This document shows, piece after piece, positions 1 to 36,795 of a stretch of DNA of 36,795 nucleotides; the stretch's first letter is position 1; each line of letters opens with the position of its first letter. Under the pieces are notes generated by a model. The model had not been told where the DNA came from. It worked only from the letters and a program-made list of their open reading frames with translations, and searched no databases. The position numbers were made by a program, and so were the translations under genes. Source of the DNA: a virus; IMG/VR virus record IMGVR_UViG_3300046007_002438, positions 1-36,795 of that record. One strand, 5' to 3'.

Positions 1-16
1 GCCCGGATGGTAAGCG

Positions 17-697
17 ATGATTGGTAAGAAGTTTATAGCCCCGGCGCTTCCTGTACCCCCACTGGAGTATGACCAAAGGGAACAAACAGACTTAATCCGT
101 GCGCTGCGGCTTTACTTCAACCTAATAGATAGTTACTTTCAAACTACTATACTAGATGCTTTAAATGGCGGAGAGGGTGGTAACGGGATTACTCTCCCCC
201 ATATTGCGGCCTCAGACTCTACAGATCAATTTGCCACGGCAACTAATACGCCAACACCGGTTAACTGGAATACTTTGACTGGTTCGTATCTCTGGACACT
301 TAATGCACCGGGTTCGGCTACAGCGGGCGTGGCTGGGGTTTATAAGATTTCATATAGTCTACAATTTGCTAATTCTGATAACGCCATCCATGACGCCGCA
401 GTTTGGATACGGGTTAATGGGGCAAATGTTGCCAATACGACGACTATCTTTTCTATTAACGCCCGTAAAAGCATTGGCGACCCTGCCTATTTGGCTATCT
501 ACGCAGAGGCTACCTTTGATATGCAGGTAGGGGATGACGTGGAGTTATATTGGGCCACCAACAAAGCCGCATCTAGTGGGGGAACTACCGGTATCTACCT
601 CCATCATGAACCTATCCAGACTTCCCCTTATTCCCGGCCTGCTATACCATCGGCTCGGGGTTCTATAACTTACGTTTCGGCTATTCCCCCCGCTTGA
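17..697 (+). CDS. Virion structural protein with a C-terminal beta-sandwich-like domain (226 aa)
   Basis: No sequence-level family match is certain. Residues 1-55 look mostly helical and charged, followed by a Gly hinge (GGEGGNG, about 51-57). The remaining ~165 residues alternate short hydrophobic beta-type strands and polar loops rich in Ala, Thr and Asn, ending in a Pro/Ser tail. This resembles C1q/TNF-like jelly-roll domains often found on phage tail or head appendages, so a receptor-binding or decoration role is inferred. It is first in a run of five co-directional virion genes. An upstream gene probably stops at TAA 11-13 or TGA 18-20; the second would give an ATGA overlap with this start, but too little of it is present to annotate. 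Confidence 0.6.
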   Translation: MIGKKFIAPALPVPPLEYDQREQTDLIRALRLYFNLIDSYFQTTILDALNGGEGGNGITLPHIAASDSTDQFATATNTPTPVNWNTLTGSYLWTLNAPGSATAGVAGVYKISYSLQFANSDNAIHDAAVWIRVNGANVANTTTIFSINARKSIGDPAYLAIYAEATFDMQVGDDVELYWATNKAASSGGTTGIYLHHEPIQTSPYSRPAIPSARGSITYVSAIPPA

Positions 698-718
698 CAA
701 ATCGAGGATAATATCGCT

Positions 719-2386
719 ATGCAACCACAATACGCCTACCAAACCGCCCCTATGAACATGATGCCCACATATAGAAAAGGTGGGGATGTCGAACAGACCT
801 ACGGCCTACGGAACGCCGCCGAGCAACTCCGCGAACGGGGTCGAGGGGATGACACCATCCTTGCCCACATTAACCCCCAAGAGGCTGGCATCCTCAAACT
901 TCTGGGCGGCTCGGGCACCATCAATCCGTATACGGGTTTACCCGAATATGGTTGGTTTAAAGATACTTTTGGTTTTTCAACACCAAAAGTTATTAAAAGT
1001 GTTGGTGACGAACTTTATAGAACCGGCTCTAAAATTGGTAAAGAAATTGAGCGTGGTGTTGAGTCCATAGCCCGAAATAAATATCTTGGGCCGATTGCCC
1101 AGATGGCGTCTTATTTACACCCAGTGTCTGCGGCTCTGTATGCTGGTCTAGCCCCTGAAGGTAGTAGTTTTGACGTAAAAGGCGCTGCCAAGGCTGCTGC
1201 TATGCAACAAATAGCGCAGGGGGTAAAAGAGTATATGGGTGGTACCCCTGCTGGCGGTGGCGGACCTGACGTATATGACTTTGGGGATGTACCTTCTGGC
1301 GGTGGAGGATATGGGGGGCCGGGCGGCTACGGGCCGGGTGGTTTTGACGCGGGTGGTTTTGAAGGTGTTCCGGGTATGGACCCTAATATCCCTTCAGCCC
1401 CATCTGTAGGTGCTGTAGAAAACGCAATTAAATACGCAGCCGATCCTTATTCTACTGTTTCTGGCGCCCCTTCAATGGGTGAGTTTGCAAGTGCTCCTAT
1501 AAATGCGCCGGTTGTAGACGGCTATCCCAGCGCACCTTCTGTTCCTTCTGCGCCTACTACTCCTTCTTACGGCCCTTATCCTGATGTCGCAGAAGTACCC
1601 ACGTTTGATTATGGTCGTGCTGCTAGTGACATTAGTGGAGCAAGTGCTGATCCAAACATATTCCAACAAGGCTATGACGCCCTAAAACAAGGCTATAACA
1701 CTGCGGCAGAAGGTATTAAAAATCTTGTTCCAGAGCCAATACAAGATGCTTATGGTGCAACAAAAGATTTTGTTAAAGACCTTATCCCGCCAGATTACCG
1801 TGATGCATTAAGTACTGCTAAAGACGTAGTATTAATCGGGTCTGGCGCTACAACTGCTTACGGCGCATACCGTACCAAAAAAGAACTTGACGCTGCTAAA
1901 GAAGAAGCAGAGCGTATTCTTCAGGACCAAGCAAATAGGAAACAAGAAGAAATTGATTGGGCACGCGGGGTGATGCGTGATTACCAACCAAACTATGAGC
2001 GTTTGACCGCAGAAGAGGTTCTTCGTGAGCGTGGTATGGCTTCTGGTGGTATTGCTTCTTTCGATGACGAAATGGGTTCTGATGACGAATTAATGCAAGG
2101 CGGTATCGCTTCTCTAGCCAAAGGTGGTTTGCCCCCTCGGTATTTACAGGGTGCTGGTGATGGCATGTCTGACAGCATCCATGCTCGGATTGGTGGTAAG
2201 CAAGAAGCCCGTCTGGCTGATGGTGAGTTTGTAGTCCCCGCCGATGTGGTATCACATTTAGGTAATGGTTCAAGCAACGCTGGGGCTAAAAAGTTATATG
2301 CAATGATGGATCGGGTGCGCAATGCCCGCACTGGTAAAAAACGTCAAGCGCCTCAAGTGAAAACTGATCGCTATATGCCCGCATAA
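719..2386 (+). CDS. Gly/Pro-rich virion structural protein (555 aa)
   Basis: Probably a structural or internal virion protein; no enzymatic motif is seen. The N-terminal ~150 residues are moderately conserved-looking. Residues ~170-320 are low complexity, rich in Gly, Pro, Ser and Tyr (GGGGYGGPGGYGPGG-type). A helical segment follows at ~395-425 (KKELDAAKEEAERILQDQA). The C-terminus contains two GGIAS motifs and a conserved-looking block around DGEFVVPADVVSHLG, a sequence style I know from uncharacterised virion proteins of environmental phages. The start ATG is preceded by GAGGATAA. It lies 21 bp after the preceding gene and 9 bp before the next, consistent with one late operon. Exact role is unknown. 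Confidence 0.6.
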   Translation: MQPQYAYQTAPMNMMPTYRKGGDVEQTYGLRNAAEQLRERGRGDDTILAHINPQEAGILKLLGGSGTINPYTGLPEYGWFKDTFGFSTPKVIKSVGDELYRTGSKIGKEIERGVESIARNKYLGPIAQMASYLHPVSAALYAGLAPEGSSFDVKGAAKAAAMQQIAQGVKEYMGGTPAGGGGPDVYDFGDVPSGGGGYGGPGGYGPGGFDAGGFEGVPGMDPNIPSAPSVGAVENAIKYAADPYSTVSGAPSMGEFASAPINAPVVDGYPSAPSVPSAPTTPSYGPYPDVAEVPTFDYGRAASDISGASADPNIFQQGYDALKQGYNTAAEGIKNLVPEPIQDAYGATKDFVKDLIPPDYRDALSTAKDVVLIGSGATTAYGAYRTKKELDAAKEEAERILQDQANRKQEEIDWARGVMRDYQPNYERLTAEEVLRERGMASGGIASFDDEMGSDDELMQGGIASLAKGGLPPRYLQGAGDGMSDSIHARIGGKQEARLADGEFVVPADVVSHLGNGSSNAGAKKLYAMMDRVRNARTGKKRQAPQVKTDRYMPA

Positions 2387-2395
2387 GGAATAGAC

Positions 2396-3331
2396 ATGGC
2401 AACCACATCACAAGTCGTAACCTCAGCGCTACCTACCGCGTTTGAGGAGTTTTATAAGACCGGTGCGCAAGGTGTACCCGGGTTAATTCCGCAGGCGTTT
2501 AAACTTTACGGGTCAGGCACTCCCGGTAGTTATGCGGCTAATATTATGGATCCGCTTAAAGCCGCTGGTATGTATAGCGGTGCTGATCGTGTAGCGGGTT
2601 TGACCACCGGACAACAGCAGGTTGGCACACAACTTGGACAAATGCAGACCCCCGGGCAGTTTGCTATGGGTACGGGCGCTGTGGGTTCTGGTTACCTTGC
2701 TGCCTCTGGTTTACCTAGTATGCTTACCCCGGGGCAGATGCAGCAGTACATGTCTCCTTATGCGCAGGGTGTAGTTGATGTACAAAAAGAGCAAGCCATT
2801 CGTGATGCTCAAAAGACTCAGTTAGGTGAGAACCTTGCCGCTGCTCGCCGTGGTACTTATGGTGGATCTAGGCAGTTAATTGCGCAAACAGAGCGTGAGC
2901 GTGCATTAGGTACACAGTTGGGTGACATTCAAGCCAAAGGACTTCAAGCCTCATACGAAGCAGGGCAAAAAGGTCTGGAGGCCGAGCGGGCTGCTAGATT
3001 GCAACAGGCTCAGACTCTGGGTACATTGGGTCAGCAATATGGGCAGTTGGGGGTTCAGCAACAAGCCGCAGACATTGACCGCCTTAAAACTCTCGGTGCT
3101 TATGGTGACTACGAGCGTGCAATTTCACAGCAGCAAAAAGATATTGATTACTCAAATATGATGCGCCGAATTCAGTACCCTGAAGAACAACTTGAGAAAC
3201 TTAGTGGCTTTATTCGTGGTATCCCAATGACAGACACAATAACCCAAACAACTACCCCGCCGCCGTCATTTGCAAGTCAGTTGGCTGGTCTTGGGTTATC
3301 TGGGTTAAGTCTTTATAACATGATGAAGTAA
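2396..3331 (+). CDS. Virion protein, alanine/glutamine-rich and largely helical (311 aa)
   Basis: I do not recognise a named family. The central region (about 115-240) is rich in Ala, Gln, Arg and Glu and likely forms long helices. The N-terminal third has small residues and Gly-rich turns, and the C-terminus ends with a short hydrophobic stretch (QLAGLGLSGLSLYNMM). The position between two other low-complexity virion genes and the giant internal-type protein suggests an ejection or tail-associated protein. AAGGAA precedes the ATG, the gene is 9 bp downstream of its neighbour and 10 bp upstream of the next, so co-transcription is likely. Confidence 0.55.
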   Translation: MATTSQVVTSALPTAFEEFYKTGAQGVPGLIPQAFKLYGSGTPGSYAANIMDPLKAAGMYSGADRVAGLTTGQQQVGTQLGQMQTPGQFAMGTGAVGSGYLAASGLPSMLTPGQMQQYMSPYAQGVVDVQKEQAIRDAQKTQLGENLAAARRGTYGGSRQLIAQTERERALGTQLGDIQAKGLQASYEAGQKGLEAERAARLQQAQTLGTLGQQYGQLGVQQQAADIDRLKTLGAYGDYERAISQQQKDIDYSNMMRRIQYPEEQLEKLSGFIRGIPMTDTITQTTTPPPSFASQLAGLGLSGLSLYNMMK

Positions 3332-3341
3332 GGGACAGATA

Positions 3342-4817
3342 ATGGCAATGGGGATTACTCAGGCTCTTGAACTTCAAGAAGGGCCGATTGACACGCTGGC
3401 AAGACTGCCGCAACAACAACTTATTCAGATGGCGCAACAGGGTCGGATTGCTGCCGATATGTTGCCGGTTATCCTAAACGAAAAAGCCCAAATGGCTCAA
3501 CAGGCTGCAAATATGCAGGCCATGCAACAACCCATGCCACCCTCGGTAATTGAGCAGGCAATCGCTATTAATGCTCAGGCTGAAGCCCCACCCCCTCAAA
3601 TGCAGCCACAGATGATGGCTATGGCACAACCACAAATGCCTCCTATGGATGCAGGGGTTGCTTCGCTACCTTTACCAGAAGACGCTTATTCAATGGCTGG
3701 TGGCGGTATTGTGGCGTTTGATAATGGCGGTATGGCTGGTACGTTTGATAGTTTTATGCCTCAAGGAGAATACGATGAATTTTCTAGTTATCAACCAATG
3801 TTTCCAAGTATTGGAGCAGGTAATCGACGGTACCAATTAAAACAACTTGGGTACACAAATGATCAAATTGCATCAATGACTGATGCACAACAAAATTACA
3901 TCCTTAAAAATGTAAATGATAGACCGCAAGCGAGTGTAAAAAATGCTGCCGCTCGTGCTCCGAGTCCTGCTATCCCTGCCGCCGCCGCTGCTCCTGCTAT
4001 TCCTGCCGCTGCCGCCGCCGCTGCTCCCAAATCAAAGGCTGCAGAAGCGCCGCAAGAGCCAGAATTAGATTACACTGGGTTTAGAGCAAAATATGGGTTG
4101 GATATAGAAGACCCAGCAATGGCTGAGATCCGCTCCAAACTTGCCACTATGGGTGGTGACTCTAAACTTGATCGGCAGCACGCAGCCAATATGGCGTTGC
4201 TTCAAGCGGGTCTTGGGATAATGGCAGGTACTTCTCCGTATGCACTATCTAATATCGGTGCGGGTGCTATGAAAGGTACTGAAGCCTACGCTGCAAGTAT
4301 TAAAGATATTAAAGCCGCTGAGAAAGATTTGTTTAAGATGCAAGCCGAGTTGGCTAAAGCCGACCAAGCCCGTAAAGATAACAATGTTAAATCCTTTATG
4401 GACCATCAAGAAAAGGCTAAAGATTACGCTCTTAAACTGCGCAAAGCCGGTGTGGATGAGAATGTTGCACAAGCCCAGATTGGATACTATAACCGTCCGG
4501 GTCAGTACGAAGAATTAGGTAGGGCGGCTGAGAAATATCCGTGGCTTAAAGAACGCTTTACAGCCGGTGCTGAGAACCTTGAGATGAAAGTTCGTAGAGA
4601 CGCCGAAGCCTATGTCAATAACCCAATGTTGCCGTCTCAAAACCCAACGCTACGTGATTTAATGAAAAAGGCTAAAGACGGAAACGTACAGGCTACTAAA
4701 GAACTTGAAGCATATAAGGATCAATTACGAGAGTCTTATATCCGCCGTAATATGCCGGGTGGGCAAGGGGCGGCTGGCGCTAGACCTACGGTAGACTTCG
4801 GTTCTTTACCTAAATAA
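3342..4817 (+). CDS. Virion protein with Gln/Met-rich N-terminus and Ala/Pro linker (491 aa)
   Basis: Likely a structural or DNA-ejection protein. Residues ~15-110 are rich in Gln, Met, Ala and Pro. Around residue 120 there is an AGGGIVAFDNGGMAG motif close to the GGIAS motifs of the 719-2386 product. Residues ~205-240 are an Ala/Pro linker (runs of alanine interrupted by Pro and Ile). From ~285 the protein is helical, with a small-residue segment (LLQAGLGIMAGTS) that could be membrane-active, then a strongly charged coiled-coil-like region (~325-380). It has an AAGGGA ribosome-binding site and is followed 9 bp later by the giant virion gene. The function is inferred from context only. Confidence 0.55.
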   Translation: MAMGITQALELQEGPIDTLARLPQQQLIQMAQQGRIAADMLPVILNEKAQMAQQAANMQAMQQPMPPSVIEQAIAINAQAEAPPPQMQPQMMAMAQPQMPPMDAGVASLPLPEDAYSMAGGGIVAFDNGGMAGTFDSFMPQGEYDEFSSYQPMFPSIGAGNRRYQLKQLGYTNDQIASMTDAQQNYILKNVNDRPQASVKNAAARAPSPAIPAAAAAPAIPAAAAAAAPKSKAAEAPQEPELDYTGFRAKYGLDIEDPAMAEIRSKLATMGGDSKLDRQHAANMALLQAGLGIMAGTSPYALSNIGAGAMKGTEAYAASIKDIKAAEKDLFKMQAELAKADQARKDNNVKSFMDHQEKAKDYALKLRKAGVDENVAQAQIGYYNRPGQYEELGRAAEKYPWLKERFTAGAENLEMKVRRDAEAYVNNPMLPSQNPTLRDLMKKAKDGNVQATKELEAYKDQLRESYIRRNMPGGQGAAGARPTVDFGSLPK

Positions 4818-4826
4818 AGGGTTGCT

Positions 4827-7800
4827 ATGGATGTACGGATGCCAGATGGCACCATCGTCACCGGGGTGCCGGACGACATAACTCAGTCCGAGTTGATGCG
4901 GAGGTATAGCCTCCTGCAAGCCCCAGCAGCAGAACCCGAAGCCGACACTGGCTTTTTTGATATGGCAGGCCGTGCTGTTGTCCGAGGCGCTAAACAAACT
5001 GGGTCTCTTCTCGGCGATGTGCTCCCTGCCATGGTTGGTAAGGCCGTTGGTGCAGATGAATACGCTGCCCGTCAGATGGCTGAGGCCGCTGAAACCCAGA
5101 AAGAAATTGAAGCCAAATACGGTGCTCGGTATAAGGAGTTATCCGATGTCAAAGGGCTTGGTGACGTACTGCCATTTATCGCTGAGACCGTCCTAGAGCA
5201 AGTCCCAAATATTGCTACAGCCATAGTCCCCGGCGCAGGTGGCGCTGCTATTGGTGCTCGTATGGCGGCTGGGCAAGCGGCTAAAACCTTGGGGGCACGG
5301 GAAGCAACTGAAGCGAGTGCGCGGTACGCTGCACTTAAAGGCGCTCAAGGCGCGGCTTATGGTGGTGGGGCTGGTGCGTTCCTTGGCTCTTATGCTCTTA
5401 ACGCCCCAGAGATTTTCCAGAACATTTACGAGTCAACCAAAGACGAAGCCACTGGCGAAGGCCAGATGGAGTTGGGTGCATCCCTCTTGGCAGGTTCGGT
5501 CTCGGCGGCACTTGACTCTGTATTGCCTGCCTACTTGGTGCGCCAATTTACCCCCGGCATGAAAGCCGGAGTTGTAGAGAAGTTACTAGAAAAGTCAGGA
5601 ATGGCCCCCGGAATAGCCCGTGGAGCCACGGCAGGAGCAATAACAGGCTTTGCCACAGAAGCCCCCACAGAAGCCGCCCAAGAGGCTATAAGCATCGCGG
5701 CTGAGAAGTTTGTCAATGAGAACGCCGAGGTCTGGAATAGCAAGGACTTTAACCGGTTGATTGAGGCTGGTGTCCGGGGTGGCGTAGGCGGCGGTGGTAT
5801 CTCTACGGTGGCTGGTGGGGTCAAAGGATTTATGGAAGGCCGACCCGAGACTAAGCCCCCTGCAAGGTCACAAGTTGATGTAGGCGGTAGTGCCCTAGAT
5901 CAGATGGATAGGAATGAAGTTGAAGGCGAAGATGTTCCTGATACCTTTATTGACGAGTCTGGCGAATTTAGCGCATTGCAACAAATCGGTGCTGGAGAAC
6001 CACGTAAAGAAACACCTGCTGCACCACCCGCTAATTTGGAGCAGATCCAAGAAGTCAAAGCCGAGATTGGGAGAGTTAGCGCAGCCATCCGTGACTTAGA
6101 AAAACGTGGTGCTGATGAAACCCTATTGGCTGACTGGTACGCCGAACGGGAAAAACTTCAAGACTATGAACGGTCTTTGCGCCGTGAGGGAGAAGGTACA
6201 ACACTGCGTGCCCCCGGTGCCCGTGAAGAAGCCCTGCGCATGGCAGGTATGTCTGAGGAAGAAATCCAGCGTCGGCGTGAAGCCATGGGCGAGCCAAAAA
6301 AACTGTATCCGGCTACGCCTTACGATCAAAGTTTGACGTTAGACGACGTACGGGGTGCAGGTTTACCAACAAGAGAAGCCGAAGCCATAGTTGGTCAGGC
6401 AGCAAAAGGTAAGACATCTGGCTCAGTTCGCTATGTTCTCAACAATATTTTGGAAGGGAAGTTTAACTTTTCCGACGGTTGGCGAGTGCCGACTGACCAA
6501 GATTATGCCGACGCTAACGAAGAAACCCGTGCCAAATTTGACCGCCTAAAAGAAATATCAGAACTTGCGCCTCAGCAAAAATTACTAGCCCAGCAGATGG
6601 GGCTTGACCTTGTTCCGGCTACAGAAGAAACGACTCGTGAGTTTATATCGCCGATTGCGATAAGCGAAAGGGAGTTTGAGTTGACTGCACCAGCGGGGCA
6701 GGTTTCTGAAGAAGTAGATATTGAAGCACCGGCTGGTCCACCTGCAGCGCCTCTTAATTTAGTTAACGAGCAAAACATTAATCAACTTGAGGATATGCTT
6801 AACAGCCTGCAGCCAACTGCACAGGCGGATCAGGGCACAAAAAACTATCGTTCGTCGGTTCTTAACTTCTTAAACGATATTCGTGACTATCTCAAAACTG
6901 ACCCTGCTAAACGTAAAGAAAACCTTAGCGAAATTAATGCGTTCTTTAACACCCTTGGGTTAACTAGCGATCCGGCGTTAGCGTCTCGTCTTACAAAAGA
7001 CTTAAAAGGCAAGACTGCAGAGCAACAAAACGACATTATTAGGCAGCGCACCAATTTTCCTAAGATCAATACGCTACCCGGTATTAATGAGTTGCGGCAG
7101 AAGTTTCGTGACTTTATGGAGCAGCAAAGCATAGCCAAACTTGGTGAGTACCCGGGTAGTGCCGCATCCAGTACGTTTGCCTCCGATGTCTTAATTCCAA
7201 AACCTGTAGCCAACTTAATTCGTCAGTTACGCAACAGGGCTACCAAATCTTTGACGCCTGAAGAAAAGGCGTTTATGGCTTACATGAGCCGGTTTAGATA
7301 CGGCTTGGCAATGAAGTCGGCGGCGTATGACTTAGCCAATAACATCCCATCTGGCACTGTGTTTACTGGGCAGGGTACAAAAGAAGCCAAGTTATTCCAG
7401 AAGTTTGTTGAGGAAAACTTTCCTGCTAATACGTTTAGTGCTTTTAACAGCGTTGTCGATGAGTACAAATACAAGTCTAGAATAATTACCCAAAAATTAA
7501 AGAGACTTGACGACGCCAGAAAACGGCGTGAAGAGTACATGCGGCAGAAAAAAGCCGAGCGCAAAGAAGTCAAACAGTTTTTAAAAGAAGACGAAGAGAA
7601 AAAGCGCGAGCAAGAGAAAGCCGACATTGGCTTAAAGTATGCTAAAGAAATAAGGGCGATTGAAGAATCCTCAATGCCGTCTACTGTGTTTAATGCTAAC
7701 TCTCCATCTGGGTTGGCTAAACCGATGCACCCAGCAGTTGAAGAGCGGATTGCTAATGGTGACGTAGACGGAGCGCTAGAACTAATTGAGAAGTTCCCCA

Positions 7801-10800
7801 ACGCTAAATATTGGCAGTTGTTGGCTCGCAGACTTCGTGCGGCAAATCTTACCGTTACAACCCGCTTTGGAGAGCAAGACCGATTGGTTCGGTTTGACCT
7901 TGCAAACATTGCGCCTACGGTAAATATACTTGTTAATAACATTAGAGACGTTTACCCAGACGTTTACAACGAGTACTTAGCCCCTGCAATAGATCAGTTT
8001 AGTGGGGAAATTGACCCCACAATTTTTGCTAAAGGGCTTAGAAAGATTAAAGACGGTAAATTGCTTGGGGAAAACTTTGTTCAAAGTGCCCAAATTAAAT
8101 GGGTGCTGGAGCGTTATACCGATGCCTCTAAGTCTTTGACTGCCCCCGGCTTTTACATGTTTAGTAAGGATCTTGACGTTATCAACCTTAATAAAGACAA
8201 AGGTGGTGACTCTTACTACGCACTATTTCACGAGTTAATCCATGCTGCTACTGCACATGCTATCCGCAACCCAAGTAAGTTAAATGCAGCCCAGAGACAA
8301 GCATTAAGTAACTTAGAAGAACTGTATTCCCATACGCTATCTAACTACCCTGCGGTATCGGAGTATGGCCTTCAAAGCCTAGATGAGTTTGTTGCCGAGG
8401 CATTTAGCAACGCCGAGTTCCAATCGCTATTGGCTAATTTACCTTACAAAAATACTACGACTTCGGTGTGGTCCAAAGTTATTGAGTACGTCCGTAGATT
8501 GTTAGGTGGTAAAGACACGGTGCTGTTCGGTACGTTGGCTAATGCTGATATCCTGATGACGGCTACAGAAGTCCGTGGTCCTAACAATAATGCTTATAGC
8601 GGCACCCTGATGGGGGGTGCACCTCCTGTTAAACGTACGACTTACGGTACGTATCGGACAGCCCCTGATGTAGCAAACAACCGCCGCTGGCTTGACATGT
8701 TACAAAATCGTCCTAACTGGGGACAGGCTAAGGGTGGTGTTTCTCAGATGCTTGAGAATATTACAGATGCTACTCGGCAGCATTACCTTGGGGCGTTTAC
8801 GTTACGCCAACTCCAAGATTTAATTGGGGGTCGGTTGGGTGGTGGCGCTAAGAACTTTATTAATGCGGTTGAAGACATGCTGGAAGACCGCAACGCTATT
8901 CTTGAGCAGGTAAATAAAATACATAAGCAGTGGGGTACATACCAAAGTAAGAACCCGCAAGAAAACGAAGAACTCTGTTTATTAATGACGGATGCCACAT
9001 TGGCAGGATTTGATCCAGACGGAAAAGAAGATTTATTAAAGAAACCTTACGATTCTCTATCTAGTGAAGGTAAAGATAAGGTTGAATTAGTAAGGCGTTG
9101 GGTTAAGTTATCTGACGAAGCCAAGGATATTTATCGGGGAGTCCGAAACTTTTATAAAGATCGGTACAACGACTACAGGGCTTCACTGCTACGAAACATT
9201 GAAACCTCGATGATGTCACAAGACGCCGACTTCTATTCAACGGATCCAGATAAGGTAAAAGAAGCATACGCAAAACTTAAAAAGGCAAAAGATGCCTTAA
9301 TTAAAGAGTTTACCGACAACTCTATCGAGCCGTATTTCCCATTGAAGCGGTTTGGTAAGTATTCGTTTTACATTAAAAGCGGGACAGTCAACGGAAAGAA
9401 AGCCGACTCTGAGTTTTACTTGTTTGACTCGGCTCGTGCACGTAATGAATTTGCTAGGCAGCGCCGTGCCGAAATGCAGCGTACCGGGGATGACCGCACA
9501 ACTGATACCAAAAATACGTTAGAAGAGTTTAAGACTGCTAATCTTGGCGATCTACAAATGCTTGAGACGTTAAACAAGTTAGTGGACGCTGCCAGCGGCA
9601 ATACGCAAGGCACACTGCGTGAGAGTATCAAAGACAGTATTGAGCAACTCTACTATCTGACGTTGCCAAGTAAGAGCATGCGGAAGATGTTTATTAACCG
9701 TAGGCAAGTATCTGGTTCCAGTAAAGATATGATTCGGGCGTTTGCCGATTCTGCCTTCCACATGGCGTATCAGCATTCTCGGTTTAAGCATACCCGTGAC
9801 ATGTTCGCTCAGTTGGATTCTGCCAAGGCTGTTCGGGAAGGTAAGCCAGACGGGCAAGAAAAGAAGATAGATAGCGACTACATTGCTGAGTTAGAGAAGC
9901 GTCTTAAATACATCATGAACCCGACAGACACGGGCACCATCCCGTCGATCCTGTCCAACGTGTCATTCTTATGGTATCTAACGGCTCCAGCGTCGGCTTT
10001 GGTAAACATGCTAGGCGTGCCTGCTATCGGCTTTCCTGTGCTATCCGCACGGTTTGGCAAAACTAAAGCAGCGGCTGCGCTGGCGTCTTACGGCAAAAAG
10101 TTTATGACATCTGGGTTTAAGGATGCTAACGGTAACTGGACTATGCCTTCGCTTGGGCAAACTGCACTAACACCCCAAGAAAAAGCAGCCTACGATACCT
10201 TTGTTGCCAGCGGCCTGATTGATATTACGCAGTCACACGACCTAGCCGGTGTAGCCGAAGCCCCATCCGATCTGTATACCGGGCGCATGAACGCCATCAT
10301 GAAAGGCTTTAGCGCAATGTTCCACCACGCCGAGCGGTTTAACCGTGAGGTTGTGGCTATGAGTGCATTCCGTATGGCCTACGATGCGGCAACTAAAGCC
10401 GGTGATCCCCCGTTTGTGGCGTTTAATAAAGCAGTAGATCAGGCTAAAGACCTTACTTACCGGTCAATGTTTGACTACTCAACTCTGAATAAGCCTCGTT
10501 ATCTACAGAACGCTTACGCTAAAGTCATCCTACAGTTTAAGCAGTTCCCCCAGCAGATGACGTACTTGCTAACTCGTAGTGGCTACGAGTGGCTTAATAA
10601 CCTAAGCGAAGATCAGATTCAGCAGATCCGTGAGAACATCAACGCCGAGCGGGTTCGGTACGGACAGACTCCACTTTCCGGTGCGCAGTTAGACGCGGCA
10701 ACGCAAGAACAAGTCAAACTTATTCGCAAAGAAGGCCGAGACCGTTTGCTTGGTACGCTGGGTATGACGTTCCTAGTTGCAGGGGCTACCGGTCTGCCTC

Positions 10801-11624
10801 TGTTCTCAGTCGGCTCGGCTGTAATTGAAGCCATGCACGCAGCGTTCTCTGATGAGGATGAGCCACCGCTTGACTTTGAGAATTGGTTCAAGAACTGGAT
10901 GGCAGAGACGTTTGGCGATTTCTGGGGTGACTCCATAACCCGTGGTCTTGTTACACAGGCTACAGGCGTAAACATCGCAGACCGTATGAGTCTTAATGAT
11001 CTATGGTTCAGGGATTCCCGCAAGAGCCAAGATGAGGTTACGGCTTTCCAGAACATGATTATTAACCTGCTTGGGCCGACGGCAGCGCTTGGGGTTAGTG
11101 GGGCTGAAGCCCTTAAATTATTTAACGATGGGCACTATTACCGTGCTACAGAACGTGTCCTACCTGCCGTGTTTAAACAGCCGTTGGTTGGCATGCGGTA
11201 CGCTACAGAGGGTGTGCTGACTTTAAAAGGCGACGATTTAGTATCGCAGTCTGACATTAGCGCTAAAGATTCCCTGTCTCAATCCCTTGGCTTTGCACCA
11301 GAAAAGGTAGCACAACGGCAAAAAGCCAACATTGAGACGAAAGGTAAAGAGCAGGAAATTATTACCAAACGTCAAGACTTGATGAATGCTTTCTTTATGA
11401 GCGTAGACACAATGGACATGGATCTCATGGATCGCGTACTTGACAAAATTACTCGGTTTAATTCTATGTACCCATCATATCCAATTTTGGGGGAATCACT
11501 TGAGCGTTCAATAAACAACCGCTACAAGGCCCGCGCACTAGCCGAAATTACCGGTGGTATTCCAATTAACAAGAACCTCATGGCAGAACTTGAGGGCATG
11601 GGGTACTACGGCGGCGTTAAGTGA
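4827..11624 (+). CDS. Giant polyvalent/internal virion protein, PLxRFG type with HELIH motif (2265 aa)
   Basis: Very large multi-domain protein of the class called PLxRFG or large polyvalent proteins, thought to be packaged in the virion and injected with the DNA. The N-terminus (about 1-30) is a small beta-type module. Residues ~125-330 contain several Ala/Gly-rich amphipathic or membrane-like stretches. A charged coiled-coil region lies near ~880-950. HELIH at 1135-1139, with EFVAEAF around 1187-1193 supplying a candidate third ligand (E1191), matches a zinc metallopeptidase arrangement. PLKRFG is at 1505-1510 and gives the family name. The C-terminal third has hydrophobic segments near ~1710-1735 and ~1980-2000. 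Its role could be peptidoglycan passage, host protein cleavage or formation of an ejection conduit. It ends the rightward structural operon. Confidence 0.75.
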   Translation: MDVRMPDGTIVTGVPDDITQSELMRRYSLLQAPAAEPEADTGFFDMAGRAVVRGAKQTGSLLGDVLPAMVGKAVGADEYAARQMAEAAETQKEIEAKYGARYKELSDVKGLGDVLPFIAETVLEQVPNIATAIVPGAGGAAIGARMAAGQAAKTLGAREATEASARYAALKGAQGAAYGGGAGAFLGSYALNAPEIFQNIYESTKDEATGEGQMELGASLLAGSVSAALDSVLPAYLVRQFTPGMKAGVVEKLLEKSGMAPGIARGATAGAITGFATEAPTEAAQEAISIAAEKFVNENAEVWNSKDFNRLIEAGVRGGVGGGGISTVAGGVKGFMEGRPETKPPARSQVDVGGSALDQMDRNEVEGEDVPDTFIDESGEFSALQQIGAGEPRKETPAAPPANLEQIQEVKAEIGRVSAAIRDLEKRGADETLLADWYAEREKLQDYERSLRREGEGTTLRAPGAREEALRMAGMSEEEIQRRREAMGEPKKLYPATPYDQSLTLDDVRGAGLPTREAEAIVGQAAKGKTSGSVRYVLNNILEGKFNFSDGWRVPTDQDYADANEETRAKFDRLKEISELAPQQKLLAQQMGLDLVPATEETTREFISPIAISEREFELTAPAGQVSEEVDIEAPAGPPAAPLNLVNEQNINQLEDMLNSLQPTAQADQGTKNYRSSVLNFLNDIRDYLKTDPAKRKENLSEINAFFNTLGLTSDPALASRLTKDLKGKTAEQQNDIIRQRTNFPKINTLPGINELRQKFRDFMEQQSIAKLGEYPGSAASSTFASDVLIPKPVANLIRQLRNRATKSLTPEEKAFMAYMSRFRYGLAMKSAAYDLANNIPSGTVFTGQGTKEAKLFQKFVEENFPANTFSAFNSVVDEYKYKSRIITQKLKRLDDARKRREEYMRQKKAERKEVKQFLKEDEEKKREQEKADIGLKYAKEIRAIEESSMPSTVFNANSPSGLAKPMHPAVEERIANGDVDGALELIEKFPNAKYWQLLARRLRAANLTVTTRFGEQDRLVRFDLANIAPTVNILVNNIRDVYPDVYNEYLAPAIDQFSGEIDPTIFAKGLRKIKDGKLLGENFVQSAQIKWVLERYTDASKSLTAPGFYMFSKDLDVINLNKDKGGDSYYALFHELIHAATAHAIRNPSKLNAAQRQALSNLEELYSHTLSNYPAVSEYGLQSLDEFVAEAFSNAEFQSLLANLPYKNTTTSVWSKVIEYVRRLLGGKDTVLFGTLANADILMTATEVRGPNNNAYSGTLMGGAPPVKRTTYGTYRTAPDVANNRRWLDMLQNRPNWGQAKGGVSQMLENITDATRQHYLGAFTLRQLQDLIGGRLGGGAKNFINAVEDMLEDRNAILEQVNKIHKQWGTYQSKNPQENEELCLLMTDATLAGFDPDGKEDLLKKPYDSLSSEGKDKVELVRRWVKLSDEAKDIYRGVRNFYKDRYNDYRASLLRNIETSMMSQDADFYSTDPDKVKEAYAKLKKAKDALIKEFTDNSIEPYFPLKRFGKYSFYIKSGTVNGKKADSEFYLFDSARARNEFARQRRAEMQRTGDDRTTDTKNTLEEFKTANLGDLQMLETLNKLVDAASGNTQGTLRESIKDSIEQLYYLTLPSKSMRKMFINRRQVSGSSKDMIRAFADSAFHMAYQHSRFKHTRDMFAQLDSAKAVREGKPDGQEKKIDSDYIAELEKRLKYIMNPTDTGTIPSILSNVSFLWYLTAPASALVNMLGVPAIGFPVLSARFGKTKAAAALASYGKKFMTSGFKDANGNWTMPSLGQTALTPQEKAAYDTFVASGLIDITQSHDLAGVAEAPSDLYTGRMNAIMKGFSAMFHHAERFNREVVAMSAFRMAYDAATKAGDPPFVAFNKAVDQAKDLTYRSMFDYSTLNKPRYLQNAYAKVILQFKQFPQQMTYLLTRSGYEWLNNLSEDQIQQIRENINAERVRYGQTPLSGAQLDAATQEQVKLIRKEGRDRLLGTLGMTFLVAGATGLPLFSVGSAVIEAMHAAFSDEDEPPLDFENWFKNWMAETFGDFWGDSITRGLVTQATGVNIADRMSLNDLWFRDSRKSQDEVTAFQNMIINLLGPTAALGVSGAEALKLFNDGHYYRATERVLPAVFKQPLVGMRYATEGVLTLKGDDLVSQSDISAKDSLSQSLGFAPEKVAQRQKANIETKGKEQEIITKRQDLMNAFFMSVDTMDMDLMDRVLDKITRFNSMYPSYPILGESLERSINNRYKARALAEITGGIPINKNLMAELEGMGYYGGVK

Positions 11625-11650
11625 AAAAGACCCCCGCACTGGGCGGGGGT
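11625..11650 (-). terminator. Rho-independent terminator between convergent operons, minus-strand orientation
   Basis: A GC-rich hairpin with a stem of CCCCCGC (11631-11637) and GCGGGGG (11643-11649), extended by A11630:T11650, has a 5-nt loop. On the minus strand it is followed by a T-rich tract (bases 11625-11629), so it best fits termination of the long leftward replication transcript. On the plus strand the hairpin starts 5 nt after the stop of the giant virion gene but lacks a good T-tract, so it may stop that transcript less efficiently. Confidence 0.75.
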
Positions 11651-11729
11651 TCAAGGTTGAATAAGTTCAACCACCAAGAGGAGTGCCAGAGGCACCGACA
11701 GCGAGGAGGTGCTGTCAGGGCGGAGTTTA

Positions 11730-11927
11730 CTACTCAAGTCTCCATACCCGCAACCCCTGTACCCCGTTTTCAATGACACCTTTCATTTCTACAGAATAGC
11801 GTAGTCTTTTAGCAACGCGGGCCACTTGCTTCTTTGCGTCTTCCAGATCCAAGCAAGGGATAAAGAACGTCCTCCCCGGCTTGAACCTGCTCCAGTCAAT
11901 CTCAAAACTAATCCCGTGGGCCTTCAC
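11730..11927 (-). CDS. Small conserved-looking protein, unknown function (65 aa)
   Basis: Last gene of the leftward replication operon. It uses a GTG start (no in-frame ATG until residue 48) and overlaps the end of the primase-helicase gene by 20 bp, which suggests translational coupling; no strong ribosome-binding site is visible. The product mixes basic and aromatic residues (DWSRFKPGRTFFIP, then a helix LEDAKKQVARVAKRL, then two probable strands). This looks like a small alpha/beta fold that could bind nucleic acid, but no family is recognised. Confidence 0.55.
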   Translation of the reverse strand: MKAHGISFEIDWSRFKPGRTFFIPCLDLEDAKKQVARVAKRLRYSVEMKGVIENGVQGLRVWRLE

Positions 11928-14724
11928 TTGTCGGATGTAGCGCCGCTACGTAGTCGTCAGGGTTGATAAAGTCACCTTTGGAACAGTCAAACATAAAGGC
12001 ATCCGTGGCTAGTCCTTCGATCTTGGTGCCTTTAGCCATGCGCTTCTTGACCGTCTTTTCGTAGATACCGTCGGACTCTAGGGCTTTCAAGGCATCTTTC
12101 AAGGTAATCCGGTTGTCGGTGCAGAACTTCCGTAGGTGCTTGGCACTAATAAATAACTTCTTGGTATCTGGCTCCATACGCACCAAAAGGTCGTATTTCG
12201 GCTCGACGATTGGCAGTTGATGCATCCCTGTCCGGTTGTCGGCAGCGTCATTAATGACCAGAATACTGCTCCTGTGCTCGTTTAAAAACTCACCAATTAC
12301 GCTGGCTTGGTTGGTAGAAGGAGGCTTGATCTCGTGCCGCATCTGGGAAAACTCTTTAATCATCCACTCAAAGACCCGTTTGATGTCAATGTCAATCAGC
12401 CCTAGTTTCTTGGCAATCATAGCCCCGGCAATATTACAGGCGGCTACGCCAGACCAGAACCGCTCCCGACCACTAAACTTTACTTTCTGGTCAATGACTA
12501 ACTGCACCTGCTTGACCATGTCGATGGCTTCTTCTAGGTTGCGAACTAGCCATTGAAGGTAGGGGCGCCCCGCATGACCATAGTTTAAGAACATTTTGGG
12601 GAACAATTCGTCGGCTTCGGCTTTTGTAATTAGCCCAGTTTCAGGGATTTGATACTCAATCAAGCGCATTAACTCCCCGTCCGGCGTGCCCGTCATTGCG
12701 CCGAGTTTGTCGTAGAACGAAGCGTTTGATGTACAGACGCACAGTAAAGCCCACTTAGATGTATTGAGCCGCTCCTGATTGACCTGTGCCTGTAGCCGCC
12801 CACGTGCTCGGCCTTGAGATACGGCATATAAGAAGTCAGAGAAGTCGTTCCCGTCCATCTTAGTTACCTCATCGCAACTGATCGGTAGGTGGTTCATGAT
12901 ACCCATACGGTTCAGTTTCATATTCATGGTGTCCCGCCAGATAAGCATCTGCTCGTCCGGATGTCCGTAAACACTGTGCATCAACTGGGCAATCGTAGTC
13001 TTACCCGTACCAGACCGGTTGTTAATTAGGTTAATGACCGCGCCCTTGAGGTTCAGGTGCTTGAGAAGGGGGGAACCAAACGCTGTAAAGAATCCAAACG
13101 CATGCGGCTCAAAGCCCTCACGGTTGTAGACGTTAGCCACTTCCTTCCATTCATCAAGTGACCCTACCGGCTGCATGTACTCAGACAAGTTGCTGGTAGC
13201 AGAAGACGGCGGGCTGTACCGAATTGCCTCGGCAGTAACTTCTTGGTCGCCAATAATAAATTTTCTATCTTTGTCAGTCCATCCGAATTGCATTCTCATC
13301 ACCTCTACTTCAGTTTTAAATTGGAGTTCGTTAACAAACTTAATCATGAATTGCGAGATTGCGTCCATTTGCTTGACGCCACCGACCACGCCATACCATC
13401 CCAAGCGCTCTTTTATTTTTTCTTTAGACATTAACTCAGTAACTGGTAAGGCAAACTCTCTTATCCCGTCCCTTGGTAGGTGTAGCCGAATCCAAGCCAC
13501 CTCACCACGATGCGGGTCGTGCATACGTTTAACAATGTACAAGTCGTGCGCATAGACCAGATCAGGATCTTCCCCGTCGCCATTAGAGCGATAGATGCCA
13601 CCGTTCTTCCCACGGAAATACGGAAACGGATAATCAGGAATTACAATCTTAGTCGGCGGTAACTCAGGTATTTCTTGGGGTACTTCAACAATGTTGTCTT
13701 CGGCAGCAGCCTTGGCAATCTTCTTGCCTAATTGAATCGGCCCCGCGATCTTGCCTTTGTGTGGGCACCCGTCACATCCCTCGGAATTGTATTTCTCAAA
13801 CGTAGAGCATCGTTGTGGCCCCCCGGTATCCATAGCCTTACGAACGGTTTCGGCGGCATTGTAGTCTGGGTGCCCTTCCGAGATCTTATGTATTGCCACA
13901 TCGCGGTCTTCGCAAGCCCATGCCACGGACAATGCTGCCCGCCATAGGTTGTAGTCAACCGTATCCTGTTCTGTAGCAATCTTTGCTATCTGCGCACAGC
14001 CTTCGCCTTTGATAGTCTTGGCGATAATAATCTTGAACCACTTCTCTTCATTGTTTGCCAGCGCTTTTGTCAACTCGTTAAGTTGTTGCTTAGGCAATTC
14101 AAATTCTGGTGGTGCAATTAATACGCCGAGCCGACTCTTGATCGTATCGTAATCTATCTCTGGTGCTATTGCTAGAATTGATACAGGCTTAGGTGGGTCG
14201 TCCTTAAAGTTTAAAGTTTCAGGAACCCTAAGTATCGAGGCTAAGTCTGACGTGCGGGATGGGTCAACATTGAAGTCGTACTCTTCGCACAGATACTTAA
14301 TGCGCTCGGCGACGGGCTTCCACTCTTCAGCAGTAACAGTCCTGCTAAGTCTCCAGTAGACGTGCAGCCCCCGACCTGAGTTAACAATGGTTGGCTTGGG
14401 TAGTCCTGTTACTTTGCAAAACTGTTGTAGGGCTTGGAGTCCTGTTGGCTGATCCGGATAGTCTTTGTTTTCACCGCAGTCAATATCAAGCCAAAAGGCT
14501 TTGATGTATTTGGCATTTGGTTGTGTGCGTGATGTATTGGACTCGTACTTAGAACAAGCAAAGTATGCGTTGTACTCATCCTTCATTAAGCCAGCAATTG
14601 CTTGCTCACATTCTTCCAATGTCTTGTGGAATGTCTGCCTTGGCTTACTCCCTGTTTTTAACCCAACAATGCAATACCATCCCTCGGATGGAAGCACCGC
14701 TTGTAGTAGTTCTGTTGTTGGCAT
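11908..14724 (-). CDS. Primase-helicase fusion: AEP-like primase plus DUF927-type/SF3-like helicase (938 aa)
   Basis: Predicted to prime and unwind DNA at the phage fork. The N-terminal domain resembles archaeo-eukaryotic primases: WLDID at 78-82 (D80 and D82 as metal ligands), SGRGLHVYW at 116-124, and RVPET at 166-170. A Cys cluster at C306, C317 and C320 lies in the middle. The C-terminal ATPase has Walker A (NNRSGTGKTT, K575), Walker B-like ISCDE (D618, E619), a CTSN sensor-like motif (664-667) and an R687 candidate finger, matching DUF927/SF3-like phage helicases. It starts 2 nt after the XRE-type regulator gene. The domain pair would provide primase and helicase functions for the family A polymerase encoded upstream. 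Confidence 0.82.
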   Translation of the reverse strand: MPTTELLQAVLPSEGWYCIVGLKTGSKPRQTFHKTLEECEQAIAGLMKDEYNAYFACSKYESNTSRTQPNAKYIKAFWLDIDCGENKDYPDQPTGLQALQQFCKVTGLPKPTIVNSGRGLHVYWRLSRTVTAEEWKPVAERIKYLCEEYDFNVDPSRTSDLASILRVPETLNFKDDPPKPVSILAIAPEIDYDTIKSRLGVLIAPPEFELPKQQLNELTKALANNEEKWFKIIIAKTIKGEGCAQIAKIATEQDTVDYNLWRAALSVAWACEDRDVAIHKISEGHPDYNAAETVRKAMDTGGPQRCSTFEKYNSEGCDGCPHKGKIAGPIQLGKKIAKAAAEDNIVEVPQEIPELPPTKIVIPDYPFPYFRGKNGGIYRSNGDGEDPDLVYAHDLYIVKRMHDPHRGEVAWIRLHLPRDGIREFALPVTELMSKEKIKERLGWYGVVGGVKQMDAISQFMIKFVNELQFKTEVEVMRMQFGWTDKDRKFIIGDQEVTAEAIRYSPPSSATSNLSEYMQPVGSLDEWKEVANVYNREGFEPHAFGFFTAFGSPLLKHLNLKGAVINLINNRSGTGKTTIAQLMHSVYGHPDEQMLIWRDTMNMKLNRMGIMNHLPISCDEVTKMDGNDFSDFLYAVSQGRARGRLQAQVNQERLNTSKWALLCVCTSNASFYDKLGAMTGTPDGELMRLIEYQIPETGLITKAEADELFPKMFLNYGHAGRPYLQWLVRNLEEAIDMVKQVQLVIDQKVKFSGRERFWSGVAACNIAGAMIAKKLGLIDIDIKRVFEWMIKEFSQMRHEIKPPSTNQASVIGEFLNEHRSSILVINDAADNRTGMHQLPIVEPKYDLLVRMEPDTKKLFISAKHLRKFCTDNRITLKDALKALESDGIYEKTVKKRMAKGTKIEGLATDAFMFDCSKGDFINPDDYVAALHPTSEGPRD

Positions 14725-14726
14725 TC

Positions 14727-14981
14727 CTAATCCAAACGGGCTTTACTTTTTAATTTGGCAATTACCCCCTCAATATCTTCAATAAATTTCTTGCGCGGCA
14801 GTGCTTCGCCTCTGAACCATTTGTAAACGGTCATGCGGCTTACGCCAAAGAACTGAGCAGCATCAATAACTGAAATATCTTGAGCAATACACAACCTCCC
14901 CAGCATTACGCCGGGGTGGGTTGCGGGGGCATTCTTATTGTGCTCGACTAACCGAGACGAATAACCACGAGATTCCGTCAT
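14727..14981 (-). CDS. XRE-like helix-turn-helix DNA-binding protein (84 aa)
   Basis: Small regulator candidate. Residues ~26-62 form a helix-turn-helix: ISVIDAAQFFGVSRMTVYKW followed by a basic RGEALPRKK segment typical of Cro/CI or HigA-like proteins. It lies 2 nt after the SSB-like gene and 2 nt before the primase-helicase gene, so it is embedded in a replication operon rather than in a divergent lysogeny switch. It could autoregulate this unit or act at the origin. No cognate operator can be assigned from sequence alone. Confidence 0.75.
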   Translation of the reverse strand: MTESRGYSSRLVEHNKNAPATHPGVMLGRLCIAQDISVIDAAQFFGVSRMTVYKWFRGEALPRKKFIEDIEGVIAKLKSKARLD

Positions 14982-14983
14982 GA

Positions 14984-15865
14984 TTACTCATCATCCGTAG
15001 CCCAGCCAGCCATGACTGAAGCGAGATCGGCTTTTGCAGCGGGTGCTTCAGCGGACTTCTTAGTAGTCTTCTTAGTCGGCTCGGCAATCTCAACTTCAGC
15101 CTTTGCTGCTGCAGGTGCTGATACAGGTGCAGCAATAGCCTTGGGTTTGGAGTCGGCTTGGGATGCGGTCTGGATTACTGCAGACTTGGCTTCCGGTGTA
15201 CCGCCTTGCAACTTGGCTGATTCCCACTGCTCTTTGTTCAAGAACCCAACAGGCTTGAAGGTCAACTTAGGCGACTCGCTATCCGAATCAAACTTCATTT
15301 CGGTAACAATCATATTAATGTTGTAGCCTTGTGAAGCGACGTACTTGGCGTACTGCTCAAACGGCATGTGGTCCTGATCACCTTTACCAAAGTAAGATTT
15401 AGACGGCAGGATCAACTGATACACCGAGCCTTTGATGTCATCTGCCAAAACTACAGCAAGACGCTTTTCATAACGGCATGCACGGCTTTCGCCCTGACCC
15501 GAACCCTTGATGTTTTGTGGGCAACCTTCGCAGTTTGCATGCTGAGGTGCTTCGATGCTTACATCAGGTGTTACGCCATCGTTAGACCAGCAGTTAGGGG
15601 GAGCCGCCTCACCGGGAGTGTAGCCACCTGAATAGTATTTACGCGCCACGTGCTTAGTACCGTTAACCACGACGACATTCATCGAACGGCTTTCGTTCTT
15701 AGCAATCTCTTCGCCATTAACCATCATACGAAACACAGCGCCCCGCAGGGAGATACGCTTCATACCACCAGCACCGCCGAGCGATCTGGTTAACTCATCA
15801 ACCCCAACTTCTTTAATGTAGTCGGGTACTGCTTGCTGAAACAAACTAATGTCATTAGCCATCAT
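14984..15865 (-). CDS. Probable single-stranded DNA-binding protein with zinc site and acidic tail (293 aa)
   Basis: No clear named family, but the layout is that of a phage SSB. An N-terminal beta-rich core (30-215) contains four cysteines, C92, C112, C115 and C130, spaced like a zinc site as in T4 gp32-type proteins. A flexible Ala/Lys/Pro linker (~225-275) leads to an acidic tail ending in ATDDE, which in SSBs recruits partner proteins. Two adjacent ATGs (15865 and 15862) follow AGGAGA; the upstream gene ends by TGA overlapping the first ATG. Its place beside the primase-helicase and downstream of nuclease/polymerase genes supports a role in replication and recombination. Confidence 0.65.
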   Translation of the reverse strand: MMANDISLFQQAVPDYIKEVGVDELTRSLGGAGGMKRISLRGAVFRMMVNGEEIAKNESRSMNVVVVNGTKHVARKYYSGGYTPGEAAPPNCWSNDGVTPDVSIEAPQHANCEGCPQNIKGSGQGESRACRYEKRLAVVLADDIKGSVYQLILPSKSYFGKGDQDHMPFEQYAKYVASQGYNINMIVTEMKFDSDSESPKLTFKPVGFLNKEQWESAKLQGGTPEAKSAVIQTASQADSKPKAIAAPVSAPAAAKAEVEIAEPTKKTTKKSAEAPAAKADLASVMAGWATDDE

Positions 15866-16251
15866 TTTCTCCTAATGGTGATTTGATACTCACGATCCCG
15901 TTGAAGCCCTGCGGGATGCATATCAGGGTTTTCCTCCAAAAACTGCTTCATATTGCTTTGGTGAATCCTACGCTCCAATAACTCCATGGCTTGGTTCTCT
16001 TGCATAAACTTATGAAAAGATTCCCAATCGTTTGTCCAATAGCGTTCTTTAAGTGAGCGATACGCCGTACCGAATGGCGTACGAAAACTATCAGCACCGG
16101 TCTCTTTGCAAATACTAAGTAACTCGGCACTGATGACTTTCATCTGTTCTTCAACTGCTTCGATTTGCGACTCCATGTCACGCTTAATCCGATCACGCTC
16201 ATCGCGCATCTTGATGTAAACGGAGACAAGTTTATCTACGGAAACATCCAT
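15862..16251 (-). CDS. Coiled-coil protein, Gp157-like in layout (129 aa)
   Basis: Residues ~1-50 are a charged heptad-like coiled coil (MRDERDRIKRDMESQIEAVE onward). The second half contains aromatic/acidic segments (ERYWTNDWESFHKFM) and ends in a basic tail (ITIRRK). The order 'coiled coil then a small domain with a conserved-looking FRTPFGTAYR' recalls phage Gp157 or Gam-type nuclease-inhibitor and SSB-associated proteins, but identity is not certain. It is the first gene of a transcription unit: promoter at 16281-16309 and AAGAGGA before the ATG. It is coupled to the SSB-like gene through overlapping stop/start codons. Confidence 0.6.
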   Translation of the reverse strand: MDVSVDKLVSVYIKMRDERDRIKRDMESQIEAVEEQMKVISAELLSICKETGADSFRTPFGTAYRSLKERYWTNDWESFHKFMQENQAMELLERRIHQSNMKQFLEENPDMHPAGLQRDREYQITIRRK

Positions 16252-16280
16252 ATATGGTCCTCTTGGTTTTATTTTTTATA

Positions 16281-16309
16281 ATGGTACTACTACAACTATA
16301 CTTTGTCAA
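16281..16309 (-). promoter_or_regulatory. Sigma70-like promoter for the SSB/primase unit
   Basis: On the minus strand a perfect -35 TTGACA (16304-16309) is separated by exactly 17 bp from TACCAT (16281-16286, 4 of 6 matches to TATAAT). The -35 overlaps the TGA stop of the SNF2 helicase gene. Predicted transcription would begin about 23 nt before the ATG at 16251. The sequence match is visible; activity is inferred. Confidence 0.6.
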
Positions 16310-17862
16310 GAACTAATTTCAGTATTGTACAAATCAACAAGTTGCGAGTGGGTTGTTAGTTTGCCTTGCAACATGCTGTATAACTTGTTCTCTACTTGAC
16401 TACCGGCAATATGTACCACAGTCATCGGGTTCTTCTGCCCTTGTCGGTGTATACGTGCATTAGCCTGTAGGTACGTCTCGATAGAAGTAACTGGAGCGTA
16501 CCAGATGATTACGTTCGCCGCAGTTAGGGTTACTCCGTGGGATGCTGCTTGCGGTTGGATTAGCAACACTCTCGGCTCCGGCTGTTCTTGGAACCGCTTA
16601 AAAATATCCGTACGTTTGTTGACGCTTACATTCCCATTAATAATTTCTGTAGTAACGCCCTGTTTAGTTAAGTACTCTTTAAGCAGATTTATGGTGTGGG
16701 TGAACGGCACAAATACCAGCACTTTGTGGGACGCCTCATCTATTACTTCCTGCACCACGCTGAGACGGTTTGAGACATCAAACTCAATCACATTGCCTGC
16801 GTCGCTATAAACTGCACCGCCTGAAATTTGTAGCAACTTGTTAAGGTTTGTAGCCGCATTGACTGTCGATACCTCTTCACCCGCCGCCGACAACAACATG
16901 TCATCCTTGAGAATCTTGTAATACTTTTCCTGTTGGGGAGTCAGCGGTGCGTTGCGGGATGTGTACGTAATATCAGGTAGGTCAATACACTGCTCTTTGG
17001 TAAACCTAATTGCTGGTTGCAGCGCAGCAAAAATAGTCTGTTGCGCAGTCGGCTTGGGTATCCATTTGAACCGGCTAATGTTGACCATAACCATGTCTCG
17101 GAACGCCCCAAAAAACCGTGGAACATTCTGTGGAACATTCATTTTCGCCAACCCAAAGGCATCCGTAGGCGACTGAGCCGCCGGTGTGCCCGTCATCATC
17201 CACAGCCATGTCTTATCCCCAACGAGGGATTTGAGGGTCTTCCAACGCTTCGTGGTCACATTCTTATAGGCATTGGCTTCGTCCACAATAATCAGGTCAA
17301 ACGTACCGTCATTAAGAATGTCCTCGGCAACCGTCTCAACCCCGTCGTAGTTAATTACTATGAACTCAGCGGCGCCATTAATAATTGCCTTACGTTTTTC
17401 TCTAGAACCATGCGCTATCCCAACATGGCGGTGGACGGCGCACTTAAACAGATCGGACTGCCATGACGCCTGCATAATAGAAAGGGGACAGATAATCAGG
17501 ACTCTACGTACTAACCCTTGGTTTATTAAATAGTCAGCCGCCCATATAGCCGCCGCAGTCTTGCCTGTGCCCTGCTCGTTAAAGCAGAACGCCCGCTTGT
17601 GTAGGGTAAAAAATGAAGCCGTGTCTTTCTGATGGCTCATCGGGGGGAACGCACCGGGCCAAGCATAGTCCCGAACAATCGGGGACGGAACATTTTTAAG
17701 GTTAAGCGTGCGCAATGTCTGGGCTTCGTGTAAACCCCAATTCACTGCTACCTCGCTGACTTCACCCTCTTTTTGTACGACCTTGCTTTTTTGTATTGTT
17801 TCGGTGATGCGGCTTGGGAACTTAGTGCGCACCACCAAAACTTTATTATTTATTACTTGCAT
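16306..17862 (-). CDS. SNF2-family (SF2) DNA helicase/ATPase (518 aa)
   Basis: A two-domain SF2 motor. Motif I is NEQGTGKT (95-102, K101), motif II is DEAN (194-197), motif III is TGTP (224-227), and motif VI is QANARIHRQGQ in the C-terminal domain, a hallmark of SNF2/Rad54-like ATPases. The size is that of a minimal phage SNF2 helicase without extra domains. It probably translocates on duplex DNA during replication restart or recombination, or displaces host proteins. It overlaps the HNH nuclease gene by 17 bp. A type III restriction subunit was considered, but the RIHRQGQ motif and the absence of a methylase partner argue against it. Confidence 0.88.
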   Translation of the reverse strand: MQVINNKVLVVRTKFPSRITETIQKSKVVQKEGEVSEVAVNWGLHEAQTLRTLNLKNVPSPIVRDYAWPGAFPPMSHQKDTASFFTLHKRAFCFNEQGTGKTAAAIWAADYLINQGLVRRVLIICPLSIMQASWQSDLFKCAVHRHVGIAHGSREKRKAIINGAAEFIVINYDGVETVAEDILNDGTFDLIIVDEANAYKNVTTKRWKTLKSLVGDKTWLWMMTGTPAAQSPTDAFGLAKMNVPQNVPRFFGAFRDMVMVNISRFKWIPKPTAQQTIFAALQPAIRFTKEQCIDLPDITYTSRNAPLTPQQEKYYKILKDDMLLSAAGEEVSTVNAATNLNKLLQISGGAVYSDAGNVIEFDVSNRLSVVQEVIDEASHKVLVFVPFTHTINLLKEYLTKQGVTTEIINGNVSVNKRTDIFKRFQEQPEPRVLLIQPQAASHGVTLTAANVIIWYAPVTSIETYLQANARIHRQGQKNPMTVVHIAGSQVENKLYSMLQGKLTTHSQLVDLYNTEISS

Positions 17863-18121
17863 TCTTCTTTACTGACCTATCTGAGTTTCTCTTAAAAGAA
17901 CGATTAGTGCTAGGAGCGACGAGTCTAAGATTACTGCGGGCGTTTGTCCCACCCTTAGAAAGGGGGGTGATATGGTCAATGTCTTTTCCTTTTCGGTCAA
18001 CACCGTCTTTGTCCATGTGGTATCGCGCACGCTCACGGGCGGCTCTAGCAGGTTTCTCATCACGATCCTTTTGTTGGTTCCATTCCTTCTTGTACGGGCG
18101 GGGCTTGTTCACGTATGGCAT
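17846..18121 (-). CDS. HNH endonuclease (91 aa)
   Basis: Compact HNH nuclease. The core reads DIDHITPLSKGGTN with D49 and H50, followed by N64 in SNLR and N73 in TNRSFK, the usual HNH spacing. The N-terminal half is very basic (KEWNQQKDRDEKPARAARER) and likely binds DNA. AGGAGAG precedes the ATG. It overlaps both the coiled-coil gene upstream (62 bp) and the helicase downstream (17 bp), so it is embedded in the operon rather than being an obvious free-standing homing gene. A role in DNA processing with the adjacent helicase is inferred. Confidence 0.85.
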   Translation of the reverse strand: MPYVNKPRPYKKEWNQQKDRDEKPARAARERARYHMDKDGVDRKGKDIDHITPLSKGGTNARSNLRLVAPSTNRSFKRNSDRSVKKNASNK

Positions 18122-18275
18122 TTTGCTCTCCTAGGGTAGATATACAGTATTGTGGGTAATCCCGTATCCCTAAGTCAAGTGCCAGTTTTTCGTTCTCGGT
18201 TTTGACCCTGCGGTACGCCTGTTTCCAGTGCTCAACCTCTTGTTTTAATTTTTCAATCTGTTCTTCGAGGGTCAT
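18060..18275 (-). CDS. Small coiled-coil protein (71 aa)
   Basis: Residues 1-35 form a strong predicted coiled coil (LEEQIEKLKQEVEHWKQAYR, then KTENEKLALDLG). The rest is probably unstructured. Its ATG overlaps the stop of the winged-helix gene as ATGA, and AAGGTGAAAG precedes it, supporting expression. Its last 62 bp overlap the start of the HNH gene in another frame, an unusually long overlap for this cluster. No function is known; it may be an oligomerisation or adaptor protein. Confidence 0.6.
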   Translation of the reverse strand: MTLEEQIEKLKQEVEHWKQAYRRVKTENEKLALDLGIRDYPQYCISTLGEQNAIREQAPPVQEGMEPTKGS

Positions 18276-18478
18276 TCTTTCACCTTATAAAACTTTTTAG
18301 ACCCAATGCGCACTATGTCAGCAATACCATTTTCATAGAATCTGTTTAGTGTACGGGCTACTCTGTTCTCGCTTACGATCCACTCTTTTGCAATCGTCTT
18401 TGCCTGAACGGGGGTTTTCTTATGTGAGCATAAATACTCCCACACTCCTTGCTCAAAGTCGGTCATCTCAACTGCCAC
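18272..18478 (-). CDS. Winged-helix-like DNA-binding protein (68 aa)
   Basis: The sequence fits a short winged helix: helix TDFEQGVWEYLCSH, helix PVQAKTIAKEWIVSENRVARTLNRFYENG, then a wing-like IVRIGSKKFYKVKE. The start is GTG at 18478 with AGGAGAA at good spacing; the in-frame ATG 12 nt later has poorer spacing. It overlaps the preceding gene's end. It could regulate the operon or act as an accessory DNA binder. Confidence 0.62.
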   Translation of the reverse strand: MAVEMTDFEQGVWEYLCSHKKTPVQAKTIAKEWIVSENRVARTLNRFYENGIADIVRIGSKKFYKVKE

Positions 18479-18701
18479 TGTTCTTCTCCTTTAGTTTGGC
18501 TTCGATGGCTCGGTAAAACGCAAGTGGGTGCGTTGTGGTTTCTTCAATATCCAAAACCTCATCTCGGCTCAACTCAACCCATTCACGCTTTGGTTGCGCT
18601 AGTGCTTTGCGTAGATTTTCTTTTACTGATGTCCAATTGTTGGGGCAAGTGTTTTCTAAAGCCGTCAACGCCAACTCTGCTGCATCTCGTAGGTCGCTCA
18701 T
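18468..18701 (-). CDS. Small phage protein of unknown function (77 aa)
   Basis: The first ~35 residues are a helical segment (LRDAAELALTALENTCPNNW). A middle EWVELSRDEVLDIEE motif follows, then a charged helix (RAIEAKLKEKN). This combination is familiar from short accessory proteins in phages of Burkholderiales and relatives, but no function is known. Its ATG overlaps the stop of the Rap1a-like gene as ATGA, so it is translationally coupled. Confidence 0.6.
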   Translation of the reverse strand: MSDLRDAAELALTALENTCPNNWTSVKENLRKALAQPKREWVELSRDEVLDIEETTTHPLAFYRAIEAKLKEKNSGS

Positions 18702-19027
18702 AGTCTAGTACCACTACGATTGTTAGCGCAAGGCCACACTTGGGATAACGCATTCACCACAAGAGAATCGGCAGAGTAATGTCTTCTGTCAGGGTTAAGT
18801 TCTAAGTACTGCTTAACCACATCCCGGGCTTGGCCTGCTGTTACATTTTGTGGGGCGCATACCTTTACTCTTGCGTACACATCAGCCACACCTTGAACAT
18901 AGCCAAGGGCAACCATCTTTGGAATGGACTCGGAGTCGTTCATCCTCGACAGCAGACCGTTACCATCTAAAAACTCAGCACTTGCCATGCATGGTACAAA
19001 CAACAACCCAGTAATTAGTTTTTTCAT
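18698..19027 (-). CDS. Secreted Rap1a/Tai-like protein (109 aa)
   Basis: Start chosen at the ATG with AGGAGG at ideal spacing; it overlaps the glycosyltransferase stop as ATGA. Residues 1-17 are a Sec signal peptide (MKKLITGLLFVPCMASA). The mature part follows the Rap1a/Tai family pattern: GNGLL near 22-26, GYVQGVADV at 42-50, VCAP, NVTAGQARDVVKQYL, then HYSADSLVVNAL and a C-terminal WPC. Family members include periplasmic immunity proteins of type VI effectors. Two of the usual cysteines are lost (positions about 29 and 41 are Met and Leu/Ala), whereas C57 and C100 remain. A periplasmic protective role for the infected cell is an inference. Confidence 0.72.
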   Translation of the reverse strand: MKKLITGLLFVPCMASAEFLDGNGLLSRMNDSESIPKMVALGYVQGVADVYARVKVCAPQNVTAGQARDVVKQYLELNPDRRHYSADSLVVNALSQVWPCANNRSGTRL

Positions 19028-19779
19028 TTTAGGTTTCCTCCTGCTTTGACAATATCCCCACCGAATACATAAGTACCTACGTGGTCTAGTTTGACAAATG
19101 GGTTCGCCCATATCGAGCCGCCCAACTTGCGCCATATCTCACAGAAGTGGTAGTCCTCAGATAACAACGCACCCGTATCGTCAATGCTCGTGGCAAAGAA
19201 CTCATGGGTCAGCGGCTTGGCGTATTCGCCTGTCTCAGGGTCTTTAAATGACGACGTGCGGTAGGTCGGTACATGAGGCATCAGATCTTCAAACACCTTG
19301 CGCTTAATCAGCATGAACCCTGTACCACCGTGACGAATCTCGATGCACCCATCTTGATTAGTTTCTGCCCGTTGCCCAACCATGTTAAACACGAACGCCC
19401 CACCGTAGTCGGCTAAGTTTTCTTTACCCTGCTTGGCGGCTTCGGATACTTTCTTCCAATCAACTTCTTTCTTGGGGTAAATACCTACGCAAATATCTTT
19501 GTCTGCCGCCATCAGCGTGGCTACTGCCTGCCCATCAAAACCAATGTCGGCGTCAATGAACATCAAATAGTCCATACCCTTTTCAAGAAACAGTCTTGCT
19601 AACTCGTTACGGGCACGGGTAATCAAACTCTCGTTCATCATCTGCGCCCAGTACACGGGCACACCCACTTGCCGCATTTTGTTTAGGGTTCCCAACAACC
19701 CTGCTACGTAATGACCTGTGCACATCCCGCCGTACATGGGAGTTGCAATCATTAGACTTGGTTTCTTTTCTTCGGTCAT
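19024..19779 (-). CDS. GT-A fold glycosyltransferase-like protein (251 aa)
   Basis: The N-terminus MIATPMYGG and the DxD-type motif FIDADIG (D76, D78) indicate a GT-A nucleotide-sugar transferase fold. Further support comes from HGGTGFMLIKRKVFE (substrate/acceptor region), the acidic LLSEDYHFCE motif and the LDHVGTY C-terminal segment. No membrane segment is seen, so it should be cytosolic. It is coupled by ATGA overlaps to a methyltransferase upstream and the Rap1a-like gene downstream. Targets may be phage DNA bases, virion proteins or host surface polymers; sequence alone does not decide. Confidence 0.78.
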   Translation of the reverse strand: MTEEKKPSLMIATPMYGGMCTGHYVAGLLGTLNKMRQVGVPVYWAQMMNESLITRARNELARLFLEKGMDYLMFIDADIGFDGQAVATLMAADKDICVGIYPKKEVDWKKVSEAAKQGKENLADYGGAFVFNMVGQRAETNQDGCIEIRHGGTGFMLIKRKVFEDLMPHVPTYRTSSFKDPETGEYAKPLTHEFFATSIDDTGALLSEDYHFCEIWRKLGGSIWANPFVKLDHVGTYVFGGDIVKAGGNLK

Positions 19780-20363
19780 ACTTTCCTCACGATAAGTTGA
19801 TACCCGGAATGGGCAATAAGTAATTCATCCTCAAACATATTTACAAACGCATCTACCGCTACCTTGGGGCGCTGTAACAGGGTGAACCCCGGCGGCTTCC
19901 AAGCATAGTCATCAAACACCATGAATCCGTCTTTCTTCAGCAGAGGCCATGCCATGCACGCATCTGTCAGCACATCTTTGGCTAGATGCGACCCGTCTAT
20001 ATAGATGAAGTCAAACTGTTTTTTGTGGGCAATCAATCCAGCCAACCCTTCAACAGACGTACTTCTGAGCGACACTACGGCACGGTTAGGAAACTTACTA
20101 CGAACCAAAGAAATATTTTTATGGAACCTTTCTTCTGTCCCTGCCATATCTTCGGGTGTGTGTTCAGCGCCTCCGTCCCATGTGTCGATGCAGACAATCT
20201 CGCCGCCATCTTCCATCATGTTCTCGATAGTCCATACAGAAGACCGCCCCTCGAATGAACCAATCTCTAAGAAGTTCTTGCGTGCCGGTAGGTGTGGAAT
20301 TAACTGCGACCATACTTGGGGCGCCCATGCAAACCAGTCTTTTGTGTATTCATAATCACTCAT
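19776..20363 (-). CDS. Class I SAM-dependent methyltransferase (195 aa)
   Basis: Rossmann-type methyltransferase: motif I is FLEIGSFEGRSS (about 32-43), the acidic end of strand 2 is VCIDTWDG, and FDFIYIDGSH is the motif IV/V region. MVFDDYAW follows, as in the Methyltransf_24 group that often modifies sugars or small molecules. There is no target-recognition domain typical of DNA base methylases. Together with the coupled glycosyltransferase it suggests glycan or sugar-moiety modification. ATGA overlaps on both sides place it in the same operon. Confidence 0.8.
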   Translation of the reverse strand: MSDYEYTKDWFAWAPQVWSQLIPHLPARKNFLEIGSFEGRSSVWTIENMMEDGGEIVCIDTWDGGAEHTPEDMAGTEERFHKNISLVRSKFPNRAVVSLRSTSVEGLAGLIAHKKQFDFIYIDGSHLAKDVLTDACMAWPLLKKDGFMVFDDYAWKPPGFTLLQRPKVAVDAFVNMFEDELLIAHSGYQLIVRKV

Positions 20364-20833
20364 GCAACACCTCTGTAAGTTGTACTCATTAGTTCCGCAT
20401 AGGAAAACTTTTTACCTAACGCTTGTATCACATCTATATGTTCTTCAGAATGCTTAAGCAATTTGTTATCAAAAACAAACGCATGTTTTGGCATTGTTGT
20501 TTGATGGTAAACAAAATCACGCCCTGTTGGCGTCAGACGCCACAGCCCTGAACCTCGTTTATCTTCATCCATACCTTTTACCTTGGATTCTAGTAACCCC
20601 CAATGCTGCAGGGTAGACATCGACTTAGACCTCAAAATCCACGGCGGGGCTTTACCTAAATCAACCCAATCCCCTTCAGGAAAGTTTTGGAGCATCCAAA
20701 TCATGCCTCGTACGTGCGTGCTTGTTATTTGATACCCATTGATCTTGCCCCACCTATGGCAACAAGGGCAATTAGTGCCGTCTTCTTCTATAGCAATTTG
20801 AAACACTAACTGCGCTTCTGCAAGCGTTACCAT
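20360..20833 (-). CDS. CPCC-motif protein with winged-helix-like region (157 aa)
   Basis: Start set at ATG 20833, which has GAGGAG about 9 nt upstream; an earlier TTG lies inside the previous gene and has no such site. The protein has a NCPCCHRWG cluster (C22, C24, C25), suggesting a small zinc-binding motif. Residues ~60-115 look like a winged helix (helices followed by LWRLTPTGRDFVY). It overlaps the methyltransferase start by ATGA. A nucleic-acid-binding or regulatory role is plausible; no family is firmly recognised. Confidence 0.6.
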   Translation of the reverse strand: MVTLAEAQLVFQIAIEEDGTNCPCCHRWGKINGYQITSTHVRGMIWMLQNFPEGDWVDLGKAPPWILRSKSMSTLQHWGLLESKVKGMDEDKRGSGLWRLTPTGRDFVYHQTTMPKHAFVFDNKLLKHSEEHIDVIQALGKKFSYAELMSTTYRGVA

Positions 20834-20846
20834 TACATTCTCCTCT

Positions 20847-21062
20847 TTAGAACGGGGCTTCCTCAAACTCCGAAAACTTTATCCTGCGGACTTTGGTTTG
20901 TTTTTTCATCCACTTAGCAATTAACTTTCTTTCTGCATCGGTCTTAAAAGGCCAAGCCATACGCATCGGATCAATGGGCAAATCAGCCGCATCAAGATAC
21001 TGATGCTCAGGCTCGACCAACTGGTTTATCAAAAACCAATCTACCGGTGGTTCACTCACCAT
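20847..21062 (-). CDS. Small hypothetical protein (71 aa)
   Basis: Start set at ATG 21062, which is preceded by GGAG and overlaps the end of the upstream gene by 11 bp. The product is acidic and aromatic in its first half (PPVDWFLINQLVEPEHQYLD) and basic in its second (ERKLIAKWMKKQTKVRRIKF), ending EFEEAPF. No motif identifies its function. The operon position between a regulator-like gene and the CPCC gene is all that can be said. Confidence 0.55.
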   Translation of the reverse strand: MVSEPPVDWFLINQLVEPEHQYLDAADLPIDPMRMAWPFKTDAERKLIAKWMKKQTKVRRIKFSEFEEAPF

Positions 21063-21426
21063 TTTGCTCCAACTGACGCAACCGGATAGCAAGGAACGAC
21101 GCAATCACATTAAGGTTATCAATCTGACGCTCGACATTTGCAAGTTCTTCACGAACAAAGTCGGTGTTGGGTGTCGGCTTGGGTGCGATTTCTTTGTTCA
21201 TCCTAATTTTTTCCTTTGCATAAACTTCAAGAGGCACTCCCAATTTCTTAACAATAGTTGCCTCGACCTTGGATATGGCGACTTTCTTCATACCATTTTT
21301 CATTTGCCACCGCATTGAATACACCGTTTGTGGCTTTACTTTAAATTTCTTAGCAATCGCTGCCACGGAATTGCCTGCTTTAATTGCGGCTTGAATTTGC
21401 TCTGTTTTTCTCGTCTTGGTTCTCAT
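21052..21426 (-). CDS. HTH DNA-binding protein with C-terminal coiled coil (124 aa)
   Basis: Residues ~8-40 form a resolvase/transposase-style helix-turn-helix (TEQIQAAIKAGNSVAAIAKK, then FKVKPQTVYSMRW). A basic linker follows and a helical, dimerisation-type C-terminus (REELANVERQIDNLNVIASF). There is no catalytic domain, so it is more likely a regulator or a small terminase-like binder than a recombinase. Its ATG overlaps the nuclease stop as ATGA. Confidence 0.65.
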   Translation of the reverse strand: MRTKTRKTEQIQAAIKAGNSVAAIAKKFKVKPQTVYSMRWQMKNGMKKVAISKVEATIVKKLGVPLEVYAKEKIRMNKEIAPKPTPNTDFVREELANVERQIDNLNVIASFLAIRLRQLEQNGE

Positions 21427-22100
21427 CTGTATAGCCCTTTTCCATTATGTTCACAGTCTTGTACCGGACAAAATTTACGGCATGTGAAATTCGGTACGGC
21501 ATTCCACACATCGGTCTCCATCGCTTTTTCCAAGCGTTGAATCTCGGGTAGCCACTTAGCCCACGCACCTTCTTGTATGTCGTCGGTGTAGGCGGCTCTA
21601 ACTAAATCCTCGGCAACTACAAATACCAACCCTGCTTTTATGCTTTTAACGTGAGGGAAGTGCTTAAATACTAAAAGGGCTAACAACTCTAACTGTTTGC
21701 GATCAGCGTACTGACTGCTCTTGCTAGTCTTGTAGTCAACCAAATGCGCACGGTCTTGATCAATGATTAGTAAGTCCGCAATTCCACGGAACCACACGTT
21801 CTCATCTCGGAACCCAACTGGCTCGAAGTTTTTGGTCAACCCCATCTCGTACTCACACAACTTAAGACCGGGGAGTGCCTTAAGCGCATCCAACGTCGGC
21901 TTCAGAAAGGCATACCGTGGGTCAAGGCTCTTGTCGTTACAGACATAATCCTCGGCGGCTTGGTGTACTTCTGTGCCGTAGATCAAGTGCTGCTGTGGCG
22001 GCTCGACAATATCCTTCGCTATCCGCAGTCGGTAATACTTCCGTGGGCATTGTTGGAACAGCGAGATACTGCTGTAAGACCATGTGTAGTTACTCGACAT
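21423..22100 (-). CDS. PD-(D/E)XK nuclease with Cas4/RecB-type Fe-S cysteines (225 aa)
   Basis: RecB-family exonuclease fold: GTEVHQAAE contains the H46 motif, GIADLLIID contains D109, and VDYKTSK contains D122 and K124. Cysteines C18 (QQCPRKYY) and C207, C211, C216 at the C-terminus form the split four-cysteine pattern that binds a 4Fe-4S cluster in Cas4 and AddB. The size is typical of stand-alone phage Cas4-like nucleases. It probably resects DNA ends for recombination or degrades host DNA. There is no CRISPR array nearby. It is expressed with polymerase, VRR-NUC and SNF2 helicase genes. Confidence 0.85.
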   Translation of the reverse strand: MSSNYTWSYSSISLFQQCPRKYYRLRIAKDIVEPPQQHLIYGTEVHQAAEDYVCNDKSLDPRYAFLKPTLDALKALPGLKLCEYEMGLTKNFEPVGFRDENVWFRGIADLLIIDQDRAHLVDYKTSKSSQYADRKQLELLALLVFKHFPHVKSIKAGLVFVVAEDLVRAAYTDDIQEGAWAKWLPEIQRLEKAMETDVWNAVPNFTCRKFCPVQDCEHNGKGLYR

Positions 22101-22260
22101 GACTTCTCACCGCTACGCGCATCATGCGTAGTTCAACAATTGCTTCTTCAATCAGCGTATTGGCTTCTTCGTATTTGCTAATTTTTAGCAACTGATACGC
22201 TTCTTTCATCTTTTTATCTGCCTCAAGATAATACGGGGCAAAGTCCATTTTGTTATTCAT
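22090..22260 (-). CDS. Small helical protein between polymerase and nuclease genes (56 aa)
   Basis: Found by translating the 160-bp gap. The reading frame begins at an ATG that overlaps the polymerase stop (ATGA) and ends TAA, overlapping the nuclease start by 11 bp. The product (starting MNNKMDFAPYYLEADKKMKE) is almost entirely helical, charged, and ends in ...VRSHVE. The start/stop coupling at both ends and the absence of any other feature in the gap support a real gene. No function is known. Confidence 0.72.
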   Translation of the reverse strand: MNNKMDFAPYYLEADKKMKEAYQLLKISKYEEANTLIEEAIVELRMMRVAVRSHVE

Positions 22261-24056
22261 CAGGCATCTCCATAGTTTGTAGCAACTCCAACTTCACAGG
22301 TAAGGGGTAGTGTCTGCGCCCACTTGGGTCGCCATTTCATGCACTCAGTTACATAAGCCACAGCCTCATCAGCCTCGGCTTCTTTAGCAATACATACAAT
22401 AGAATCGTGTACGGTCAGCGCGACTTTGTATTTCTTTGCGACACGGAGCATTTGCTCACCAACCGCACATCGCGCAACCGCTTGAGTAAAGTTCTCGGTG
22501 ACTTTCCCGCCATAGATTTTTGTTTCGCCCATCCTTGTTTTATACGAATACTGACCGTCGGAGTCGGCTTTGAGTCCCCGGTAGGTAAGATACAACCCGG
22601 ATGGTAGTCGGATACCTTGTTCTGTGACGGATACAACATCAGGGTACATTCCAATGGGTGTAGTCTGTCTTGCAACCAAAGCATCGAGACTCTTTTGTGC
22701 TTGTTTCCACAACGCTGGGATTTTGGGATAGGTTTGTCGATAGACGGCGATAATGCGTTGGCACTCTGCCTCCGGTAGGTCAACCCCAAATACCTTAAGT
22801 TGAGCCTGAAACTTAGTCGCGCCCATTCCGTATCCCGCCCCAAGGATAGTCGTCTTACCAACAAATCGCTCTTCCTTCGTAATTTCCTCGACAGATTTGC
22901 CATAAATTGCCGACGCCATAATTTTGTATACGTCTTCACCTTTATCGAACGCATCAACTAAGTCTCCCTGTCCCGCTAACCACGCCACAGTACGGGCTTC
23001 AATCTGTGATGAGTCAGCATTAATAATCACATAGCCAGTCGGCGGGATAATGGCTTGCTTAAGCCTCCCACTCCTCGGTAGGTTCTGAAGATTAAGTTTG
23101 TCATCGCCTCCCCAACGCCCCGTGTGGGCGGCGTAGTACCGTAGGGGCACGGGCATCTTGCCCCGCTTTGCTATTCCAATAAATCGTGTGGTACGAGTCT
23201 CTTCTAGCGTACTCTTAGTTCCAAGCCGTGCGGCGACAAGTGCTTGCACCCGCAGATCCTCATGCTCCTGTAATTCTTTCAGCCCCTCATCAGACTTAGC
23301 CAACGCCCACGCTTTTTTGCCTGTGACAGGGCTAATCTTAGTCGGCACCATCACGCCCATGCTTTGTAGAAGAGCAGCAAACTTATCGTTCGACATCAGC
23401 GTATCTCTGTCGGACTCCGCAGCAGCCATCAACTTTTCTTTTTTATCTTTGACATCCTCTAAGTGTTGCTCAAGCGACGGTAGGTCTAGTTCTAAGACCG
23501 GCTCAGTAAACATTCGCAGAGTGAGGTCAATAAGTTTAAGTTCTGTTTTAGTAAATCTAGGGGCAAGGCGTTGAAAAAGAGCGTAAGTGAGGTCAACGTC
23601 ATTACGACAATAACTACCGTACCGGCTAAGATCCTCATCAGAAAACGCTGCTCGTCTTTTGCCCATCGCATTAACCACTTCATTGCCTTTGACTCCTAGG
23701 TTGTATCGTTCAGCCAACTTCGCCAAACTGTTTCCGACTTCAAGCCCGTCGGTTGCACGTGCCATGCACAAGGTATCCAACCACGCCATCGGCTTAACAC
23801 CGAATTTCCAAGAAAGGATTGCGCCATCGAACATAGTGTTATGCGCCAAAACAAACGCCTCAGCCCACTTAAACTTACCCAAGAAATGCATGGTCTCAGA
23901 GTACGTACCGCTAAACCATTCTGTCTCGGCGTCGTCAACCTTTACGCCAACCCCTATGACTTCAAAGTTGTCGTCACGCACGTACTCCTCTGTGGTCATC
24001 TTTGAGAGCGAAAACTCTCTGTCGTAATACGTCTCAAAATCTACGCTAATAATCAT
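22260..24056 (-). CDS. Family A DNA polymerase with 3'-5' exonuclease domain (598 aa)
   Basis: Replicative polymerase of the phage. The exonuclease domain has DFE (D6, E8), AHNTMFD (H72, N73, D77) and a YCRND motif (D153). The polymerase domain has HTGRW (311-315), motif A NADSSQIEAR (D348, E353), motif B with R397, K401 and Y409 in FVGKTTILGAGYGMGA, and motif C VHDS (H550, D551). There is no 5'-3' exonuclease domain. The residue equivalent to E. coli Phe762 is Leu405, a change linked in viral-ecology work to slower, possibly temperate lifestyles. It overlaps neighbours on both sides and is co-transcribed with nucleases and a helicase. Confidence 0.95.
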   Translation of the reverse strand: MIISVDFETYYDREFSLSKMTTEEYVRDDNFEVIGVGVKVDDAETEWFSGTYSETMHFLGKFKWAEAFVLAHNTMFDGAILSWKFGVKPMAWLDTLCMARATDGLEVGNSLAKLAERYNLGVKGNEVVNAMGKRRAAFSDEDLSRYGSYCRNDVDLTYALFQRLAPRFTKTELKLIDLTLRMFTEPVLELDLPSLEQHLEDVKDKKEKLMAAAESDRDTLMSNDKFAALLQSMGVMVPTKISPVTGKKAWALAKSDEGLKELQEHEDLRVQALVAARLGTKSTLEETRTTRFIGIAKRGKMPVPLRYYAAHTGRWGGDDKLNLQNLPRSGRLKQAIIPPTGYVIINADSSQIEARTVAWLAGQGDLVDAFDKGEDVYKIMASAIYGKSVEEITKEERFVGKTTILGAGYGMGATKFQAQLKVFGVDLPEAECQRIIAVYRQTYPKIPALWKQAQKSLDALVARQTTPIGMYPDVVSVTEQGIRLPSGLYLTYRGLKADSDGQYSYKTRMGETKIYGGKVTENFTQAVARCAVGEQMLRVAKKYKVALTVHDSIVCIAKEAEADEAVAYVTECMKWRPKWAQTLPLTCEVGVATNYGDA

Positions 24057-24354
24057 ATTTTTGTTTCTTAGTTTTTGCGACTACACGGGATACAGCATCA
24101 AAGAAATAATTAGGTGGCTCTTTTGTTTTATCATGCATAATGGTAGCCATGATGGCATCTCGCGTAGCCTGACGTTTTAACCTAATGTATTTACGCTTAA
24201 TCAAAAACTTCTCAATCCAATTGAAACGACCCTCTTGTAATATGTCATTCCACTTAGTTTCTATGTTGCGTGACTCAAAAGGGTGTACAAACTCTTCGGG
24301 GTACATATCCATACGATCAAGCATAATTTTTACTTGCTCAGAAACTATTCCCAC
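24046..24354 (-). CDS. Basic hypothetical protein upstream of the polymerase (102 aa)
   Basis: The start is GTG at 24354 with GAGGAG at good spacing. Residues 1-40 are mixed acidic/aromatic; residues ~45-75 are strongly basic and helical (FLIKRKYIRLKRQATRDAIM), and the C-terminus is KTKKQKYDY. Such charge suggests nucleic-acid binding. It overlaps the polymerase gene by 11 bp. No family is recognised; a polymerase accessory role is only a guess from position. Confidence 0.55.
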   Translation of the reverse strand: MGIVSEQVKIMLDRMDMYPEEFVHPFESRNIETKWNDILQEGRFNWIEKFLIKRKYIRLKRQATRDAIMATIMHDKTKEPPNYFFDAVSRVVAKTKKQKYDY

Positions 24355-24378
24355 TTTTACTCCTCAGAACTGGTCAGG

Positions 24379-24693
24379 TCAGCATCTGTCATCGTCGTCA
24401 GCGATGAAAGAACGCAACGCAATCTCAAGCGACTCAAGGCTAGTCTCGTTGACCACATAAGAAATACCACCGGCTTCTTCGATGGTTGCTAACTCACGCT
24501 CTTGTAATGCAGTAAGTTTACCCGCGCCTGCCTTGCACTCGATGGCAAGAAACCTACCGCGCATACACGCAATAATATCGGGAACTCCACTTCGACCATA
24601 GCCGCCTGTTGCAGGCATGAAGTGATAGATGTCGTACTTTTTTAGGAGAGCCTTGACCTTAGCCTTGACTCTGCCCTCAGGTGTGACTGCCAT
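24379..24693 (-). CDS. VRR-NUC domain nuclease (104 aa)
   Basis: Stand-alone VRR-NUC protein (PD-(D/E)XK superfamily), the class related to Holliday-junction and flap nucleases. Key residues are D39 in SGVPDII, E52 and K54 in AIECKAG, and Q64 in LTALQ, with the GRSGVPD and GGISYVV motifs typical of the family. It is the first gene after the promoter at 24723-24751 and has GAGGAT before the ATG. It probably resolves branched replication or packaging intermediates. Confidence 0.88.
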   Translation of the reverse strand: MAVTPEGRVKAKVKALLKKYDIYHFMPATGGYGRSGVPDIIACMRGRFLAIECKAGAGKLTALQERELATIEEAGGISYVVNETSLESLEIALRSFIADDDDRC

Positions 24694-24722
24694 GAAATAT
24701 CCTCTTGTCTAATTATGGACAG

Positions 24723-24751
24723 AGTATACTTCAAATAAAAATAGATTGCAA
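24723..24751 (-). promoter_or_regulatory. Sigma70-like promoter for the nuclease/polymerase unit
   Basis: On the minus strand TTGCAA (24746-24751) lies 17 bp from TATACT (24723-24728, 5 of 6 consensus). The surroundings are very AT-rich. Predicted start is about 24716, giving a ~20-nt leader before the VRR-NUC ATG. It sits just beyond the palindromic terminator at 24786-24818, as expected for a new transcription unit. Confidence 0.68.
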
Positions 24752-24785
24752 GATATTTTTTAGGTAGGGAGAACCCCAAAGAAAA

Positions 24786-24818
24786 ACGGACAAAACCGTG
24801 TGACGCGGTTTTGTCCGT
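24786..24818 (-). terminator. Perfect palindrome (dispersed repeat copy 1) acting as terminator
   Basis: Stem ACGGACAAAACCG (24786-24798) pairs perfectly with CGGTTTTGTCCGT (24806-24818) around a 7-nt loop. On the minus strand it runs into a T-rich tract (GTTTTTCTTT), the form of an intrinsic terminator ending the leftward unit that stops at 24910. It is one of six copies of the dispersed element (see the repeat entries). In this copy both arms carry the GACAAAACCG half, whereas the others pair GACAAAACCG with CGGGAATGTC. The 216-bp gap 24694-24909 holds only this element and the promoter. Confidence 0.75.
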
Positions 24819-24909
24819 GAGGAAAGGTGTGGGATTAGCAGATTAACCTGTCCCACGCAGGCTGATTGGATACTACTTACCGCATCTGCAATACGGGTTA
24901 CGTCAAACC

Positions 24910-25755
24910 TTACATAATCTTGGTTTCGCCTGCTACGATGAAATAGATTGTTTCTTTCTTAACACCGTCGTCGCTCTCATACTTAATGCCGATGTCGGCA
25001 GCAAACTGATTCTTGTCTAGCAATTTGAGCATGGTAAATTTTTCCTGTGTGTACTGATCCAACTCATAAGTGCTTTGGTGTTTGCTAGTCGTATCAGGGT
25101 TGCCTATATGCGCACACAGTAATGTTTCATCTTGCATAACCCTGATAGCATAGCCGTTGTTGGCTTTTAAGTGAGCAAACACATTGCAGGCAATCTCATA
25201 GTTTTCTCCCTTCCGTATTGTGTCGTTACTACTCATTGAGTCGATGATCCGCTTTGGCACAGGGGGGTTGTTAGCCATGACTACATCGACAAAGTAATTA
25301 GCAAGTTCTAGGGAATTAATACTGATTGAGTTCCGATAGTCCCTCTCAACTTTTTCGTGCATAGACTCTACTGCGTACTTGACATTTGAAATTAGACTCT
25401 TGCCCAACTCTGCCAGAGGCTTCTTCGTAAATGCTTCTATTGCAGTACGTGCTGCTACCTTGGCGTTCTTGCAATACTTGGTATCACGATCCCCCCGTGA
25501 CTTCTTGATATTGTCGGACTCAAGGGCATACCACATCTCGGTTGTTCCATTAGTAGGACTGTACCGTTGATAACGCGAGTAGATCTTGCCCACCTTTTGT
25601 CCGTCTTGCCATACCTTAACGGTCTCGACATAGTGATTGTCGGAATACGATTCCACCTCATACTCTAGAAGGGGGCGCTTGGCATAGACCAAATCAAGTA
25701 CCTCTTGTAGTCGGGGTGCGAGGGTTGCGCCTTGGCGCAGGTTTTTAATCTTCAT
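24910..25755 (-). CDS. Hypothetical protein at the end of the MoxR/VWA unit (281 aa)
   Basis: Start chosen at ATG 25755 with TTGGAG upstream; an earlier in-frame TTG overlaps that site and is less likely. No domain is recognised. The protein is mixed alpha/beta with a basic middle (YSRYQRYSPTNG, NIKKSRGDRDTKYCKNAK), and a C-terminal part with probable strands (ETIYFIVAGETKIM). It is 12 bp downstream of the DUF3150-like gene and is the last gene before the terminator. Its function may be tied to that cassette. Confidence 0.6.
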   Translation of the reverse strand: MKIKNLRQGATLAPRLQEVLDLVYAKRPLLEYEVESYSDNHYVETVKVWQDGQKVGKIYSRYQRYSPTNGTTEMWYALESDNIKKSRGDRDTKYCKNAKVAARTAIEAFTKKPLAELGKSLISNVKYAVESMHEKVERDYRNSISINSLELANYFVDVVMANNPPVPKRIIDSMSSNDTIRKGENYEIACNVFAHLKANNGYAIRVMQDETLLCAHIGNPDTTSKHQSTYELDQYTQEKFTMLKLLDKNQFAADIGIKYESDDGVKKETIYFIVAGETKIM

Positions 25756-25767
25756 AGGTTTCTCCAA

Positions 25768-26631
25768 TCAGAAATTAAATTTAGATAGTATTGAATCAAC
25801 TTCGGCTTTCACACCTTGACGTGCGGCATCACTATCACGCAAGTCTTTGGCTTCTAGCCCCGTGAACGTCTGAGCCATCAGAACTCGTGCCCGTTCCAAC
25901 TCAGGGTCTTTTGTTACGTTGAGTACCTTGAGCATCTCGATTAAGTCTTGAGCGTTCTCCACCAAGGAGTCACGGAATATTTTCTTCTTGGCGTCCTGCT
26001 GAGTATCCTCAAGCCTTTCGCTAACATGGGATAAACATTCATGCAGTCGAGACCACGCTTCTTTCATAGCCCCCTTGACACGCTCTTCGATAGCATTGTT
26101 GCATTGCATCTCCAACTCATTGCGTGCCTGCTGCCCCACAGATATGCGCCAATCCCCTGCTGTCGGCACAGGCGAGAACATGTAACGGAACCGGAACTTA
26201 CCGGCAATATCTTCCGCTGCGGGGTACTCGCTTCTGTCGAATAGGTTGCTCAATTGGAACGCAGCCGCGTCAACTAAATCAGGATAAGAAGTCAAGAAGT
26301 CTTGCACCAATGCGTTGTATTCCTGCTCCAACTCACTAAGCCGTTCCTTGTACGGTAGAAAGTTTTCCACAGGCAACAGTCGTAGTCCGTTGTCTGACCA
26401 CGGCAAGGTGTTGACGTTGTGCCAAGCCCGAGCGTTAGCCGCGAACTTCACGATGTTGTCCAACTTCTGTGTACCTGCAAGTAGGTTCTTGTTGTAGTTA
26501 CCTGCGCGGGCCTTCGTACCGTTAGTAGCATCTACTTCTTGAGAAACACGCTTGTCTAACTTGCGGGCAGTCCAGCAACTAATTGATAACTCTACAAGCA
26601 TGGCGCTTGTTTCGATTCCGAATGAACTCAT
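25768..26631 (-). CDS. DUF3150-like protein, partner of the AAA+/VWA genes (287 aa)
   Basis: The N-terminus (MLVELSISCWTARKLDKRVS) and the repeated long helical segments resemble DUF3150 proteins, which commonly sit next to MoxR/CbbQ-type ATPases and VWA genes in phages and mobile elements; this assignment rests on layout and remembered pattern, not alignment. The centre (about 75-135) has a bundle of charged helices; FRFRYMFSPVP near 150 is a beta-like insertion. The C-terminal half is coiled-coil-like. Its ATG overlaps the RHH gene's stop. Its role, perhaps as substrate or adaptor of the ATPase complex, is unknown. Confidence 0.6.
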   Translation of the reverse strand: MSSFGIETSAMLVELSISCWTARKLDKRVSQEVDATNGTKARAGNYNKNLLAGTQKLDNIVKFAANARAWHNVNTLPWSDNGLRLLPVENFLPYKERLSELEQEYNALVQDFLTSYPDLVDAAAFQLSNLFDRSEYPAAEDIAGKFRFRYMFSPVPTAGDWRISVGQQARNELEMQCNNAIEERVKGAMKEAWSRLHECLSHVSERLEDTQQDAKKKIFRDSLVENAQDLIEMLKVLNVTKDPELERARVLMAQTFTGLEAKDLRDSDAARQGVKAEVDSILSKFNF

Positions 26632-26789
26632 GATTTATTCCTCTCTTTCATTTCTTTAGAAGCAAGATATTCAATGACCTGTGTGATAGATGGAGTGAAC
26701 CCCACTTGCTTGGCAAAGTCCCCCTGCAAAAGACGCAGGGTCTCGTATGCCTCAAGGCTCACCCGTACTGATTTGCTTTCCTCTTTCAT
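26628..26789 (-). CDS. Ribbon-helix-helix-like small protein (53 aa)
   Basis: Start set at ATG 26789, which overlaps the VWA gene's stop as ATGA; the longer upstream frame is only antisense-of-frame reading inside the VWA gene. The sequence pattern KSVRVSLEAYETLRLLQGDF, then TPSITQVIEYLASKEM, matches a MetJ/CopG ribbon-helix-helix: a strand then two helices. Such proteins are DNA-binding repressors or antitoxins. No toxin partner is evident, so autoregulation of this cassette is more likely. Confidence 0.65.
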   Translation of the reverse strand: MKEESKSVRVSLEAYETLRLLQGDFAKQVGFTPSITQVIEYLASKEMKERNKS

Positions 26790-28018
26790 AGATGCACCGC
26801 CTTTCCATACTTGTGTGTGAACTGTTTGTTGTCTTTGATGCACCACAACAAGGGGGCGCTGACGTTGCTCCAATCACCCTCCCCATCGAAGAAGCATCCG
26901 TCAGTTAGCATCACGATGCAGTCGGGTTCCATCTGCTTGTCACCCATGAACTTGATGACGCAGTTAGGATTAGTACCCCCACCACCTCGTGGTTTCGTGG
27001 AATCAGTCAGATGTTGCACGGCGCCTTCCTCATACGTCTCGTGCCCTGCCACATGGCTGTCCCAATACATTAACTCTACCTTCTGTGGTGTGACTTCCTC
27101 GCAGATAGCCTTGACCTCGGCTAAGAACTCAGCCATCTCGGCGTTGCCGATAGACCCCGATGTGTCGATGCCTAGCGCGATACAGTTAAGCCGTTGCGAT
27201 ATGGGCGTTGGCATGTAGATGTCAGACCCAACCAACCGCTTGTTGAACCGTCGCCACGATGAGTCGTCGTACCCTTTGGCAATCTGCTTGATGAAGTCTC
27301 GAAGCACCTCACGCCAATCAATCTTGGCAGTCAGCAACTCTTGGATCTCACGGGACACACCACCATTCATCTTGCCTGCAAGCAAAGCACCTTGACGTAG
27401 GGCGTTGTCGATCTCCTTGGCAATCTGCTCGGCTTCCTTCTCATCCATCTGCCCCGCCTCTTCCCATAGATGCTCGTCGAACCCTCGGGGGACATTCCCG
27501 TGCGGCGCGGTTTTGTCTGATGGCTCAGACTTATGTGAGCCACCTGAGCCACCCTTGTCCTTCTCTTCTTTCTCAAGAATCAGGAACACCTGTTGGGTAT
27601 CCATGCCACGGAACCGTTCATCGATCAGCCCCATGACGTTGTCTTCCTCGTCAGTCGGCATGCGCACGATCTCCTCGTCAGGATCGTAGTCCTTGATCTG
27701 CAAGTTAATCACGTAGTCACACGCAGCGTTCGCTAGAGATGCGTTCTTCTTAAACAGTTTTTCCCAGGTTGTTAAGTGTCGATATGCCTTGTGCATGGCC
27801 TCGTGAATGATGAGAAACCCCAACTGCTTATCGTCTAAGCGGTCAACAAACGCACGACCATAGAACACATTGACACCATCAGTCGCGGCAGTCGGCATCA
27901 ACTCTTCCACGGTGACTTTACCCACCATGAATAGACCTGAGAACAAACAGAACTTCTTGTGACGCATGAGAGCCACGTGGGCTTTCTCGATGCGCTGCTC
28001 GGCAGTTAATTTAGCCAT
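26786..28018 (-). CDS. VWA protein with DUF2201-type metallopeptidase domain (410 aa)
   Basis: N-terminal putative metallopeptidase: HEAMH at 72-76, followed by NAACDYVIN with D101 as likely third ligand. A linker (~150-180) contains the dispersed-repeat peptide DKTAPHGNV at 168-176. The C-terminal VWA-like domain has the MIDAS residues DTSGS (285-289), T349 in GGGGTN and D373 in LTDG. Proteins of this build pair with MoxR AAA+ ATPases, encoded 12 bp upstream here, and together are thought to remodel protein complexes or insert metal cofactors. The in-frame repeat is the clearest oddity. Start ATG is 28018. Confidence 0.85.
   Translation of the reverse strand: MAKLTAEQRIEKAHVALMRHKKFCLFSGLFMVGKVTVEELMPTAATDGVNVFYGRAFVDRLDDKQLGFLIIHEAMHKAYRHLTTWEKLFKKNASLANAACDYVINLQIKDYDPDEEIVRMPTDEEDNVMGLIDERFRGMDTQQVFLILEKEEKDKGGSGGSHKSEPSDKTAPHGNVPRGFDEHLWEEAGQMDEKEAEQIAKEIDNALRQGALLAGKMNGGVSREIQELLTAKIDWREVLRDFIKQIAKGYDDSSWRRFNKRLVGSDIYMPTPISQRLNCIALGIDTSGSIGNAEMAEFLAEVKAICEEVTPQKVELMYWDSHVAGHETYEEGAVQHLTDSTKPRGGGGTNPNCVIKFMGDKQMEPDCIVMLTDGCFFDGEGDWSNVSAPLLWCIKDNKQFTHKYGKAVHL
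27490..27519 (-). repeat. Dispersed palindromic element, copy 2 (inside VWA gene)
   Basis: Minus-strand reading: GACAAAACCG, seven variable bases, then CACGGGAATGTC-like half. The copy lies in frame in the linker between the metallopeptidase and VWA domains and is translated as DKTAPHGNV. The last base of the outer arm differs (GTCTG instead of GTCC). Its position in a probable inter-domain linker suggests an insertion tolerated by the protein. Confidence 0.85.
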
Positions 28019-28030
28019 TGTTTTTTCCTT

Positions 28031-29119
28031 TTAGAATAAGTATTGATTCTCACGCATCCATGTAACAAACGGTGCGCTCGTCATGACCAATGACTTCTTG
28101 GCATCAGACTTCATAGCAGACAGACAGAACACAGACTGCAACTCCTTCGGCGTGCGCTTCATGTACTCGAACCACTTGCCAATACTGCCTCGGTCAATTC
28201 TCTGCAATGCATTGAACGCTAAGATGCAAAGTGCTGCTGGAGATGAGGGTACGGGTGCTTCGTTGGGTTTGTTCACGATGGCTTCCCACGTTGGAAGTGA
28301 GTCGGCAACTTCTAAGTACGCCAACATATCCCGCGCTGCCGTCGCACCGATGGTACCTTCAAGTGCTGTCTTTAGAGAATTATGTGTCATGTTGAGACGC
28401 TTCTTAACGATGTTGCTACCCTTGACCAAAGTGCGTGGTGATACGCAAGTAACCTGTGGCTTCTTCGGGTGAAAGATGTATGGGTTCTCTGCCTGCCCAC
28501 CATCAAGATAAGAAGCAAGCACTTGCGGATACTCTTTGACGAACGTAATAACCTCGGGCGCTACGTCGTTTTGCACCGCGTACATGCCCCATGAGTCAGG
28601 GTCGATAGTCCCGTCGGCGTTGATACCGGCATGTGGTTTCTTCACGCTGATCTCAGTCAGTCTGCCTCGTGTGTGGGCTTTCATGTTGTCGCCTACGCCA
28701 TCGCCGGATAAATTACCCGCAAGCATTACGATAGAATCAGGATGCAGTTTCATCCCACCGATGCGTCGCTCGTTCAATAGTGGGTGCAACATGTTCTGCA
28801 CGTTCTGTGCGCCCTTCGTAAACTCGTCAAGGAATATGGCAAGCGGCTCGCCCGTATGAAACCCCCAATGCTCGTTGGGATAGAACGTCGTAGTCTTAGT
28901 CTCATGGTTGGGCACAGGCACACCAAGGTCACCCAACTCTAGGTTAGGCACGTCGATGTAGATACCCCGCATGCCTGTTTTTGCCACGATAGTATCGTGC
29001 ATCGCAGTCTTACCGATCCCCGGCTCACCCGCTAGGTAGCAGGCGTTGGTATTACCCACCGCTACAACGATGTCGGCGGCTTCGGCTAGTGTCACACGGC
29101 TCTTCAGATTAATTTCCAT
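28031..29119 (-). CDS. MoxR-type AAA+ ATPase (362 aa)
   Basis: AAA+ ATPase of the MoxR/CbbQ group. Walker A is GEPGIGKT (31-38), Walker B is FLDEF (D98, E99), and MLAGNLSGDG near 150 is sensor 1. AHTRGRLTEI supplies a candidate arginine finger. The C-terminal part (about 230-362) is helical, as in MoxR lid domains. AAGAGG precedes the ATG. It lies 12 bp upstream of the VWA/metallopeptidase gene, the classic MoxR-VWA pairing, so the two probably form a complex that remodels a phage or host target. Confidence 0.88.
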   Translation of the reverse strand: MEINLKSRVTLAEAADIVVAVGNTNACYLAGEPGIGKTAMHDTIVAKTGMRGIYIDVPNLELGDLGVPVPNHETKTTTFYPNEHWGFHTGEPLAIFLDEFTKGAQNVQNMLHPLLNERRIGGMKLHPDSIVMLAGNLSGDGVGDNMKAHTRGRLTEISVKKPHAGINADGTIDPDSWGMYAVQNDVAPEVITFVKEYPQVLASYLDGGQAENPYIFHPKKPQVTCVSPRTLVKGSNIVKKRLNMTHNSLKTALEGTIGATAARDMLAYLEVADSLPTWEAIVNKPNEAPVPSSPAALCILAFNALQRIDRGSIGKWFEYMKRTPKELQSVFCLSAMKSDAKKSLVMTSAPFVTWMRENQYLF

Positions 29120-29147
29120 TTTATTTCCTCTTTGGTTTGATGTTGTT

Positions 29148-29177
29148 GGACATTCCCGTATCGCACGGTTTTGTCCT
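29148..29177 (-). repeat. Dispersed palindromic element, copy 3 (directly after an amber stop)
   Basis: Minus-strand reading begins GACAAAACCGTG and ends GGGAATGTCC. The element abuts the TAG stop of the 29176-30105 gene, and the same frame continues after the stop as DKTVRYGNVQQ and stays open to TGA at 29104-29106, inside the AAA+ gene. It may be a truncated C-terminal insertion, or the element itself may have created the stop. Confidence 0.85.
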
Positions 29178-30105
29178 ATAAAAAGTATTTACGGTTGACG
29201 TTTGCTGACTTTGTTCCAATCGGTACTTCTACTTTGCTAAAGACCTCCTCTCTGTGGATATGTTTAATGATTTCATCGAAATACTCAAGCAGGGTCTTGC
29301 CAATTTCTCCCGCGTTGTTTGCCCATGCCACCGTGTAGGTGTGCGTGTATGCGTTGTAGTGAAGTGCGGACACCCCAAGATGCACGAACATATGGTAGTA
29401 GGCATGCAAATCCTCCGTTGCCTGCGCCTTCTCGATGTTTTGCAAGAACGCAGTCAGGTTTTCCTTCGGCTTTATCGCACCGTGGTAGTAGACGTTGCGT
29501 GCGATGGGCAGGGTCAACTTAATAAAGCGTTGGTTCTCATACCTCGGTAGATGCATGCTCACCTCTTCCACTTCCTTTTCGGTTAAGCCCGTCATTACCA
29601 GACCCATAGTCTTAACGTATTCTCTAAAACCACCATATCGTTTGTGCAATGCTTTTATCACGTCACGGCGGGGTTTGTACGTATACGTCTGAACAGGGTT
29701 CATCACTTTGCTATCTTTGAGGATCAACGGGGTCTCGCTGTCCGCGAACGCATACCACCCGCCCTCAGTCGCACCACCCGCGTACAGGTAGGTCACACCC
29801 CGCTCGTGTCTGATGTCGGTTGTCGTGGCATAAATAAACTGCCTTGTCCCGATGGTGTCGTACTTGCATAGAGACACGTGGGCTTCGCCGTTGGGGAACC
29901 ATGTCACCACGTCTGACCCATACATTTGCAAGGCTACCGCGTTGGTCTCGGGGTAGTGCAGGATTTGGCAGTAGTCATACCTACGGGCACCCAAGGGGCG
30001 CTTGGCCTTATTGTTGCCTGACCTGAACGGAACCACAGAGTCGTGGTATGCCTTTGCCTGCTCGTAGTTATAAAACCTCGGCAGAAGTGCGCTACTTAGA
30101 TTCAT
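29176..30105 (-). CDS. Hypothetical protein upstream of the AAA+ gene (309 aa)
   Basis: Start chosen at ATG 30105 (AAGGGGG before it); the earlier ATG at 30126 falls inside a repeat copy and lacks a binding site. The N-terminal ~130 residues contain a pattern I associate with a small conserved phage domain: a strand ALQMYGSDVVTWFPNGEA then a strand/turn ending near TIGTRQFI. The middle is basic (KPRRDVIKALHKRYGG) and the C-terminal half helical and His/Tyr-rich (DLHAYYHMFVHLGVSALHY). No enzymatic motif is certain. The gene ends in TAG directly before repeat copy 3. Confidence 0.6.
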   Translation of the reverse strand: MNLSSALLPRFYNYEQAKAYHDSVVPFRSGNNKAKRPLGARRYDYCQILHYPETNAVALQMYGSDVVTWFPNGEAHVSLCKYDTIGTRQFIYATTTDIRHERGVTYLYAGGATEGGWYAFADSETPLILKDSKVMNPVQTYTYKPRRDVIKALHKRYGGFREYVKTMGLVMTGLTEKEVEEVSMHLPRYENQRFIKLTLPIARNVYYHGAIKPKENLTAFLQNIEKAQATEDLHAYYHMFVHLGVSALHYNAYTHTYTVAWANNAGEIGKTLLEYFDEIIKHIHREEVFSKVEVPIGTKSANVNRKYFL

Positions 30106-30271
30106 TTTTTCCCCCTTTGCGGACATTCCCGCGTTGTACGGTTTTGTCCTCTTTCCTCATATCCCGCCATGCCATGACGCCGATACCCACTATGACTATT
30201 ACTACGAACCACACCAACTCTTGTGCTGCTTGCGCAGCAGCACCTGATTCATACCACCACGATGTTTTCAT
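30092..30271 (-). CDS. Small single-pass membrane protein carrying the repeat peptide (59 aa)
   Basis: Found by translating the gap. ATG 30271 overlaps the upstream stop as ATGA, and TAG is at 30092-30094, overlapping the next gene's start by 14 bp. Residues ~19-35 are a transmembrane helix (LVWFVVIVIVGIGVMAW); the C-terminal tail is basic. Residues 42-50 read DKTVQRGNV, encoded by repeat copy 4, followed by RKGG. By the positive-inside rule this tail should be cytoplasmic. The function is unknown; phage small membrane proteins often affect host envelope or lysis timing. Confidence 0.72.
   Translation of the reverse strand: MKTSWWYESGAAAQAAQELVWFVVIVIVGIGVMAWRDMRKEDKTVQRGNVRKGGKNESK
30121..30150 (-). 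repeat. Dispersed palindromic element, copy 4 (in a membrane-protein gene)
   Basis: Minus-strand halves GGACAAAACCG and CGGGAATGTCC flank a short variable centre. It is translated in the same frame as the other coding copies, here as DKTVQRGNV near the C-terminus of the 59-residue protein. The right half also contains the ATG (30124-30126) that gives a spurious earlier start for the following gene. Confidence 0.85.
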
Positions 30272-30483
30272 TTGTCACCCTCCATCTCGTGTGCCTCGGT
30301 GTCTAGGTCTGCCGCCCACACACCAAGGTTTTTCACATCGTTGTCGGGATTGTCCATGTTGGCAGTTACGGTGTAGAAATTGCGGTCATCATCGGTAATC
30401 ATGCATAACGCATCGTATTGACTCTCTGCCTCCACCTCCAACTCAACCCTGTAATACTGCGTCACCACATATTTCTTTTTCAT
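30268..30483 (-). CDS. Small acidic hypothetical protein (71 aa)
   Basis: Starts MKKKYVVTQYYRVELEVEAE with a strand-rich N-terminus; the remainder is strongly acidic (DDDRNFYTVTANMDNPDND, then DLDTEAHEMEGD). The N-terminal strands and acidic surface could mimic DNA or bind a host protein, but this is speculative. GGGGATAAAG precedes the ATG, and stop/start overlaps couple it to neighbours. Confidence 0.62.
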   Translation of the reverse strand: MKKKYVVTQYYRVELEVEAESQYDALCMITDDDRNFYTVTANMDNPDNDVKNLGVWAADLDTEAHEMEGDK

Positions 30484-30596
30484 TCTTTATCCCCTCTGCC
30501 CATCACAATGCAGGCTAAAAAGTACACGCAGAACGCTATGGCTATCAGCCCCAACGCTCCGTTCAAAGCACGCAAAAACTCAGCGATCTCGCTCAT
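30480..30596 (-). CDS. Very small single-pass membrane protein (38 aa)
   Basis: Found by translating the gap. ATG 30596 overlaps the upstream stop as ATGA, and its own TGA overlaps the next ATG (30481-30483), so it is coupled on both sides. Residues ~14-32 are hydrophobic (ALGLIAIAFCVYFLACIVM), with a short charged N-terminus (MSEIAEFLRA) and a basic/acidic tail (GRGDKE). No function can be assigned. Confidence 0.7.
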   Translation of the reverse strand: MSEIAEFLRALNGALGLIAIAFCVYFLACIVMGRGDKE

Positions 30597-30787
30597 AGGT
30601 CAAAGTCTCCCCCGATAGCCACCATCTCGTCGATGTAGTTCTGATACAACGTGGCAAGGCGTACCTCTTCCTTGGTCGGCTTAAAGGCATTGGCGTCGGC
30701 GTCAAAGTCGGCACTCACCTTGTAGTAGACCGTTGCTGCCTTGAGCATTAAGAAAAACGCCTCCTGATGGGTCATGTTTTGGTTCAT
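30593..30787 (-). CDS. Small hypothetical protein (64 aa)
   Basis: Helical product: MNQNMTHQEAFFLMLKAATV is followed by an acidic stretch (SADFDADANAF) and a C-terminal helix (EEVRLATLYQNYIDEMVAI). ATG overlaps the previous stop (ATGA), and the stop overlaps the next ATG. No family is recognised. The coupled arrangement is the main evidence for expression. Confidence 0.62.
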   Translation of the reverse strand: MNQNMTHQEAFFLMLKAATVYYKVSADFDADANAFKPTKEEVRLATLYQNYIDEMVAIGGDFDL

Positions 30788-31137
30788 ATTGCAGGCTCCT
30801 CGTAGCGATATTGAATAGCATAGCCCTCGTCTTTTAAGACTTTCAGGGTTGCTTTGGTCAGGGTCTTGCCGCCCTGAACCTTGCGGAACAATTCGGCGGT
30901 TGGGTTGGCAGGATAGAAGTGCTCCGTGCCGTAGTTAACCTTGACCATCACTCGGACAATCCCGTTCTCCACGGGTTTGTCTTTGCCCACGTGATTCTCG
31001 CGAATGGCGTGAACCTTGTCGTTTAAGGTAATGGACTTGGTTGGCTTGGGTACAAGGTTTGGTTTCACGATTTGGTCTACAAGTCGTTGGTGCTCCATCA
31101 TGTGTACTAAGACTTGGGTCAGGTTCCCTTGGCTCAT
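30784..31137 (-). CDS. Hypothetical protein, possibly nucleic-acid binding (117 aa)
   Basis: Start set at ATG 31137, with GAGGAG 7 nt upstream; the ATG at 31143 also overlaps the preceding stop but is only 1 nt from that site. A longer reading frame upstream is a shadow of the zinc-protein gene. The N-terminal part is a helix; the middle (about 35-75) is basic (KPTKSITLNDKVHAIRENH) and the C-terminal ~45 residues read like a winged-helix or small-domain repressor module (NPTAELFRKVQGGKTLTKAT). No firm family. Confidence 0.58.
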   Translation of the reverse strand: MSQGNLTQVLVHMMEHQRLVDQIVKPNLVPKPTKSITLNDKVHAIRENHVGKDKPVENGIVRVMVKVNYGTEHFYPANPTAELFRKVQGGKTLTKATLKVLKDEGYAIQYRYEEPAI

Positions 31138-31139
31138 GG

Positions 31140-31409
31140 TCATGCTCCTCTTGGTTGTTTTGGGTTGGTGTCGAACAGGTCGGCAGGGTTGTGGATGTAT
31201 TGGTAGGCTCCCTTGTTGTATGCGATAGCAACAAGGTGTTTTACAGGCTCGGTGATGTCCAAGTTCTGTTGGCACTCGAAGCATGTGGTCTTCTCTAGAA
31301 CTACACGACGAAGGTCGATGGCTTGCTTGCAGATGCGGCAAGGCTTGGGGGGCAAAGTCGCGTAAGGATCTTTACGGACATTCCCGTGCGGCACGGTTTT
31401 GTCTGACAT
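31140..31409 (-). CDS. Zinc-ribbon-like protein starting with the repeat peptide (89 aa)
   Basis: The first gene after the consensus promoter at 31474-31502. ATG 31409 follows GGAG at 8-nt spacing. The protein begins MSDKTVPHGNVRKDP, with residues 3-11 encoded by repeat copy 5. A zinc ribbon follows: CRIC near 24-27 and CFEC near 43-46. The C-terminus is aromatic and Pro-rich. It could be an early regulator or adaptor. The N-terminal location of the repeat means the start codon sits directly upstream of the element. Confidence 0.72.
   Translation of the reverse strand: MSDKTVPHGNVRKDPYATLPPKPCRICKQAIDLRRVVLEKTTCFECQQNLDITEPVKHLVAIAYNKGAYQYIHNPADLFDTNPKQPRGA
31376..31405 (-). repeat. Dispersed palindromic element, copy 5 (N-terminus of zinc-protein gene)
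   Basis: Minus-strand halves ACAAAACCGTG and CACGGGAATGTCC pair around a 3-nt CCG loop, giving the best stem of the coding copies: a 5-bp outer stem (last pair altered by GTCTG), a 3x3 internal loop and a 5-bp inner stem. Translated as DKTVPHGNV at residues 3-11. Confidence 0.85.
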
Positions 31410-31473
31410 AGGGCAGGCTCCAATCTGAAAGTAGAACAATAGGTTGCGGACAAACTACGACTGATGAATCTAT

Positions 31474-31502
31474 ATTATAGCATGGTAAGTTTACAATGTC
31501 AA
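31474..31502 (-). promoter_or_regulatory. Perfect-consensus sigma70 promoter for the early/MoxR unit
   Basis: Minus strand: TTGACA (31497-31502), 17-bp spacer, TATAAT (31474-31479), both hexamers exact. Transcription should start near 31467, about 58 nt before the zinc-protein ATG. Three TGTTC motifs with 9-bp spacing (31520-31542) lie immediately upstream of the -35, where a regulator could bind. A strong constitutive early promoter read by host RNA polymerase is the natural interpretation. Confidence 0.82.
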
Positions 31503-31519
31503 GTTACAGGAGCGTGTTT

Positions 31520-31811
31520 TGTTCCTAATGTTCGGAATGTTCTAAATTTTTAAATTTTTATAGAACAATAGAAATGGCTAGGGCAAGCCGTTTGAGGTGT
31601 ATTGTTCTATTGTTCTTAATGTTCTTTAAATTATTATACGGGGGTATTTTTTGGTCTAGAATATTCGCACTTGCGGAGTGCCTCGAACAGGCATTGAAAA
31701 ATATTTGCAGACGGTGCAAAAGTGCCAAAAACACGGAACAATAGAACATTCCTTTATAATCAAAGACTTACAATGGAACAATTACCTAGAACATTAAGAA
31801 CATTCCGAACA
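31520..31811. repeat. GAACA/TGTTC iteron-like cluster (13 copies), candidate origin or operator region
   Basis: TGTTC occurs at 31520, 31529 and 31538 (9-bp period), and at 31603, 31611 and 31620. GAACA occurs at 31563, 31736, 31744, 31776, then 31789, 31798 and 31807 (9-bp period). The outer arrays are inverted copies: AGAACATTCCGAACA occurs in both orientations at the two ends. The interior is AT-rich. Phased arrays flanking AT-rich DNA and hairpins are typical of replication origins, but multiple operators for a regulator fit as well. The whole gap 31410-31988 has no confident gene. Confidence 0.65.
31667..31693. other. Two mutually exclusive small hairpins within the iteron region
   Basis: GCACT (31667-31671) pairs with AGTGC (31677-31681) around TGCGG; TGCCT (31679-31683) pairs with AGGCA (31689-31693) around CGAAC. 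The two stems share TGC at 31679-31681, so only one can form at a time. Such overlapping stems occur in single-strand initiation sites and in attenuators; here the setting between repeat arrays favours an origin-type role, without proof. Confidence 0.45.
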
Positions 31812-31904
31812 ATAGAGAAGTCCGTGAGTACTAACATAGGCTATGACGTTGCTTTGATGATCAAGGGAAGGCGGGGAGTGGGCGTGGGCTATTACGTTGG
31901 TTAA
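31773..31904 (+). CDS. Doubtful small plus-strand ORF (43 aa)
   Basis: ATG 31773 to TAA 31902-31904, with a TATAAT at 31755-31760 but no good -35 and no clear ribosome-binding site. The 9-bp GAACA repeats are in frame and give RTLRTFRTI, then the sequence continues EKSVSTNIGYDVALMIKGRR. It opposes all neighbouring genes. More likely a by-product of the repeats than a gene, but recorded because the frame is intact. Confidence 0.2.
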   Translation: MEQLPRTLRTFRTIEKSVSTNIGYDVALMIKGRRGVGVGYYVG

Positions 31905-31915
31905 GAACTGGTCAG

Positions 31916-31941
31916 AAAAAAACTGGTCAGGCAAAGCCTGA
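31916..31941 (-). terminator. Intrinsic terminator after the small basic gene
   Basis: Minus strand: stem TCAGGC/GCCTGA (31936-31941 with 31927-31932) around a 3-nt loop, then CCAG and seven T's (31916-31922). It would stop the transcript from the 32831 and 32081 genes before the iteron region. The 4-nt gap between stem and T-tract is longer than ideal. Confidence 0.6.
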
Positions 31942-31943
31942 TT

Positions 31944-31975
31944 CCGCCCCAAACTGCTTGCGCAGTCCGAGGCGG
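31944..31975 (-). other. Structured RNA hairpin with GCAA tetraloop in the 3' leader of the terminator
   Basis: In the minus-strand RNA the outer stem CCGCCTC pairs with GGGGCGG (7 bp, one G-U), and the inner ACTGC pairs with GCAGT around a GCAA tetraloop (GNRA class). This sits between the stop of the 30-residue gene and the terminator hairpin. It may stabilise the mRNA end or bind a protein; it does not match a tRNA cloverleaf. Confidence 0.5.
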
Positions 31976-31988
31976 TGGCTCTTAAAAA

Positions 31989-32081
31989 TCAGCGGCGGCG
32001 GGAAGCCCGAATGCGCCCGGACATACTGCGATCACCGGACTTGCGCCATGCTTTAGTTTTACCTTTGGGTCGCTTAGACAT
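31989..32081 (-). CDS. Tiny very basic protein (30 aa)
   Basis: Found by translating the gap. ATG 32081 is preceded by AAAGGTG; the stop is TGA 31989-31991. The product begins MSKRPKGKTKAWRKSGDR and ends RIRASRRR, with 12 of its 30 residues Lys or Arg and no acidic residue except one Asp. Such peptides may bind nucleic acid or ribosomes. It lies between the 32133 gene and the terminator and structured hairpin, so it is transcribed with that gene if real. Confidence 0.5.
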   Translation of the reverse strand: MSKRPKGKTKAWRKSGDRSMSGRIRASRRR

Positions 32082-32103
32082 AATCACACCTTTCTAGAGA
32101 ATA

Positions 32104-32126
32104 GGGGCAAGCACCACGCTCGCCCC
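32104..32126 (-). other. Hairpin between the 32133 gene and the tiny basic gene
   Basis: GGGGCAAGC (32104-32112) and GCTCGCCCC (32118-32126) form a 9-bp stem (one G-U on the minus RNA) with a 5-nt loop. There is no T-tract after it on the minus strand, so it is not a standard terminator; it could slow decay or set the ratio of the two genes. Confidence 0.45.
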
Positions 32127-32132
32127 AAGGGT

Positions 32133-32831
32133 TTACTTACTTAAAGACTCCCACGCATCAATCGTGGACTTCAACAGAACCACATAATCGCCGATCAACT
32201 TCGGGTCATTTTTGCCCTTGAGATACTCCATGACCTTTTTATGCTGATCGTTCGCGGCATTGATCAACGGCTTCATCTGCGCGTCAATCGCGTCCTTCTC
32301 AACAACCGCGACAATCTTCTGAACTTTCTCAAGGGCTTTGGCGTGAGCCACACCGTCAGGTGTGCCAAGACCGTACGCCGCGAGAACCTCAGTCTGCAAT
32401 TCAACCGCCGAACGACCCTGAGCCTGAGCAAGCGCCTTATCCTTTTCAGCCGCGCGTCTCTGCGCTTTTTCGACAGAATCGGACTTTGCCGACTTGGGCT
32501 TAGTCAGACCGTGAAACTCCCGCAAGAACTTAGAGACATCCTGCCAACGATCATTAGCCGCGCCGTCAGGATCAAGAGCGCCATTATCCCGCGCCCGAAC
32601 CGATGCAACGGCCTCCCATTTCTTGCGAACAACCTCCCAAGAATCAAAATTGAGAACGCCGTCAGACTTGACCGCACCGAACACCGACGCGATTGAATCG
32701 CAGGACTTGCGGAAATCAAACGCCGAATCCATCGCCATCTCAGCCGCAACCGCAACGCGCTCGGACAACTCAGCAGACAGAACAAACACCGACGCGACAG
32801 CGTCAGCCACAACAGAAGGAACATTAGACAT
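32133..32831 (-). CDS. Ala-rich helical protein of unknown function, first gene of the leftward arm (232 aa)
   Basis: Start set at ATG 32831 (MSNVPSVV...); an ATG 15 nt upstream is also possible and neither has a strong ribosome-binding site. The protein is almost all helix: Ala/Val-rich N-terminus (VADAVASVFVLSAELSERV), a charged centre (KSAKSDSVEKAQRRAAEKDK) and a C-terminal helix (LLKSTIDAWESLSK). Codon choice favours G/C at third positions (many GCG, GCC and CGC codons) more than the rest of the arm, possibly a recent acquisition. An early host-takeover or DNA-binding role is a guess from position only. Confidence 0.65.
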   Translation of the reverse strand: MSNVPSVVADAVASVFVLSAELSERVAVAAEMAMDSAFDFRKSCDSIASVFGAVKSDGVLNFDSWEVVRKKWEAVASVRARDNGALDPDGAANDRWQDVSKFLREFHGLTKPKSAKSDSVEKAQRRAAEKDKALAQAQGRSAVELQTEVLAAYGLGTPDGVAHAKALEKVQKIVAVVEKDAIDAQMKPLINAANDQHKKVMEYLKGKNDPKLIGDYVVLLKSTIDAWESLSK

Positions 32832-32854
32832 AATCAATCCAATCATAAAGAACC

Positions 32855-32883
32855 GGACAAAACCGCGTCACACGGGAATGTCC
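32855..32883 (+). repeat. Dispersed palindromic element, copy 6 (inverted, upstream of the first minus-strand gene)
   Basis: Reads GGACAAAACCG, seven bases, then CACGGGAATGTCC on the plus strand, the opposite orientation to copies 2-5. It lies 24 bp upstream of the 32831 start, between that gene and a possible extended -10 promoter. No translated gene reads it in the DKT frame with a start codon, so it is probably non-coding here. Confidence 0.8.
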
Positions 32884-32926
32884 GCAATGGTCGCGCTGAT
32901 CAATCGCCCCGCATCACCATGTACAC

Positions 32927-32935
32927 ATAATACCA
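32927..32935 (-). promoter_or_regulatory. Possible extended -10 promoter for the 32831 gene
   Basis: Minus strand TGGTATTAT (32927-32935) matches the extended -10 form TGnTATAAT with one change. No good -35 lies 17 bp upstream. Transcription would pass through repeat copy 6 in the 5' leader. Confidence 0.4.
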
Positions 32936-32970
32936 CAATCAGCGACAATGTGTTATTTTTTCGTGAGGAT

Positions 32971-33002
32971 CCACGCCGAGCGCGAAGAACCACGCCGAGC
33001 GC
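32971..33002. repeat. Two tandem copies of CCACGCCGAGCGC
   Basis: Exact 13-bp copies at 32971-32983 and 32990-33002 with a 19-bp period, about two helical turns. The setting in the divergent region suggests paired protein-binding sites. Confidence 0.7.
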
Positions 33003-33263
33003 AGACACGCCATGCGCAAGAATCAAACGCCAAAAAATAAAATCGAATCGACTACCGTCAACTCAATATCTCTACGATAGTTTTAGTAACCCTACCGGCA
33101 ACTCAATCCTCCTACGTCTACCCCTACTACTCCGGTACCCCCATAAACATACTCGTACGTACAGTCTTACTACATACACAGTGTTTTGCACTGTCAATAC
33201 CGCGTCCACAGAATGACCCTTAGTCACTGCGCGCAGCGTCTACCCCCACCCCCTAGGTAAATT

Positions 33264-33347
33264 TTGCCGCTAAGTTAGTTTTTGTATATACAGAAACACC
33301 CCCCGTACTTTTCCTAATGGGTCCCATACCCCCCGGGGGTATATAAT
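33264..33347 (+). promoter_or_regulatory. Candidate late promoter region for the terminase operon
   Basis: Two weak possibilities: TTGCCG (33264-33269), 17-bp spacer, TATACA (33287-33292); and a perfect TATAAT (33342-33347) without a good -35 but overlapping the end of a C6G5 palindrome (33326-33342). The second would start near 33354, leaving a ~100-nt leader with the hairpin at 33377-33398. Overlap of palindrome and -10 is what a repressor or activator-controlled late promoter would look like. Inference only. Confidence 0.38.
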
Positions 33348-33376
33348 TTTTTCGTGGGGGCGCCTCTTTTTGACGA

Positions 33377-33398
33377 TGGGGGTTATCCAAGTCCCCCA
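33377..33398 (+). terminator. Terminator-like leader hairpin before the small terminase gene
   Basis: TGGGGG (33377-33382) pairs with CCCCCA (33393-33398) across a 10-nt loop and is followed by CACCTTTATTTTTT. It lies between the candidate TATAAT promoter and the ATG at 33456, so it could be an attenuator that a late antiterminator overcomes. Confidence 0.4.
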
Positions 33399-33455
33399 CA
33401 CCTTTATTTTTTATGTGTTACATTTCGCATATCGAAGCCCCAAACTGCTTCTTAC

Positions 33456-34076
33456 ATGCCAACAATTAAAATTGTTCCGGATAACGCCAAACCGTTGCCG
33501 GATACACAAACTGACGACGCACCCCAAACAGTGCGCGAAGCGGTAGAGGTTTCCTCTACGACAGCCATGGTTCTTCAGGAACTAGGGATGGGCTTTGATA
33601 TGACCGCTGAGGACGAAAAGGCGGCAAATAAACTATTTGAGGATCTCAGAAAGAACCCAAATTCAAAGCATCTCCCTGCAGAACTTAATAGCCCCGAGGT
33701 GGCGGCTAGGGTCGGTGGCATGCTTAAAGCCTATGATCACCAAGTGGTTGCAGATGCAGTCCAGTTACGGACAGTAATTACGAACAAACTAATCCTTTTG
33801 GCGGACTGTGGGGATACCAAGTACGAACTTAAGGCCCTAGAACTGCTGGGCAAGATCCAAGATGTGGGTCTCTTTTCAGAGAAATCCGAGGTTACAGTTA
33901 TCCACAAGACTAGCGAGGATCTGGAAGAGGCCATTCGTAGCAAGGTTCGCCGCCTAATTCACAGCAATACGATAGACGTAGAGCCGCTAGTGGATGACCT
34001 AGAAGCCGAACTGGGTGTGAAAGAAATAGAAGCGCCCAAGGAAGAGGACGAGGATGCAAGCCCCAACCCTGTCTGA
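33456..34076 (+). CDS. Probable small terminase subunit (206 aa)
   Basis: Start set at the ATG of MPTIKIVPD; the frame upstream from a GTG at 33354 has low-complexity, non-conserved-looking translation. No strong ribosome-binding site is seen. The N-terminus is Pro/Thr-rich, the middle (about 60-150) is helical with ADCGDTKYELKALELLGKIQ, a pattern of small-terminase-like helical domains, and the C-terminus is very acidic. It overlaps the large terminase gene by 23 bp. The assignment rests mainly on position and composition. Confidence 0.7.
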   Translation: MPTIKIVPDNAKPLPDTQTDDAPQTVREAVEVSSTTAMVLQELGMGFDMTAEDEKAANKLFEDLRKNPNSKHLPAELNSPEVAARVGGMLKAYDHQVVADAVQLRTVITNKLILLADCGDTKYELKALELLGKIQDVGLFSEKSEVTVIHKTSEDLEEAIRSKVRRLIHSNTIDVEPLVDDLEAELGVKEIEAPKEEDEDASPNPV

Positions 34077-35577
34077 ACTCAAATCTCTTTTGCAAATTTT
34101 GCCGCAACTCCCAGACGGAGAAAAGCGCAAGGTCTATCAGCAGTTAGAGGCTTACGAGCGTATGCAGGAGCAGGAAAAGGCCCGCAAGAACTTTATGGAG
34201 TTCGTTAGAAAGGTGTGGCCCACATTCATAGCAGGCAGGCACCATGCCAGAATGGCCCGGGCGTTCGAGCGGGTGGCTTGCGGAGAACTAAAGAGGCTCA
34301 TTATTAATATGCCGCCACGGCACACCAAGTCAGAATTCGCCTCCTATCTACTTCCGGCGTGGTTTCTAGGTAATTACCCGCATAAAAAAGTCATTCAGAC
34401 CAGCCACACTGCCGAGTTGGCGGTGGGTTTCGGGCGAAAAGTGAGGAACTTAGTTGATCAAGAGACCTATAGAAGCGTATTTCAAGGAGTTGAGTTACAG
34501 GCGGACTCTAAGGCTGCTGGCAGGTGGGCGACTAACGCTGGCGGAGACTATTTTGCTATCGGTGTTGGGGGTGCTGTTACCGGTAAAGGCGCGGATTTGC
34601 TCATTATTGACGACCCTCACTCGGAACAAGAAGCCGCCTTGGCGGAAATAAACCCAGATATTTACGATAAAACCTACGAGTGGTACACATCAGGCCCACG
34701 GCAGCGTCTCCAGCCGGGTGGATCCATCGTAGTGGTTATGACGCGGTGGAGTAAGAGAGATTTAACGGGGCAAGTGCTCAAGAGTGCCGCCCAAAGGGGT
34801 GGGGATGAGTGGGAAGTCATCGAATTTCCGGCTCTTTTACCGTCTGGGAACCCACTTTGGCCTGAGTTTTGGTCCCTAAAGGAACTTGCCGCACTAAAAG
34901 AAGAACTTCCTAATAGTAAGTGGCAGGCCCAGTACCAGCAAAACCCAGTTTCCGAGGCGTCCGCTATTGTAAAAAGGGAGTGGTGGCAGACTTGGGAGGA
35001 AGAAGACCCCCCGAACTGCGACTTTATCCTCCAAGCGTGGGATACGGCGTTCGAGAAAAGCAATCGAGCCGACTACTCAGCCGTGACGACGTGGGGGGTG
35101 TTTTATCACCCGGACGACAATGGGATAGCCCAGTCAAACATCATCTTGCTCAATGCATTTAGGGAGCGCATGGAGTTCCCAAGGCTCAAAAAGGAGGCCG
35201 TGGAGCAGTTTAAGGAGTGGGACCCGGACTCAATAATTATCGAGAAGAAGGCTTCCGGTGCCCCTCTAATATATGAGATGCGGGCAATGGGCATACCCGT
35301 GCAAGAGTTCACGCCCAGTAAAGGTAACGACAAGATCAGCCGGTTAAATGCTGTGTCAGACCTGTTCGCAAGTGGTAGAGTCTGGGCACCGAACACTCAG
35401 TGGGCTGAGGAGGTCATAGATGAGGTTGCATCTTTCCCGGCGGGCGAGCATGATGACTATGTTGACTCGGTATCCCTTGCGTTGATGAGGTTCCGCAAGG
35501 GCGGATATATACGGACTGCGCTGGATGAGCCAGATGAGCAGAAGTACTTCAGGCGCAAGGTAGAGGGATATTACTAA
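34054..35577 (+). CDS. terL: Terminase large subunit: packaging ATPase and nuclease (507 aa)
   Basis: Motor that packages DNA into the capsid. The ATPase domain has a Walker A variant MPPRHTKS (86-93), Walker B LLIIDD (D186, D187) and motif-III-like MTRWSKRDL (229-237). The nuclease domain has AWDTAF (D330), IIIEKKASG (E397) and EHDDYVDS (D467, D468, D471), the RNase H-like metal-binding pattern. Length is normal for the family. The ATG follows GAGGACGAGG and lies inside the end of the small subunit gene, implying coupled translation. Confidence 0.95.
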   Translation: MQAPTLSELKSLLQILPQLPDGEKRKVYQQLEAYERMQEQEKARKNFMEFVRKVWPTFIAGRHHARMARAFERVACGELKRLIINMPPRHTKSEFASYLLPAWFLGNYPHKKVIQTSHTAELAVGFGRKVRNLVDQETYRSVFQGVELQADSKAAGRWATNAGGDYFAIGVGGAVTGKGADLLIIDDPHSEQEAALAEINPDIYDKTYEWYTSGPRQRLQPGGSIVVVMTRWSKRDLTGQVLKSAAQRGGDEWEVIEFPALLPSGNPLWPEFWSLKELAALKEELPNSKWQAQYQQNPVSEASAIVKREWWQTWEEEDPPNCDFILQAWDTAFEKSNRADYSAVTTWGVFYHPDDNGIAQSNIILLNAFRERMEFPRLKKEAVEQFKEWDPDSIIIEKKASGAPLIYEMRAMGIPVQEFTPSKGNDKISRLNAVSDLFASGRVWAPNTQWAEEVIDEVASFPAGEHDDYVDSVSLALMRFRKGGYIRTALDEPDEQKYFRRKVEGYY

Positions 35578-35586
35578 GGACAGACT

Positions 35587-36795
35587 ATGGCAATTGACAA
35601 ATCGTTGGCGCAAGCGCCGATGGGGATGGACCCAGAATTATTAAATCAGGAACCCGCTATTGAGATAGAGATCGAGGATCCTGAGAAAGTCACCATTGGT
35701 ATGGGTGACATGGAAATTGAGATTGAGCCGAGCGAAGAGTCAGATGATGACTTCAACGCCAACCTTGCCGATGACATAGACGATGGGCAACTAACAGAGA
35801 TAGCCGGAGACTTACTAGGCGACTTTGATGACGATCTCTCCAGCCGCAAGGACTGGATGCAGACTTATGTAGACGGACTAGAACTTCTAGGTCTAAAGAT
35901 TGAAGACCGCACCGAGCCGTGGCCCGGAGCGTGTGGCGTGTACCACCCGATGCTAAGTGAAGCGTTGGTGAAGTTCCAAGCCGAGACCATGATGGAGACG
36001 TTCCCAGCCAAGGGTCCGGTACGCACACAGATTATTGGTAAAGAAACCCCGCAGAAAAAAGAAGCCGCTGTCCGCGTCCAAGATGATATGAACTATCAGT
36101 TGACTGACGTGATGACGGAGTATCGCCCTGAGCATGAGCGCATGTTGTGGGGCTTGGGTCTCTCGGGTAATGCGTTTAAGAAAGTATATTTTGATCCGTC
36201 GCTTAACCGACAGGTCTCTGTATTTGTCCCCGCCGAGGATGTTGTTGTCCCCTATGGCGCATCTGACTTGCAATCGTCATCACGTGTAACTCATGTAATG
36301 CGTAAGACGCCAAATGAGTTGCGCAAACTTATGGTGGCTGGGTTCTACCGTGACGTGGAGTTACCAGACCCACAGGATACGTTCGATGAGGTTGAGAAGA
36401 AGATCGCTGAGAAGATGGGGTTCCGTGCCTCAACGGATGACCGCTACAAGATATTGGAGATGCACGTTGACTTGGACCTTGAAGGCTATGAGGATACCGA
36501 TGAAGACGGCGAGCCGACAGGCATTGCAATACCTTACGTCGTCACTATTGAGAAGCAAACTCAAACAATCTTAGCAATACGACGCAACTGGCACCCAGAA
36601 GATGAGACTAAACAGAAACGCAATCACTTCGTTCATTACGGATACATTCCGGGCTTTGGCTTCTACTGTTTTGGTCTCATTCATCTTATTGGTGCTTTTG
36701 CTAAGTCTGGCACTAGCCTTATTCGCCAATTGGTTGACGCTGGCACTCTTAGTAATTTGCCCGGTGGATTCAAGACCAAAGGTCTTAGAGTTAAC
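35587..36795 (+). CDS. P22-type portal protein, 3' end missing (403 codons present)
   Basis: Open frame from ATG 35587, 9 bp after the large terminase, to the window edge without a stop. The first ~85 residues are acidic (EIEIEDPEKVTIGMGDMEIE). Next come a portal-type core (EPWPGACGVYHPM, then KFQAETMMETFPAKGPVRT) and DDMNYQLTDVMTEYRPEHER. Near the edge are YIPGFGFYCFGLIHLIGAF-type and IRQLVDAGTLSNLPGGFKTK blocks that characterise P22-like portals of many environmental phages. Full length is probably about 600-700 residues. Portal after terminase is the standard gene order. Confidence 0.88.
   Translation, partial: MAIDKSLAQAPMGMDPELLNQEPAIEIEIEDPEKVTIGMGDMEIEIEPSEESDDDFNANLADDIDDGQLTEIAGDLLGDFDDDLSSRKDWMQTYVDGLELLGLKIEDRTEPWPGACGVYHPMLSEALVKFQAETMMETFPAKGPVRTQIIGKETPQKKEAAVRVQDDMNYQLTDVMTEYRPEHERMLWGLGLSGNAFKKVYFDPSLNRQVSVFVPAEDVVVPYGASDLQSSSRVTHVMRKTPNELRKLMVAGFYRDVELPDPQDTFDEVEKKIAEKMGFRASTDDRYKILEMHVDLDLEGYEDTDEDGEPTGIAIPYVVTIEKQTQTILAIRRNWHPEDETKQKRNHFVHYGYIPGFGFYCFGLIHLIGAFAKSGTSLIRQLVDAGTLSNLPGGFKTKGLRVN

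Follow-up and report, generated by a model that had tools for sequence, protein, structure and literature searches.

A predicted zincin-like metallopeptidase links a giant PLxRFG polyvalent protein to the internal ejection proteins of short-tailed phages

The window analysed here is a 36,795-nucleotide stretch of viral DNA (IMG/VR record IMGVR_UViG_3300046007_002438, positions 1 to 36,795), in which positions 4827–11624 of the plus strand form a single open reading frame of 2265 residues with an ATG start and no internal stops, as first annotated. Genes for proteins of 555, 311 and 491 residues precede it in that order, and the next long downstream reading frame lies on the other strand. The 555-residue protein (719–2386) is Gly/Pro-rich and matched no family at E 0.01 or better; its homologues stand upstream in most of the loci checked that have enough DNA. 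A 938-residue primase/helicase-like protein with DUF927 (11908–14724, minus strand) is the first of the leftward genes, which include a DNA polymerase and a helicase, and terminase and portal genes occupy the right end of the window. The closest terminase matches are to an aquatic gammaproteobacterial phage and to pelagiphages. The large gene, its parts and its two immediate upstream neighbours are as follows.

2396–3331, plus strand: upstream gene for the 311-residue protein, PHROG 'DNA ejection protein' (phrog_4287, E 5.8e-16)
3342–4817, plus strand: gene for the 491-residue protein, directly upstream
4827–11624, plus strand: 2265-residue polyvalent, putatively ejection-type protein (NCBIfam PLxRFG family, E 5.1e-151)
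4827–4931, plus strand: N-terminal tag, residues 1–35, a beta-hairpin and helix in the model (block pLDDT means 83–90 for residues 1–30)
4944–5846, plus strand: Ala/Gly-rich helical N-terminal module, residues 40–340
7779–8576, plus strand: predicted zincin-like metallopeptidase domain, residues about 985–1250
8229–8243, plus strand: HELIH, putative active-site motif, residues 1135–1139
8385–8405, plus strand: EFVAEAF, residues 1187–1193, with E1187 as proposed third zinc ligand
8757–9215, plus strand: LPD39 domain, residues 1311–1463 (Pfam PF18858, E 3.1e-22)
9339–9356, plus strand: PLKRFG motif, residues 1505–1510, in a single copy
9564–11141, plus strand: PLxRFG core, a probable gp16-type hub-like region, residues about 1580–2105 (profile-profile match to phiKMV/PhiM1/T7-type ejection proteins)

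HELIH, EFVAEAF and PLKRFG all lie where the initial annotation had placed them. With the PLxRFG/LPD39 polyvalent proteins (NF032893; PF18858; PHROG 10089) the protein shares LPD39, the PLxRFG motif and the C-terminal core. The NCBIfam model NF032893 scores 504 bits against a curated cut-off of 100, with its best stretch at residues 1502–1929, and LPD39 passes its gathering cut-off of 27 bits with 79.6 bits. PHROG 10089, 'DarB-like antirestriction', matches best over residues 1361–1925 (E 1.3e-114), a match confined to near the C-terminal end of that PHROG; the methylase and helicase families looked for as marks of DarB were absent from Pfam, PHROG and NCBIfam scans of the 2265-residue protein, and the same scans returned no RNA polymerase domain. 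No Pfam model covers the zincin region, the best being no better than E 0.04 in all six family members. Seventy-nine isolate phage records match the protein. Among the matches listed (40 of the 79) all begin at residue 1215 or later, so that the N-terminal module and the zincin motif lie outside them, and the records that match the PLxRFG part are labelled variously as DarB-like antirestriction, DNA methylase, lytic transglycosylase or hypothetical. DNA metabolism has been guessed as the role of the PLxRFG family (PMC9505181).

The N-terminal module (residues 40–335) is 78–91% identical to that of five relatives and was present in 25 viral loci of IMG/VR, while a scan of bacterial genomes gave zero relatives. 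An Ala/Gly stretch at residues 125–330 had been described as hydrophobic and as a possible ejection channel. The enrichment is clear, at 37.4% Ala + Gly compared with 18.7% for the whole protein; the label 'hydrophobic' fits poorly, since only one 19-residue Kyte-Doolittle window within 40–340 exceeds 1.4 (1.56 at 220–238). The structure model of this part (mean pLDDT 67.8) is confident to about residue 120 and at 241–270 and mostly low elsewhere; its best structural match (Z 6.5) is to unrelated helical proteins, and two pore-forming proteins and a DEV ejection protein score within noise (Z 4.7–5.3). No relation was found between this module and the tetrameric ejection proteins (TEPs) discussed below. 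Ahead of it, the first 30–45 residues vary between otherwise similar proteins that have the same N-terminal module behind. By eye these tags are unrelated, comprising a PDG-type beta-hairpin with helix, a helical hairpin and several short-repeat kinds, and they may serve as exchangeable packaging or docking elements.

A whole-protein scan of IMG/VR gave nine loci, six of them near full length (L002–L007; 52–67% identity in the best segment). The proteins of L006 and L007 are identical and only L006 was aligned, giving a full-length alignment of six distinct sequences (the window and L002–L006). Both histidines and the glutamate of HELIH, the following A-A-T, and the block D-E-F-x-A-E-A-x-S-N from residue 1186 are invariant in all six. 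Because this invariance stands in a region (960–1310) where the relatives are only 42–65% identical to the window, HELIH is not a chance motif. Domain scans of IMG/VR widened the sample to 80 loci kept of 332 for the zincin, 25 for the N-terminal module and 45 for the C-terminal core. Among 131 relatives and the window, a zincin HMM matched 107 domains, in all of which H1135, E1136, H1139 and E1187 are conserved, with Y1180 in 102 of the 107; the HMM was derived from sequences pre-filtered for HE..HA, and the set holds duplicates (identical proteins, e.g., L022/L123, L028/L122, L098/L099 and L101/L102). A cleaner test is the subset found through the N-terminal module, where the four residues are kept in 8/8.

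The 25 loci with the N-terminal module comprise six contigs already known and 19 new ones. Three of the latter were dropped as cut short, namely L110 (275 aa), L115 (247 aa) and L111, whose partial sequence (1306 aa to the contig end) contains neither HExxH nor HExxxH, and L099 and L102 duplicate L098 and L101, leaving 14 distinct complete middles. A zincin-type motif is present in all 14: eight have the same zincin with all four catalytic residues, five (L104, L106, L107, L108, L113) have HExxxH, a zincin variant in Iyer et al. (PMC5512222), and one (L114) has HEIAH, which no zincin profile confirms. The five HExxxH proteins had initially been missed in a search for HExxH; L106 and L107 then gave weak HMM matches, and a nine-protein alignment including four of the five (L113 being close to L108) matched the zincin profile with probability 96.4 and E 1.4e-9. 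The idea that these five are zincin-free relatives, with an ADP-ribosyltransferase or something else swapped in, was rejected, as all five carry HExxxH. An ADP-ribosyltransferase is present in four of the 14, three by Pfam (L098, L106, L107) and the fourth, L100, solely through an HMM trained on the other three. L098 (86–8749) has a larger middle, with an HSP90-type ATPase, a second HExxH, an ADP-ribosyltransferase and the zincin between the same N- and C-terminal modules.

We modelled residues 960–2110 (1151 residues) from 61 sequences, with a mean pLDDT of 80.2 and a pTM of 0.64. Block pLDDT is 79–96 for 980–1169 (86–95 from 1080), 72 in the next loop, 82–83 around E1187 and below 50 past 1230. 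In the model, HELIH lies within a helix (1130–1147) that follows two strands, and E1187 is near the start of a later helix (1185–1194). A HELIH-type motif within a helix is usual for zincins. The picture named beforehand as speaking against a peptidase was HELIH hidden inside a helix with no ligand geometry; at the level of helices the model instead presents HELIH in a helix and a later helix bearing the invariant E1187. The predicted active-site helix, preceding strands and glutamate-bearing helix are those of a zincin fold, as is the alignment to the C1 domain of the N4 virion RNA polymerase, and the first and last of these elements are common to the zincin-like MPTase of Iyer et al. 2017.

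Among 868 chains compared with VIA-align, the top row is the PhiM1 ejectosome (8vb2; Z 8.6, 334 residues aligned, rmsd 22.9), a weak match on the scale that the tool itself sets for helical models. Rows two and three are N4 virion RNA polymerase entries (Z 7.2/6.9, rmsd 4.3/4.1, 180/173 aligned), the next row having Z 6.0. The aligned N4 range (2124–2362) falls inside the C1 domain, which carries an HExxH motif according to its authors (PMC12633501). The zincin scanned alone matches the PHROG 'virion RNA polymerase' at E 4.9e-11, in the HExxH region (profile positions 2072–2246). Compared directly, the domain and the single N4 sequence match weakly (probability 34, E 4e-4), and the core has no sequence match in the C-terminal region of that one sequence. 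The likeness to N4 is that of an HExxH zincin within a giant ejected protein. Plain Foldseek of the 1151-residue model, large for the tool, gave no match to the PDB at E <=0.001. Against predicted viral proteins it gave 69 matches at that threshold, and the 50 listed are mostly polyvalent proteins, plus two phiKMV-like internal virion proteins.

Profile searches also relate the protein to solved structures. A PDB search with the combined zincin and core profile returned the internal virion protein 9sfn_G (E 4e-14), the tetrameric ejection protein gp48 of PhiM1 (8vb2_A, 3.1e-10), 'gp10' (23sg, 1e-4) and the catalytic domain of lethal factor (3e-5), a weak match by which only a superfamily is shared. 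The first is of phiKMV type, as indicated by a full-length match to the 1337-residue protein of PT2, a phiKMV-like phage. By hhalign, the zincin alone matches an alignment of eight TEPs with probability 99.0 and E 3e-18, window residues 963–1250 pairing with PhiM1 gp48 274–515. Our larger TEP sample consisted of T7 and 16 others picked by eye among the 60 listed of 698 records, less one partial gene (L165), leaving 16. Twelve have the zincin, which is absent from T7, Acinetobacter Dino, mellemsur and MR6. Both histidines, the glutamate of HExxH and the equivalent of E1187 are kept in 12/12, and the equivalent of Y1180 in 11/12, PT2 having no tyrosine. Since the equivalent of E1191, the second glutamate of EFVAEAF, is found in only 1/12, E1187 is the better candidate for the third zinc ligand. 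The conserved residues, profile matches and fold comparison therefore bear out the earlier prediction of a zinc metallopeptidase (zincin-like) domain within a PLxRFG polyvalent protein, and the assignment, from which zinc binding and peptidase activity are predicted, is well supported by sequence and model.

A second, more distant relation to the TEPs lies in the C-terminal core. The core alignment of 61 sequences, from residue 1297, was compared with the C-terminal part of the TEPs. With eight TEPs the match has probability 79 and E 1.6e-5 over 416 columns (window about 1580–2105), its score of 54.8 standing against a maximum of 27.3 in 40 shuffles; with a full-length TEP alignment plus T7 gp16 it has probability 85 and E 6e-6. 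With 16 TEPs it rises to probability 94.5 and E 8e-8 over 393 collinear columns and a score of 74.9, whereas the highest-scoring of 50 block shuffles reached 39.0 (E 0.0017) and the reversed control 18.2. The offset of the pairing (about 760 in the window model with about 927 in PhiM1) differs by no more than about three residues from that at which the VIA alignment ends (744/908), a single end point, but one obtained by a method independent of profile comparison. Several other comparisons were negative: the NCBIfam PLxRFG model matched 0/6 TEPs, the core HMM made in this analysis reached at best E 0.0026 (Dino) among nine TEPs, T7 gp16 alone gave a non-significant E of 0.037 against the core, and the six-sequence core alignment gave a probability of 0.4. 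In a PDB search with a broader core alignment, which for several rows had been cut too far upstream and included some zincin, the TEP rows reach only the zincin end. An equation of PLxRFG with the 'YxPR' motif of TEPs, paired in a nine-sequence run, is not claimed; the 16-sequence alignment starts downstream of it. By profile-profile comparison, residues about 1580–2105 most likely correspond to the hub, the C-terminal part of TEPs.

The gene neighbourhood points in the same direction. Of 20 loci in which over 3 kb precede the large gene, 19 encode a homologue of the 311-residue protein there (blastp E 1e-4 or better), the weakest of the 19 at E 6e-5, and L101 is the sole exception; in some loci the homologue is part of a longer reading frame. 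A homologue of the 491-residue protein stands upstream in nine of 25 loci, five of the 25 having less than 1.7 kb upstream. Podovirus ejection operons run from a gp14-like through a gp15-like to a larger gp16-like gene, and phiKMV gp37 (1337 aa) is listed as a gp16-like protein (PMC8954989). Likewise, the gene for the 2265-residue protein is the largest and stands after smaller ejection genes. Indirect support for the initial proposal, that of a virion protein carried into the host, comes from these conserved neighbours and from the relation of two of its parts to internal ejection proteins of solved structure. Most probably it is an enlarged TEP of the T7 gp16/phiKMV gp37 type with the zincin next to its hub. 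With the phiKMV-like TEPs (phiKMV gp37 type, 9sfn; PhiM1 gp48, 8vb2) it shares a zincin with the four catalytic residues and a probable collinear hub; they are about 900–1250 residues shorter (16 compared), and LPD39 and the Ala/Gly-rich module have no significant match in them.

In the mechanism that we propose, the protein would be produced together with the smaller ejection proteins whose genes immediately precede its own, packaged into the head and driven into the cell along with the genome, with the C-terminal PLxRFG core serving as the counterpart of the TEP hub. H1135, H1139 and E1187 would bind zinc and E1136 would be the general base of a catalytically competent metallopeptidase, which would ride beside the hub and, once ejected, act on a cytoplasmic protein or on one close to the inner membrane. 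ADP-ribosyltransferases require NAD+, so those of the relatives must act at the inner membrane or in the cytoplasm. If the zincin travels with the hub to that same place, action after ejection is favoured. For T7 gp16 it has been proposed that the C-terminal part passes through the inner membrane, its hub projecting into the cytoplasm (PMC8954989). We lean towards an ejection protein whose active peptidase works after ejection, whatever its substrate, a reading that overlaps its alternatives in timing and substrate. A host protein has somewhat less than an even chance of being the substrate. The protein itself or another ejection protein is a distinctly weaker candidate, a zincin that needs no catalysis is rather improbable, and a wall peptide is more improbable still.

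The alternative that survives best, although we regard it as unlikely, is cleavage by the zincin of the chain that bears it, or of other head proteins, either ahead of packaging or in the course of it, which would free separate functional pieces. Self-processing is discussed for P1 DdrB by Iyer et al. 2017 (PMC5512222, section 8), long poorly conserved stretches (about 340–960 and 1250–1300) flank the zincin, and none of the 14 complete N-module relatives is without a zincin-type motif. However, the N4 virion RNA polymerase is packaged unprocessed (PMC5512222), and the homologous PhiM1 domain is modelled within the TEP chain of the mature particle (1103 of 1263 residues in the coordinates), a chain in which its authors name no further enzyme domain (PMC11440229). 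A second alternative, that the zincin fold is a non-catalytic relic kept only for packing of the core, would fit the four of 16 TEPs that manage without a zincin and the loss in TEPs of other conserved residues of the glutamate block (E1191, and in PT2 also the tyrosine). It seems very unlikely to us, because the positions kept are exactly the catalytic and ligand ones, both in the 107 domains and in the 12 TEPs, and because relatives have other zincin types (HExxxH, HEIAH) instead of losing the motif; a motif that is never missing, yet of differing types, speaks against a relic and would suit a host-varying target or a processing step.

The remaining alternative draws on how the homologous domain has been named. 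The PhiM1 authors describe an 'endolysin/exotransglycosidase-like domain' at residues 268–528, inserted in the hub (PMC11440229), and the main text of that paper contains no word that starts with protease or peptidase. Many records title phiKMV-type TEPs (e.g., that of PhiM1, L159:7198–10986) 'internal virion protein with endolysin domain'. Cleavage of peptidoglycan (peptide cross-links or glycan) for passage of the ejectosome, in the manner of the lytic transglycosylase of T7 gp16, would accord with that label and with the N-terminal transglycosylase of T7 gp16, which has no zincin, yet is hardly likely, on three counts. Sequence and fold comparison identify the domain as a zincin. PHROG 342 ('endolysin domain') aligns to T7 gp16 from profile position 4 but to PhiM1 only from 192 onward, leaving out the transglycosylase part. 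The hub, into which the PhiM1 domain is inserted (PMC11440229), has been proposed for T7 to enter the cytoplasm (PMC8954989).

Iyer et al. 2017 (PMC5512222) had already predicted that polyvalent proteins contain zincin-like peptidases, whose role would be self-processing or action on host targets, and had recognised the zincin of the N4 virion RNA polymerase; a 2021 review (PMC8472413) repeated the zincin prediction for Cbunavirus. Some of the relatives described here carry an ADP-ribosyltransferase and other enzymes, as do those polyvalent proteins. In the main text of Iyer et al., phiKMV, gp16, internal core and internal virion go unmentioned, and among the open-licence papers listed by our searches we saw none that ties PLxRFG to ejection hubs or names the phiKMV-type domain a peptidase.

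The link of the zincin to the internal ejection proteins of short-tailed phages suggests a role for the poorly understood PLxRFG family. For the family at large, we give about an even chance to the view that the PLxRFG/LPD39 polyvalent proteins, the 'DarB-like' giants among them, represent enlarged TEPs. The gp16-type hub would be their shared delivery chassis and the enzymes in front of it (zincins of several clades, ADP-ribosyltransferases, an HSP90-type ATPase, methylases) cargo carried into the cytoplasm, with the 'endolysin' domain of the PhiM1/phiKMV type as a minimal cargo, a metallopeptidase. For the domain in the published ejectosome structures, our results suggest a different enzyme class and hence a different assay to choose. 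If this view is true, the PLxRFG family would be tied to a solved ejection protein, so that its purpose could be stated and a structural template gained, and the delivery of enzymes alongside phage DNA would become a testable question of chassis and cargo.
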